Assembly (NCBI GenBank): GCA_009692925.1
Contig: SHYG01000011.1
Location: forward strand, 1-42,252
Reading direction: 5' to 3'
Source of the DNA: Dehalococcoidia bacterium
GTDB taxonomy: Bacteria; Chloroflexota; Dehalococcoidia; Lucifugimonadales; UBA3495
Length of the DNA: 42,252 nucleotides
The notes below the pieces were generated by a model. It had not been told where the DNA came from. It ran no database searches and was given only the letters and a program-made list of their open reading frames with translations. Positions 1 through 42,252 of the stretch are shown here, in pieces (position 1 is the stretch's first letter; each line of letters opens with the position of its first letter). The position numbers and the translations under genes were made by a program.

Positions 1-27
1 TAGGATGAAGCTTAGGAGGTTTTCCTG

Positions 28-90
28 ATGTACTTCGTGGCAGAAACTGTGGGTACTGTGAAACCAGCAGGGCAGGGAGTTGGCCGATGA
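28..90 (+). CDS. Short leader ORF (20 aa) coupled to the desaturase gene
   Basis: A 20-codon frame starts at ATG 28, seven bases after a near-perfect ribosome binding site (AGGAGGT, 14-20). It ends in TGA at 88-90, which overlaps the desaturase start codon in an ATGA arrangement (87-90). The peptide begins MYFVAETVGT and has no recognisable domain, signal peptide or attenuator-like codon run. The strong ribosome site combined with the 4-base overlap is typical of translational coupling. It may be a leader peptide feeding ribosomes to the desaturase, or the shortened remnant of an upstream gene. No function can be assigned. Confidence 0.45.
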   Translation: MYFVAETVGTVKPAGQGVGR

Positions 91-1142
91 TCCGGACTTT
101 AGATGCCGCCGCCAACCCGGAAGTTCCCGCGGAGAACGGCTTCGCCGAGCTGCGGCAGCGGGTCAAGTCGGCGGGCCTCCTGGACCGGCAGCCGCGCTAC
201 TACACCCTGACGATCGCCTTCACTGTGGCGCTGATGGCCATCTCCATTGGCCTGTTCTTCGTAATTGACAACTTCTGGGTCCTCTTGGCGGTGAATGCGC
301 CGTTCATGGCCTTTTCCCTGGGGCAAGTGGGATTCATCTCCCATGACTCCGGCCACCGGCAGATCTTCACCAAGACCCGCGGCAACGAGATCGTCGCAGT
401 CACCAGCAGTTTTGTCCTGGGCCTGAGCCGCTCCTGGTGGATTGAGAAGCACAACAAACACCACAGCAACCCCAATCAGGCGGACATGGACCCCGACATT
501 GAGATCATAGTGCTGGCGTTCTCCGAGGAACAGGCGCTGGCCCGACGGGGCATATTCCGGTTCATGGTGCGGCGGCAGGCGCAGATTTTCCCGCTGGTGC
601 TGTTCCTGCAGGGGTTTTCCCTGCGCGTTTCCAGCGTGCTGCATATGCTGCGAAACCGCGTCCGCTATCCCCTGCTGGAACCCCTGTCCATGATTGTCCA
701 CTTGAGCATCTACCTGGGGATACTGTTATTCCTGCTGGAACCCTGGCAGGCGCTGGTTTTCTTTGTGGTGAACCAGGCGCTGTGGGGCTTCTACCTGGCA
801 TCGGTATTTGCCCCCAACCACAAGGGGATGCTAATGCTGGAGCGTGACACCGAGCTGGACTACCTGCGGCGCCAAGTGCTGACCGCGCGGAACGTGAAGG
901 GACACCCCTTGACGGACTTTTGGTACGGCGGACTAAATTACCAGATTGAGCACCACCTATTTCCCACCATGGCCCGGAACAATTTGGGGAAGACTCAGAA
1001 GCTGGTTAAGCAGTTTTGCGCGGAACGCGGCATCAGCTACCACGAGGTGGGGATGCTGCGATCCTACGTGGAGATTATCGAGTTCCTGCACCGCGTGAGC
1101 CTGCCGCTGCGACGGAAGCAGACCGCCGGCGCCCTGGCGTAG
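87..1142 (+). CDS. Membrane fatty acid desaturase
   Basis: A 351-residue integral-membrane di-iron desaturase (fatty acid desaturase superfamily) that introduces a double bond into an acyl chain with oxygen and an electron donor. All three histidine boxes are present: HDSGH (residues 86-90), HNKHH (122-126) and QIEHH (286-290). Hydrophobic segments lie near residues 40-80 and 200-240. The QxxHH third box resembles front-end or acyl-lipid desaturases, but regioselectivity cannot be read from sequence. The gene starts at the ATG inside the ATGA overlap with a 20-codon ORF, with GGGAG at 74-78 as a further ribosome site. It has no lipid-synthesis neighbours and stops with TAG. Family membership is secure; the substrate is unknown. 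Confidence 0.9.
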   Translation: MIRTLDAAANPEVPAENGFAELRQRVKSAGLLDRQPRYYTLTIAFTVALMAISIGLFFVIDNFWVLLAVNAPFMAFSLGQVGFISHDSGHRQIFTKTRGNEIVAVTSSFVLGLSRSWWIEKHNKHHSNPNQADMDPDIEIIVLAFSEEQALARRGIFRFMVRRQAQIFPLVLFLQGFSLRVSSVLHMLRNRVRYPLLEPLSMIVHLSIYLGILLFLLEPWQALVFFVVNQALWGFYLASVFAPNHKGMLMLERDTELDYLRRQVLTARNVKGHPLTDFWYGGLNYQIEHHLFPTMARNNLGKTQKLVKQFCAERGISYHEVGMLRSYVEIIEFLHRVSLPLRRKQTAGALA

Positions 1143-1352
1143 GCTGGCGCGTTTCTCGCACGTCCATCTGGGTGTCCGCGGGCCTGCCGTAAGCGCCGAT
1201 TCGTCCTCAACCGGGGCGGAGCGCCAGAGAGGCTGGGGCAGGCCGGCTATGTATAATCGTGGCTCAGGCCCCTCGAACATGAGGGACGCAGCCTAGCAGG
1301 GTGCTGAAAAAGGGGTCGACGGCCCGAAATCGTCCCAATTTGCGTATCTGAG

Positions 1353-1643
1353 AGTCCGTCCATTCAAACCAGCTACCTGGGCAACGGCGCCGACAACCGC
1401 TCCATCAGCGCCGTTGGGTGGCAGCCCCAGCTGGTCTGGGTTAAGGAGACTGACGCCAGCCAGTCCGCGTGGCGAACCGACAGCGTCAGCGGGGATCTGA
1501 CACTGGGCTTTGGCGCCAGCGCCGCAAGCGGCAACCAGATTCAAGCCCTGGAGCCCCTGGGCTTCCAGGTGGGGAGCAACTCCCAGGTGAACCGCACCGG
1601 GCGGACCTACCACTACCTGGCCCTGCGGGACGGCGGCCCGTAG
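1353..1643 (+). pseudogene. 5'-truncated remnant of a phage tail-fibre/adhesin-type domain
   Basis: An open frame without ATG, GTG or TTG start (open from 1308, domain-like from about 1353) encodes about 96 residues. The pattern YLGNGADNRSI, then GWQPQLVWVKE, FGAS, LGFQVGSN and NRTGRTYHYL resembles a repeat-type domain I know from tail-fibre and surface proteins (GNGTDNRSI..GFQPDFVWIK..GFTLG..VN..GKTY..). Such domains normally close much longer proteins. Nothing coding lies upstream, so this looks like the surviving 3' end of a lost gene. It ends in TAG at 1641-1643, directly against a family B repeat. The rest of 1143-1860 holds no gene; a lone TATAAT at 1252-1257 has no matching -35. Confidence 0.5.
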
Positions 1644-1694
1644 GGCGGGACGACCCCCCTCTGAATCTCCCCCTTCCTAAGGGGGAGAGGGCCG
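1641..1694 (+). repeat. Family B palindromic repeat, copy 1
   Basis: Contains the family core CCCCCTCTGAATCTCCCCCT followed by AAGGGGGAGA, a short stem with a 5-6 base loop. It begins at the TAG stop of the gene remnant. Related copies lie at 12007, 27170, 36599 and 41130, each also against a TAG stop codon. Confidence 0.65.
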
Positions 1695-1860
1695 GCCCAA
1701 CCTCCGTCCTGCTCTGCACTCTCTGCGTGCTCTGTGGTAAACCTCGTCCCCATACTCCACTCCAAGCCGGACTCTACCCAGACCGTCGCCCTTGATGTAA
1801 ACTCGCCAGGTATGGCGGGTTGCTATCCCGCCAACCATTCCACAGCGAGGTTTACGCACC

Positions 1861-3984
1861 ATGCGCAACCACTGGTCTGACAGTCATGCCCGTCACATGG
1901 ACGACCTGGACAAGCTGGTCTATATGAGCCGGCTCATCGGCCAGGACACCTCGCTGGTGGTATGGGGCGGGGGCAACACCTCCATCAAGGTGGTGGAGAA
2001 GGATTTCATGGCCCGCCCGGTGAAGGCCATGCGCATTAAAGGCTCCGGGTCAGACATGAAGTCCATCGAGCGGCGCCACTTCCCCCGCCTGCGCCTGGAC
2101 GACGTGCTCCCCCTCTTCGACCGCGACGAGATGCCCGACGAGGAGATGGTGGCCTACCTGGAGAACTGCCTCATGGACCCCAACTCCCTCCGGCCGTCAA
2201 TTGAAACACTGCTGCACGCCTTCCTGCCCTTCAAGTGCGTGGCCCATTCCCATGCCGATGCGGTGGTGGCCCTGACTAACAACACAGGCAACCAGGGCAG
2301 CCCGGCGCTGCTGGACACGGTGTACGGGCAAGACGTGGCGGTGGTGGAGTACCTCCTGCCCGGCTTCCGTCTGTCCAAGCTGGTGGGGCAGGTAATCCGC
2401 CGCGCGCCATCGATCAAAGGCGTGGTGCTGATGAACCACGGCCTGTTCACCTGGGGGGATACGCCGGAGCAGGCCTACCAGGAGCACATTGACCTGGTCA
2501 CGCGGGCGGAGCAGCACATTGAGGAGTGCGCCAAGGGCCGCGCCGATGAAAATCAGGGGGGAAATCGGGGGGGCGTCTTTGGCGGCTGGGCCAGGACGCC
2601 GCTGGAGCCTGGGGAGCGTCGCCGCATTGCCGCGGCGGTGGCGCCGGCGCTGCGGGGGCTGGTCAGCCAACGGCAGCGCATGCTGCTGCGGTTTGACGAC
2701 TCGCCGGAGGTGCTGGACTTCATCGGCAGCGCGGAAGGTCGCCGGCTGAGCGGCATTGGGCCCGCCACTCCCGACCACCTGATCCAGACCAAGCAAAAGC
2801 CATTATGGATTGATACGGGGATTGACGCGAACGACCTCGCCGACATGCCCGCCCTATTGGAAGCCGTGAAGCAGGGGATTACTGAATACGCCGAGCAGTA
2901 CGCTCACTGGTACCAGGAGCAGCGGCACCGCTCGGGCCCGCAGCCGCCGCCCATGCTGGACCCCTACCCTCGCGTGGTGCTGCTGCCGGGGGTGGGCATG
3001 TGGACCACCGGCAGGAACACCCAGGCCGCCCAGATAACCGGAGACATCTACCACCACACCATCAGCGTCATCGGCTCGGCCCAGGCGGCGGGGGGGTACA
3101 CCTCCCTCACCGGCGGGGATGCCTACGACGCGGAGTACTGGCCGCTGGAGCTGTACAAGCTGACCCTGGCCCCGCCGGAGAAGGAGCTGGCCCGGAAGGT
3201 GGCCTTAGTTACGGGAGCAGCCAACGGCATTGGCCGGGCCATCGCCCTGCGGCTGGCCCAGGAGGGCGCCCACGTGGTGGTGACCGACGTTGACGTCGAG
3301 GGCGCCAAGGCGGTGGCCGCGGAAATCGACAAGAGCCAGGGGCGTGGCCGCGCCGCCGCATTCCCCATGAACGTGGCCGACGAGGGCCAGGTGGCGCAGG
3401 CCTTTCAGGACCTGCGTTTGGCCTACGGCGGGTTGGACATCCTGGTCTCCAACGCGGGCATCGCCACGCCGGGAGCGGTGGACGAGCTGTCGCTGGCGGA
3501 CTGGCGGCGGTCGCTGGACATCAACACCACGGGGCATTTCCTGGTGGCCGCCCAAGCAGTGCGGTTGATGAAGGAGCAGGGCACAGGCGGCAGCCTGGTG
3601 TTCATCGGCACCAAGAACGTGCCTGCCCCCGGCGCTCGGTTTGGCGCCTACAGCGTGTCCAAGGCCGCGGAGGTGCAGCTAGCCCGCATCCTGGCCCTGG
3701 AGAACGGGCAGTTCGGCATCCGCTCCAACGTGCTGAACCCCGACGCCATCTTCCAGGGCTCCCACCTGTGGTCGGAGGAGGTCCGGCAGGAGCGCGCCGC
3801 CGCCCACCGGGTGCCGGTGGACAAGCTGGAGGAGTTCTACCAGCAGCGCAACCTGCTGCACACCCAGGTGCGGGCAGAGGACGTGGCCGAGGCGGTGCTG
3901 TTCCTGGCCTCCGAGCGGTCATCCCGCACCACCGGCGCCATGATCCCGGTGGACGGCGGCGTTGGCGAGGCCTTCCCCAGGTAG
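1861..3984 (+). CDS. Bifunctional class II aldolase / short-chain dehydrogenase (RhaD-ADH type)
   Basis: A 707-residue fusion of a class II (zinc) aldolase and an NAD(P)-dependent short-chain dehydrogenase, the architecture of bifunctional rhamnulose-1-phosphate aldolase/lactaldehyde dehydrogenase proteins. The aldolase half carries a phosphate-binding GGGNTS (36-41) and likely zinc ligands H129 and H131 (HSH) and H193 (MNHG). The dehydrogenase half begins near 445 with TGAANGIG (451-458), has NAG (531-533) and the catalytic Y597/K601 (YSVSK). Threonine (IGTKN, T584) occupies the usual catalytic serine position. GAGGT lies 9 bases before ATG 1861. The lack of rhamnose isomerase or kinase neighbours makes the sugar substrate uncertain; cleavage of another sugar acid or ketose is possible. 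Confidence 0.88.
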   Translation: MRNHWSDSHARHMDDLDKLVYMSRLIGQDTSLVVWGGGNTSIKVVEKDFMARPVKAMRIKGSGSDMKSIERRHFPRLRLDDVLPLFDRDEMPDEEMVAYLENCLMDPNSLRPSIETLLHAFLPFKCVAHSHADAVVALTNNTGNQGSPALLDTVYGQDVAVVEYLLPGFRLSKLVGQVIRRAPSIKGVVLMNHGLFTWGDTPEQAYQEHIDLVTRAEQHIEECAKGRADENQGGNRGGVFGGWARTPLEPGERRRIAAAVAPALRGLVSQRQRMLLRFDDSPEVLDFIGSAEGRRLSGIGPATPDHLIQTKQKPLWIDTGIDANDLADMPALLEAVKQGITEYAEQYAHWYQEQRHRSGPQPPPMLDPYPRVVLLPGVGMWTTGRNTQAAQITGDIYHHTISVIGSAQAAGGYTSLTGGDAYDAEYWPLELYKLTLAPPEKELARKVALVTGAANGIGRAIALRLAQEGAHVVVTDVDVEGAKAVAAEIDKSQGRGRAAAFPMNVADEGQVAQAFQDLRLAYGGLDILVSNAGIATPGAVDELSLADWRRSLDINTTGHFLVAAQAVRLMKEQGTGGSLVFIGTKNVPAPGARFGAYSVSKAAEVQLARILALENGQFGIRSNVLNPDAIFQGSHLWSEEVRQERAAAHRVPVDKLEEFYQQRNLLHTQVRAEDVAEAVLFLASERSSRTTGAMIPVDGGVGEAFPR

Positions 3985-4101
3985 CGTGATGGGGCGCACC
4001 CACCTTACGCGGCAGGACTGGCAAAACGGCTACTAAACGTAGTATTATGGCGCTAGCAGCCCAACCAGGCGGGCAGAATAAAGGTAAGGGGAGGTTCAGC
4101 C

Positions 4102-5010
4102 ATGGCTTACCAGCGAGGAGCAGCAGCAGTAGCACCCCCGGAGATGCAATCCCAGGGAATGCAAGCCCCGAGAATGCGGCGCGAGAAGTCCCGGCCGGTG
4201 GTGGAAGCCGGTGCGGTGAAGTTCATTCTCCAGCACGAGGTCTGGGACGGCAACATCCACGACCACGGCGACCAGGGCGTGGCTATTTTGGTCATGGGCA
4301 TGGTGGACGGCAAGGACACCACCCTCCTGCGCTTCAACTGCTTCGACGTCGACCGCAGCTACGTTTATGCGCCGGAAGGGAAGAACAAGGTGTGCCGCAT
4401 GGACCCCACGGTGGACGGCAACGCCATCGCCTGGACCATAAAGCAGCTGCGGGACAACCTGCCTAAAATGCTGAAGGAGGCGGGCTACGAGTCCATCGCC
4501 AAACAGGTGAAGGTGCGGGAGCTGCAAGCGAAGCTGGGTGAGGTGGAGAGCCACGCCCGGCAGATGTTTACCATGGAGCGCAGCACGGTGAAGCACAACC
4601 GGGGCACCGATATGTTTGAGGCGGGCAACATCCGGTTCGGGCTGGAGCTGCGGACGCAGACCGGCGGCGACGGCGGTTTGGCCATCCACGTGCTGTCGGA
4701 CCTGGCAGGCACGCCGGGCCGGGAGTACACGGAGGAGACGGAGTTGCTGGCCTTCGACTGCTTCCGCGAGGCGCCTCACTACCACTACGGCCCCCGGAAC
4801 AAGAACTACCGGATCTTCTGGGACAAGACCATTGTGCCCGACACCCTGGAGTGGACCCTGCAGCAGTTCAAGGCGGGCAAGCTGCAAGCCATGATCCAGC
4901 GGGCCGGGTATCCCGGAGTGGCGGCGGACATTGACCAGGGGATTATCGCGTCGGTAATACCGGCCATGGAAGCCAAGGCCCGGGAGATGCAGCCCAAGGT
5001 CAAAGCCTAG
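4102..5010 (+). CDS. Unrecognised protein with an internal domain duplication
   Basis: A 302-residue protein I cannot assign to a characterised family. It has a Gln/Ala/Met-rich N-terminus (about 1-30) and two homologous units, residues 59-136 and 192-276. Both contain G-x-AI-x-V, a FxCF motif (FNCF 78-81, FDCF 218-221), an aromatic Y-x-Y, a K-N pair (GKNK 93-96, RNKN 232-235), a tryptophan-threonine pair (W111, W251) and AGY (127-129, 268-270). A helical, charged segment (130-160) joins them. There is no signal peptide or membrane segment. AAGGGGAGG lies upstream of ATG 4102. The following gene is an amidohydrolase on the same strand, but a family A hairpin separates them. No function is claimed. 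Confidence 0.8.
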   Translation: MAYQRGAAAVAPPEMQSQGMQAPRMRREKSRPVVEAGAVKFILQHEVWDGNIHDHGDQGVAILVMGMVDGKDTTLLRFNCFDVDRSYVYAPEGKNKVCRMDPTVDGNAIAWTIKQLRDNLPKMLKEAGYESIAKQVKVRELQAKLGEVESHARQMFTMERSTVKHNRGTDMFEAGNIRFGLELRTQTGGDGGLAIHVLSDLAGTPGREYTEETELLAFDCFREAPHYHYGPRNKNYRIFWDKTIVPDTLEWTLQQFKAGKLQAMIQRAGYPGVAADIDQGIIASVIPAMEAKAREMQPKVKA

Positions 5011-5019
5011 TCCGGAGGA

Positions 5020-5068
5020 CGAAATCCCCCCTCGCCCCCCTTTGTAAAGGGGGGTTGGGGGGATTTCG
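5020..5068. repeat. Family A palindrome, copy 1
   Basis: GAAATCCCCCC and its complement flank a GC-rich stem centred on TTTGTAAA, followed by TTTTCC on the + strand. It could act as an intrinsic-terminator-like hairpin after the duplicated-domain gene. Confidence 0.75.
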
Positions 5069-5142
5069 TTTTCCAAGACGAAAGGATGGCTAACTGATAC
5101 ACCATCGGCCAGAGATCGCCGTTCACAATTAAGGAGCGCCCC

Positions 5143-5961
5143 ATGCTAGTTGTTGACGCCCAAGTCCACATCTGGGGGCAGGGCCTCCCCACCAACCGCG
5201 CGCACCGGCAGATCACCCGCTTCTCCTGCGACGATCTGCTGAAAGAGATGGATGAAGGCGGCGTGCAGGCGGCGGTGATCCACCCGCCGGGGTGGGATCC
5301 CAACGCCAATCAGGTGGCCCTGGACGCGGCAAAGCAGCACCCCAACCGCCTGGCCATTCTGGGCAACTTCCCCCTGGACAATCCGGAAAGCCGCAAGCTG
5401 GTGGCTCGGTGGAAGCGGCAGCCCGGGATGCTGGGCCTGCGGTTCTCCTTTCAGCAGCCCCACCAGCAGACCTGGATGACCGACGGCACTATGGACTGGC
5501 TGTGGCCTGCCGTGGAGAAGGCCGGCATCCCCGTGGCCCTAGCCGCGGCCAACTTCCTGCCCGCAGTGGGCGTGGTGGCGGAGCGCCACCCCGGCGTGCG
5601 GCTAATCGTGGACCACATGGGGCGGCCCAGCGGCGCCAAGGATGCGGCGGCGTGGGCCACCCTGCCGCAACTGCTGGCCCTGGCCAAGCACCCCAACGTG
5701 GCGGTGAAGGCCACCGGCGCGCCCAGCTACACCAGCGCCCGCTATCCCTACCGCGACATCCACGGCTACCTGCAACGCATCTACGACGCCTTTGGCCCGG
5801 AGCGCATGTTCTGGGGCACCGACATAACCCGCATGCCCTGCTCCTGGCGGCAGTGCGTCAGCCTGTTCACCCAAGAGTTGACCTGGCTGACCGAGGGCGA
5901 AAAGGAGCTGATCATGGGCCGCGCGCTGTGCCAGTGGCTTGGCTGGGACCTGGCGGAATAA
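5143..5961 (+). CDS. Amidohydrolase family protein (amidohydrolase_2, TIM-barrel metal hydrolase)
   Basis: A 272-residue cytoplasmic protein of the amidohydrolase-2 type, a metal-dependent TIM barrel hydrolysing or decarboxylating lactones and aromatic carboxylates. The N-terminal VDAQVHIW (residues 4-11) corresponds to the metal-binding DxHxH strand, with glutamine replacing the first histidine, as I recall for some subfamilies. Later elements include a barrel-strand IVDHMGRP (about 160), KATG with PSYT, and FWGTDITRM near 225-235, with the conserved C-terminal aspartate. AAGGAG precedes ATG 5143. Its length is somewhat short for the family. The neighbouring aldolase fusion hints at catabolism of organic acids; the substrate is unknown. 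Confidence 0.82.
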   Translation: MLVVDAQVHIWGQGLPTNRAHRQITRFSCDDLLKEMDEGGVQAAVIHPPGWDPNANQVALDAAKQHPNRLAILGNFPLDNPESRKLVARWKRQPGMLGLRFSFQQPHQQTWMTDGTMDWLWPAVEKAGIPVALAAANFLPAVGVVAERHPGVRLIVDHMGRPSGAKDAAAWATLPQLLALAKHPNVAVKATGAPSYTSARYPYRDIHGYLQRIYDAFGPERMFWGTDITRMPCSWRQCVSLFTQELTWLTEGEKELIMGRALCQWLGWDLAE

Positions 5962-5985
5962 CCCGCGCTAAACGGCCTCCCGAGT

Positions 5986-6073
5986 CTTGCATAAAAATCC
6001 AATTCAGTTGGGAAGCATCTGGGACGGAATCCCCCCAATCCCCTTTTGCAAAGGGGGCTAGGGGGGATTCCGT
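5986..6073. repeat. Family A element, copy 2, with conserved left flank
   Basis: The flank TTGCATAAAAATCCAATTCA then GTTGGGAAGCATCTGGGACG leads into the palindrome (6024-6073, centre TTTTGCAAA). It lies between convergent genes (amidohydrolase and ureF) and could terminate both transcripts. Confidence 0.75.
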
Positions 6074-6106
6074 TCGCTGCGATATAAAGGCTTAATGCCG
6101 GGCCGA

Positions 6107-7078
6107 CTAGCTGGCAAACATGCGCAGGTCATCGGCCTGGTGACCCCCTTCGTGGCGCATTGACGCGATGTCCAGCTCCGGGGTGAAGGATGTCATCTCC
6201 GGCCAGGGGCGCTGGCTAATCTGGCGGACCGCCTCCAGCAGCAGCGGCTGGAGGCGGTGCAGGATGTCCTGGGCCTGCCGGTGGGTGACGGGCACCAGCC
6301 GCACCCCGGCGCTGAGCACCCCCACCGAGTAGCTGTGGCAGTAGGCCAGCAGGGCCCACTCCGCGGGTATTTCCAGGCAATGGCTCACCACGCCCATGGC
6401 CACCGCGCCGCAGCCGGGCGCTTCTCTCCTATTACTCCCATTTCTGCGGCCTGCACCGTCAAAGAGACCATCTGCCGGGATTGGTGGATTTGGGGATGAG
6501 GTTTCCCCCACATTTGAATCCCCTAATCTCCTAATCCCGGCCTCTTTCGTGGCGTCAACGCGGGCCAGGTAGGCGGCGTGCAGCGGGTGGGAGACCAGGG
6601 GCGCAGTCTCCTGCAACAACCTGCGACCGTGCTGGCTGGAGGCTGCCCGCAGCTCCGCGGGCAGCTTCAGGGCGTGGAGCAGGCGGTCGATCTCCAGCAC
6701 CGTCGGCAGGTCGCCCTCAGCAGCGGCGCGGTGGGCGTTGAGCAGCGCCACGCCGTCGCTGGGCAGCACCGACCAGGCAAGCTGGCTGACCAGCAGCTCC
6801 TCCACCTCCGCGGCGGTGCGCACCAGCCCCCGGCGCACCATCCCCTCCAGGCCGTGGGAGTGGGCGTACATGCCCGTGGGGAAGAAGGAGTCGGCAATCT
6901 GGAGGGCGGCTAGAAATGGGGCAGGGCCGAAATCCCCCCTAACCCCCCTTTGCAAAGGGGGGACGGACGGAGTTCCAACAGCCGGGATTGGAGGATTGGG
7001 GGATGAGGTTCCCCTTATATTTAAATCCCCTAATCTCCTAATCCCCGCTTCTTCCGTCCCATCGCTCGCATTCAGCAT
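6107..7078 (-). CDS. ureF: Urease accessory protein UreF, enlarged by translated repeats
   Basis: UreF is a GTPase-regulating chaperone in the UreD-UreF-UreG complex that delivers nickel to apo-urease. Normal UreF sequence runs from about residue 54 (FLAALQIADSFFPTGMYAHS) to 175 and resumes at about 220 (APGCGAVAMG) through the C-terminal PELDIASMRHE. Together that is about 226 residues, the usual family size. The 323-residue product is longer because residues 10-50 and about 179-215 are encoded by palindromic repeats. Two family C copies each give EAGIRRLGD..N....SSPNPPIPA, and a family A half-copy gives PLQRGVRGDF. The start is ATG 7078, three bases after the ureC stop and without a strong ribosome site. 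A TTG in the family A part (codon 42) is an alternative start that would omit most of the N-terminal extension. Confidence 0.88.
   Translation of the reverse strand: MLNASDGTEEAGIRRLGDLNIRGTSSPNPPIPAVGTPSVPPLQRGVRGDFGPAPFLAALQIADSFFPTGMYAHSHGLEGMVRRGLVRTAAEVEELLVSQLAWSVLPSDGVALLNAHRAAAEGDLPTVLEIDRLLHALKLPAELRAASSQHGRRLLQETAPLVSHPLHAAYLARVDATKEAGIRRLGDSNVGETSSPNPPIPADGLFDGAGRRNGSNRREAPGCGAVAMGVVSHCLEIPAEWALLAYCHSYSVGVLSAGVRLVPVTHRQAQDILHRLQPLLLEAVRQISQRPWPEMTSFTPELDIASMRHEGGHQADDLRMFAS
6475..6540. repeat. Family C palindromic repeat inside ureF, copy 1
   Basis: CCGGGATT ... AATCCCGG arms enclose GGATTTGGGGATGAGG and CCCCTAATCTCCTAATCCC. It lies wholly within the ureF frame, in the one reading frame without stop codons, encoding EAGIRRLGDSN...SPNPPIPA. 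It is closely similar to the copy at 6982-7047, in the same orientation and frame. Confidence 0.85.
6928..6962. repeat. Family A half-element inside the ureF 5' region, copy 3
   Basis: CGAAATCCCCCCTAACCCCC then CTTTGCAAAGGGGGG; the right arm is cut short (followed by ACGGACGG). It is translated in ureF as PLQRGVRGDF. Confidence 0.75.
6982..7047. repeat. Family C palindromic repeat at the ureF 5' end, copy 2
   Basis: Same arms and orientation as the internal ureF copy. It encodes EAGIRRLGDLN...SPNPPIPA at UreF residues 10-33. Confidence 0.8.
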
Positions 7079-7081
7079 ATA

Positions 7082-8800
7082 TCACACCAGGAAGAAGAGC
7101 TGGGCCAGGCTCAGCCGCTCCGCCGGGGGCACCGTCGCCAGCTCGCCGTCAACCCGCACTTCGTAGGTGTCGGGGTCCACGTCGATGCGCGGCGTGCGGT
7201 CGTTGCGGACCATCTGGCGCTTGGTGATGGTGCGGCAGCCCAGCACCGGCTCCACCATTCGCCGCAACCCCAGCTCCTGTTGCACCCCCAGCTCGTAGGC
7301 GCGGCGGGAGACAAAGGTGATGCAGGTGCGGGCCAGCGCCGGGCCCAGGGCGCCGTACATGGGCCGGAAAAACTGCGGCTCGGCGGTGGGCACCGACCCG
7401 TTGGGGTCGCCCATTAGCGCCCAGGAAACCATGCCGCCTTTAATCACCATCTTGGGCTTGGCGCCAAAAGTGCCCACCGGCCACAGGACGATGTCCGCCA
7501 GCTTGCCCGGCGTCAGCGACCCCACCAAATGGGAGATGCCGTGGGTGATGGCCGGGTTGATGGTCAGCTTAGCCAGGTAGCGCAACACCCGAAAGTTGTC
7601 GTGGTCCGGCGAGTCCTCGGGCAGCTTGCCCTTCATCTGCCGCATCTTGTCGGCGGTCTGGAACAGGCGGGTGAAGTTCTCCCCCACGCGGCCCATGGCC
7701 TGGGAGTCGGAGGAGTACATGCTGATGACCCCCAGGTCGTGGAGCACGTCCTCGGCGGCCATGGTCTCCGGGCGGATGCGGCTCTCGGCGAAGGCCACGT
7801 CCTCGGCCACGCCGGGGTTCAGGTGATGGCAGACCATGAGCATGTCCAGATGCTCGGCCAGGGTGTTCACCGTGTAGGGCCGTGTCGGGTTGGTGGAGGA
7901 AGGCAGCACGTTCATGTGGCTGGCCATGCGGATGATGTCCGGGGCGTGGCCGCCGCCGGCGCCCTCGGTGTGGTAGGTGTGGATGGTGCGGCCGTCAATG
8001 GCGGCGATGGTGTCCTCCACGAACCCGGCCTCGTTGAGGGTGTCGGTGTGGATGGCCACCTGCACGTCCTGAGCGTCGGCCACCCGCAGGCAGGTATCGA
8101 TGGCCGCCGGGGTGGTGCCCCAGTCCTCGTGGAGCTTCAGCCCGCAGGCGCCCGCCTCAATCTGCTCCACCAAGGGCGCGGCCTCGCTGGCGTTGCCCTT
8201 GCCCAGCAGGCCCCAATTAATGGGCAGGGCCTCCGCCGCCTCCAGCATGCGGTGGATGTGCCACGGGCCGGGGGTGCAGGTGGTGGCCCGGGTGCCGTCG
8301 GCGGGGCCGGTGCCGCCGCCCAGGTGGGTGGTGATGCCGTTGGCCAGGGCGTGGTACACCTGCTGGGGGGCGATCATGTGGATATGGGTGTCCACGCCGC
8401 CGGGGGTGGCGATGAGGTGCTCCCCGGCGATGACCTCGGTGCCCGGCCCCACCACCAGCGCGGGGTCAACGCCGTCCATCACATCCGGGTTGCCCGCCTT
8501 GCCGATGCCCACGATGCGGCCCGCTTTGACCCCCAGGTCGGCCTTAACGATGCCCAGCAGTGGGTCCATGATGATGACGTTGGTGATGACGAGGTCTAAA
8601 GCCCCGTTACGGTTGGTGATGCTGGTGTTCTGGCCCATGCCGTCGCGGGCGGTCTTGCCCCCGCCGAAGACTAGCTCGTCGCCAGGAGTTATCAGGTCCC
8701 GCTCCACCTGGCAGATGAGGGAAGTGTCGGCCAGCCGGAAGCGGTCTCCGGTGGTTGGTCCGTACAGCTCTACGTACTGACGCCGGCTAATGCGCGCCAT
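7082..8800 (-). CDS. ureC: Urease subunit alpha (catalytic)
   Basis: The catalytic subunit of nickel urease, hydrolysing urea to ammonia and carbamate in the cytoplasm. At 572 residues it is full length. Every active-site residue is visible: nickel ligands H139 and H141 (THIHMI), the carbamylated K222 (LKLHEDWG), H251 (AIHTD), H277 (TYHTEG), the catalytic histidine H325 in the mobile flap (CHHLNPG) and D365 (SSDSQ). The N-terminal [12 protein letters not shown] strand is intact. GGAG lies seven bases before ATG 8800. ureB lies upstream across a perfect 34-bp hairpin, and ureF begins three bases after the stop. It should be fully active if nickel is inserted. Confidence 0.98.
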
Positions 8801-8830
8801 GCTATGACTCCAAAATGCGTACTTGGTCTA

Positions 8831-8903
8831 GGCGGCGTCCTTCGACAGGCTCAGGACGAGCGGGTCTTTCCCGCTCGTCCTGAGCCTGTCGAAGGACGCC
8901 GCC
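8831..8903. repeat. Perfect 34-bp inverted repeat between ureB and ureC (family E)
   Basis: Arm 8831-8864 (GGCGGCGTCCTTCGACAGGC...) is exactly complementary to 8870-8903, with a 5-base loop. The TTCGACAGGCTCAGGACGAG sequence resembles hairpin elements dispersed in several bacterial genomes (from memory). In the ureB-ureC transcript it would form a very stable stem. Confidence 0.9.
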
Positions 8904-8935
8904 ACAAAATACTTCGCAGATGAGACGGGCTAATA

Positions 8936-9340
8936 TTACCGCCCTGTGCCTGGCGGCGGTGCTGACTCCAGCCCGCCAAAGCCCCGCCGGGCCGCCTCAT
9001 CCAGCGCCCGCGCGCGCACCTCTGGACTGTCCAGGCTGCCGTTGGTCAGATTGTTCAGGCCGTGTACCTGGCGGGTTCCGCCCATAGCCACCAGCGTGAC
9101 GTCTTTGCGGTCGCCGGGCTCAAAGCGCACCGCCGTGCCCGCGGGGATGTCCAGGCGCATGCCGAAGGCGGCGGGCCGGTCAAAGCGCAGGGCGCGGTTC
9201 ACCTCAAAGAAGTGGAAATGGGAGCCCACTTGCACCGCCCGGTCTCCGGTGTTCCACACGCTGAGGGAGGCCCTGGGCCGGCCGGGGTTAAGCTCCACCG
9301 GCTCCGGCGAGGGCAGGTAGTTGGCAGTTTCACCGCTCAT
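8936..9340 (-). CDS. ureB: Urease subunit beta
   Basis: The 134-residue beta subunit, a structural partner of UreA and UreC in the urease trimer. It shows the diagnostic [17 protein letters not shown] segment followed by [15 protein letters not shown] and the glycine-rich VMGG-like turn (here VAMGG). AAGGAG lies six bases before ATG 9340. The C-terminus is an extended Arg/Gly/Pro-rich tail (RRGFGG...PPPGTGR), about 25 residues past the usual core. The 68-bp gap to ureA contains a partial family F sequence (GGAGCGCCCCTAC). It is unfused to UreA, unlike in Helicobacter. Confidence 0.97.
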
Positions 9341-9408
9341 GGCTTTCTCCTTACAAAGTGGACGAGGCGCGCCAAAGGAGCGCCCCTACAGACGCACCCC
9401 GCCCACTT

Positions 9409-9711
<303 letters not shown>

Positions 9712-9734
9712 GCGCGATACCCTGGTTCAGAGTA

Positions 9735-9740
9735 ATTGTA
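9735..9740 (-). promoter_or_regulatory. Candidate -10 element upstream of ureA
   Basis: TACAAT on the minus strand, 24 bases before the ureA start; no convincing -35 hexamer is seen. The same hexamer occurs ahead of other genes in the window (25891, 27120, 27844). Confidence 0.35.
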
Positions 9741-9818
9741 CGAGGCTACTTTATACCCGCCGCTGATGCCAGCGCCAGTGGTCCCACAGACCCTTGCACC
9801 AAGCTCTTAACCGAGACT

Positions 9819-9866
9819 GACGCCGCCCCTCGCCCCCCTTTGCAAAGGGGGGCGAGGGGCGGCGTC
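9819..9866. repeat. Family A, copy 4: perfect 48-bp palindrome after glnA
   Basis: The two 24-base arms are exactly complementary, with TTTGCAAA at the centre. The outer arm reads GACGCCGCCCCTCG instead of the family's GAAATCCCCCCAAC, with both arms changed symmetrically. It starts eight bases after the glnA stop codon. Confidence 0.85.
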
Positions 9867-9872
9867 CACACA

Positions 9873-11207
9873 TCACAACACCGGCAGGTAGTGGGAGACC
9901 TCGTAGTCGGTGACTACAGAGCGGTAGCCTTCCCACTCAATTTGCTTGTTCTGCATAAAGCTGTGGTAGACGTGTTCGCCCAGCGCCTCTTGCAGAAGCA
10001 CGCTGCTTTCCGCCAGGGCAATGGCCTCCCCCAAGCTGCTGGGCAGCGGGTTAATGCCCAGGGACTGACGCCGCTGGGGGGTCATGTCGAAGACGTTGCC
10101 CACCACCGGGGGCGGCAGCGGGTATCTTTCCTGGATGCCCTTCAGTCCGGCGGCCAGCATCACGCTGAAAGCCAGGTAAGGGTTGCAGGCCGGGTCCGGC
10201 GCCCGGTATTCAACCCGAATGGAGTTTTCAAAGCCCGGCTTGTAGTCCGGCACGCGGACCAGGTCAGAGCGGTTGACGTAGCTCCAGGAGGAGTACACCG
10301 GCGCCTCATAGCCGGGCGTCAGGCGCTTATAGGAGTTAATCCATTGGTTAGTCACCAGGGTGATCTCCGGCGCGTGGCGGATTAGTCCCGCGATGAACTG
10401 CTTGCCCGTCATGGAGAGGTAGTGGTCATCGTCGGCGTCGAAGAAGACGTTGCGGTCGCCCTGGAACAGGGACTGGTGGAGGTGCATTCCCGAGCCGTTG
10501 ATGCCGGAGATGGGCTTGGGCATGAAGGTGGCGTAGGCGTCCTGAAGCTGGGCCAGCTCTTTGATCACCAGCTTGGCGGTCATCACGTTGTCGGCCATGG
10601 TCATGGCGTCGGTATATTCCAGGTCAATCTCATGCTGGCTGGGCGCCGCCTCATGATGGGAGTATTTGACCAGGATACCCATTTCCGCCAGATTCAGCAC
10701 GGTGTCGCGGCGCAGGTCGCTGCCAGGGTGGCTGGAGAGCTGATCGAAGTAGCCGGAGTGGTCCAGCAGCACCGGCGCGTCGGAACTCTTCATGTAGAAA
10801 AACTCCAGCTCCGCGCCGATGTTGTAGGTCATGCCCAACTGGGCCAGCTTTTCCACGTTGCGCTTCAGCACGTAGCGGGGATCACCGACGAAGGGCTCCC
10901 CCCGAGGCCGGCGAATGTCACAGAACATCCGGGCCACGGCATTTTGCCGCGGCCGCCAGGGCAGGATGGCGAAAGTGGCGGGGTCAGGGAAGGCCCGCAT
11001 GTCGCTTTCCTGGCTGCGGGCAAAACCTTCAATGGCCGACCCGTCGAAACCCACGCCCAGGCTGAGGGCCTCCTCCAGGTCATGCACACTGATGGCGAAG
11101 CCCTTCAACTGGCCCAAAATGTCGGTGAACCAGAGGCGGACGAACTTTACGTCGCCTTCCCTGGCCGCCCGCAGGATATAGTCGTGGTCTTTGTTTTCAT
11201 CCGTCAC
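9873..11207 (-). CDS. glnA: Glutamine synthetase, type I-alpha
   Basis: Condenses glutamate and ammonium with ATP to glutamine. At 444 residues it has the short GSI-alpha form. The beta-Grasp region has VRLWFTDILGQLKGF, the catalytic core has GVGFDGSAIEGF, GAELEFF, HHEAAPSQHEID and NGSGMHLHQSL, and NRSDLVRVP and RVEYRAPDP follow. The adenylylation loop (NLYxLP) of GSI-beta is absent, with ERYPLPPP in that region, so control by adenylylation is unlikely and feedback inhibition more probable. It sits 36 bp after urtE and before ureA, so urea import, ammonia release and ammonia assimilation are encoded together. The start is ATG 11207 after a weak GGGAG-like site. Confidence 0.96.
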   Translation of the reverse strand: MTDENKDHDYILRAAREGDVKFVRLWFTDILGQLKGFAISVHDLEEALSLGVGFDGSAIEGFARSQESDMRAFPDPATFAILPWRPRQNAVARMFCDIRRPRGEPFVGDPRYVLKRNVEKLAQLGMTYNIGAELEFFYMKSSDAPVLLDHSGYFDQLSSHPGSDLRRDTVLNLAEMGILVKYSHHEAAPSQHEIDLEYTDAMTMADNVMTAKLVIKELAQLQDAYATFMPKPISGINGSGMHLHQSLFQGDRNVFFDADDDHYLSMTGKQFIAGLIRHAPEITLVTNQWINSYKRLTPGYEAPVYSSWSYVNRSDLVRVPDYKPGFENSIRVEYRAPDPACNPYLAFSVMLAAGLKGIQERYPLPPPVVGNVFDMTPQRRQSLGINPLPSSLGEAIALAESSVLLQEALGEHVYHSFMQNKQIEWEGYRSVVTDYEVSHYLPVL

Positions 11208-11243
11208 GTCGTAACTCCCTAATAATGGTTCAAACCGCCGGAG

Positions 11244-11945
11244 TCATACCGACAGGTACTCCCGCACCTGCCCCTGGTCCAGGTCGTTGGCCGGTCCCTC
11301 CAGCACGATGGCGCCCTTTTCCATCACGTAGCAGTAATCGGCCACGCCCAGGGCAAAGTCCAAGAACTGCTCCACCAGCAGGATGGTGGTGTCGCCCTTG
11401 CCCCGTAACTGGTGGAGCAATTCCTCAATCTCCTGCACAATGGAGGGCTGGATGCCTTCCGTCGGCTCGTCCAGGAGCAACAGCTTGGGCTGGCGCACCA
11501 GGGCTCGGGCTAGGGCCAGTTGCTGCTGCTGCCCGCCGCTGAGGGTGCCCGCCACCTTGCGGGGGTTCACTTTCAGCGCGGGAAAGAGGGAGTACATCTG
11601 CTCCAGCACCTCGGGCTGACGGGCGCTGGCGGGCAGCGCCTCCAGGCCCATGAGCAGGTTCTCGTGGATGGTCAAGTAGGGGAAGATTTCGCGGCCCTGG
11701 GGCACGTAGCCGATGCCGGCGCGGGCACGGCGGTGGGGCGGCCAGGCAGTGATGTCGGCGTCCTCAAAGCACATCTGTCCCTGCCGGGGGCGCAGCAGGC
11801 CCATGATGGACTTCAGCAGGGTAGTCTTGCCCACGCCGTTGCGGCCCATGAGGCAGACCACGCGGCCCTGCGGCACGTCCATATTGACCTGGGAGAGCAC
11901 CACGCTTTCCCCGTAGGCCACCGACAGTGACTGGATTGCCAGCAT
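11244..11945 (-). CDS. urtE: Urea ABC transporter ATP-binding protein UrtE
   Basis: A 233-residue ATPase of the branched-chain amino acid/urea class, one of two nucleotide-binding subunits driving UrtBC. Visible motifs are Walker A GRNGVGKTT (about 35-43), signature LSGGQQQQLALARAL, Walker B LLLLDEP followed by the UrtE-typical TEGIQPSIVQ, and a switch histidine replaced by glutamine in LLVEQ, as is usual for LivF/UrtE. The start is ATG 11945. Family B repeats fill the 161 bp between urtD and urtE; glnA follows after 36 bp. Confidence 0.95.
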   Translation of the reverse strand: MLAIQSLSVAYGESVVLSQVNMDVPQGRVVCLMGRNGVGKTTLLKSIMGLLRPRQGQMCFEDADITAWPPHRRARAGIGYVPQGREIFPYLTIHENLLMGLEALPASARQPEVLEQMYSLFPALKVNPRKVAGTLSGGQQQQLALARALVRQPKLLLLDEPTEGIQPSIVQEIEELLHQLRGKGDTTILLVEQFLDFALGVADYCYVMEKGAIVLEGPANDLDQGQVREYLSV

Positions 11946-12006
11946 TACGCTCCCTTTGAGATGCCTCTGCTCCCCGTTACCAATCGGGAGGTTAGGAGAG
12001 GCCGAA

Positions 12007-12109
12007 CCACCCCCTCTGTATCTCCCCCTTATGAAGGGGGAGAAGGCCGGCCGGTCCCGTCCCCCCTTACGAAGGGGGGACTACAGGGGGGGGTCGCCCC
12101 CCGCCTCTA
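12007..12109. repeat. Family B, copy 2: two back-to-back inverted units after urtD
   Basis: CCCCCTCTGTATCTCCCCCT then TATGAAGGGGGAGA faces a second unit CCCCCCTTACGAAGGGGGGA with CTACAGGGGGGGGTCG. The outer edge contains the urtD TAG stop (12107-12109). Confidence 0.7.
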
Positions 12110-13006
12110 CGCCGGGGCGACGACGGTGCTTCTCAGCCCGCCCCCGGATTCCTCCGTGGGAGTCGCTCGAGGCGCGGCCCGGGGCTTGCTGTGCCCTAGA
12201 TATGCCTCAATGACCTGGGGGTCTTGCTGCACCGACTCCATGGTGCCTTCGCTGAGCACCTTGCCCAGGTGCAGCACCGTAACCTTGCGGGCCAATTGGC
12301 GCACAAAGACCATGTCGTGCTCCACCACCAGCACCGACCGCTCCTGGGCGATGCGCTGGAGCAGCTCGCCGGTGCGGTCCCGCTCCCGCCGGGTCATGCC
12401 CGCCACCGGCTCGTCCAGCAGCAGCAGCTTGGGGTCCTGCACCAGCAACATGCCGATCTCCAACCACTGCTTCTCACCGTGGGACAACACCCCCGACTTG
12501 CGCTGCGCCTGGCTGGTCAGCCCCACCTGCTCCAGGGTATGCCAGACGCGCTCTTTGCCGGCGGCGTTCAGGTCACGCATCTGCGCCCCCAGGGAGTTGC
12601 GAAACCCCAGGGCCACCTCCAGGTTCTGGAACACCGTCAGGCTGCCGAACACCGCCGGGGTCTGGAACTTGCGCCCGATGCCGAGTCGCACCAGGTCGTG
12701 CTCCTGCCGCCGGGCCAAATCAACCCACCCGTCGAAGATTACCCGCCCGCGAACCGGCCGGGCCTTGCCGGTGATGACGTCAATGAGGGTAGTCTTCCCC
12801 GCGCCGTTGGGGCCGATGAGGAAACGCATCTCCCCGCGCTCCATGCTGAAGTCCAGGGAGTCCAGCACGGTGAAGCCGTCAAACTTGACCGTCAGCCCTT
12901 CCACCGAAAGGATTGGGGAAAGGATGGGCCCGCTGTCAGCCACGCCACTGCCGGACGCCGGGGCGGGACGACCCAAACCCAGCTTGCGGGAAAGCAGGTT
13001 AATCAT
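12107..13006 (-). CDS. urtD: Urea ABC transporter ATP-binding protein UrtD
   Basis: A 299-residue ATPase, the LivG-like partner of UrtE. It shows Walker A GPNGAGKTT, the UrtD-type GRKFQTPAVF segment, signature LSHGEKQWLEIGM, Walker B LLLLDEPVAGM and the switch VVEHDM. The first 32 residues precede the normal ABC start (LSVEGLTVKF). The last 25 are a Pro/Ala/Thr/Gly-rich tail after YLGHSKPR that is not part of the fold and ends in a TAG touching a family B repeat. The tail may therefore be a read-out into sequence altered by that repeat. Confidence 0.94.
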   Translation of the reverse strand: MINLLSRKLGLGRPAPASGSGVADSGPILSPILSVEGLTVKFDGFTVLDSLDFSMERGEMRFLIGPNGAGKTTLIDVITGKARPVRGRVIFDGWVDLARRQEHDLVRLGIGRKFQTPAVFGSLTVFQNLEVALGFRNSLGAQMRDLNAAGKERVWHTLEQVGLTSQAQRKSGVLSHGEKQWLEIGMLLVQDPKLLLLDEPVAGMTRRERDRTGELLQRIAQERSVLVVEHDMVFVRQLARKVTVLHLGKVLSEGTMESVQQDPQVIEAYLGHSKPRAAPRATPTEESGGGLRSTVVAPA

Positions 13007-13025
13007 ACGGGTTAAACTCCTGCCG

Positions 13026-14138
13026 CTATTTCTTGAGCACTGCCGCCCGCGCCTGGGTCAGCGCCCGCCAGCCGGGCCGCCAGCCTTCAGACCGGAAGAA
13101 CCCCATGATGCCGCTAGGGAACATGAGCACTGCGCCCACAAAGAGCGCCCCCAGGAAATACTGCCAGATGTCGGGGAAAGACTCGCTGAACAGGCTCTTG
13201 GCGCCGTTGACCACGATGGCCCCCAGCACCGCGCCCATGAGCACCCCCCGCCCGCCCACCGCCACCCAGATGGCAATCTCGATGGAAGGCACGATACCCA
13301 TGAGGGATGGCGAGATGATGCCCACCTGGGGCACAAACAGCGCCCCGGACACGCCCGCCAGCCCGGCGGACAGGGTGAACACCGCGGTCTTCAGGACTGC
13401 CGGGTTATATCCCGAGAAGCGCACCCGGTTCTCGTCGTCCCGCATGGCCACCAGCAGGCGGCCCAGGCGCGACGCGATGATCCAGTGGCAGAGCAGGTAG
13501 GTCAGCGCCAAGAAGGCCACGGTAATGTAATACATCGCGAGTTGGGTGCCGGCGCCGGTCACCGAAAACCCGAAGATTGTGCGGAAGTTGGTAATGCCGT
13601 TGGTGCCGCCGGTATATGGTTGTTGCCCCACAAACAGGATGCTGACAATCAGCGCCAGGGCCTGGGTAATCAAGGCAAAGTAGACGCCGGTAATCCGGCT
13701 GCGGAACACCAGGTAGCCCAGCCCGCCGGCCAGCGCCGCCGGGAGGATGAAGGTCATGGGCAGCGCGAACCAGGCGTGCCTAAAGGGCTCCCAGAAGATG
13801 GGCAGCTCCGTCAGTCCGCTCCAGAACATGAAGTCGGGCAGCTTGTCCCTGGCCGCCTCCAGCTTAAGGAACATGGCCATGGCGTAGCCGCCCAGCCCAA
13901 AGAACACCCCGTGGCCCAGGCTGAGCATCCCGCCGTAGCCCCAAACCAGGTTCAGGGAGAGGGCCAGTATGGCGAAGGTGAGGAACTTGCCCAGCAGCCC
14001 CATGCGGAAGCCTGAAAGCACCGCCGGCGCCGCCAGCAGGAGCAGCAACACCAGCGCCGGCAGGCACCAGCGGGCCACCCAGCCGTGGAGGAAGGCCGGC
14101 GGCGGCAAGACGCGCATTAGGCTGCTGACTCTAATCAC
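13026..14138 (-). CDS. urtC: Urea ABC transporter permease UrtC
   Basis: A 370-residue LivM-type permease with about ten hydrophobic segments. The family region [23 protein letters not shown], the [15 protein letters not shown] loop that contacts the ATPase, and [20 protein letters not shown] are all present. The start is ATG 14138. It lies 19 bp after urtB and before urtD, consistent with one operon. It pairs with UrtB to form the membrane channel. Confidence 0.95.
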
Positions 14139-14157
14139 TGCCGATAACTCACAACCA

Positions 14158-15054
14158 CTAACGGGACCGCAGGCGCATCAGCCCGGCAGGGCGCCACTGG
14201 AGGAAGAGAATTACCAGGGTGAAGACCAGTACCTTGCCCACCACCGCGGTGGTGCCGTACTCGAAGATGGTGTTGAACATGCCAATGATGAAGGCGGCCA
14301 GGATGGTGCCCGGAATCTGCCCCATCCCGCCAAGGATCACCACGATGAAGGCGTCCACCACGTAGAAGGTGCCCAAAGACGGCCCGATGGGCCCAATCAG
14401 GGTCAAGGCCCAGCCCGCCACGCCCGCCAGTCCGGCGCCCAGGGCGAAGGTCAGGCTGTCTACCCGGCGGGTAGACACGCCCAGGCTGGCAGCCATGTCC
14501 CGGTTCTGCATCACCGCCCGCATGCGCCGTCCCTCGTTGGAGCGGTACATGTACCAGTAAATGCCGGCCAGACAAACCAGGGCCACCGCGATGATGAACA
14601 GCCGTTTGAAGGGCAGCACCAAATCGCCACCCAGGTCCAGGTTTCCGCCCAGCCACAGGGGCGCCACCACCTGCACGTTGGGCGCGCCGAAGATGGACCG
14701 GGCCAACTGCTGCAGGATCAGCGCCGCTCCCCAGGTGGCCAGCAAAGTATCCAGAGGCCGGCGGTACAGGAACCGGATTACGGTGCGCTCCACCAGCAGT
14801 CCCATAAGCGCGGCGATGAGGAAGACCAAAGGCAGGGCGACGATGAAGGTCCAATCGGCCATAGGGCCGCCGGTGAAGGCAATGGCCGCCTGCTGCAGGG
14901 CGTACACGGTGTAGGCGCCAATCATGATGAACTCGCCGTGGGCCAGGTTGATGACGTTCATCAAGCCAAAGGACAGCGCCAAGCCCAGGGCGATGAGCAA
15001 CAGGATGGTGCTCAGGCTGACGCCGTTGAATATTTGCAGGGCCCACACGTCCAT
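14158..15054 (-). CDS. urtB: Urea ABC transporter permease UrtB
   Basis: A 298-residue LivH-type permease with eight or so membrane segments. Diagnostic stretches are [20 protein letters not shown], the cytoplasmic ATPase-contact loop [16 protein letters not shown], and [20 protein letters not shown], the last characteristic of UrtB rather than LivH. The start is ATG 15054. It is separated from urtA by 311 bp containing a family A element and a 15-bp stem-loop, an unusually long gap for this operon. Confidence 0.95.
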
Positions 15055-15123
15055 GATTCGTTACGCTCCGGTCGCCGCCGCACGGTTTCAGATCCTGGAA
15101 AAAGGGTTCTTAACTGAGGCTGC

Positions 15124-15215
15124 CGAAATCCCCCCCAACCCCCCCTTTGCAAAGGGGGGGTTGGGGGGATTTCCGTCCCGAATGCTTCACAACCGCATTA
15201 GATATTCATGCAAGC
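15124..15215. repeat. Family A element, copy 5, with conserved flank (minus orientation)
   Basis: Palindrome 15124-15175 followed by CCCGAATGCTTCACAACCGC ATTAGATATTCATGCAA. On the opposite strand this flank closely matches that of the copies at 5986 and 32989. A left flank TTCTTAACTGAGGCTG precedes it. It lies between urtA and urtB. Confidence 0.8.
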
Positions 15216-15272
15216 CTCGTTAAGTCGTGGATTACACCCGCCAGGCTCTCCAGTCGCCACCCTGGTCATTCG

Positions 15273-15314
15273 CCAGGCAACCCAGGCCGCCGGTATGCAG
15301 CCTGGGTTGCCTGG
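15273..15314. other. Perfect 15-bp stem-loop between urtA and urtB
   Basis: CCAGGCAACCCAGGC (15273-15287) pairs exactly with 15300-15314 across a 12-base loop. There is no T-run on either side, so it is not a classical terminator. It could protect the 3' end of urtA mRNA and raise binding protein over permease. Confidence 0.6.
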
Positions 15315-15365
15315 AGTCCGAGCCATGATTATACCCTGGAAACTGGAAACCGTGAAATTGGTGGG

Positions 15366-16649
15366 TTACTGCACCTGGTTGCGGATGCCCGCGGCCCAGG
15401 TGTAGCTGTCCAAGTACGGGTCGGGGACCACGGGAGCGGGGGAGGCCCATATCTCGTCAATCAACCCGTCGGCGCGGACCTTGCCGATGCGCACGGTCTT
15501 GGCCACGTGCTGGTTGGTGGGGTGGATGGTGACCGGCCCGCCGGGGGCGTTGAACTGAATGCCCTTGGCGGCTTCCTTCACCTTGGCCACATCGGTGCTG
15601 CCCGCCTTCTCCACGGCCATCTTCCACAGGTACACGCCGAAGTACCCGGCCTCAATGGGGTCGTCGGTGACCCGGTTGGCGCCGTACTTGGCCTTGTAGG
15701 CCGCCACAAACTTGGTGTTCTCCGGGGTCTTGGTAGTCTGGTAGTAGTTCCACGCCACCAGGTGGCCCTCAATGTTGCTAGGACCAATGCCCCGGACCTC
15801 TTCCTCCGCCACGCTCACGGAGAGAACCGGCAGGTCCTTGGCGGTGATGCCGGCGTCCTTGAGCTGTTTGAAGAAGGCCACGTTGGAGTCGCCGTTCAGG
15901 GTGTTGAACACCACGTCGGGCTTGGCGGCCTTAATCTTAGAGATCACCGTGCTGTACTCGGTGTGGCCCAGGGGTGTGTACTCTTCGCCCACAGCCTTCA
16001 TGCCGGAGCCCGCCAACTGTTTGTTGATAATCAGGTTAGAGGTGCGCGGGAAAACGTAGTCGGATCCCAGCAGGAAGAAACTCTTCTTCCCCTCCTTGAG
16101 CAGGTACTCCACCGCCGGCACAATCTGCTGGTTGGTGGTGGCCCCGGTGTAGAAAATGTTGGGCGAGGTCTCCAGGCCCTCGTACTGCACCGGGTAGAAG
16201 AGCAGGCCCTTGTTGGACTCGAACACTGGGAGCACCGCCTTGCGGCTGGCGCTGGTCCAGCAGCCGAAGACCACGGCTACTTTGTCGCTGGTGAGCAGCT
16301 TCTTGGCCTTCTCCGCGAAGGTGGGCCAGTCGGAAGCGCCGTCTTCAATGGTGGGCACCAGCTTCTTGCCCAAGACGCCGCCCGAGGCGTTGATCTCGTC
16401 GATGGCCAGCAGCGTGGCGTCCCGCACCGCGGTCTCGCTGATGGACATGGTGCCGGAGAGGGAGTGCAGCACACCTACCTTGATGGTTCCTGCTGCGGGA
16501 ACGCCAGCGGGAGCGCCGCCAGACGGAGCAGCTGGGGCGGACGAGCCGCACGCCAGCGTCAGCGCGGTGGTGAGTGCCAGCAGCAGCGCCAGGGTAGCGG
16601 CACTGTTCCGGCGAATAGAGCTTAACCAGGTTGATACCGATTGGAACAT
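15366..16649 (-). CDS. urtA: Urea ABC transporter substrate-binding lipoprotein UrtA
   Basis: A 427-residue urea-binding lipoprotein. The N-terminus has a hydrophobic signal ([17 protein letters not shown]) ending in lipobox LTLAC, then a short Ala/Pro linker. The mature part shows the UrtA hallmarks [55 protein letters not shown] and [22 protein letters not shown] 16649 was preferred over the more distal ATG 16745 because it gives a normal signal peptide and follows AGGAGG (13 bases upstream, a rather long spacing). It is the first gene of the urt-glnA-ure array, preceded by a structured leader. Confidence 0.95.
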
Positions 16650-16686
16650 AGCTTGGGGGTAGCCTCCTAAATCAGATCTCCCATTG

Positions 16687-16720
16687 CCCGGCAGGACGGT
16701 ACACCGTTGCGCTTGCCGGG
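16687..16720 (-). promoter_or_regulatory. Structured leader upstream of urtA
   Basis: CCCGGCA (16687-16693) pairs with TGCCGGG (16714-16720), enclosing a second hairpin ACGGT/ACCGT (16696-16707). It ends about 38 bases before the urtA start, next to the ribosome site. It matches no riboswitch I recognise. Confidence 0.35.
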
Positions 16721-16954
16721 TCGCGGAGTCAACGGGATGCATCATCGGTCAGCGGTGTTGCGCAAGTGTTTCCCGGAGGTTAAATGGCTGTTACGGGGAT
16801 GTTACGAAAGTGTTTCGGCAGGCGGCGGGAGGGGGACCGCCCCCTGTGTACATGAGTCACCCCGGAGTTTCTGCCAGATAGTTGGGGCGGGAAGATGGGC
16901 GCAGCCACGGATAAAACGCCGTGGGCTTTGTGCACGAACAGCGGCGACATAGCT

Positions 16955-17056
16955 CTCGTCATTCCGGCGAAGGCCGGAATCCAGCCACTTCGCCTAGCAA
17001 CAGAATGATGGATGCAGAACTGCCACGCTGGGTTCCGGCCTCCGCCGGAACGACGA
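16955..17056. repeat. Two family D repeats in inverted orientation
   Basis: ATTCCGGCGAAGGCCGGAAT (16961-16980) and TTCCGGCCTCCGCCGGAA (17033-17050), each a hairpin, face each other about 50 bp apart and are related over about 30 bases. Single copies recur at 24570 and 33109. They occupy the 475-bp gap between urtA and the broken sugar dehydrogenase gene, which holds no gene. Confidence 0.7.
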
Positions 17057-17124
17057 AGATGATCCAAAGGGCGTTCCTGGATACCAAACTCCGGGATGAC
17101 TCATGGGCCGGTTACTCACATCCC

Positions 17125-18287
17125 CTACGGGCTGGCGGCGCTGAGGCGGTACACGGCGCCGTTGCCCAAGCCGAGAACGTACAGCTCCCCAGACTCGTCC
17201 TCGCCCAGGGAGCCGTACCCGCTGTTGCCGCCGGGGCCGGGGAGAGCCACGGTGTGCCGCCACACGCCGCCGGCGTCGCGCTGGGCCGCCCAGAGGGCGC
17301 CGGAGCAGTAGTCGGTGAAGTAGTAGATGCCCGCGGCGGCGGGGATTGCCCGCCCGCGGTAGACGTACCCGCCAGTGACCGAACACCCCTGGCTGCCGTT
17401 GGGATACTCCGCAATGGGAAGCGTCAGGCCGCTGCGGTCGCAGGTTCGGCCCTCGGGGAAGCAGTGGCTGCCATCCATGCGGTTCCAGCCAAAGTTCACG
17501 CCGCCGGGATGGAGTAGGGGTCGCCATGATTCACATCAATGCGCAGCAGCTTGCCCAAGAGCTGAGTCAGGTCTTGCCCGTTGTCCCTGGGGTCGCCGCC
17601 GGAGCCGCCGTCGCCCATGCCGATCCACAACATGCCGTCGGGGCCAAAGGCCAGCATGCCGCCGTTGTGGTTGGCAAAGGGCTGCTCGATTACAAGGGGG
17701 ACTTTCTGCGTCGTGGGGTCAGCAGTCCCGATTCCATCCGGGCGGTCCGCCGGCGCGGTGTACCGGGCGATAACCGTGTGCCTACCTTGGTTGATGTAGT
17801 TGACGAACAGGTGGCCGTTCTCCCGGTAGTTGGGGTGGAACGCCAGCCCCAGCAACCCTTGCTCGCTGCCGGAGGAGCGCACAATAGCTGAAATATCCAA
17901 AAAGGGCTGCGCCCGCACCGCGCCGCCGGTGGCAACCCGGATGCGGCCGCGCTTCTCCACGATGTAAAGGTTGCCGCTGCCGTCGCCGGCGTGGGTGAGG
18001 AGCAGCACCGGGGGGCTGGGCGTGGCAGCGGGGGTGGGCGGACGGGCGGGTGTGGGGGTAGCGGATGCGGGGGTGAAGTGTGCCGGCACTGGAGTAGGCG
18101 TGGGCGCAACGAGCGGTGTAGGCAAAGGCGACGACGCAGGAACAGCCGGAACACTGAGCGGAGTGGGTGTTGCCGGCGTGGCTTGCGGCGTTGGGCCGGA
18201 GCACGCCGCCGCCAGCGTGGCGCATACCAGCAGAAGCAGAGCCGTCAGGCTGCCATTGGTCCGGGTTTTGGTTCCCATGCCGTCCAT
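17125..18287 (-). pseudogene. PQQ-type glucose/sorbosone dehydrogenase, broken by an internal deletion and frame change
   Basis: A secreted or lipid-anchored aldose dehydrogenase (six-bladed propeller) by similarity. The 5' part (17496-18287) has a lipoprotein signal with lipobox LAAAC, a Thr/Pro-rich linker, then LLLTHAGDGSGNLYIVEKRGRI, LLGLAFHPNY, NHNGGMLAFGPDGMLWIGMGDGG and LLRIDVNHGDPYSIP, ending at TGA 17496-17498. The 3' part (17125-17499) continues in another frame with NFGWNRMDGSHCF, CSVTGGYVYRG, IYYFTDYCSG and LGEDESGELYVLGLG. The roughly 60-65 residues normally between these parts, including the GLRNPWRFSFD region, are missing. An out-of-frame deletion joined across CCGGCGGCG fits. 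A functional enzyme is unlikely unless this is an assembly fault. Confidence 0.8.
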
Positions 18288-18417
18288 TCTACAAATTTCG
18301 GCATCGGGCAGCCAGGTGGGCGGGCAGAGTCTATCGCATGTCTCTGAACTGCCACGTCAGGCAAACCCGCAGGGGCGGCACATGGGACAATGTAGCTTCC
18401 ACCCTGGATTTAGTCTC

Positions 18418-18470
18418 GCGGGGATTTGGGGATTAACCGTGAACGTATCCCCTAATCCCCAAATCCCCGC
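18418..18470. repeat. Family C palindromic repeat, copy 3
   Basis: GCGGGGATTTGGGGATT pairs with CCCCTAATCCCCAAATCCCC GC. It lies in the 335-bp divergent region between the sugar dehydrogenase pseudogene and the molybdenum hydroxylase gene, which holds no other gene. Confidence 0.75.
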
Positions 18471-18622
18471 CTCTTTCCATTACTCCGAACCAAGACGAGC
18501 GCGGCGGCACAGGTTCGAGAGTCGCCAGGTATCTGTCCACCCACAACCTGTGGTAAATTAGGGGCACGCGCAAACCACGCGCACGCAAATCCAAATCAGT
18601 CCATAACACATGGGAGGCGCAG

Positions 18623-20950
18623 ATGCTGGACTACAAGCCGAACATGGTCCTTTCAACCCAGGAGTACAAGGTGGTGGGCACCCGGCCCATCCGCCACGAC
18701 GGCGCCGACAAGGTGATGGGCCGCGCCCGCTACGCCGCGGACATTCACCTGCCGGGCATGTTGCACGGTCGGATGCTGCGCAGCCCGCATCCTCACGCCC
18801 GCATCAAGCGCATTGACGCCCGCCGCGCCCTGGCGCTGCCCGGCGTGGTGGCGGTGGTCACCGCCGCGGACTTGCCCGCCGTTTCCGCCATGGTGGCAGA
18901 CCAGGAGGAAGGCGGCAACGTGAACTACGGCTTTTACAGCCGCAACGTGATGGCCCGCGAGAAGGCCCTGTACCGGGGCCACGCGGTGGCTGCGGTGGCC
19001 GCCATCAGCCCGCACGTGGCCGAGCAGGCTTTAGCCCTGATAGACGTGGAGTATGAAGTCCTGCCGCCGGTGTTCACCGCCGCGGAGGCCATGAAGCCCG
19101 GCGCGCCGGTGCTCCACGAGCGCCTGGTCACCCTGGCCAATCCTGCCCAGCGCTCCGGCGGATGGGGCAACGCGGACAACCCCCAGGGCACCAACATCTC
19201 CAACCGCTTCGAGTTCCGCCTGGGCGACGTGACCCAGGGTTTCAAGGAAGCGGACGTGATTGTGGAGCGGCAGTTTCACACCAAGCCGGTGCATCAGGGA
19301 TACATCGAGCCTCACTCCGCCACGGCGCAGTGGAACACCAACGGCTCGGTGACCATCTGGGCCAGCAGCCAGGGCCACTTTGCCCTGCGCGACCACACCT
19401 CCAGGATTCTGGGACTGCCGGTCTCCCAAGTGAAGATAGTGCCCATGGAGATTGGCGGCGGGTTTGGCGGCAAGGGCCAGAGCGGGTGCTACCTGGAGCC
19501 GGTGGCGGCAGCCCTGGCCCGCAAGTGCGGCAAGCCCGTGAAGATCACCATGACTCGCACGGAGGTGTTCCTGGGCACCGGCCCCACTTCGGGCACCCAC
19601 ATCCGGGTGAAGATGGGCGCCACCAAACAGGGGCGCATCACCGCGGCGGAGGCGCACTTGATCTACGAAGCGGGCGCCTTCCCCGGCTCGCCGGTGCCCT
19701 CGGGATGCCGCACCATGTTCGCGCCGTATCAGATTCCCAACGCCTACATTGAGGGGCTGGACGTGGTGATCAACACCCAAAAGACCGCCGCCTACCGGGC
19801 GCCGGGGTCTCCCGCCGCCGCCTTCGCCTCGGAGCAGGTGGTGGACGAGCTGTGCCAGCGCCTGGACATGGACCCCATCGAGTTCCGGCTGCTGAACGCC
19901 GCCAAGGAGGGCAGCCGTCAGCCCACGGGGCCGGTGTTCCGCAAGATTGGCATGGTGGAAGTGCTGCAGGCAGCGCAAGCGCACCCCCACCTGGCAACAC
20001 CCCTGGTGGGCCCCAACCGGGGCCGGGGCATCGCCGCGGGGGCGTGGTTCAACGGCACCGGCCCGGCTAGCGCCGTGGTCAGCGTCAACCCCGACGGCAC
20101 CGTCACCCTGGTGGAAGGCTCGCCGGACATCGGGGGCAGCCGGACCGCCATGGCCATGCACGTGGCTGAGGTTCTGGGGATTGCCGCGGAGGACGTGAAG
20201 CCGTCCATCGCCGACACCGACTCCATCGGCTACAGCTCCGGCGCCGGCGGCAGCGGAGTGACCTTCAAGATGGGCACGGCGGTCTACCAGGCGGCCCAGG
20301 ACGTGCGGCGGCAGCTCATCGAGCGGGCGGCGCGCATCTGGGAGGTCAAGCCCGAGGACGTGCAGTACGACGCTGGAGAGCTGCGGCATAAGAACGACCC
20401 GGAGCTGCGCACCACGCTGGCGCAGCTTGCCCACAAGCTGAACCACTCCGGCGGGCCGATAGTGGGCCGGGCCACCGCCAACCCGGCAGGGGTGGGCAAC
20501 GCCTTTGCCCTGAACGTGGTGGACGTGGAGGTTGACCCGGAAACCGGCAAGGTGACCATCCTGCGCTTTACCGCCATTCAGGACGCGGGCAAGGCCATTC
20601 ACCCCAGCTACGTGGAGGGCCAGATTCAAGGCGGCGCGGTGCAGGGCATCGGCTGGGCGCTGAACGAGGAGTATTACCTGGACAATCAGGGGCAGATGAT
20701 GAATTCCAGCTTCCTGGACTACCGGATGCCCACCAGCCTGGACGTGCCGATGATTGACACGGTGATTGTGGAGGTGGCCAACCCCGGCCACCCTCTGGGG
20801 GTGCGCGGCGTGGGAGAGGTGTCCCTGGTGCCGCCCATGGCGGCCATCGCCAACGCCATCCACCGCGCGGTGGGAGTGCGCACATGCAGCCTGCCCATGA
20901 ACCCCGCCAGCATCCTGGAGGCCATGCCGCGGAAGTTGCCGGGGGAGTGA
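18623..20950 (+). CDS. Xanthine dehydrogenase-family molybdopterin-binding (large) subunit
   Basis: A 775-residue large subunit of the molybdenum hydroxylase family (xanthine, aldehyde and CO dehydrogenase relatives). The N-terminal hammerhead domain begins VVGTRPIRHDGADKVMGRARY. Cofactor and active-site segments follow: HQGYIEPH, GGGFGGKGQ, AYRAPGSPAA, GGSRTAMAMHVAE, SSGAGGSGVTF and near the C-terminus GVRGVGEVSLVPP, holding the conserved catalytic glutamate. The CO-dehydrogenase active-site loop (AYRCSF) is absent, so the likely role is hydroxylation of an aldehyde or heterocycle. GGGAGG lies six bases before ATG 18623. No FAD-binding or 2Fe-2S subunit gene is adjacent, so partners must be elsewhere. 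Confidence 0.93.
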   Translation: MLDYKPNMVLSTQEYKVVGTRPIRHDGADKVMGRARYAADIHLPGMLHGRMLRSPHPHARIKRIDARRALALPGVVAVVTAADLPAVSAMVADQEEGGNVNYGFYSRNVMAREKALYRGHAVAAVAAISPHVAEQALALIDVEYEVLPPVFTAAEAMKPGAPVLHERLVTLANPAQRSGGWGNADNPQGTNISNRFEFRLGDVTQGFKEADVIVERQFHTKPVHQGYIEPHSATAQWNTNGSVTIWASSQGHFALRDHTSRILGLPVSQVKIVPMEIGGGFGGKGQSGCYLEPVAAALARKCGKPVKITMTRTEVFLGTGPTSGTHIRVKMGATKQGRITAAEAHLIYEAGAFPGSPVPSGCRTMFAPYQIPNAYIEGLDVVINTQKTAAYRAPGSPAAAFASEQVVDELCQRLDMDPIEFRLLNAAKEGSRQPTGPVFRKIGMVEVLQAAQAHPHLATPLVGPNRGRGIAAGAWFNGTGPASAVVSVNPDGTVTLVEGSPDIGGSRTAMAMHVAEVLGIAAEDVKPSIADTDSIGYSSGAGGSGVTFKMGTAVYQAAQDVRRQLIERAARIWEVKPEDVQYDAGELRHKNDPELRTTLAQLAHKLNHSGGPIVGRATANPAGVGNAFALNVVDVEVDPETGKVTILRFTAIQDAGKAIHPSYVEGQIQGGAVQGIGWALNEEYYLDNQGQMMNSSFLDYRMPTSLDVPMIDTVIVEVANPGHPLGVRGVGEVSLVPPMAAIANAIHRAVGVRTCSLPMNPASILEAMPRKLPGE

Positions 20951-20952
20951 CG

Positions 20953-21040
20953 GACGAAATCCCCCCAACCCCCCCTTTGCGAAGGGGGGGTTGGGGGGGT
21001 TTCGTCCCAGCTGCTTCCCAAACGATTTTGCTATCTGTGC
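20953..21040. repeat. Family A element, copy 6, with conserved flank (minus orientation)
   Basis: The palindrome 20954-21005 (centre TTTGCGAAG) is followed by CCCAGCTGCTTCCCAAACGA TTTTGC, matching the conserved flank of other copies on the reverse strand. It sits between convergent genes. Confidence 0.75.
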
Positions 21041-21080
21041 AGACCCAGGTAAGTGACGGCTCGCCGCCGTCGCACCTTGC

Positions 21081-22085
21081 TTACGGCGGGGCGCCCCGGA
21101 GAATCTCGTACAGCCCGGACATGGTGTAGTACTCGATTTTGACGCCCTGCAGCTCCGCGTAGGCGTCCATAGTATCCACATCGACACCTACTTCAGTGAC
21201 ATCCACCGCAAAGGTGTCGTGAGCCAAGACAATGAGGGACCTGGGCTGGTCAGGCGTAATCTGATCCACGGCCCGCTCGAAGGCGCCAGGGTTGGCTTTG
21301 GCCTGATCGGGATGTTTCAGCCGCTCCGGGCTCACGTGCCGGGTGACGTTATCAGAGCGGTTCATGTGGCCTGAAGCCTCGGCTTCCCAGCTGTTCAGCG
21401 TGGTTTCGGGCTGGCCCGCGCTAGCGCCGCCCGATAGGTGAAGCCCCAGCGACTGGAGCTCCGCCTGCATCGTGTCGTAGGCGGCTTTGACCTGCTGGGC
21501 CTGCCCGGTTACCGGTTTGCCCGCGACAATGTCGCGCACCGCTTGGCGAGCATCGCCTTCGTAACCAACCTTTTGCAAGTAGGCCAGCAACTCGGAATAG
21601 AGGTCGTAGGGCGGCCGGACAAACTTCACCTTCAGGCCCTTCCCGGTAAGGAATTGGTGAAAGGCCTTCAAATCGCGCATGGCCGCGTCGATGTCGTCAT
21701 AGGACGCTTTATCGGTCATGGGGAACCAGGAGAGGTGATCCCGGACGGGATCCACCGCATGGATGCCGATCTCGCCACCCAGCCGCTGGATCTCCAGCAT
21801 CTTGGCCACGTTGGCGTCCACGTCGTTGTTGATCCGGTTGTACTGGACGAACCAGGTGGTTTGGGTGATGCCCCGGCTCTCCATCACCTGGCGCATAGGG
21901 CCGGTATGTTGGGGGTGCGGCCCGTCGTCGAAGGTCCAGGCGATGCGCATGATTTTGCCGGAGGATGCATCGCCGCCCGCGGTAAGCGCGGGAATGATGG
22001 TGGGAGCGGGCTGACCGCAGGCCGGGAAGGCTACCAGAAGCGCCACCCCCGCCGCCATCAAGACCAGCAACCAGACTTTCCTCAC
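21081..22085 (-). CDS. Polysaccharide deacetylase-like lipoprotein
   Basis: A 334-residue carbohydrate-esterase-4 (NodB-like) protein, probably anchored outside the cytoplasmic membrane. The signal KVWLLVLMAAGVALLVAFPA ends at lipobox FPAC. The catalytic first motif is TFDDGPHPQHT (with the second Asp as metal ligand); later come IGIHAVDP and RPPYDLYS, the arginine motif. Between these and the C-terminus is an extended region ending in LIVLAHDTFAVDV. GTG 22085 with AGGTG just upstream was chosen. The alternative ATG 22133 would encode its first residues from a family A repeat and displace the signal peptide. It is convergent with the molybdenum hydroxylase gene and has no cell-wall operon partners. 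Confidence 0.85.
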   Translation of the reverse strand: MRKVWLLVLMAAGVALLVAFPACGQPAPTIIPALTAGGDASSGKIMRIAWTFDDGPHPQHTGPMRQVMESRGITQTTWFVQYNRINNDVDANVAKMLEIQRLGGEIGIHAVDPVRDHLSWFPMTDKASYDDIDAAMRDLKAFHQFLTGKGLKVKFVRPPYDLYSELLAYLQKVGYEGDARQAVRDIVAGKPVTGQAQQVKAAYDTMQAELQSLGLHLSGGASAGQPETTLNSWEAEASGHMNRSDNVTRHVSPERLKHPDQAKANPGAFERAVDQITPDQPRSLIVLAHDTFAVDVTEVGVDVDTMDAYAELQGVKIEYYTMSGLYEILRGAPP

Positions 22086-22110
22086 GGTTTCACCTGCTTG
22101 TTCCTGGAGT

Positions 22111-22160
22111 AACAGGGACGGAAATCCCCCCAACCCCCCCTTTGCAAAGGGGGGCTAGAA
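22111..22160. repeat. Family A element, copy 7, right arm eroded
   Basis: CAGGGACGGAAATCCCCCCA then CCCCCCTTTGCAAAGGGGGG, after which CTAGAACGGATT departs from the palindrome. The remaining 22161-22451 before ureG holds no recognised gene, riboswitch or promoter. Confidence 0.65.
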
Positions 22161-22451
22161 CGGATTCTGCAGCTTTGGTCAAGCCATTTATGCAAGGGTC
22201 TGGAAGTCCACTTTGCTATACAGGTCAATGCTGGCCTGCGCCATTTAAGGCCCGCCAATCCAGCATACTGGCAGGCCGCACCTGGCTCAAGGGCAGATTT
22301 GGGCAGCGCGGCTGGGCATGGGAACCACCAACTGCGGCACCGCCATTTACACACCGGCCCAAAGGGGGTAACCTTCCCAGGCAAGGCCTGCCGCCGCCCC
22401 AGGCGTCAGGTGCTGTGAAGGCCCGCTGGCACATCACTTAGGAGACATAAG

Positions 22452-23081
22452 TTGTTGAACCACATTCCCCGCATCGGCATCGGCGGGCCCGTGGGCTCGG
22501 GAAAGACCACGCTGCTGGAATCCCTGGTGCCGCGGCTGCTGGCTCGCGGGCTGCGTCCCCTGATCATCACCAACGACATCTTCACGCGGGAGGATGCCGA
22601 CCACGTCCGCCGCACCCTGGCAGGAGTGCTGGACCTGGGCCGAATTCGGGGCGTGGAGACCGGCGCCTGCCCTCACACCGCGGTGCGGGAAGACCCCAGC
22701 ATGAACCTGCTGGCGGCGGAGGAGCTGGCGGCCAATTACCCGGATTCAGACCTGCTGCTCATCGAGAGCGGCGGGGACAACCTGACCCTGACCTTCAGCC
22801 CCGCCCTGGCGGACTACCAGCTCTACGTGATTGACGTGGCGGGAGGCGAGAAGATTCCCCGCAAGCGCGGCCAGGGCATTACCAACACCGACCTGCTGGT
22901 GATTAACAAGATTGACCTGGCACCCTACGTGGGCGCCGACCTGGCGGTGATGGACCGGGACGCCGCCCGGGTGCGTCAGGGGCGACCTCACATCTTCACC
23001 AACTGCCGCACCGGCCAGGGGCTGGAAGCGGTGGTGGAGCATATGTTGTCGGGGATTGGCGTTGGCGCAGCCCAGCCCTGA
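22452..23081 (+). CDS. ureG: Urease accessory GTPase UreG
   Basis: A 209-residue SIMIBI-class GTPase that carries nickel and powers its insertion into urease. It contains the P-loop [10 protein letters not shown] (11-20), the metal-binding Cys-Pro-His in [25 protein letters not shown] and the base-specificity [13 protein letters not shown]. The start is TTG 22452 with GGAG seven bases upstream, since no ATG fits. It has no histidine-rich nickel-storage tail. It is followed after one base by ureD and lies about 13 kb from ureABCF, on the opposite strand. Confidence 0.96.
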
Positions 23082-23082
23082 C

Positions 23083-23991
23083 ATGACAATCGGCGGGCGC
23101 GGCAACGGGCCGGGACTGGCAGACCTGACCCTGGCGGTGCGCGATCCATCGGGAGCAGGACGCGGGGGCCGCACCTGCCTGGTGGGCCGCCGCACCAACC
23201 CGCCACTGCAAGTGCAACGGGTGCTGTACCTGGACGAGGCTCTGCCCGGCATGGCCTTTGTCTGCCTGTGCAACCCCACGGCAGGAGTGCTGCAGGGCGA
23301 CGCTCTGGAGATTCGGGTACGGGTCAAGACTGGAGCCAGGGCGCACATCAGCACCCAGGCCGCCACCAAGGTGTTCACCATGCCGGAGGGGGCCGCCCGC
23401 CTGGACACCTGTCTAGACATTGATCAGGGCGCGTATCTGGAGTACCTGCCGGACCCGCTGATTCCATTCCGGGGCGCCCGCCTGGCCCAGCACACGTCCA
23501 TCACCGTGGCCCCCGGGGCCAGCCTGGTGTACGGCGAAGTCATCGCCTCGGGGCGCACCGCCCGGGGGGAGAGTTTGGCCTACTCGGAGCTGCAGTACCG
23601 GCTGGATGTCCGCACCCCCGATGGCAGACCCATCGTTCACGAAGCGTACCGCCTCACCCCGGCGACCCGCTCTCCCCGGCAGCGCGGCGTGTTGGGCGTG
23701 GCGGAACTTGGCCCCGGCACTATCGGGGCGGGCCGCGCGATGGGCACCCTGCTGGTGGTGAGCCAGGAAGTATCCCCGGAGTTGCTGCGGCAGCGGGTTC
23801 GGGAGGCGCTGGAACAGATTGAACCGGGCCAGGACGCCACCGCCGGGGTCAGCCTGCTGGCGGGCGGTCAGGGCGTGGGAGTCAAGGTGCTGGCCGGAGA
23901 GACCGCGTCGGCGCAGGCGGCGGTTCGACAGGCATGGGCGGCCGCCCGTCGCTGCATTCTGGGGGTTGGCCCGCCGCCGCCTCGAAAGTAG
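23083..23991 (+). CDS. ureD: Urease accessory protein UreD (UreH)
   Basis: A 302-residue UreD, the scaffold that binds apo-urease and passes nickel from UreF/UreG. Family features include LYLDEALPGMAFVCLCNPTAGVLQGD, the AHISTQAATKVF segment, LEYLPDPLIPFRGARL and GEVIASGRTARGE. The start is ATG 23083, one base after the ureG stop; a TTG nine codons upstream (23056) inside ureG is less likely. A two-gene ureG-ureD operon is probable. The end is convergent with the next gene across a family C repeat. Confidence 0.95.
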   Translation: MTIGGRGNGPGLADLTLAVRDPSGAGRGGRTCLVGRRTNPPLQVQRVLYLDEALPGMAFVCLCNPTAGVLQGDALEIRVRVKTGARAHISTQAATKVFTMPEGAARLDTCLDIDQGAYLEYLPDPLIPFRGARLAQHTSITVAPGASLVYGEVIASGRTARGESLAYSELQYRLDVRTPDGRPIVHEAYRLTPATRSPRQRGVLGVAELGPGTIGAGRAMGTLLVVSQEVSPELLRQRVREALEQIEPGQDATAGVSLLAGGQGVGVKVLAGETASAQAAVRQAWAAARRCILGVGPPPPRK

Positions 23992-24013
23992 TTCGGAAGT
24001 AGTACGGTATCTC

Positions 24014-24066
24014 GCGGGGATTTGGGGATTAGGGGATTGACGGTGAATTTATCCCCAAATCCCCGC
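24014..24066. repeat. Family C palindromic repeat, copy 4
   Basis: GCGGGGATTTGGGGATTAGG ... ATCCCCAAATCCCCGC. It fills the convergent gap between ureD and the small membrane protein gene. Confidence 0.75.
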
Positions 24067-24084
24067 CCAACGGCTTGGTCAACC

Positions 24085-24450
24085 TCACGAGGCGCGGCGC
24101 ATGCCCCACATGGCTCCCGCGCTTCCCGCCAGGAAGGTGTAGAAGCCAATGCCGCCGGAGATAATCAGGGCCGCCCAGGCGTAGATCGCCGGGGGCGCCT
24201 CCCCCAGGATGAGCCGCGCGCCCAACAGGATAGCGCCGCCTGCTGCCAGCGCCACCGCGCCCAGGGTTAGCCCCATGACCGCGCCAATGGCCAGCCAGCC
24301 CAGCCGCCCCGTGGGAGCCGCGTTGAATCCGATGCTGTAGCCGCTGACCAGGGGCATGGCGGCGGCAATCAGATGCACCGGCGGCGGCGTCAGCCACACT
24401 ACGCCGTTAATCAGGCTAGACTTGACCGCGCGCTTGGCCCACTGCCGCAT
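24085..24450 (-). CDS. Small hypothetical membrane protein
   Basis: A 121-residue protein I do not recognise. It starts with a basic segment (RQWAKRAVK), then has about four hydrophobic stretches: near 16-40, LGWLAIGAVMGLTLGAVALAA (50-70), a short following one, and IYAWAALIISGGIGFYTFLAG (88-108). There are Gly/Ala-rich turns and a basic end. No clear ribosome site precedes ATG 24450, although TATCAT lies about 15 bases upstream, so the transcript may be almost leaderless. Its convergent position beside ureD does not by itself imply a role in nickel or urea metabolism. Confidence 0.65.
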   Translation of the reverse strand: MRQWAKRAVKSSLINGVVWLTPPPVHLIAAAMPLVSGYSIGFNAAPTGRLGWLAIGAVMGLTLGAVALAAGGAILLGARLILGEAPPAIYAWAALIISGGIGFYTFLAGSAGAMWGMRRAS

Positions 24451-24569
24451 ATGTTTATTATGATACCAGGCAGCAGTGGTTCTGTTTGCGGTGGCAGAGA
24501 ATGGAGCGTCTATGCGTTACACCGGAGAACGAAGGTGTCAATATACACCCGTGATTGAGATGCACTGAT

Positions 24570-24589
24570 GGATTCCGGCCTGCGCCGGA
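24570..24589. repeat. Family D hairpin, single copy
   Basis: ATTCCGGCCTGCGCCGGAAT, followed by GACGAGGAC; the same unit as at 33109. Confidence 0.65.
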
Positions 24590-24626
24590 ATGACGAGGAC
24601 CTAACTGACTCACTACCCACCAGGAG

Positions 24627-25859
24627 TTACATCACGCCGTCGGCGGCCATGCTGTCCAACTCCTGCGGGGTTAGGCCGCCCAGGCTGCCCAGCACCTCGC
24701 GGTTGTGCTGGCCCAAGGTGGGCGGCGTCTCCTCGGGAGAGGGCACGCAGGCGGTCAGCCGCACCGGTGTCTTCACCGACGTGAACCGCCCGCCCAGGGT
24801 GTCGCCGGTCTCTACAAACATCTGGCGGGCCTGCAGGTGAGGGCAGTGCGCCAGGTCGGCAATGGTCTGGGTGACGCCCATGGAGAAGCCAACCTCCGTG
24901 AGCTTGCCGGCCACCTCCCACTTGGACAGCAGGCTGGACCACTCCTCGATGGCGGGAACAATGTTCTGCACAAAGAACTCGCCGTCGGCGCCGCCCAGGT
25001 AGCGCGCGTCTTCCGCCAGATCCGACCGGCCAATTAGCTGCCACAGGGCCTTCCAGCGGTTGCCGAACCGCACTCCGGCCATTAGCACGTAGCCGTCCTT
25101 GGCCTTGAAGGTCAGGCCCGCGGTGGCCATCCGGTCCCAGCTGCGGCCCATGTTATCCCCCGTGGCCTGGTAGGCGTTCATGTTGCTGATGACGTGGGAC
25201 ACCAAACACTCGTACATCGCCATGTCCACGTGCTGGCCCTGCCCGCTGCGACGGCGGGTCTCCAGGGCCAAAAGGATGCCCAGGGCGGTCCACAGACCGG
25301 GCACCGAGTCGCCCACATTGTCGCCCACGCTCTGGGGCGGGCCGTCGGGCGCGCCGGTCAACTCCATCCAGCCCGCCATGCCCTGGATGCTCAGGTTGTT
25401 GGCCGGCCAGTTGGAGTAAGGGCCGCGCATGCCCTGGCTGTCGCCGTAGCCGGTGATGCTGGCGTAGACCAGGCCGGGGTTAATCTCCCGCAGGTGCTCA
25501 TACCCCAGTCCCAGCCGGTGGAAGGCGCCGGGCCCCCAGTTGTCCAGCAGCACGTCGGAGCGGCGCACCAGGTTCTCAAAGGCGCGCTTGCAGCGGGGGT
25601 CGCGCAGGTCCACCGCCACGCTCTTCTTGTTGCGGTTAATGCCCAGGTAGCGAGAGCTGACCTTCTGGCCCTCCGGCCCCTCGATAAAGGGGCCGCGCTC
25701 CCGGGAGTTGTCGCCGGAGCCGGGGCGCTCAATCTTGATGACCTCCGCGCCCATGTCGGCGAGGATCAGGGAGCAGAAGGGCCCCGCCACGATGTGGGTG
25801 GCGTCCAGGACGCGGATGCCCTCCAGGGGCAGGGGCAGGTTGGCGTTGCTGGTGGTCAT
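24627..25859 (-). CDS. CaiB/BaiF (family III) CoA transferase
   Basis: A 410-residue cytoplasmic enzyme moving CoA between an acyl-CoA donor and a carboxylic acid. It has the family N-terminus PLEGIRVLDATHIVAGPFCSLILADMGAEVIKIERPGSGD, then DLRDPRCKRAFENLVRRSDVLLDNWGPGA, the conserved SITGYGD and the RSGQGQHVDMAMYECLVS segment. The start is ATG 25859 after a GAGGTG site (six-base spacing). The specific acid is unknown. A 15-base promoter-like sequence ahead of it is identical to one ahead of the next upstream gene, the FMN dehydrogenase, suggesting joint control. Confidence 0.92.
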   Translation of the reverse strand: MTTSNANLPLPLEGIRVLDATHIVAGPFCSLILADMGAEVIKIERPGSGDNSRERGPFIEGPEGQKVSSRYLGINRNKKSVAVDLRDPRCKRAFENLVRRSDVLLDNWGPGAFHRLGLGYEHLREINPGLVYASITGYGDSQGMRGPYSNWPANNLSIQGMAGWMELTGAPDGPPQSVGDNVGDSVPGLWTALGILLALETRRRSGQGQHVDMAMYECLVSHVISNMNAYQATGDNMGRSWDRMATAGLTFKAKDGYVLMAGVRFGNRWKALWQLIGRSDLAEDARYLGGADGEFFVQNIVPAIEEWSSLLSKWEVAGKLTEVGFSMGVTQTIADLAHCPHLQARQMFVETGDTLGGRFTSVKTPVRLTACVPSPEETPPTLGQHNREVLGSLGGLTPQELDSMAADGVM

Positions 25860-25890
25860 GAATTCACCTCAAGGCGAGTAGTGCGGCCAG

Positions 25891-25896
25891 ATTGTA
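25891..25896 (-). promoter_or_regulatory. Candidate -10 element of the CoA transferase gene
   Basis: TACAAT on the minus strand within the 15-mer GCGGCCAGATTGTAC (25883-25897, + strand). That 15-mer is repeated exactly at 27112-27126. Confidence 0.4.
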
Positions 25897-25965
25897 CCCC
25901 GGATTGGGGTGATGCGGCTAGCGGACAGGGAAAGCGTCGCACCTATGTGTGTCGCGAGCCAGGGG

Positions 25966-27108
25966 TCAGAAGTCCATGTCCGAAACGCCCCAGTCCCGGG
26001 GCTTGCCCACGATGTGGGATTCCAGCTCCTGCACCGAGGTCTGGCCGCAGAAGGCCAGGGCGCGGTCCAGCTCGTGGCGCAGGATCTCCAGCACGCCGTG
26101 GACGCCGTCAGCGCCATCCACCGCCAAGCCCCAGAACAGGGGCCGCCCAATGCCCACGGCGCGCACGCCCAAAGCCAGGGCTTTCAGCACGTCGCTGCCC
26201 CTGCGGACGCCGGAGTCCAGGTACAGCTCGGCGCGGCCGGCCACCGCCTCGACAATCTGGGGTAGGGTCTCCACGGAGCTGAGGGTCATGTCCACCTGCC
26301 GCCCGCCGTGGTTGGACACCAGGATGCCGTTCACCCCGTGCTCCACCGCCAGCAGGGCGTCTTCCGGGCCGCAAATGGCCTTGAATACCAGGGGCAGCGT
26401 CGTGATGGAGCGGAGCCAGTCCACCTCGTCCCAGGTCAGCCTGGCGGAGTCGGGTCGCTAGGCGAAGGGGTCGCCGGTGGCGCTGACGTTGGCGCCGGTC
26501 TTCACATTCATGCCGCGGAAGTTGGCGCGCTCGAAGGGGTGGTCGTAGCGGTTCTTGATGCTGCGCTCCTGGGGCACGGGCACCGGGCTGTCCACCGTGA
26601 GGCACACCGCCTTGAAGCCGGCCTCTTCCGCGCGGCGCACCAGCATTTCGGTGAGCTGGGGGCTTCGGTGGTTCAGCTGCATCCACAGCGGCCCGGTGGC
26701 AACTTCCGCCACCTCCTCAATGCTGTAGTTGGCGCCGGTGCTGAGCACCATGATGGTTCCCGACATGCCCGCACCCTTGGCGGTGGCCAGCTCGCCGTCG
26801 GGGTGGGCGATCTTGTGGCCGCCCGCGGGGCAGACAAAGATGGGCATGCTGACAGGAGTGCCCAGAACGGTGGTGGACAGGTCGCGGTGCTGCACGTCTC
26901 TCAGCAGCCGGGGCCGCAGCACCAGGGATTGCAGCGCGGTGCGGTTGCGGCGAGTGGTGACCTCGTCCATGGCCCCCGACTCGATCTCGTTCCAGACGTT
27001 GTAGGGCAGCAGCTCTTTGGCGAGAGCCTCGTAGTCGGCCAGGTTGATGGGGTCTAGCCGTATAAACACCTCGTGGGATACCGGCTTGGGCCTTGTGGCC
27101 CGCAGCAT
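25966..27108 (-). pseudogene. FMN-dependent alpha-hydroxyacid dehydrogenase interrupted by one in-frame TAG
   Basis: A member of the lactate/glycolate oxidase family, oxidising 2-hydroxyacids with FMN. If read through it would be about 380 residues, the normal family size. The 5' part (26458-27108) holds the FMN site PIFVCPAGGHKIAHPDGE, WMQLNHRSPQ and AVCLTVDSPVPVPQE. The 3' part (25966-26457) holds LPLVFKAICGPEDALLAVEHG, the catalytic SNHGGRQ and LYLDSGVRRGSDVLKAL. The two are in the same frame, separated only by TAG at 26458-26460 in the variable loop before LTWDEVDWLR. The catalytic His/Arg lie after the stop, so the short product should be inactive. A nonsense mutation or a base-call error are the simplest explanations. 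ATG 27108 is the likely start. Confidence 0.8.
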
Positions 27109-27119
27109 GATGCGGCCAG

Positions 27120-27125
27120 ATTGTA
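27120..27125 (-). promoter_or_regulatory. Candidate -10 element of the FMN dehydrogenase gene
   Basis: TACAAT (minus strand) within GCGGCCAGATTGTAC, only 12 bases before the likely start codon, implying a very short leader. Confidence 0.35.
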
Positions 27126-27169
27126 CTCCAATGCGGATGATTGGGCTAGCTGGGAGGGCTGGGACGACC

Positions 27170-27226
27170 ACGCCCCCCTCTGTATCTCCCGCTTCGTTAG
27201 GGGGAGAGGGGACGCACCCCCCCCTA
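27170..27226. repeat. Family B repeat, copy 3, abutting the VOC gene stop
   Basis: CCCCCTCTGTATCTCCCGCT then TCGTTAGGGGGAGAGGGGAC. The TAG stop of the VOC gene (27224-27226) forms its edge. Confidence 0.65.
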
Positions 27227-27691
27227 CCCCGTCGCCGAGCCGTCGTCGAACTGCACCAGGATGCCGTCGGGGTCGAAGCAGTAGAACACCCGCACCTTGC
27301 CTTGCGCGTTGGTGTAGCCCTCCAGGGTGTCCGCCAGCTTCACGCCGTGGGCCACCAGGTGCCTGGCCAGGCTGGTGGGGTCTTTTACCGTGAAGCAGAT
27401 GTGGTGGATGCCCACTTGGTCCAGCTTGGGCGCCTGGCCCTCTACGGCGGCGTCGGTGTGGCTGCTCAGCACTAGGTAGGGCTTGCCGTCGCCCCAGTGC
27501 AGGTGGGCCGACTGCCGGGTCTTGCGCCGCTTCTGGTAGACCGCGGCCTGCCGGTCGCCGAAGTGCGCCTGCATGTCCTGGGTCTCCTGGCGGGTGACCT
27601 TCATGCCCAGGATGTCGCGGTAGAACTTGAGGGATTTCTCGATATCCCGCACGCAGATGCCCATGTGGGAGATTCCGGCTGGTTCGATCAT
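27224..27691 (-). CDS. VOC (glyoxalase/dioxygenase-fold) family protein
   Basis: A 155-residue vicinal-oxygen-chelate protein with two beta-alpha-beta-beta-beta modules: residues 1-75 (ISHMGICVRDIEKSLKFYRDILGMKV) and 90-150 (VGIHHICFTVKDPTSLARHL ... VRVFYCFDPDGILVQF). Candidate metal ligands are H9 in the first module, the histidine pair in GIHH at about 95, and the acidic residue near the end. Such proteins isomerise, epimerise or ring-cleave small substrates; this one has no diagnostic subtype motif. AAGGAGGG lies six bases before ATG 27691. The neighbours (hydroxyacid dehydrogenase, CoA transferase) suggest small-organic-acid catabolism. Confidence 0.88.
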   Translation of the reverse strand: MIEPAGISHMGICVRDIEKSLKFYRDILGMKVTRQETQDMQAHFGDRQAAVYQKRRKTRQSAHLHWGDGKPYLVLSSHTDAAVEGQAPKLDQVGIHHICFTVKDPTSLARHLVAHGVKLADTLEGYTNAQGKVRVFYCFDPDGILVQFDDGSATG

Positions 27692-27720
27692 GGGTTGCCC
27701 TCCTTTTTTCTGAGAAATAC

Positions 27721-27804
27721 CGATTCACCGCAGAGGCGCAGAGAACGCTGAGATTATGGGGATCTAGTCTTACTCAATGCTCTCTGCGCCTCTGCGGTGA
27801 ATCG
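27721..27804. repeat. 32-bp near-perfect inverted repeat (family G)
   Basis: Arms 27721-27752 (CGATTCACCGCAGAGGCGCA...) and 27773-27804 pair with three mismatches around a 20-base loop, in the divergent gap between the VOC and NHL genes. A related degenerate string (CTCTGCACTCTCTGCGTGCT) occurs near 1714. Confidence 0.75.
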
Positions 27805-27843
27805 TCTCCCCGGTTCCAACCGGGCTTGCTAACCGGGGCATTC

Positions 27844-27849
27844 TACAAT
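27844..27849 (+). promoter_or_regulatory. Candidate -10 element of the NHL-repeat gene
   Basis: TACAAT 45 bases before the start codon; no clear -35. Confidence 0.35.
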
Positions 27850-27893
27850 ACTCTGTAGGCACGCTGCATCCCGCACAAGCAAGGAGGACGGCC

Positions 27894-28937
27894 ATGCCGG
27901 CACAGACCATCGCCAAGGGCATCATCCAGACCGTGCTGGGCAACGGGGAGCACGGCTGCTCCGGCGACGGCGGCCCCGCCATGAACGCCGCCTGCGCCGA
28001 CCCATATATGTGCGCCTTTGACGCCCACGGCAACCTGTTTGTCTGCATGGGGCAGGACCACCGCATCCGCCGCATGGACGCCCGCACCGGCATCATCACC
28101 ACCGTGGCGGGCACCGGCGCGGCGGGATATGCGGGCGACGGCGGTCCGGCCTTGCGAGCCACCTTCAACATGCCCTACGCCCTCACTGTGGACGCCAACG
28201 GCGACATCTACGTGGCGGAGCGGCGCAACTGCACAGTGCGCAAGGTTGACGGCAAGACCGGCGTGGCCAGCACCGTTGCCGGCACCGGAGTGCTGGGCTA
28301 CAGCGGCGACGGCGGCCCCGGCAACCTGGCGCAGATGCGGGAGCCCAACGACGTTTGGCTGGACGGCAAGGGCGGCCTGCTCATTGCCGACATCCAGGAC
28401 CAGCGCATCCGCCGGGTGGACCTGAAAACGGGCATCATCACCACCTTTGCCGGCACCGGCCAGAAGTCCCGCGCGGGCGACGGCCAGCCTGCCACCCAGG
28501 CCAGTCTCATGGGGCCAAGAGCGGTGTGCATGGACCACCGGGGCAACACCTACATCTGCGAGCGCGAGGGCAACGGGGTGCGGAAGGTGGACGCCAGGGG
28601 CATCCTGACAACTATCGCCGGAGGGCAAGGGGTCAGGGGCTACAGCGGCGACGGCGGGCCAGCTCTGGCCGCCGCCTGGGGCGCGCCCAAGGCCATGCGC
28701 TGCGACCCGGATAACAACATCATCGTGGTGGACACAGAGAACAACGCAGTGCGCCGCATTGCCGCCCGCACCGGCATCGTCACCCACATCGCCGGAGGGC
28801 GCGAGGGCGGCGAGGGCGACGGCGGGCCGGCCACTGCGGCGGGACTGGCGCGGCCCCACGGCTGCGGCGTGGACGCGGCGGGCAACCTGTACATTGCCGA
28901 CACCCACAACCACCGGGTGCGCGTGGTAGGGTTGTAG
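27894..28937 (+). CDS. NHL-repeat six-bladed beta-propeller protein
   Basis: A 347-residue protein made almost entirely of six near-identical units of about 56 residues. Each has a (S/A/E)GDGxP-A turn, a D-x-x-GN-x-x-V/I-A-D strand pair, R-x-V/I-R and TGIITT-x-AGTG. The first GDGGP occurs near residue 22 and the last near 305, and the C-terminal strand HNHRVRVVGL closes the ring. There is no signal peptide or catalytic addition, so it is probably a cytoplasmic binding propeller, or exported by a route not visible here. AAGGAGG lies seven bases before ATG 27894. The closeness of the repeats implies recent or homogenised duplication. Ligand and role are unknown. Confidence 0.88.
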   Translation: MPAQTIAKGIIQTVLGNGEHGCSGDGGPAMNAACADPYMCAFDAHGNLFVCMGQDHRIRRMDARTGIITTVAGTGAAGYAGDGGPALRATFNMPYALTVDANGDIYVAERRNCTVRKVDGKTGVASTVAGTGVLGYSGDGGPGNLAQMREPNDVWLDGKGGLLIADIQDQRIRRVDLKTGIITTFAGTGQKSRAGDGQPATQASLMGPRAVCMDHRGNTYICEREGNGVRKVDARGILTTIAGGQGVRGYSGDGGPALAAAWGAPKAMRCDPDNNIIVVDTENNAVRRIAARTGIVTHIAGGREGGEGDGGPATAAGLARPHGCGVDAAGNLYIADTHNHRVRVVGL

Positions 28938-28938
28938 G

Positions 28939-28995
28939 CCGTAGGGGCAGGGCTTGCCCTGCCCTGGGGAGGCGGGGCAAGCCCTGCCCCTACGG
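28939..28995. repeat. Perfect 21-bp inverted repeat (family F)
   Basis: CCGTAGGGGCAGGGCTTGCCC (arm one, 28939-28959; shown without its full context) pairs exactly with 28975-28995. It begins directly after the NHL gene's TAG and may serve as its 3' hairpin. Confidence 0.75.
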
Positions 28996-29062
28996 GGTTG
29001 ATCCCCTTAACCTGGGGAGGGGTTTTTGGACCTGCATAAGTATTAAACATAAGGAGGCTCAT

Positions 29063-29578
29063 ATGCCCAGAATTGCTCTTGACCTGAACAAGGCTGCCGA
29101 CCGACAGAAGGTCCACGGGGAGTGGCGGGTCGGCCACGGGTTTGTGCCCGGCGAGGCCAACGAGGGCCTGACCACCCAGAGTGCGGGCAGCGACGCCCGC
29201 CTGAAAGATTACGACGACTCGGGCTGGGAGGTTTGCGCCAACGTGCGCCAGAGCCACTCGTCGGGGTTCACCTTCATCTGGTACCGCATCACGGTGGAGG
29301 TGCCCCAGCGGGTGGACGGCGCCACGGTGGCGGGGAACCGGCTGTGGTTTGAGACCAGCGCCGACAACTACGGCGAGGTGTGGGTGGACGGCGAGCTGAA
29401 CCGCAGCACCGGCGCCATAGTTGGCCTCAACCTGCCTCACCGGGTGGAGATCAGCCCCAGCGCGGTGACCGGCGCCAAGCACGTCATCGCCTGTTTGGTG
29501 GCCAACGGGCCGCTGGGCGCGCCCCGGGGCGGCGTGTTCCTGCGCTACGCCACCCTGGCCTTCGAGTCGTCCAACTAA
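29063..29578 (+). CDS. Hypothetical protein resembling a galactose-binding-like (jelly-roll) domain
   Basis: A 171-residue protein without a signal peptide. The order YDDSGWEV, FIWYRITVEVP, LWFETSADNYGEVWVDGEL, HRVEIS, KHVIACLVANGPLG and FLRYATLAFE resembles the sugar-binding jelly roll at the start of family 2 glycosidases (DDSGW...WYR..f.vP...G....l.f....d...V.vNG). No catalytic domain is attached. AAGGAGG lies six bases before ATG 29063. It follows the NHL gene across a family F hairpin. A stand-alone carbohydrate-binding or scaffold role is a guess. Confidence 0.7.
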   Translation: MPRIALDLNKAADRQKVHGEWRVGHGFVPGEANEGLTTQSAGSDARLKDYDDSGWEVCANVRQSHSSGFTFIWYRITVEVPQRVDGATVAGNRLWFETSADNYGEVWVDGELNRSTGAIVGLNLPHRVEISPSAVTGAKHVIACLVANGPLGAPRGGVFLRYATLAFESSN

Positions 29579-29602
29579 TTAGCCCCTTAGTAAAGTATCC
29601 TG

Positions 29603-29661
29603 CCGGGATTTGGGGATTAGGGGTTCTATTCAACGTTAATCCCCTAATCTCCTAATCCCGG
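29603..29661. repeat. Family C palindromic repeat, copy 5
   Basis: CCGGGATTTGGGGATTAGGG ... CCCCTAATCTCCTAATCCCGG, between the jelly-roll-like gene and the MFS gene. Confidence 0.75.
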
Positions 29662-29716
29662 CCGGTTGTCCTCCACCCACGCTGGAGACGAAATAGGCTG
29701 CATAGGGGGCATGTAG

Positions 29717-30991
29717 ATTTCAACTTGGCTTAAGTTTAGGCGGCCCTCTCTGGAGTCTCCCGCGCCCGCTGTTGCCCAGACAACCCCAGCCGCGGCAAGG
29801 CCGGGCGATGCGCTGCGCATTCCGGCCTTCCGCTACCTGTGGGGCAGCACCGGCCTGATTAACCTGGCCAACCAGATGCGGGGAATGATCATCGCCTGGC
29901 TGGTGCTGGACATGACCAACTCCCAGCTTTGGGTGGGCCTGGTCAATGGCCTGCCGGGCATCGCCATTGCCGGCCTCTCTTTGGCCGGCGGCGTGCTGGT
30001 CGACCGGGCCAACCCCAAGGCGGTGCTGCTGTGGGTAAGGCTCACCCAGGCCGCCGCGGTGTTCGTCATCGCCTTCCTGGTGACGGCAGGAGTTGCTGAA
30101 GTCTGGCACATACTGCTGCTGGTCTTCGTGGCCAGCGGGGTTCACGGCATCGACACGGTAGCCTCCCAGGTGGCGGTCAGCGGGCTGGTGAGCCGCGACC
30201 GGTTGCTCAGCGCCCTGTCCCTCATGCGCGTGGCCAACAACATCTCGCAGATAGTTGGCCCGGCCCTGGGCGGCGTAATCTTTGCCTGGATGGGCGCGCC
30301 GGCGGCCCTGTGGGTGCTGGTGGCGGCCTTCGGGCTGGCCCTGTTGGCGATAGTCCGCTTCCCCGCAGGGAGCGCCCAACCGCGCCGCCGGGTCACCTCT
30401 GCCCTGCGAGACCTGAAGGACGGCCTGCGCTACGCCGGGCGCACCCAGCACGTGCGGTGGCTGCTGATTCTGGGCGGCGCTTGCATCCTGCCCGCGGCGT
30501 TCCATCCCCTGATGCCCAGCCACGTGCGGGACACGCTGGGCGCCGGTCCCCGCGAGCTGGGCTTCATCATAGGCATATTCGGCGCCGGCGGGCTGCTGGG
30601 CTCGTTGGCGCTGGCGCTGCGCCGGGACGTGAGCCGCAAGGGGCTGGCGATGGTCTGGTCGGCGCTGATCTGGAGCGCGGCCCTGGCAGGGCTAGCCTTC
30701 TCCCACTCCTTCTACGTCACAGCCGGGTGCATGTTCGTCATCGGCGTCATGTGGTCGGTGTGGATGAACAACCTGAACACGCTGCTGCAGACCACGGTGC
30801 CCACGGAGATGCATGGGCGGGTCATCAGCATCAACAAGATCGTGTCCCAGGGAGGGATGGCCTGGCTGGTGGGCGGGCTGCTGGCCACGGCGATCGGGCC
30901 CACGGCGACCTTCCTGCTGGCGGCCGGGGTGTTCACGGTGCTGCATATTCTGGCCTACACCGGAGTCCCGGAGCTGCGGCAGGCGGACTGA
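29717..30991 (+). CDS. Major facilitator superfamily exporter, start unresolved
   Basis: An MFS transporter of the small-molecule exporter (EntS-like) type, with about twelve hydrophobic segments and the loop motif GGVLVDRANPKAVLL. The first ATG (29876) falls inside the first membrane helix, because the frame upstream already encodes the family N-terminus (ALRIPAFRYLWGSTGLINLA). The frame is open back to 29717 and has no ATG, GTG or TTG there. Immediately upstream, in the same frame, stand ATG (29711) and TAG (29714). Candidate starts are ATT 29717, seven bases after AGGGGG, or CTG 29750 after TTTAGGCGG; otherwise a base error or a nonsense codon 2 has crippled the gene. The full protein would be about 400-425 residues. 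The substrate is unknown. Confidence 0.8.
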   Translation: MSTWLKFRRPSLESPAPAVAQTTPAAARPGDALRIPAFRYLWGSTGLINLANQMRGMIIAWLVLDMTNSQLWVGLVNGLPGIAIAGLSLAGGVLVDRANPKAVLLWVRLTQAAAVFVIAFLVTAGVAEVWHILLLVFVASGVHGIDTVASQVAVSGLVSRDRLLSALSLMRVANNISQIVGPALGGVIFAWMGAPAALWVLVAAFGLALLAIVRFPAGSAQPRRRVTSALRDLKDGLRYAGRTQHVRWLLILGGACILPAAFHPLMPSHVRDTLGAGPRELGFIIGIFGAGGLLGSLALALRRDVSRKGLAMVWSALIWSAALAGLAFSHSFYVTAGCMFVIGVMWSVWMNNLNTLLQTTVPTEMHGRVISINKIVSQGGMAWLVGGLLATAIGPTATFLLAAGVFTVLHILAYTGVPELRQAD

Positions 30992-31146
30992 GGCACTTTA
31001 ACCCCGGCCACTTTCCGCCATTTACTCTGGAGCGTGACGAAACAACTCCGCACCACCATTCAGTAAAGTGCTTGCTCTCGCTGCCATATTGTCTAATCCG
31101 GCGACGTGGTGTAAGCTTCCCCCAGTTTTTGATTTGGGAGAGCGTC

Positions 31147-32865
31147 ATGCGACTACGCGCGTATCGGGCAACCTATCTGGCGGGACTGGTGGCGCTGCTG
31201 GGGCTGCTGGCAGTAGCCTGCGGCGCCGCGGCCCCCGCCACGCCATCCGCCGCCACACCGCGCCCCACCACCAGCGGCACGGCGGCAACGCCGGTGGCTT
31301 CACCCGCGCCAGCCACCGCCACCGCGCCGATCAAGCCGGCGGGCAAGATTACCATGATGAACGGCAACTGGGCCAAGCAGCAGTTTGACCCGCTGGGCGG
31401 CGACAACGAAGGCACCGTGTACATGCGGACCCTGCACGGCTACCTGATTGCCGGCAACGACCAGGCCAAGATGGTGCCGGGCATCGCCACAGGCTGGAGC
31501 GTGTCCGCCGACGGCAAGACCTGGACCTTCACCATCCGCAAGGGGGTCAAGTTCCACAACGGCGAAGAGATGACCATGGACGACGTGCTGTTCAGCCAGC
31601 TGCACAGCCATGGGCCAGATGTCCCCACCAATACCACTATCTCCACCCTTATTAACCAGGCCAAGCAGACCGAAAAGGTGGAGCAGACCGGGCCGGACAA
31701 GATTAGCTGGACCCACACCAAGCCCCTGGCCAATTTCGCCTTCTATCAATCTGAACTGTTCGGCAGCCAGCACGCGGGAGTCATCCTGCCCAAGAAGGTA
31801 TTTGACACTGTAGGCCGGACCGGGTACGAGAAGAACCCCATCTCCGCGGGCACCGCCAAACTGGTCAAGTACGTGCCTTCGGAGCAGATGCTCTTCGAGC
31901 GGTTTGACGACTACTACTACCAGCCAGCCAACGGCTTTCCCGAGGACCGCCGGCTGAAGATCCAGACCCTGGACATGCGCCTGGTGCCCGAGGAGTCCAC
32001 CCGCGTGGCGGCGCTGCGGTCCGGCGAGGCGGACCTCATCGAAGCCAGCCTGGTCTCCCGCAAACAGATCGAGGGCGCCGGCGGAAAGGTGATTTTCAGC
32101 CGCGAGTCGTCCTACGGACAGATTCAGTTCCTCCAGTGCTGGCAACCAGAGCTGTGGTGCAACAAGAAAGACGTGCGCCACGCCTTGGACTACGCCATCG
32201 ACAAGAACCTGATCCGCACCACGCTCTACGGCACCGATGTGATGGAAAGCAAGGGCTGGACGCTGGTCACTCCCACCGCCCTGGGATACGGTCCGGAGCT
32301 GGACCCGTTCCCATATGACGTGGCCAAGGCCAAGGACCTTCTGGCCAAGGCGGGCTACCCCGGCGGGGCCGGGTTCCCGCCCTTCAAGATTCAAACCTGG
32401 GCCGCCGGGGATTTTCCCTTCCTGCCCGAGATGTCCCTGCTGGTGGCCGATATGTGGAAGAAGAACTTGGGCCTGGACGTCCAGGTCAATACGGGCGAGG
32501 CCGTCGGCATCCGGGAGAAGTGGCAGGCCTTCCAGCTAGGCGGTGACGTGATGCTCCGCAGCAACGAGGGCCGCTGGGACGGCGGGTCGTCCATCATCGG
32601 CGCCTACGCCCTGCCGGAAAGCCGGACCCGCCGGACCGACGACCCGGCGTTGCGCGCGGCGGTGCAGGAAGCCCTGGCGGTGATGACCCCCACCGACCGG
32701 CAGGCAGCTTACAACAAGATGTACCGCACGCTGTACGATGCCCACTACGAGGTCGGCTTGGGATACGTCAACCTGCCCTGGGGCCTGGGGCCGCGGGTGG
32801 CCGACTGGAAGCCCTGGCCGCTCAGCGCCTACGCCACCGCCATGTGGACGGTGACGCTGAAGTAG
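31147..32865 (+). CDS. Solute-binding lipoprotein, peptide/nickel ABC transporter family 5
   Basis: A 572-residue extracellular binding protein. The signal peptide LAGLVALLGLLAVA ends in lipobox AVAC, followed by a long Ala/Thr/Pro linker. The mature domain shows the family pattern: VPGIATGWSVSADGKTWTFTIRKGVKFHNGEEMTMDDVLFS, GTAKLVKYVPSEQMLFERFDDYY, VRHALDYAIDKNLI and AKDLLAKAGYPGGAG. GGGAGAG lies six bases before ATG 31147; longer forms starting upstream run through the MFS gene and are rejected. No permease or ATPase genes adjoin, so its transporter lies elsewhere. Nickel for urease is one conceivable ligand, but peptides or opines are equally possible. Confidence 0.9.
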   Translation: MRLRAYRATYLAGLVALLGLLAVACGAAAPATPSAATPRPTTSGTAATPVASPAPATATAPIKPAGKITMMNGNWAKQQFDPLGGDNEGTVYMRTLHGYLIAGNDQAKMVPGIATGWSVSADGKTWTFTIRKGVKFHNGEEMTMDDVLFSQLHSHGPDVPTNTTISTLINQAKQTEKVEQTGPDKISWTHTKPLANFAFYQSELFGSQHAGVILPKKVFDTVGRTGYEKNPISAGTAKLVKYVPSEQMLFERFDDYYYQPANGFPEDRRLKIQTLDMRLVPEESTRVAALRSGEADLIEASLVSRKQIEGAGGKVIFSRESSYGQIQFLQCWQPELWCNKKDVRHALDYAIDKNLIRTTLYGTDVMESKGWTLVTPTALGYGPELDPFPYDVAKAKDLLAKAGYPGGAGFPPFKIQTWAAGDFPFLPEMSLLVADMWKKNLGLDVQVNTGEAVGIREKWQAFQLGGDVMLRSNEGRWDGGSSIIGAYALPESRTRRTDDPALRAAVQEALAVMTPTDRQAAYNKMYRTLYDAHYEVGLGYVNLPWGLGPRVADWKPWPLSAYATAMWTVTLK

Positions 32866-32903
32866 ACCTCAAATAACCCGCGGCAGCATAATCCTGCGGC
32901 ATT

Positions 32904-32941
32904 ACAGCCTGCGACTCGCCCTGGAGTGGATCGCAGGCTGT
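32904..32941 (+). terminator. Candidate terminator after the solute-binding protein gene
   Basis: ACAGCCTGCGA (32904-32914) pairs exactly with TCGCAGGCTGT (32931-32941), loop 16, followed by a weak T-rich TGTTCG. The 349-bp gap 32866-33214 otherwise holds only family A and D repeats. Confidence 0.45.
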
Positions 32942-32988
32942 TGTTCGTAACGGAGCGGGCCCACGCAGTTGGTTAAGCCAACGGAGCG

Positions 32989-33064
32989 TTGCATAAACAG
33001 CTAATGCGGTTGTGAAGCATTTGGGACACCCCCCCTTTGTAAAGGGGGGTTGGGGGGGTTTTCC
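32989..33064. repeat. Family A element, copy 8, with conserved flank
   Basis: TTGCATAAACAGCTAATGCG GTTGTGAAGCATTTGGGAC, then CCCCCCTTTGTAAAGGGGGG. The left palindrome arm is shortened while the flank is intact. Confidence 0.75.
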
Positions 33065-33108
33065 AGACAGGTCTGCATCCATCAAACGTGTCTAGTCGAA
33101 GTAGTTGG

Positions 33109-33128
33109 ATTCCGGCTTGCGCCGGAAT
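33109..33128. repeat. Family D hairpin, single copy
   Basis: ATTCCGGCTTGCGCCGGAAT followed by GACGATGACC. Confidence 0.65.
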
Positions 33129-33214
33129 GACGATGACCTGACCAATACTCTGCCAGTCGCCGGGAGGAGCACACCATCGGCAGCAGCCACCCACAACGCC
33201 CCGCCGGTTCCCTG

Positions 33215-34390
33215 GTGAAGATTTCCGAGGTTTTACTCGTGGCGCTGCGCCTGGGGCTGACCTCCTTTGGGGGGCCGATTGCCCACCTGGGTTACTTTCG
33301 GGAGGAGTATGTCCAGCGCCGCAAGTGGCTGGACGAGCCCACTTACGCCGACCTAGTGGCCCTGTGCCAGTTGCTGCCCGGCCCGGCCAGCAGCAAGGTG
33401 GGCTTTGCCGTAGGAATCCACCGCGCCGGACTCCTGGGCGGGCTGGCGGCCTGGGCGGGCTTCACCATGCCCTCGGCCATCGCCCTGGTGCTGTTCGCCT
33501 ACGGGCTGGCGGCATTCGGCGACGTTTCCGGAACGGGCTGGCTGCACGGGCTCAAGGTGGTGGCGGTGGCCGTGGTGGCCCTGGCGGTATGGGGCATGGC
33601 CCGGAGCCTGACGCCGGACCGGACTCGCGTGACCCTGGCGATCCTCGCCGCCGCCGGGGTGCTGTTCTGGGCCAATGCGGTTGCCCAGGTGTTGGTAATC
33701 GTCGCCGCCGGCGTGGCGGGAGCGTTCTTGATGCGGGAGCAACCCTCAATAGCGCCGGCCTACCGCTTTCCCATCGGCCGGCGGACTGGCGCCGTGGCTT
33801 TGGCGCTGTTTGCCGGTCTGCTCCTCCTGCTTCCCGTGGCGGCCAGCCTGGTGGACGGCAAGCCTCTGGCGGTCTTCGACAGCTTCTACCGCGCCGGCTC
33901 GCTGGTCTTCGGCGGCGGCCACCTGGTGCTGCCGCTGCTGCAGGAGGGCGTGGTGCCGCCCGGCTGGGTCACCAACGACCAGTTCATCGCCGGGTATGGC
34001 GCGACCCAGGCAGTGCCCGGCCCCCTCTTCACCTTCGCCGCATACTTGGGGGCAACCATAGACCTGTTCCCGGCGGCCTGGATGGGCGGGTTGTTCGCCC
34101 TGGCCGCCATCTTTCTGCCGGGCTTGCTGCTAACCGTGGGGGTGCTCCCCTTCTGGGACGGGCTGCGCTCGGTTACGGCGTTTCGGCGGGCGCTGGCAGG
34201 CGTTAACGCGGCGGTGGTGGGCATTTTGCTGGCCGCGCTGTACGACCCGGTGTGGACCTTGGCGATAAAAACACCCCAGGACTTTGCCCTGGGATTGGCG
34301 GCGTTTGCCCTGCTGGCCTTCTGGAAGCTGCCGCCCTGGCTGGTGGTGGTGCTGACGGCGGCGGGCGGCGCGGCCCTGGCGCGTTTCTAA
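33215..34390 (+). CDS. chrA: Chromate transporter family protein (two-domain ChrA)
   Basis: A 391-residue CHR-family membrane protein with both halves of the long form. The first half starts LRLGLTSFGGPIAHLGYFREEYVQRRKWLDE and includes LCQLLPGPASSKVGFAVG. The second repeats the pattern with GSLVFGGGHLVLPLLQ and GYGATQAVPGPLFTFAAYLG. It is expected to export chromate, though many members are uncharacterised. GTG 33215 is given as the first standard start. However, the only good ribosome site (GGGAGGAG, 33162-33169) points six bases on to an in-frame ATC at 33176, which would add 13 residues. The upstream gap holds repeats A and D. Confidence 0.9.
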   Translation: MKISEVLLVALRLGLTSFGGPIAHLGYFREEYVQRRKWLDEPTYADLVALCQLLPGPASSKVGFAVGIHRAGLLGGLAAWAGFTMPSAIALVLFAYGLAAFGDVSGTGWLHGLKVVAVAVVALAVWGMARSLTPDRTRVTLAILAAAGVLFWANAVAQVLVIVAAGVAGAFLMREQPSIAPAYRFPIGRRTGAVALALFAGLLLLLPVAASLVDGKPLAVFDSFYRAGSLVFGGGHLVLPLLQEGVVPPGWVTNDQFIAGYGATQAVPGPLFTFAAYLGATIDLFPAAWMGGLFALAAIFLPGLLLTVGVLPFWDGLRSVTAFRRALAGVNAAVVGILLAALYDPVWTLAIKTPQDFALGLAAFALLAFWKLPPWLVVVLTAAGGAALARF

Positions 34391-34473
34391 AACTTTCGTA
34401 AATCCCCTCCAACCGCCAGGCCTTGGAGGCGTGCAGTAATATCGCCTGTGCCGCGGGTGACTAAAACCATCGT

Positions 34474-34540
34474 AAATCCACTAATCTCCTAATCCCCGCC
34501 TTTGGGTACCTTTCTGCGGGGATTTGGGGATTAGGGGATA
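34474..34540. repeat. Family C palindromic repeat, copy 6
   Basis: Arms AATCCACTAATCTCCTAATC (from 34475) and GCGGGGATTTGGGGATTAGG flank TTTGGGTACC. It lies in the convergent gap between chrA and the next gene. Confidence 0.75.
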
Positions 34541-34568
34541 TGCCTTCTAAGTTTTGTTCATGGCGAGG

Positions 34569-35081
34569 CTACCGGCGCGCGGCGGGCTTGGCTCGTGCGC
34601 GGGCGGGCGCCGCTGCAGGTGCGGGCGCGGCCTCGGTAAGGAACTCCATGCCGGCGCCTACCACCTCAATGTGCATGGAGCGCACGTCGGGCGCCTGGGG
34701 GCTGAACATCACGCCCACGGTGATGTTGATGCCCTGGTTCACCTCCGGGCTGCCCGGCACCTCAAACCGCGCCTCCAGGTGATCGCCCTGCAGGCCCAGG
34801 CTGGTGTGGGTCGCAATCTGCTGCTCCCCGTCGTAGACCATCACCTCATGCACCGTGGCGTGGGAGCGGGTGCGGAAACTGAGCAGGGCCGTTCCCGCCC
34901 GCAGCCGCCGGCCGTCCACCACCGTAGGCGTGGCGATGGGGAAGTGGACCCAGGCGTTCTGGCCGGGCGCGCCCTCAATTCGCACAAAGGGGCCGCAGTG
35001 GCGCACCCCAGTCAGCCGGTTCAGGTACTCCACCTGCATGGATGACCCGTGAACCCACGAGGTGTACGCGGGATTTGGCAT
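34569..35081 (-). CDS. Conserved hypothetical protein (beta-rich, DUF6623-like)
   Basis: A 170-residue soluble protein beginning NPAYTSWVHGSSMQVEYLNR, then GVRHCGPFVRIEGAPGQNAWVHFPIATPTVVDGRRLR, a pattern I recall from an uncharacterised family (DUF6623), although the name is from memory. The core (to about 145) is predicted all-beta, with VHEVMVYDGEQQIA and GINITVGVMFSP. The C-terminal 25 residues are an Ala/Pro/Arg tail rich in AP and AR dipeptides. There is no signal peptide. AAGGGGG lies before ATG 35081 and a TATAAT at 35126-35131 may drive it. Function unknown. Confidence 0.78.
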   Translation of the reverse strand: MPNPAYTSWVHGSSMQVEYLNRLTGVRHCGPFVRIEGAPGQNAWVHFPIATPTVVDGRRLRAGTALLSFRTRSHATVHEVMVYDGEQQIATHTSLGLQGDHLEARFEVPGSPEVNQGINITVGVMFSPQAPDVRSMHIEVVGAGMEFLTEAAPAPAAAPARARAKPAARR

Positions 35082-35125
35082 GATGGCCCCCCTTATACAG
35101 ATGCAGTGGCTGGGTGTTGCAGGGG

Positions 35126-35131
35126 ATTATA
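35126..35131 (-). promoter_or_regulatory. Candidate -10 element upstream of the DUF6623-like gene
   Basis: TATAAT on the minus strand, 45 bases before ATG 35081; no canonical -35. It overlaps sequence next to a family A flank. Confidence 0.35.
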
Positions 35132-35141
35132 GCGTGCCCTG

Positions 35142-35212
35142 GTTGGGGAAGAAACTCTGGGACGGAAATCCCCCCAACCCCCCTTTGCAAAGGGAGGCGA
35201 GGGGGATTTCCG
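35142..35212. repeat. Family A element, copy 9
   Basis: Flank GTTGGGGAAGAAACTCTGGG followed by GACGGAAATCCCCCCAACCC, centre TTTGCAAAG, and a right arm GGAGGCGAGGGGGATTTCCG. Confidence 0.7.
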
Positions 35213-35244
35213 CAGCCTCGATAAACGGCCTTTCGCAGGAACCG

Positions 35245-36435
35245 CTACGCCCTCCGGCGACCGGCGCGGTACACCAGCACCACCAGCAGGGATACCAGGA
35301 CTACGCCGGCGATGGGGCCGCCGATGGCCCACCACAGCCAGGCCTTGGAGTCGTCATCCTCCACAAAGGCGATCTGCACGTAGGAGTCGGGCTGCTCCGG
35401 ACGGGCCTTCTCCTGCCCCGCGGGAACCAAGCCCTGGTTCAACACCTTGACCGTCACTTCGCCCTGGCGTTCCAGGGCGCTGATGGTGAGGTCAAACTTG
35501 TCGCTGAAAACCCGCATCAACAGCTCGGCCCGTTCCTGGTCGTCCTTTACCGACACATACACCCGGTCCAGCTTGCCGTCAAGGGTCGGGATCAAGGCCT
35601 TGACCTGCTCCACCGCGACGGCGACGTCCTTGACCTCCACCTCAAGGGTGGCGGAGGGCGACGGGACTTGCTCTGCCTGGGGCGGGAACAGGGAGACGTG
35701 GATGGTGGCCATCTCCACCCGGCGCTCCAGGAAGTTCAGTTGCCCCTGCATCCGCTCAATCTCCCCGCGCACGCGGGCCAGCTCCCGTTCGATGGTGAGA
35801 ATCTCGGTCACCGTGGCTGCCCGGCTCAGCAGCGACAGCATGCTCTGCTCCTGCCGCAAGGAGCTGGCCAGGCGAGCCTTCAAGTCGATGAACTGGCTGG
35901 ATACGTCCTCGCTGCCCACGTTGCGGTTCTGGACCTTGCCCAGGGCCTCCAGCCGCTCCATGGCGGCGAAGAACTGGGGCTGGGGCACCCGCACGGTGAT
36001 GCTGGCCTGCTGTTGCTTGGCACCGCCGGAGCTGGAGAGCTGCTCCACGAAGCCGCCCAAGCCTTCCGCGATGGCCCGCACCTGGCTGGTGGCCGCTGGG
36101 ACGACGGTCACCTCGATGGACAGGGAGGCCTGGGAAATAACCTGCCGCTGGATGATATCCAACTGGCTGGGCGCCGAGCCGAAGTCGCTGGGCGGCGCCT
36201 GCTCCTTGCTCAAGAGCGCACGGGATGCCGGAGCTGGGGTGGCAAACGAGGGCGGCATCGCGGCGATGCCAGCGGGGGCAGCGGGCCCTCTAAATCCGTC
36301 TCCACCCGTGAAGGTATTACCCGTGGAATCCGCAGTCATGTTTTGCCCTTCCCCCAACCGGGCAGACGAAGAGCCGCAAGCGACGAGCAGTGTTGCGGCA
36401 ACGCCGAATATCAGTAGTGCTGCTAATTTACGCAT
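35245..36435 (-). CDS. DUF4349 lipoprotein with C-terminal membrane anchor
   Basis: A 396-residue protein of the DUF4349 type, probably cell-envelope associated. The signal RKLAALLIFGVAATLLVA ends in lipobox VAC, followed by a Gly/Ser/Ala-rich stretch. The domain (about 115-310) contains RQVISQASLSIEVTVV, GGFVEQLSSSG, SITVRVPQPQFFAAMERLEALG, then a coiled-coil helix pair (LKARLASSLRQEQSML ... ILTIERELARVRGEIERMQGQL) and ATIHVSLFPP. A C-terminal helix (WWAIGGPIAGVVLVSLLVVLV) with a basic end anchors it. ATG 36435 after AAGGAG was chosen over a longer frame from 36516 that lacks a signal at its start. Role unknown. Confidence 0.88.
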   Translation of the reverse strand: MRKLAALLIFGVAATLLVACGSSSARLGEGQNMTADSTGNTFTGGDGFRGPAAPAGIAAMPPSFATPAPASRALLSKEQAPPSDFGSAPSQLDIIQRQVISQASLSIEVTVVPAATSQVRAIAEGLGGFVEQLSSSGGAKQQQASITVRVPQPQFFAAMERLEALGKVQNRNVGSEDVSSQFIDLKARLASSLRQEQSMLSLLSRAATVTEILTIERELARVRGEIERMQGQLNFLERRVEMATIHVSLFPPQAEQVPSPSATLEVEVKDVAVAVEQVKALIPTLDGKLDRVYVSVKDDQERAELLMRVFSDKFDLTISALERQGEVTVKVLNQGLVPAGQEKARPEQPDSYVQIAFVEDDDSKAWLWWAIGGPIAGVVLVSLLVVLVYRAGRRRA

Positions 36436-36535
36436 AATCTGACCGCTCCTTGTTCCGTCAATCCATTCTACTGAATTATGACGGTAGCGGCCCGCCGAAA
36501 GTTCCAGCGGGGGCACGAAGACGTAGGGGCGGGGG

Positions 36536-36588
36536 ACGAAAATACCCCCAACCCCCCTTTACAAAGGGGGGCGAGACGGGATTTCGTT
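36536..36588. repeat. Family A element, copy 10
   Basis: GACGAAAATACCCCCAACCC, centre TTTACAAAG, and CGAGACGGGATTTCGT. A second flank TTCTCAACCGAGGCTAG follows and merges into a family B copy. Confidence 0.7.
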
Positions 36589-36598
36589 CTCAACCGAG

Positions 36599-36636
36599 GC
36601 TAGAGGGAGATACAGGGGGGGTAATCCGACCTCCTA
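36599..36636. repeat. Family B repeat, partial copy 5, abutting a gene stop
   Basis: On the minus strand, ACCCCCCCTGTATCTCCCTC follows directly after the TAG stop (36634-36636) of the methyltransferase gene. Confidence 0.55.
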
Positions 36637-37164
36637 GCGTGCCGACAGCGCCCCTTGCTCCAAGGCCAGCAGGCGGGCCTTCACCGTGAGGCCGCCAGCG
36701 CCGTAGCCGTGCAGCCCGCCGTCGCTGCCAATGACCCGGTGGCAGGGGATGACCAGGGCCAGCCGGTTGCGCGCCATGGCCTGTCCCGCGGCCCGCACCG
36801 CCAGGGGGTTGCCGGCGGCGGCGGCCAGCCAGGCGTAGCTGCGGGTCTCCCCGGCGGGTATGCGGCGGCAGGCTTCCCAGGCCGCGCGGAAGAAGGGGGG
36901 CGCGCCCTCCAAGTCCAGGGCGATATCATCCAGGGAGCCCACACGGCCCCGGCAGTAGCTCGCCAGCCGCGCCTGCACCGGGGCAAAGGCGGCATCGTCC
37001 TGAGTCGCCAGGGGCAGGTCGGGCGCCAGACCCTCCAGGGCCTCCTGGGGCGTGGGTTTCAGACTGAGGCGGCGCAGGCCTTTGTCACTGCCCAGCAGGC
37101 CCAGCCAGCCCCTGCCGCCGGGGAAGGATGCCAGCTCCATGAGGTGGTACTGGTACTGATGCAT
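36634..37164 (-). CDS. Methylated-DNA-[protein]-cysteine S-methyltransferase
   Basis: A 176-residue O6-alkylguanine DNA alkyltransferase, the suicide repair protein that takes the alkyl group onto its own cysteine. The C-terminal DNA-binding domain has RIPAGETRSYAWLAAAAGNP, the arginine finger helix AVRAAGQAMARNRLALVI and the acceptor motif PCHRVIG, then GLHGYGAGGLTVKARLLALE. The N-terminal half is the usual weakly conserved domain. ATG 37164 is preferred over ATG 37200 because GGAGGGAG lies about eight bases before it. The TAG stop lies at the edge of a family B repeat. Confidence 0.93.
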   Translation of the reverse strand: MHQYQYHLMELASFPGGRGWLGLLGSDKGLRRLSLKPTPQEALEGLAPDLPLATQDDAAFAPVQARLASYCRGRVGSLDDIALDLEGAPPFFRAAWEACRRIPAGETRSYAWLAAAAGNPLAVRAAGQAMARNRLALVIPCHRVIGSDGGLHGYGAGGLTVKARLLALEQGALSAR

Positions 37165-37207
37165 CGACACAACTCCCTCCGCTTTAGCGCCTGTTGCCAT
37201 TTGTTAC

Positions 37208-37281
37208 CGTAGGGGCGCACCTGCGTGTGCGCCCCGGGGCGGGGGTGGCCGGGGCAGACACATAGGTCTGCCCCTACCGAG
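37208..37281. repeat. Double hairpin repeat (family F type)
   Basis: Two hairpins, GGGGCGCAC/GTGCGCCCC (37212-37235) and GGGGCAGAC/GTCTGCCCC (37251-37274), lie within an outer CGTAG...CTACCG frame. It occupies the gap between the transglutaminase and methyltransferase genes. Confidence 0.65.
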
Positions 37282-37308
37282 CATCCCGCGTATTTTTAAG
37301 TGAGGTTC

Positions 37309-39846
37309 TCAGGCGGCCGGCGTTGGTTCGGAGGTGCGGCGACGCAGCGCGCCCAGCAGCAGCGGCAGGCGCAGTTGCAGCCAGGCCTGGTCCAGCTCCT
37401 GAAGCTCGGCATCGGTGAGGGACTTCTTGCCGTAAAGGCTGCGCACGTAGGCGTTGACGATGACCGCCAGGCTGCCGCGGTGCTGGGGCCACGCGGCTTC
37501 CAACTTCTGGCAGTACTGGTGCGGCGTCTGGTGGGGCGACGGCCCCGCCGCGCTTAGGGATGCCAAACGGCCCAGGTTGCGGAAGACGATGTGCGGGTCC
37601 GGCGAAGGGCTGACATACTTGCGCCATCCCAGCCAGGCCAGCCCGCCAGCCAGCGCCCCGGCCAGCACCCCCGCCAACAGGAACGGGAAGACGCCGCCCC
37701 AGCGGGTGAACCAGGGCCCCTGGTTCTGCGCGTTGCCCAGCGCGCCAAAGTCCGGGGGAAAGAAGCAGTCGTCCCCATCTTCGTCGGCGCAGAACGGGTC
37801 AGCCACCCCCGAGCTGGCTGGGGTGACGGCACGGGGGGCCTGCTCCAGTCCGGGCCGGTAGACGCCAGGCAGGTCCGCGCCGGGAGTGGGCTCGAAGGGG
37901 ATCCACCCATAGCCGGGGAAGAACACCTCCACCCAGGCGTGGCTGTGGCTGTCTTTGACGCTGTACAAGTCCTGATCCGCCAGCTTGTCGCCCATGGTAT
38001 AACCCGTCGCCAGGCGGGCGGGTATGCCCACCGAGCGGGCCAGCACCACGGTGGAGGAGGCAAAGTATTCGCTGTAACCCCGGCGCAGGGTGAACAGGAA
38101 ATGGTCTACCCCGTCCACGTTGTACGGGGGCGGGTCCACCTGCAGGGTGTAGGTAAAGGCGCCCAAATATGTCTCGATAGCCTTGACCTTGTCGTAGGGG
38201 TTGCGGGCGTTGCCGGTAAGCTGGACTGCCAGGTCTTTCACCCGCTGGGGCACTTCCGGCGGGAGCTGGGTGTAGCGGGTCAGGACCCAGGTAGGGTATT
38301 CCGTACCGGCGCGGCGCAACTTCAGCGGCGCGGCGTAGGACACCGAGGAGGTAATCTGGTAGCTTTGGCCCACCGCCACGCCCCCCTTGGGCAGGCGCAG
38401 GGAGAGCACGTCGGGCTGTTCCGGCAGAGCCTCCTCCAGAATGACCTTCCGCACCACGCCAGCGGCGCGGTCGGCGGCCACCAAACGGAACTCGTCGGGG
38501 AAATCGGCGTGCAGGTACTCCGCCAGTGCGGCATCGGTGGCGCCGCCGCCGGACTGGGCGATGCGCGCCAAGCCCTGGGCGGCCTTGGCCAGCCGCGGCG
38601 GCAAGAAAGCGAACGACTCCGGCTTGATCAAGTCCAGAGTGTAGCGGGGCGACTCGTAGGTCTCCATGCGGGCGTCCAGGGTGGAACCCAACGCCTGCCC
38701 GGCCATGAACAGGTTGCGGCCCGCGTAACCGGGCGTGACCGTGTAGGTCACCGGAGTGCGGGACTGGTAGGCCTGGCCGGCGGAGTAGGCAGGACGCCAG
38801 TCCAGGGGCTTGAACACCGTGTCCTCGGCGATCCAGCCCTTGCTGCTGTAGGTGCTGTAGCTGCGCGCCTTCCAGTACAGGGGCGCCGGCGAATTGACCT
38901 GAAGCACCTGAGTAGTGGTGGGATTGATGGTGCCCTGGAAGGCCATCACGTCGCTCCAGAGGCGGTAGGGCAGCGGCTTGCGGGCGGGCAAACCGGCAAA
39001 GAGGCGGTTGAAGTCGTCCTCGTATCCCCTTACCGGAGAGCGCAGCACCTCATAAGTCGCATGGACCGGCGCCACGGCGCTCCCCGCCGGAATGAGAAAC
39101 GCCACCGATAGCACTACGATGGCCAGCAGCACGCTGTCGGACAGGGAGAGCAGGCCCAAATGGCTGTCGTACTGGTAGTTGCGCCGCTCCCACTCCTGGC
39201 GGCGGCGCACCGCGCGCACGCGGGCCACCAGCAGCAAACCGGTGAGCAGATACAAGGCCAAATAGGCGCTGGCGTTGGGCGGCAGGTAGGTGAGGTTGGA
39301 CAGCAGGCCCGCGCCGCCCAGGACAAACACGCCCCAGAAGTTGCGGTACCGGAAGAACACCCAGGCGGCCAAATACCCCGCCAGCCAGGTGAACACCATC
39401 AGGGCAAAGGCGAAGGGCACCGCGTCCAGGCTGATGGTGCCGGTGCGGGCGGCGGTCCACCACAGCTCCAGGCGGTAGATAAGGTCGTGGGTGCCGGCCA
39501 GGTCCAGCCCAGGAGCCTGGTAGGAGGTCAGCTCGCGGATCACCACTCCCAGCCCGATGAGCAGTCCCGCGGGCAGAACCAAAATGCCCCAGAAAGGCAG
39601 CCGGGACAGGACCAGACCGGTGAGCATGGCCCACAACACCAGGGAGACCAGGTTGGGGGTAGGCGCCCAATTCGCCTTCTCCACCGACCACACCACCACC
39701 ATCAAGTTCAGGGCCAACAGAAGTACCGAGGCCCAGCCGTCTCCCGGCCGCACGTGGCGCTGCAGCAGACTGAAGGCGCGGCCGGGCAGGTCGGCGCTGA
39801 CGGCCCCGCGGCGGGCGACAGTATCCACGATGGCGCTGAGGGTCAT
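37309..39846 (-). CDS. TgpA-type transglutaminase-like membrane protein with Ser in place of catalytic Cys
   Basis: An 845-residue protein: six or more membrane helices (about 30-260, DUF3488/TgpA-like), an extracytoplasmic region with the transglutaminase core (about 555-660), a further helix near 715-735 and a DUF4129-like cytoplasmic tail. The core reads RRGYSEYFASSTVVLARSVG, then SHSHAWVEVFFPGYGW and FEPTPG. The family's nucleophilic cysteine position (GYCEYFA) is serine S592, encoded by AGC at 38071-38073, one base from TGC. H636 and an acidic E652 are retained. Classical cysteine-protease or transglutaminase chemistry is therefore doubtful. Its start overlaps the DUF58 gene by four bases (ATGA), so it is translationally coupled in a moxR-DUF58-tgpA operon. 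Confidence 0.92.
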   Translation of the reverse strand: MTLSAIVDTVARRGAVSADLPGRAFSLLQRHVRPGDGWASVLLLALNLMVVVWSVEKANWAPTPNLVSLVLWAMLTGLVLSRLPFWGILVLPAGLLIGLGVVIRELTSYQAPGLDLAGTHDLIYRLELWWTAARTGTISLDAVPFAFALMVFTWLAGYLAAWVFFRYRNFWGVFVLGGAGLLSNLTYLPPNASAYLALYLLTGLLLVARVRAVRRRQEWERRNYQYDSHLGLLSLSDSVLLAIVVLSVAFLIPAGSAVAPVHATYEVLRSPVRGYEDDFNRLFAGLPARKPLPYRLWSDVMAFQGTINPTTTQVLQVNSPAPLYWKARSYSTYSSKGWIAEDTVFKPLDWRPAYSAGQAYQSRTPVTYTVTPGYAGRNLFMAGQALGSTLDARMETYESPRYTLDLIKPESFAFLPPRLAKAAQGLARIAQSGGGATDAALAEYLHADFPDEFRLVAADRAAGVVRKVILEEALPEQPDVLSLRLPKGGVAVGQSYQITSSVSYAAPLKLRRAGTEYPTWVLTRYTQLPPEVPQRVKDLAVQLTGNARNPYDKVKAIETYLGAFTYTLQVDPPPYNVDGVDHFLFTLRRGYSEYFASSTVVLARSVGIPARLATGYTMGDKLADQDLYSVKDSHSHAWVEVFFPGYGWIPFEPTPGADLPGVYRPGLEQAPRAVTPASSGVADPFCADEDGDDCFFPPDFGALGNAQNQGPWFTRWGGVFPFLLAGVLAGALAGGLAWLGWRKYVSPSPDPHIVFRNLGRLASLSAAGPSPHQTPHQYCQKLEAAWPQHRGSLAVIVNAYVRSLYGKKSLTDAELQELDQAWLQLRLPLLLGALRRRTSEPTPAA

Positions 39847-41111
39847 GACGTCACCCCCACGCTGGCCTGAGTCGCCGCGCTGGGGTCCGGCGGCGCGTCG
39901 CCATCGGCGCCCACCACGGGGTTGCGCAGGGCCCCGTTAATCGCCTGTCCCCGGGGCACGCGGTAGACGGGAATCTGGTTGAGCAGCAGGGCGTTGAGCA
40001 CTGGTTCCAGGCTGTCGGCGCTGCCGAAGTCCTGGGGGTCCACCAGCACTGCCGCGACCTTCACTCCCTGGCGGCGCAGGGAAGCCAGCGCCGACACCCA
40101 CTCGGGCCGGGTGGAGGCAGTTATCACCGTCACGGTGTTGAACTGGCTGAACTGGGGGCGCAGCTCGTAGAGGAACCGCTCCAGAGCGGTGCGGCCCAGG
40201 GCCTGGGCTTCCGCCAGCGCCTCCATCAGCTTGCCCAACTGGGCCGAGCTGCTGTCGGGCCGGATGATGTGATTCTCCGCACCGCTGGAGGCCAAACCCA
40301 CCGGCAGGGACAGGTCCACCATGCGCTGGGCCAGGGATGCGGCGATGGTCACGCCCAGCTCTTCCGTGTTGTCGGTCAGGTCGCTGCCCGCCTGGACGCT
40401 GCGCTGCAAGTCCAACACCAGCCAGGCCTCCGCGGACATGCCCTCGTCGGACTCCTTGACCATCAGGGTGTTCATCCGGGCCGTATATGGCCAGTGGATG
40501 TGGCGAAAGCTGTCGCCCTCGGCGTACTCCCGCACCGAGGAGAAGTTGGGGGTGACGTGGTTGGTGCGGCGATAGGCGCGGCTTTCGCTGGGCAGGTGGG
40601 CCAAACGCGGGTCCAAGTCTGGCAGGGGTTGCGGCGCAGGCAAGACGGTATAGGCTTGGGTTTGCAGGAAGCGGCGGCGCAGCCGGAACAGGCCAAAGGG
40701 GTCTTGGCTGCTGACCTCCACCTGGCCGGTCTGGTACACGCCCCGCCGGGCCAGGTAGGTGCGGGTCTTCCAGGTGCGGCGCTGGTCGCGCACCAGGGCC
40801 ACGCCCCGGCCGGTGGTGTAGTCGGGCAGGTCTGAGACCTCCACCACCTCCAGCCAGGACTTGGGCAGCCGGTGGCGGTTGATGAGCTGCACCTCGCCCT
40901 CCAGGTACTCCCCCGCCTGACCCCGGCTGCCGGCGCGGGTGAGGCGCACCTCCAGTCCCCGCAAGTTCAGCCAGGCCCAGCCAAAGCCGATGCCCAGGAT
41001 AAGCAGCAGGGCGTAGAGCAGACGGAAAAAGAAGTCAAAGCCTGTGCCCAGAGTGTAGAAGGTTACTACGCCCAGCAGGATCACGATGCCTGCGCTTCGC
41101 TTGCTTAACAT
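39843..41111 (-). CDS. DUF58 domain-containing protein
   Basis: A 422-residue protein with two N-terminal membrane helices (about 7-45) and a DUF58 domain with a von Willebrand factor A-like fold. Signature motifs are FGLFRLRR, the DUF58 core VREYAEGDSFRHIHWPYTARMNTLMVKE and the MIDAS-like WLVLDLQ strand that follows it; a second strand is VTVITAST. DUF58 proteins typically pair with MoxR ATPases, probably recruiting the ATPase to a membrane client. Here moxR is upstream by 82 bp, across a family B repeat, and the transglutaminase-like gene overlaps its end by four bases. ATG 41111 has a weak AGGGAAAG ribosome site. Confidence 0.93.
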   Translation of the reverse strand: MLSKRSAGIVILLGVVTFYTLGTGFDFFFRLLYALLLILGIGFGWAWLNLRGLEVRLTRAGSRGQAGEYLEGEVQLINRHRLPKSWLEVVEVSDLPDYTTGRGVALVRDQRRTWKTRTYLARRGVYQTGQVEVSSQDPFGLFRLRRRFLQTQAYTVLPAPQPLPDLDPRLAHLPSESRAYRRTNHVTPNFSSVREYAEGDSFRHIHWPYTARMNTLMVKESDEGMSAEAWLVLDLQRSVQAGSDLTDNTEELGVTIAASLAQRMVDLSLPVGLASSGAENHIIRPDSSSAQLGKLMEALAEAQALGRTALERFLYELRPQFSQFNTVTVITASTRPEWVSALASLRRQGVKVAAVLVDPQDFGSADSLEPVLNALLLNQIPVYRVPRGQAINGALRNPVVGADGDAPPDPSAATQASVGVTS

Positions 41112-41129
41112 AGCTGCTTTCCCTATGAG

Positions 41130-41196
41130 GGGGGTGGTACGACCCCCTCTGTATCTCCCCCTTCGTTAAGGGGGCGAAGGACGGCCTGTCCCCCTA
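41130..41196. repeat. Family B repeat, copy 4, between moxR and the DUF58 gene
   Basis: CCCCCTCTGTATCTCCCCCT then TCGTTAAGGGGGCGAAGGAC. It abuts the moxR TAG stop (41194-41196). Confidence 0.7.
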
Positions 41197-42147
41197 CCGC
41201 ACCGCCCCAGGCACCGCCACCTCGTTCAGCAGGCTGGAGACCACGTCGGTGGCCTTGACGCCCCGCATGCGGGCCGAGGGCGACAGGATGATGCGGTGGG
41301 CCATTACCGGCACGGCCAGGAACTTGATGTCGTCGGGGACTACGTAGTCGCGCTCCCGCAACAGGGCCAAGGCGCGGGCCGCCCGGAACAGCCCCAGGGA
41401 GGCTCGGGGAGATGCCCCCAGGGAAACGTCCCGGTGCCGCCGGGTGGCCTCCACCAAGCCCACGATGTACTGGCGCACCAGCCGGTCCACGTACACCGTC
41501 CGCGCCGCCTCTTGTAAATCCAGCACCTGCTGGGGCGTGGCCACGGCGCGCAGGGTGTCCATGGGGTTGGACTGCTCCTGCCGCTCGATGATGTCCATCT
41601 CCTCATTGAAGTCCGGGTAGCCCAGGCTGATGCGCAACAGGAACCGGTCCAGCTGGGCCTCAGGCAACGGGAAGGTGCCCTCGTACTCAATGGGGTTCTG
41701 GGTGGCCATCACCATGAAGGGAAGCTGAAGCTGGTGGGTCACGCCGTCCACCGTCACCTGGCGCTCCTCCATGGCCTCCAGCAGGGCGGACTGGGTCTTG
41801 GGGGTGGCCCGGTTAATCTCGTCGGCCAGCACCACCTGCGCAATGATCGGCCCCGGCCGGAACTGGAACTCGGAGGTGCGCTGGTTGTAAACGGAGATGC
41901 CCGTCACGTCGCTGGGCAGCAGGTCGGGGGTGAACTGGATACGCTTGAAGGAGCAGCCGATGGACATGGCTAGGCTCTTGGCCAGAGTGGTCTTGCCCAC
42001 GCCGGGCACGTCTTCCACCAGCATGTGCCCCTGGGCGATGAGGGCGGCCAGGGCCTGCTCCACCACCAGGGTCTTGCCCACGATGACCTGGGCCACGTTC
42101 TCCACGATGCGGCGGGCCGCGGTAGTGGCCGGTGCGGTCTCCTGCAC
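41194..42147 (-). CDS. MoxR-family AAA+ ATPase
   Basis: A 317-residue cytoplasmic AAA+ ATPase acting as a chaperone for the DUF58/transglutaminase membrane partners. It shows the lead helix [39 protein letters not shown] (Walker A GVGKTT), Walker [25 protein letters not shown], sensor 1 [22 protein letters not shown] with the arginine finger region, and the sensor 2 lid [23 protein letters not shown] 42147 was chosen because AAGGAGG lies five bases before it; an ATG at 42249 would add 34 unconserved residues. Bases 42148-42252 are its upstream region, with no certain promoter. Confidence 0.95.
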
Positions 42148-42252
42148 AGTTACCTCCTTGCCATTTGCGGCTAGGCACGGTGGGTAGGTGGTAAGTGCGA
42201 CGGATGTTCCGGGCCAAAGCTGCCCGCCTAGCGCAATAGAGTGTATCACACG

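Follow-up and report, generated by a model that had tools for sequence, protein, structure and literature searches.

Palindromic repeats of two dispersed families lie in frame in ureF and in other conserved genes of a Chloroflexota genome

The ureF gene of this Dehalococcoidia genome reads uninterrupted through three short repeats, two in-frame palindromes of family C and one of family A, which raises the question of how such elements came to lie inside a conserved reading frame and what becomes of the protein. The window spans contig C64 in full (42,252 nt) and belongs to a draft assembly of 2.07 Mb in 101 contigs whose nearest named relatives are Chloroflexi / Dehalococcoidia records. The identity of the gene is clear: Pfam UreF matches residues 86-277 of its 323-residue product (E=4e-34), and the best Foldseek matches, ten of them above noise, are all UreF structures. 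The gene directly follows ureC, whose TGA stop occupies 7082-7084, and ureA, ureB, ureC, ureG and ureD are intact around it. An Rfam match to 5_ureB_sRNA (59.7 bits; 8350-8647, plus strand) lies antisense within ureC. The features of the locus, in window positions, are:

6107-7078, minus strand: ureF open reading frame, 323 residues
7082-8800, minus strand: ureC, intact
6981-7048, minus strand: N-terminal copy of the family C palindrome, 68 nt, residues 10-33, peptide EAGIRRLGDLNIRGTSSPNPPIPA
6474-6541, minus strand: internal copy of the family C palindrome, 68 nt, residues 179-202, peptide EAGIRRLGDSNVGETSSPNPPIPA
6924-6977, minus strand: family A palindrome with one degenerate arm, giving PSVPPLQRGVRGDFG (PPLQRGVRGDF)
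6916-7060, minus strand: N-terminal inserted block, C plus A, between MLNASDG and FLAALQ (bounds approximate)
6434-6556, minus strand: internal insertion, net 41 codons, residues 175-215, facing a 41-column gap in 9/9 relatives
6953-6955, minus strand: in-frame TTG in the loop of family A, read from the sequence as a possible alternative start; its use would leave the N-terminal C copy outside the protein

The two family C copies are 88% identical and lie in the same orientation. A sequence-only reading had placed them at 6982-7047 and 6475-6540, in the ureF frame and with the same peptide, and the boundaries found here differ from these by a single nucleotide at each end. It had also held that only one of the three frames of the coding strand is free of stops and that both copies use it, which is so; in both, the loop is longer and keeps the used frame open. 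The family A half-repeat to which it had assigned PLQRGVRGDF is the palindrome at 6924-6977, with one imperfect arm. Covariance-model E-values for the ureF C copies are 5e-15 and 2.4e-14 (2.07 Mb searched; both belong to the ten copies from which the model was built), and a plain DNA search likewise recovers family C across the genome. The N-terminal block adds a net ~46 residues, and the internal block comprises the C copy and 55 nt outside the C element. Inverted arms of AAAGAG...CTCTTT flank the internal C copy (6434-6556), and GGACGGA...TCCGTCC flanks the N-terminal copy.

Alignment of the source protein with nine UreF proteins from related genomes identifies both blocks as insertions, through the internal gap and the homology of the starts. 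The internal block is missing from all nine relatives: the alignment shows exactly 41 gap columns for them, flanked by HAAYLARV and REAPG. FLAALQ opens the homologous core and lies 7-13 residues from the start in eight of the nine relatives versus residue 55 in the source protein. In one genus among the relatives, the start MLDES overlaps the ureC stop; the source start, MLNAS, sits just behind the ureC stop and matches MLDES, so the C plus A block stands behind a conserved start. With both blocks removed, ~236 residues remain, not the ~226 estimated from the sequence at first, and complete relatives without an N-terminal extension have 230-240. The possibility that these residues are an ancestral, conserved insertion of the UreF lineage, merely resembling the repeat, is exceedingly unlikely given the absence of the internal block from 9/9 relatives and the presence of the same DNA family between genes elsewhere and in another gene. 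Repeat-free relatives carrying the same residues, the counter-case named by the sequence-only reading, were looked for and not found among the nine. Its interpretation of the blocks as coding palindromic insertions is supported: they are absent from every compared UreF, the frame is intact, and the analogy with Rickettsia that it drew fits. In JACQUQ010000120.1 (L032, ~4974-5111), the stretch from the ureC stop to the FLAALQ of ureF holds another, different palindrome in frame; it is unique in its genome, not a dispersed repeat, and was not counted as a further case.

Three repeat copies in one gene, and a length of 323 residues against 230-240 in most relatives, could also mark ureF as a decaying pseudogene whose frame is open by luck. 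Against this, the gene contains no stop or frameshift, and its product keeps 67 of the 70 columns that are invariant in the relatives, a count within the span obtained on leaving out the other members one at a time. The core codons score as coding by a codon-usage measure trained on window genes, which chose the right frame for 172/173 training-gene segments; the surrounding urease genes are intact, and nine other conserved genes of the genome behave alike. On this evidence ureF is not a pseudogene, and luck is a very unlikely account of its frame. In an AlphaFold2 model based on 10 sequences, the core blocks of UreF have mean pLDDT values mostly of 75-95. Residues 1-49 and most of 189-223 are modelled as low-confidence coil, the latter stretch falling between helices 165-188 and 224-234.

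Translation of the N-terminal C copy depends on the start codon. If translation began at TTG 6955 or elsewhere downstream, this copy would be untranslated leader, a reading that draws on the in-frame TTG inside family A and on the lack of an obvious Shine-Dalgarno sequence before ATG 7078. The position of ATG 7078 just behind the ureC stop, and the match of MLNAS to the MLDES starts that overlap ureC in relatives, argue for the upstream start, and the leader is unlikely. The choice of start does not affect the internal C copy, whose translation, as held earlier for both copies, is probable; the N-terminal copy would be translated only if ATG 7078 is used, with the TTG as a possible alternative. 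A further possibility is that contigs were wrongly joined at the repeats, which are classic misjoin points, in a draft of 101 contigs. The repeats are merely 60-70 nt long, and the same gene continues in the same frame on both flanks of each insert in ten genes, which makes an assembly artefact highly improbable.

Across the source genome, the covariance model built from ten C copies identifies ~35 distinct family C sites, with a few more in the related genomes G008, G014 and G018. The element is mostly 61-68 nt long, and in most copies one or two frames are open. Four further copies in the window were placed by the same model:

18418-18470: intergenic family C copy
24014-24074: intergenic family C copy
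29602-29662: intergenic family C copy, the highest-scoring one of the genome and embedded in a longer repeat
34473-34540 (start also given as 34450): intergenic family C copy, degenerate

The statement that family C otherwise lies between genes is correct for these four copies and fails for the genome as a whole, in which C is found inside at least one other gene. One such copy (C87:27315-27375) is in frame within a conserved 234-aa gene directly upstream of a herA-like ATPase gene (herA being named from sequence). Orthologues of this herA-linked gene were matched in 48/58 relatives; nearly all the matches fall into two segments on either side of the insert, the first ending at residue 41-47 and the second resuming at ~74-83. 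None of the 14 aligned orthologues has the C insert, and one of them carries a longer, unrelated loop. In the model of the protein, the insert occupies a turn between strands 39-42 and 80-92, and core pLDDT is near 97 on either side. A search with the ureF repeat peptide turned up no other gene with a convincing copy in the same frame. Many long open reading frames over C copies have no Pfam match and look like shadow frames of a high-GC genome, and a luciferase-like gene at L085 was set aside because its C copy lies upstream, not inside. At several sites C forms the hairpin of a longer repeat (L078 11672 on C25, window 29602, L090, L094, L089, L082 and L104), in which similarity extends by ~76 nt on the upstream side and by as many as 50 nt on the downstream side, for a total of up to ~190 nt; this longer repeat also occurs in G008, a genome of another genus.

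The family A core is found at 120 sites of the source genome within three mismatches, versus 0 for the reversed control, and at 90 sites within two mismatches versus no more than 15 in each of 58 relatives, a difference that marks A as amplified in the source genome. The consensus, written by eye from sampled copies, consists of GCATTTGGGACGGAAATCCCCCCAACCCCCCTTTGC plus its mirror; this 70-nt sequence is perfectly palindromic, and all six of its frames are free of stops. In the sampled copies about five of six frames are open. When 60 A copies were read with the codon-usage score, eight had one open frame with coding signal on both flanks, and all eight of the proteins concerned have a Pfam match: biotin ligase, N6 methyltransferase, DUF2298, GT4 glycosyltransferase, CO-dehydrogenase FAD subunit, SDR, MutS2 and TrpF. 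The MutS2 insert sits just before the ATP-binding loop (peptide across the insert borders, GGDGTKPPLPPFTK) and is missing from Bacillus MutS2 and from 10/11 related MutS2 proteins. The eleventh relative (L182, G016) has an unrelated insert of ~20 residues at the same loop. In TrpF, the A insert lengthens a variable loop beyond its length in most relatives; the CO-dehydrogenase FAD subunit has extra residues, and the biotin ligase (L101 4448-5101) has an unmatched stretch. Hairpins are weaker in coding A copies (17.1 vs 19.3 paired of 28), a difference too slight to use.

The sequence read consists of stretches drawn around repeats, in which only in-frame cases were sought, so that gene fractions are approximate. 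By a simple gene finder, 78% of this sequence is coding, yet just 7/60 A copies and 1/35 C copies lie inside open reading frames. After homology comparison, the copies in genes are eight of A, two internal ones of C and the N-terminal C copy of ureF. In-frame repeats thus occur in nine conserved genes besides ureF, at least ten in all, and the reading frames used differ between genes. Coding repeats are spread over the genome and belong to two distinct families, which goes beyond what could be seen from a single contig. As copies are under-represented in genes, insertions into genes seem mostly to have been lost, and those left are in frame.

The reading we prefer, to which we assign a probability of about 0.86, is that these are small palindromes, probably mobile, that have mostly been purged from genes and survive there as tolerated added loops. 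Families C (~61-68 nt) and A (~70 nt) would have dispersed through the genome by transposition, probably as non-autonomous elements, mobility being suggested by the dispersal itself. Most copies would have come to rest between genes, and a minority would have entered genes, fitting in length and phase so that the reading frame was preserved; those retained would lie at sites that accept an extra loop. ureF would have been hit at two such sites, one shortly behind the start codon, taken by C plus A, and one between two helices, taken by a second C. The inserts are probably translated, and the resulting UreF would be expected to gain one disordered tail and one disordered loop around a core that is otherwise normal. 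Neutrality or slight harm, not usefulness, is the most likely effect of such an insert, and near-neutrality is probable for the inserts in general. Points against this best explanation are the 55 nt beyond C in the internal ureF block, the distance of the closest UreF (~62% identical), at which neither a clean empty site nor a target-site duplication was legible, and the result of the transposase search: the Y1 family (PF01797) gave no match in the 91% complete genome; the control matched in 5/14 genomes.

Selection might instead maintain the inserts as regulatory mRNA hairpins or functional peptides. The predicted hairpins of the three coding C copies are strong (-30 to -45 kcal/mol), and the unrelated insert in one MutS2 relative could be cited in the same sense, although it shows only that the site is variable. 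The AlphaFold2 models place the inserts of UreF and of the herA-linked protein in low-confidence coil, copies are strongly under-represented in genes, and the frames used differ from gene to gene; usefulness is accordingly improbable. A related proposal is that the six-frame openness of family A is itself an adaptation, which would make the element a Pro/Gly-rich linker in any frame or orientation, harmless when translated and a recurrent source of protein loops. This is rather doubtful. The genome, with an element that is a perfect palindrome and free of stops in every frame, provides a system for testing whether selfish DNA is a source of protein loops.

Protein-coding palindromes spread over a whole genome are known best from Rickettsia and Wolbachia, for which intracellular genome reduction is a natural explanation. 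The presence of two families in ten or more conserved genes of this uncultured Chloroflexota bacterium suggests that intracellular life is not required. Rickettsia palindromic elements (RPEs) are described as dispersed, with several families per genome, both intergenic and in frame (Ogata et al. 2000; PMC2229807, PMC10969869, PMC3767692), and families A and C, palindromic and dispersed, two in one genome, resemble them in each of these respects. As reported there, RPE inserts lie in solvent-exposed areas (PMC3767692), to which the low-confidence loops predicted by AlphaFold2 for UreF and the herA-linked protein may correspond, and a guanylate kinase with such an element is translated and active (PMC2229807). 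Protein-coding elements of Wolbachia, an alphaproteobacterial endosymbiont unlike the present host, are described as including one in biotin ligase (Ogata et al. 2005, cited in PMC3767692), a target shared with RPEs and with family A. Other features set RPEs apart. RPEs measure 105-146 bp, or about 100-150 bp (PMC2229807, PMC3767692), a range that A and C, at 61-72 nt, do not reach; the host is a Chloroflexota and not Rickettsia; and consensus A is open in six of six frames. Reading frames hold roughly one of every eight A copies sampled, and few of the C copies, as against the 19 reading frames recorded among 44 RPE insertions (Ogata et al. 2000 via PMC2229807). A and C appear to work like the coding palindromes of Rickettsia and Wolbachia and are likened to them by behaviour; they differ in size and host and are not filed as RPEs. 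Open-access literature yielded no paper with the A core or with coding palindromes in Chloroflexi.

Two other classes of small repeat are comparable. Like MITEs, A and C are small, inverted-repeat elements, mostly intergenic, with some in-frame fusions, which are known for ERIC/RU-1 and the 107-bp Correia element (PMC2229807). The whole A or C element is palindromic and in this sense has terminal inverted repeats. The described ERIC and Correia families have terminal inverted repeats and target-site duplications; in A and C the palindrome makes up nearly the whole element. REP elements are likewise short palindromes in high copy between genes, but at 20-40 bp (PMC3733652) they are shorter, and the Y1 (RAYT) transposase of REP/RAYT systems is the one not found in this genome. 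Two more families of short repeats are visible in the window: CCCCCCTCTGTATCTCCC..GGGGGAGAGGG, at 1654, 12009, 27173 and 41142, and TTCCGGCCTGCGCCGGAATGACG, at 17029, 24569 and 33106.
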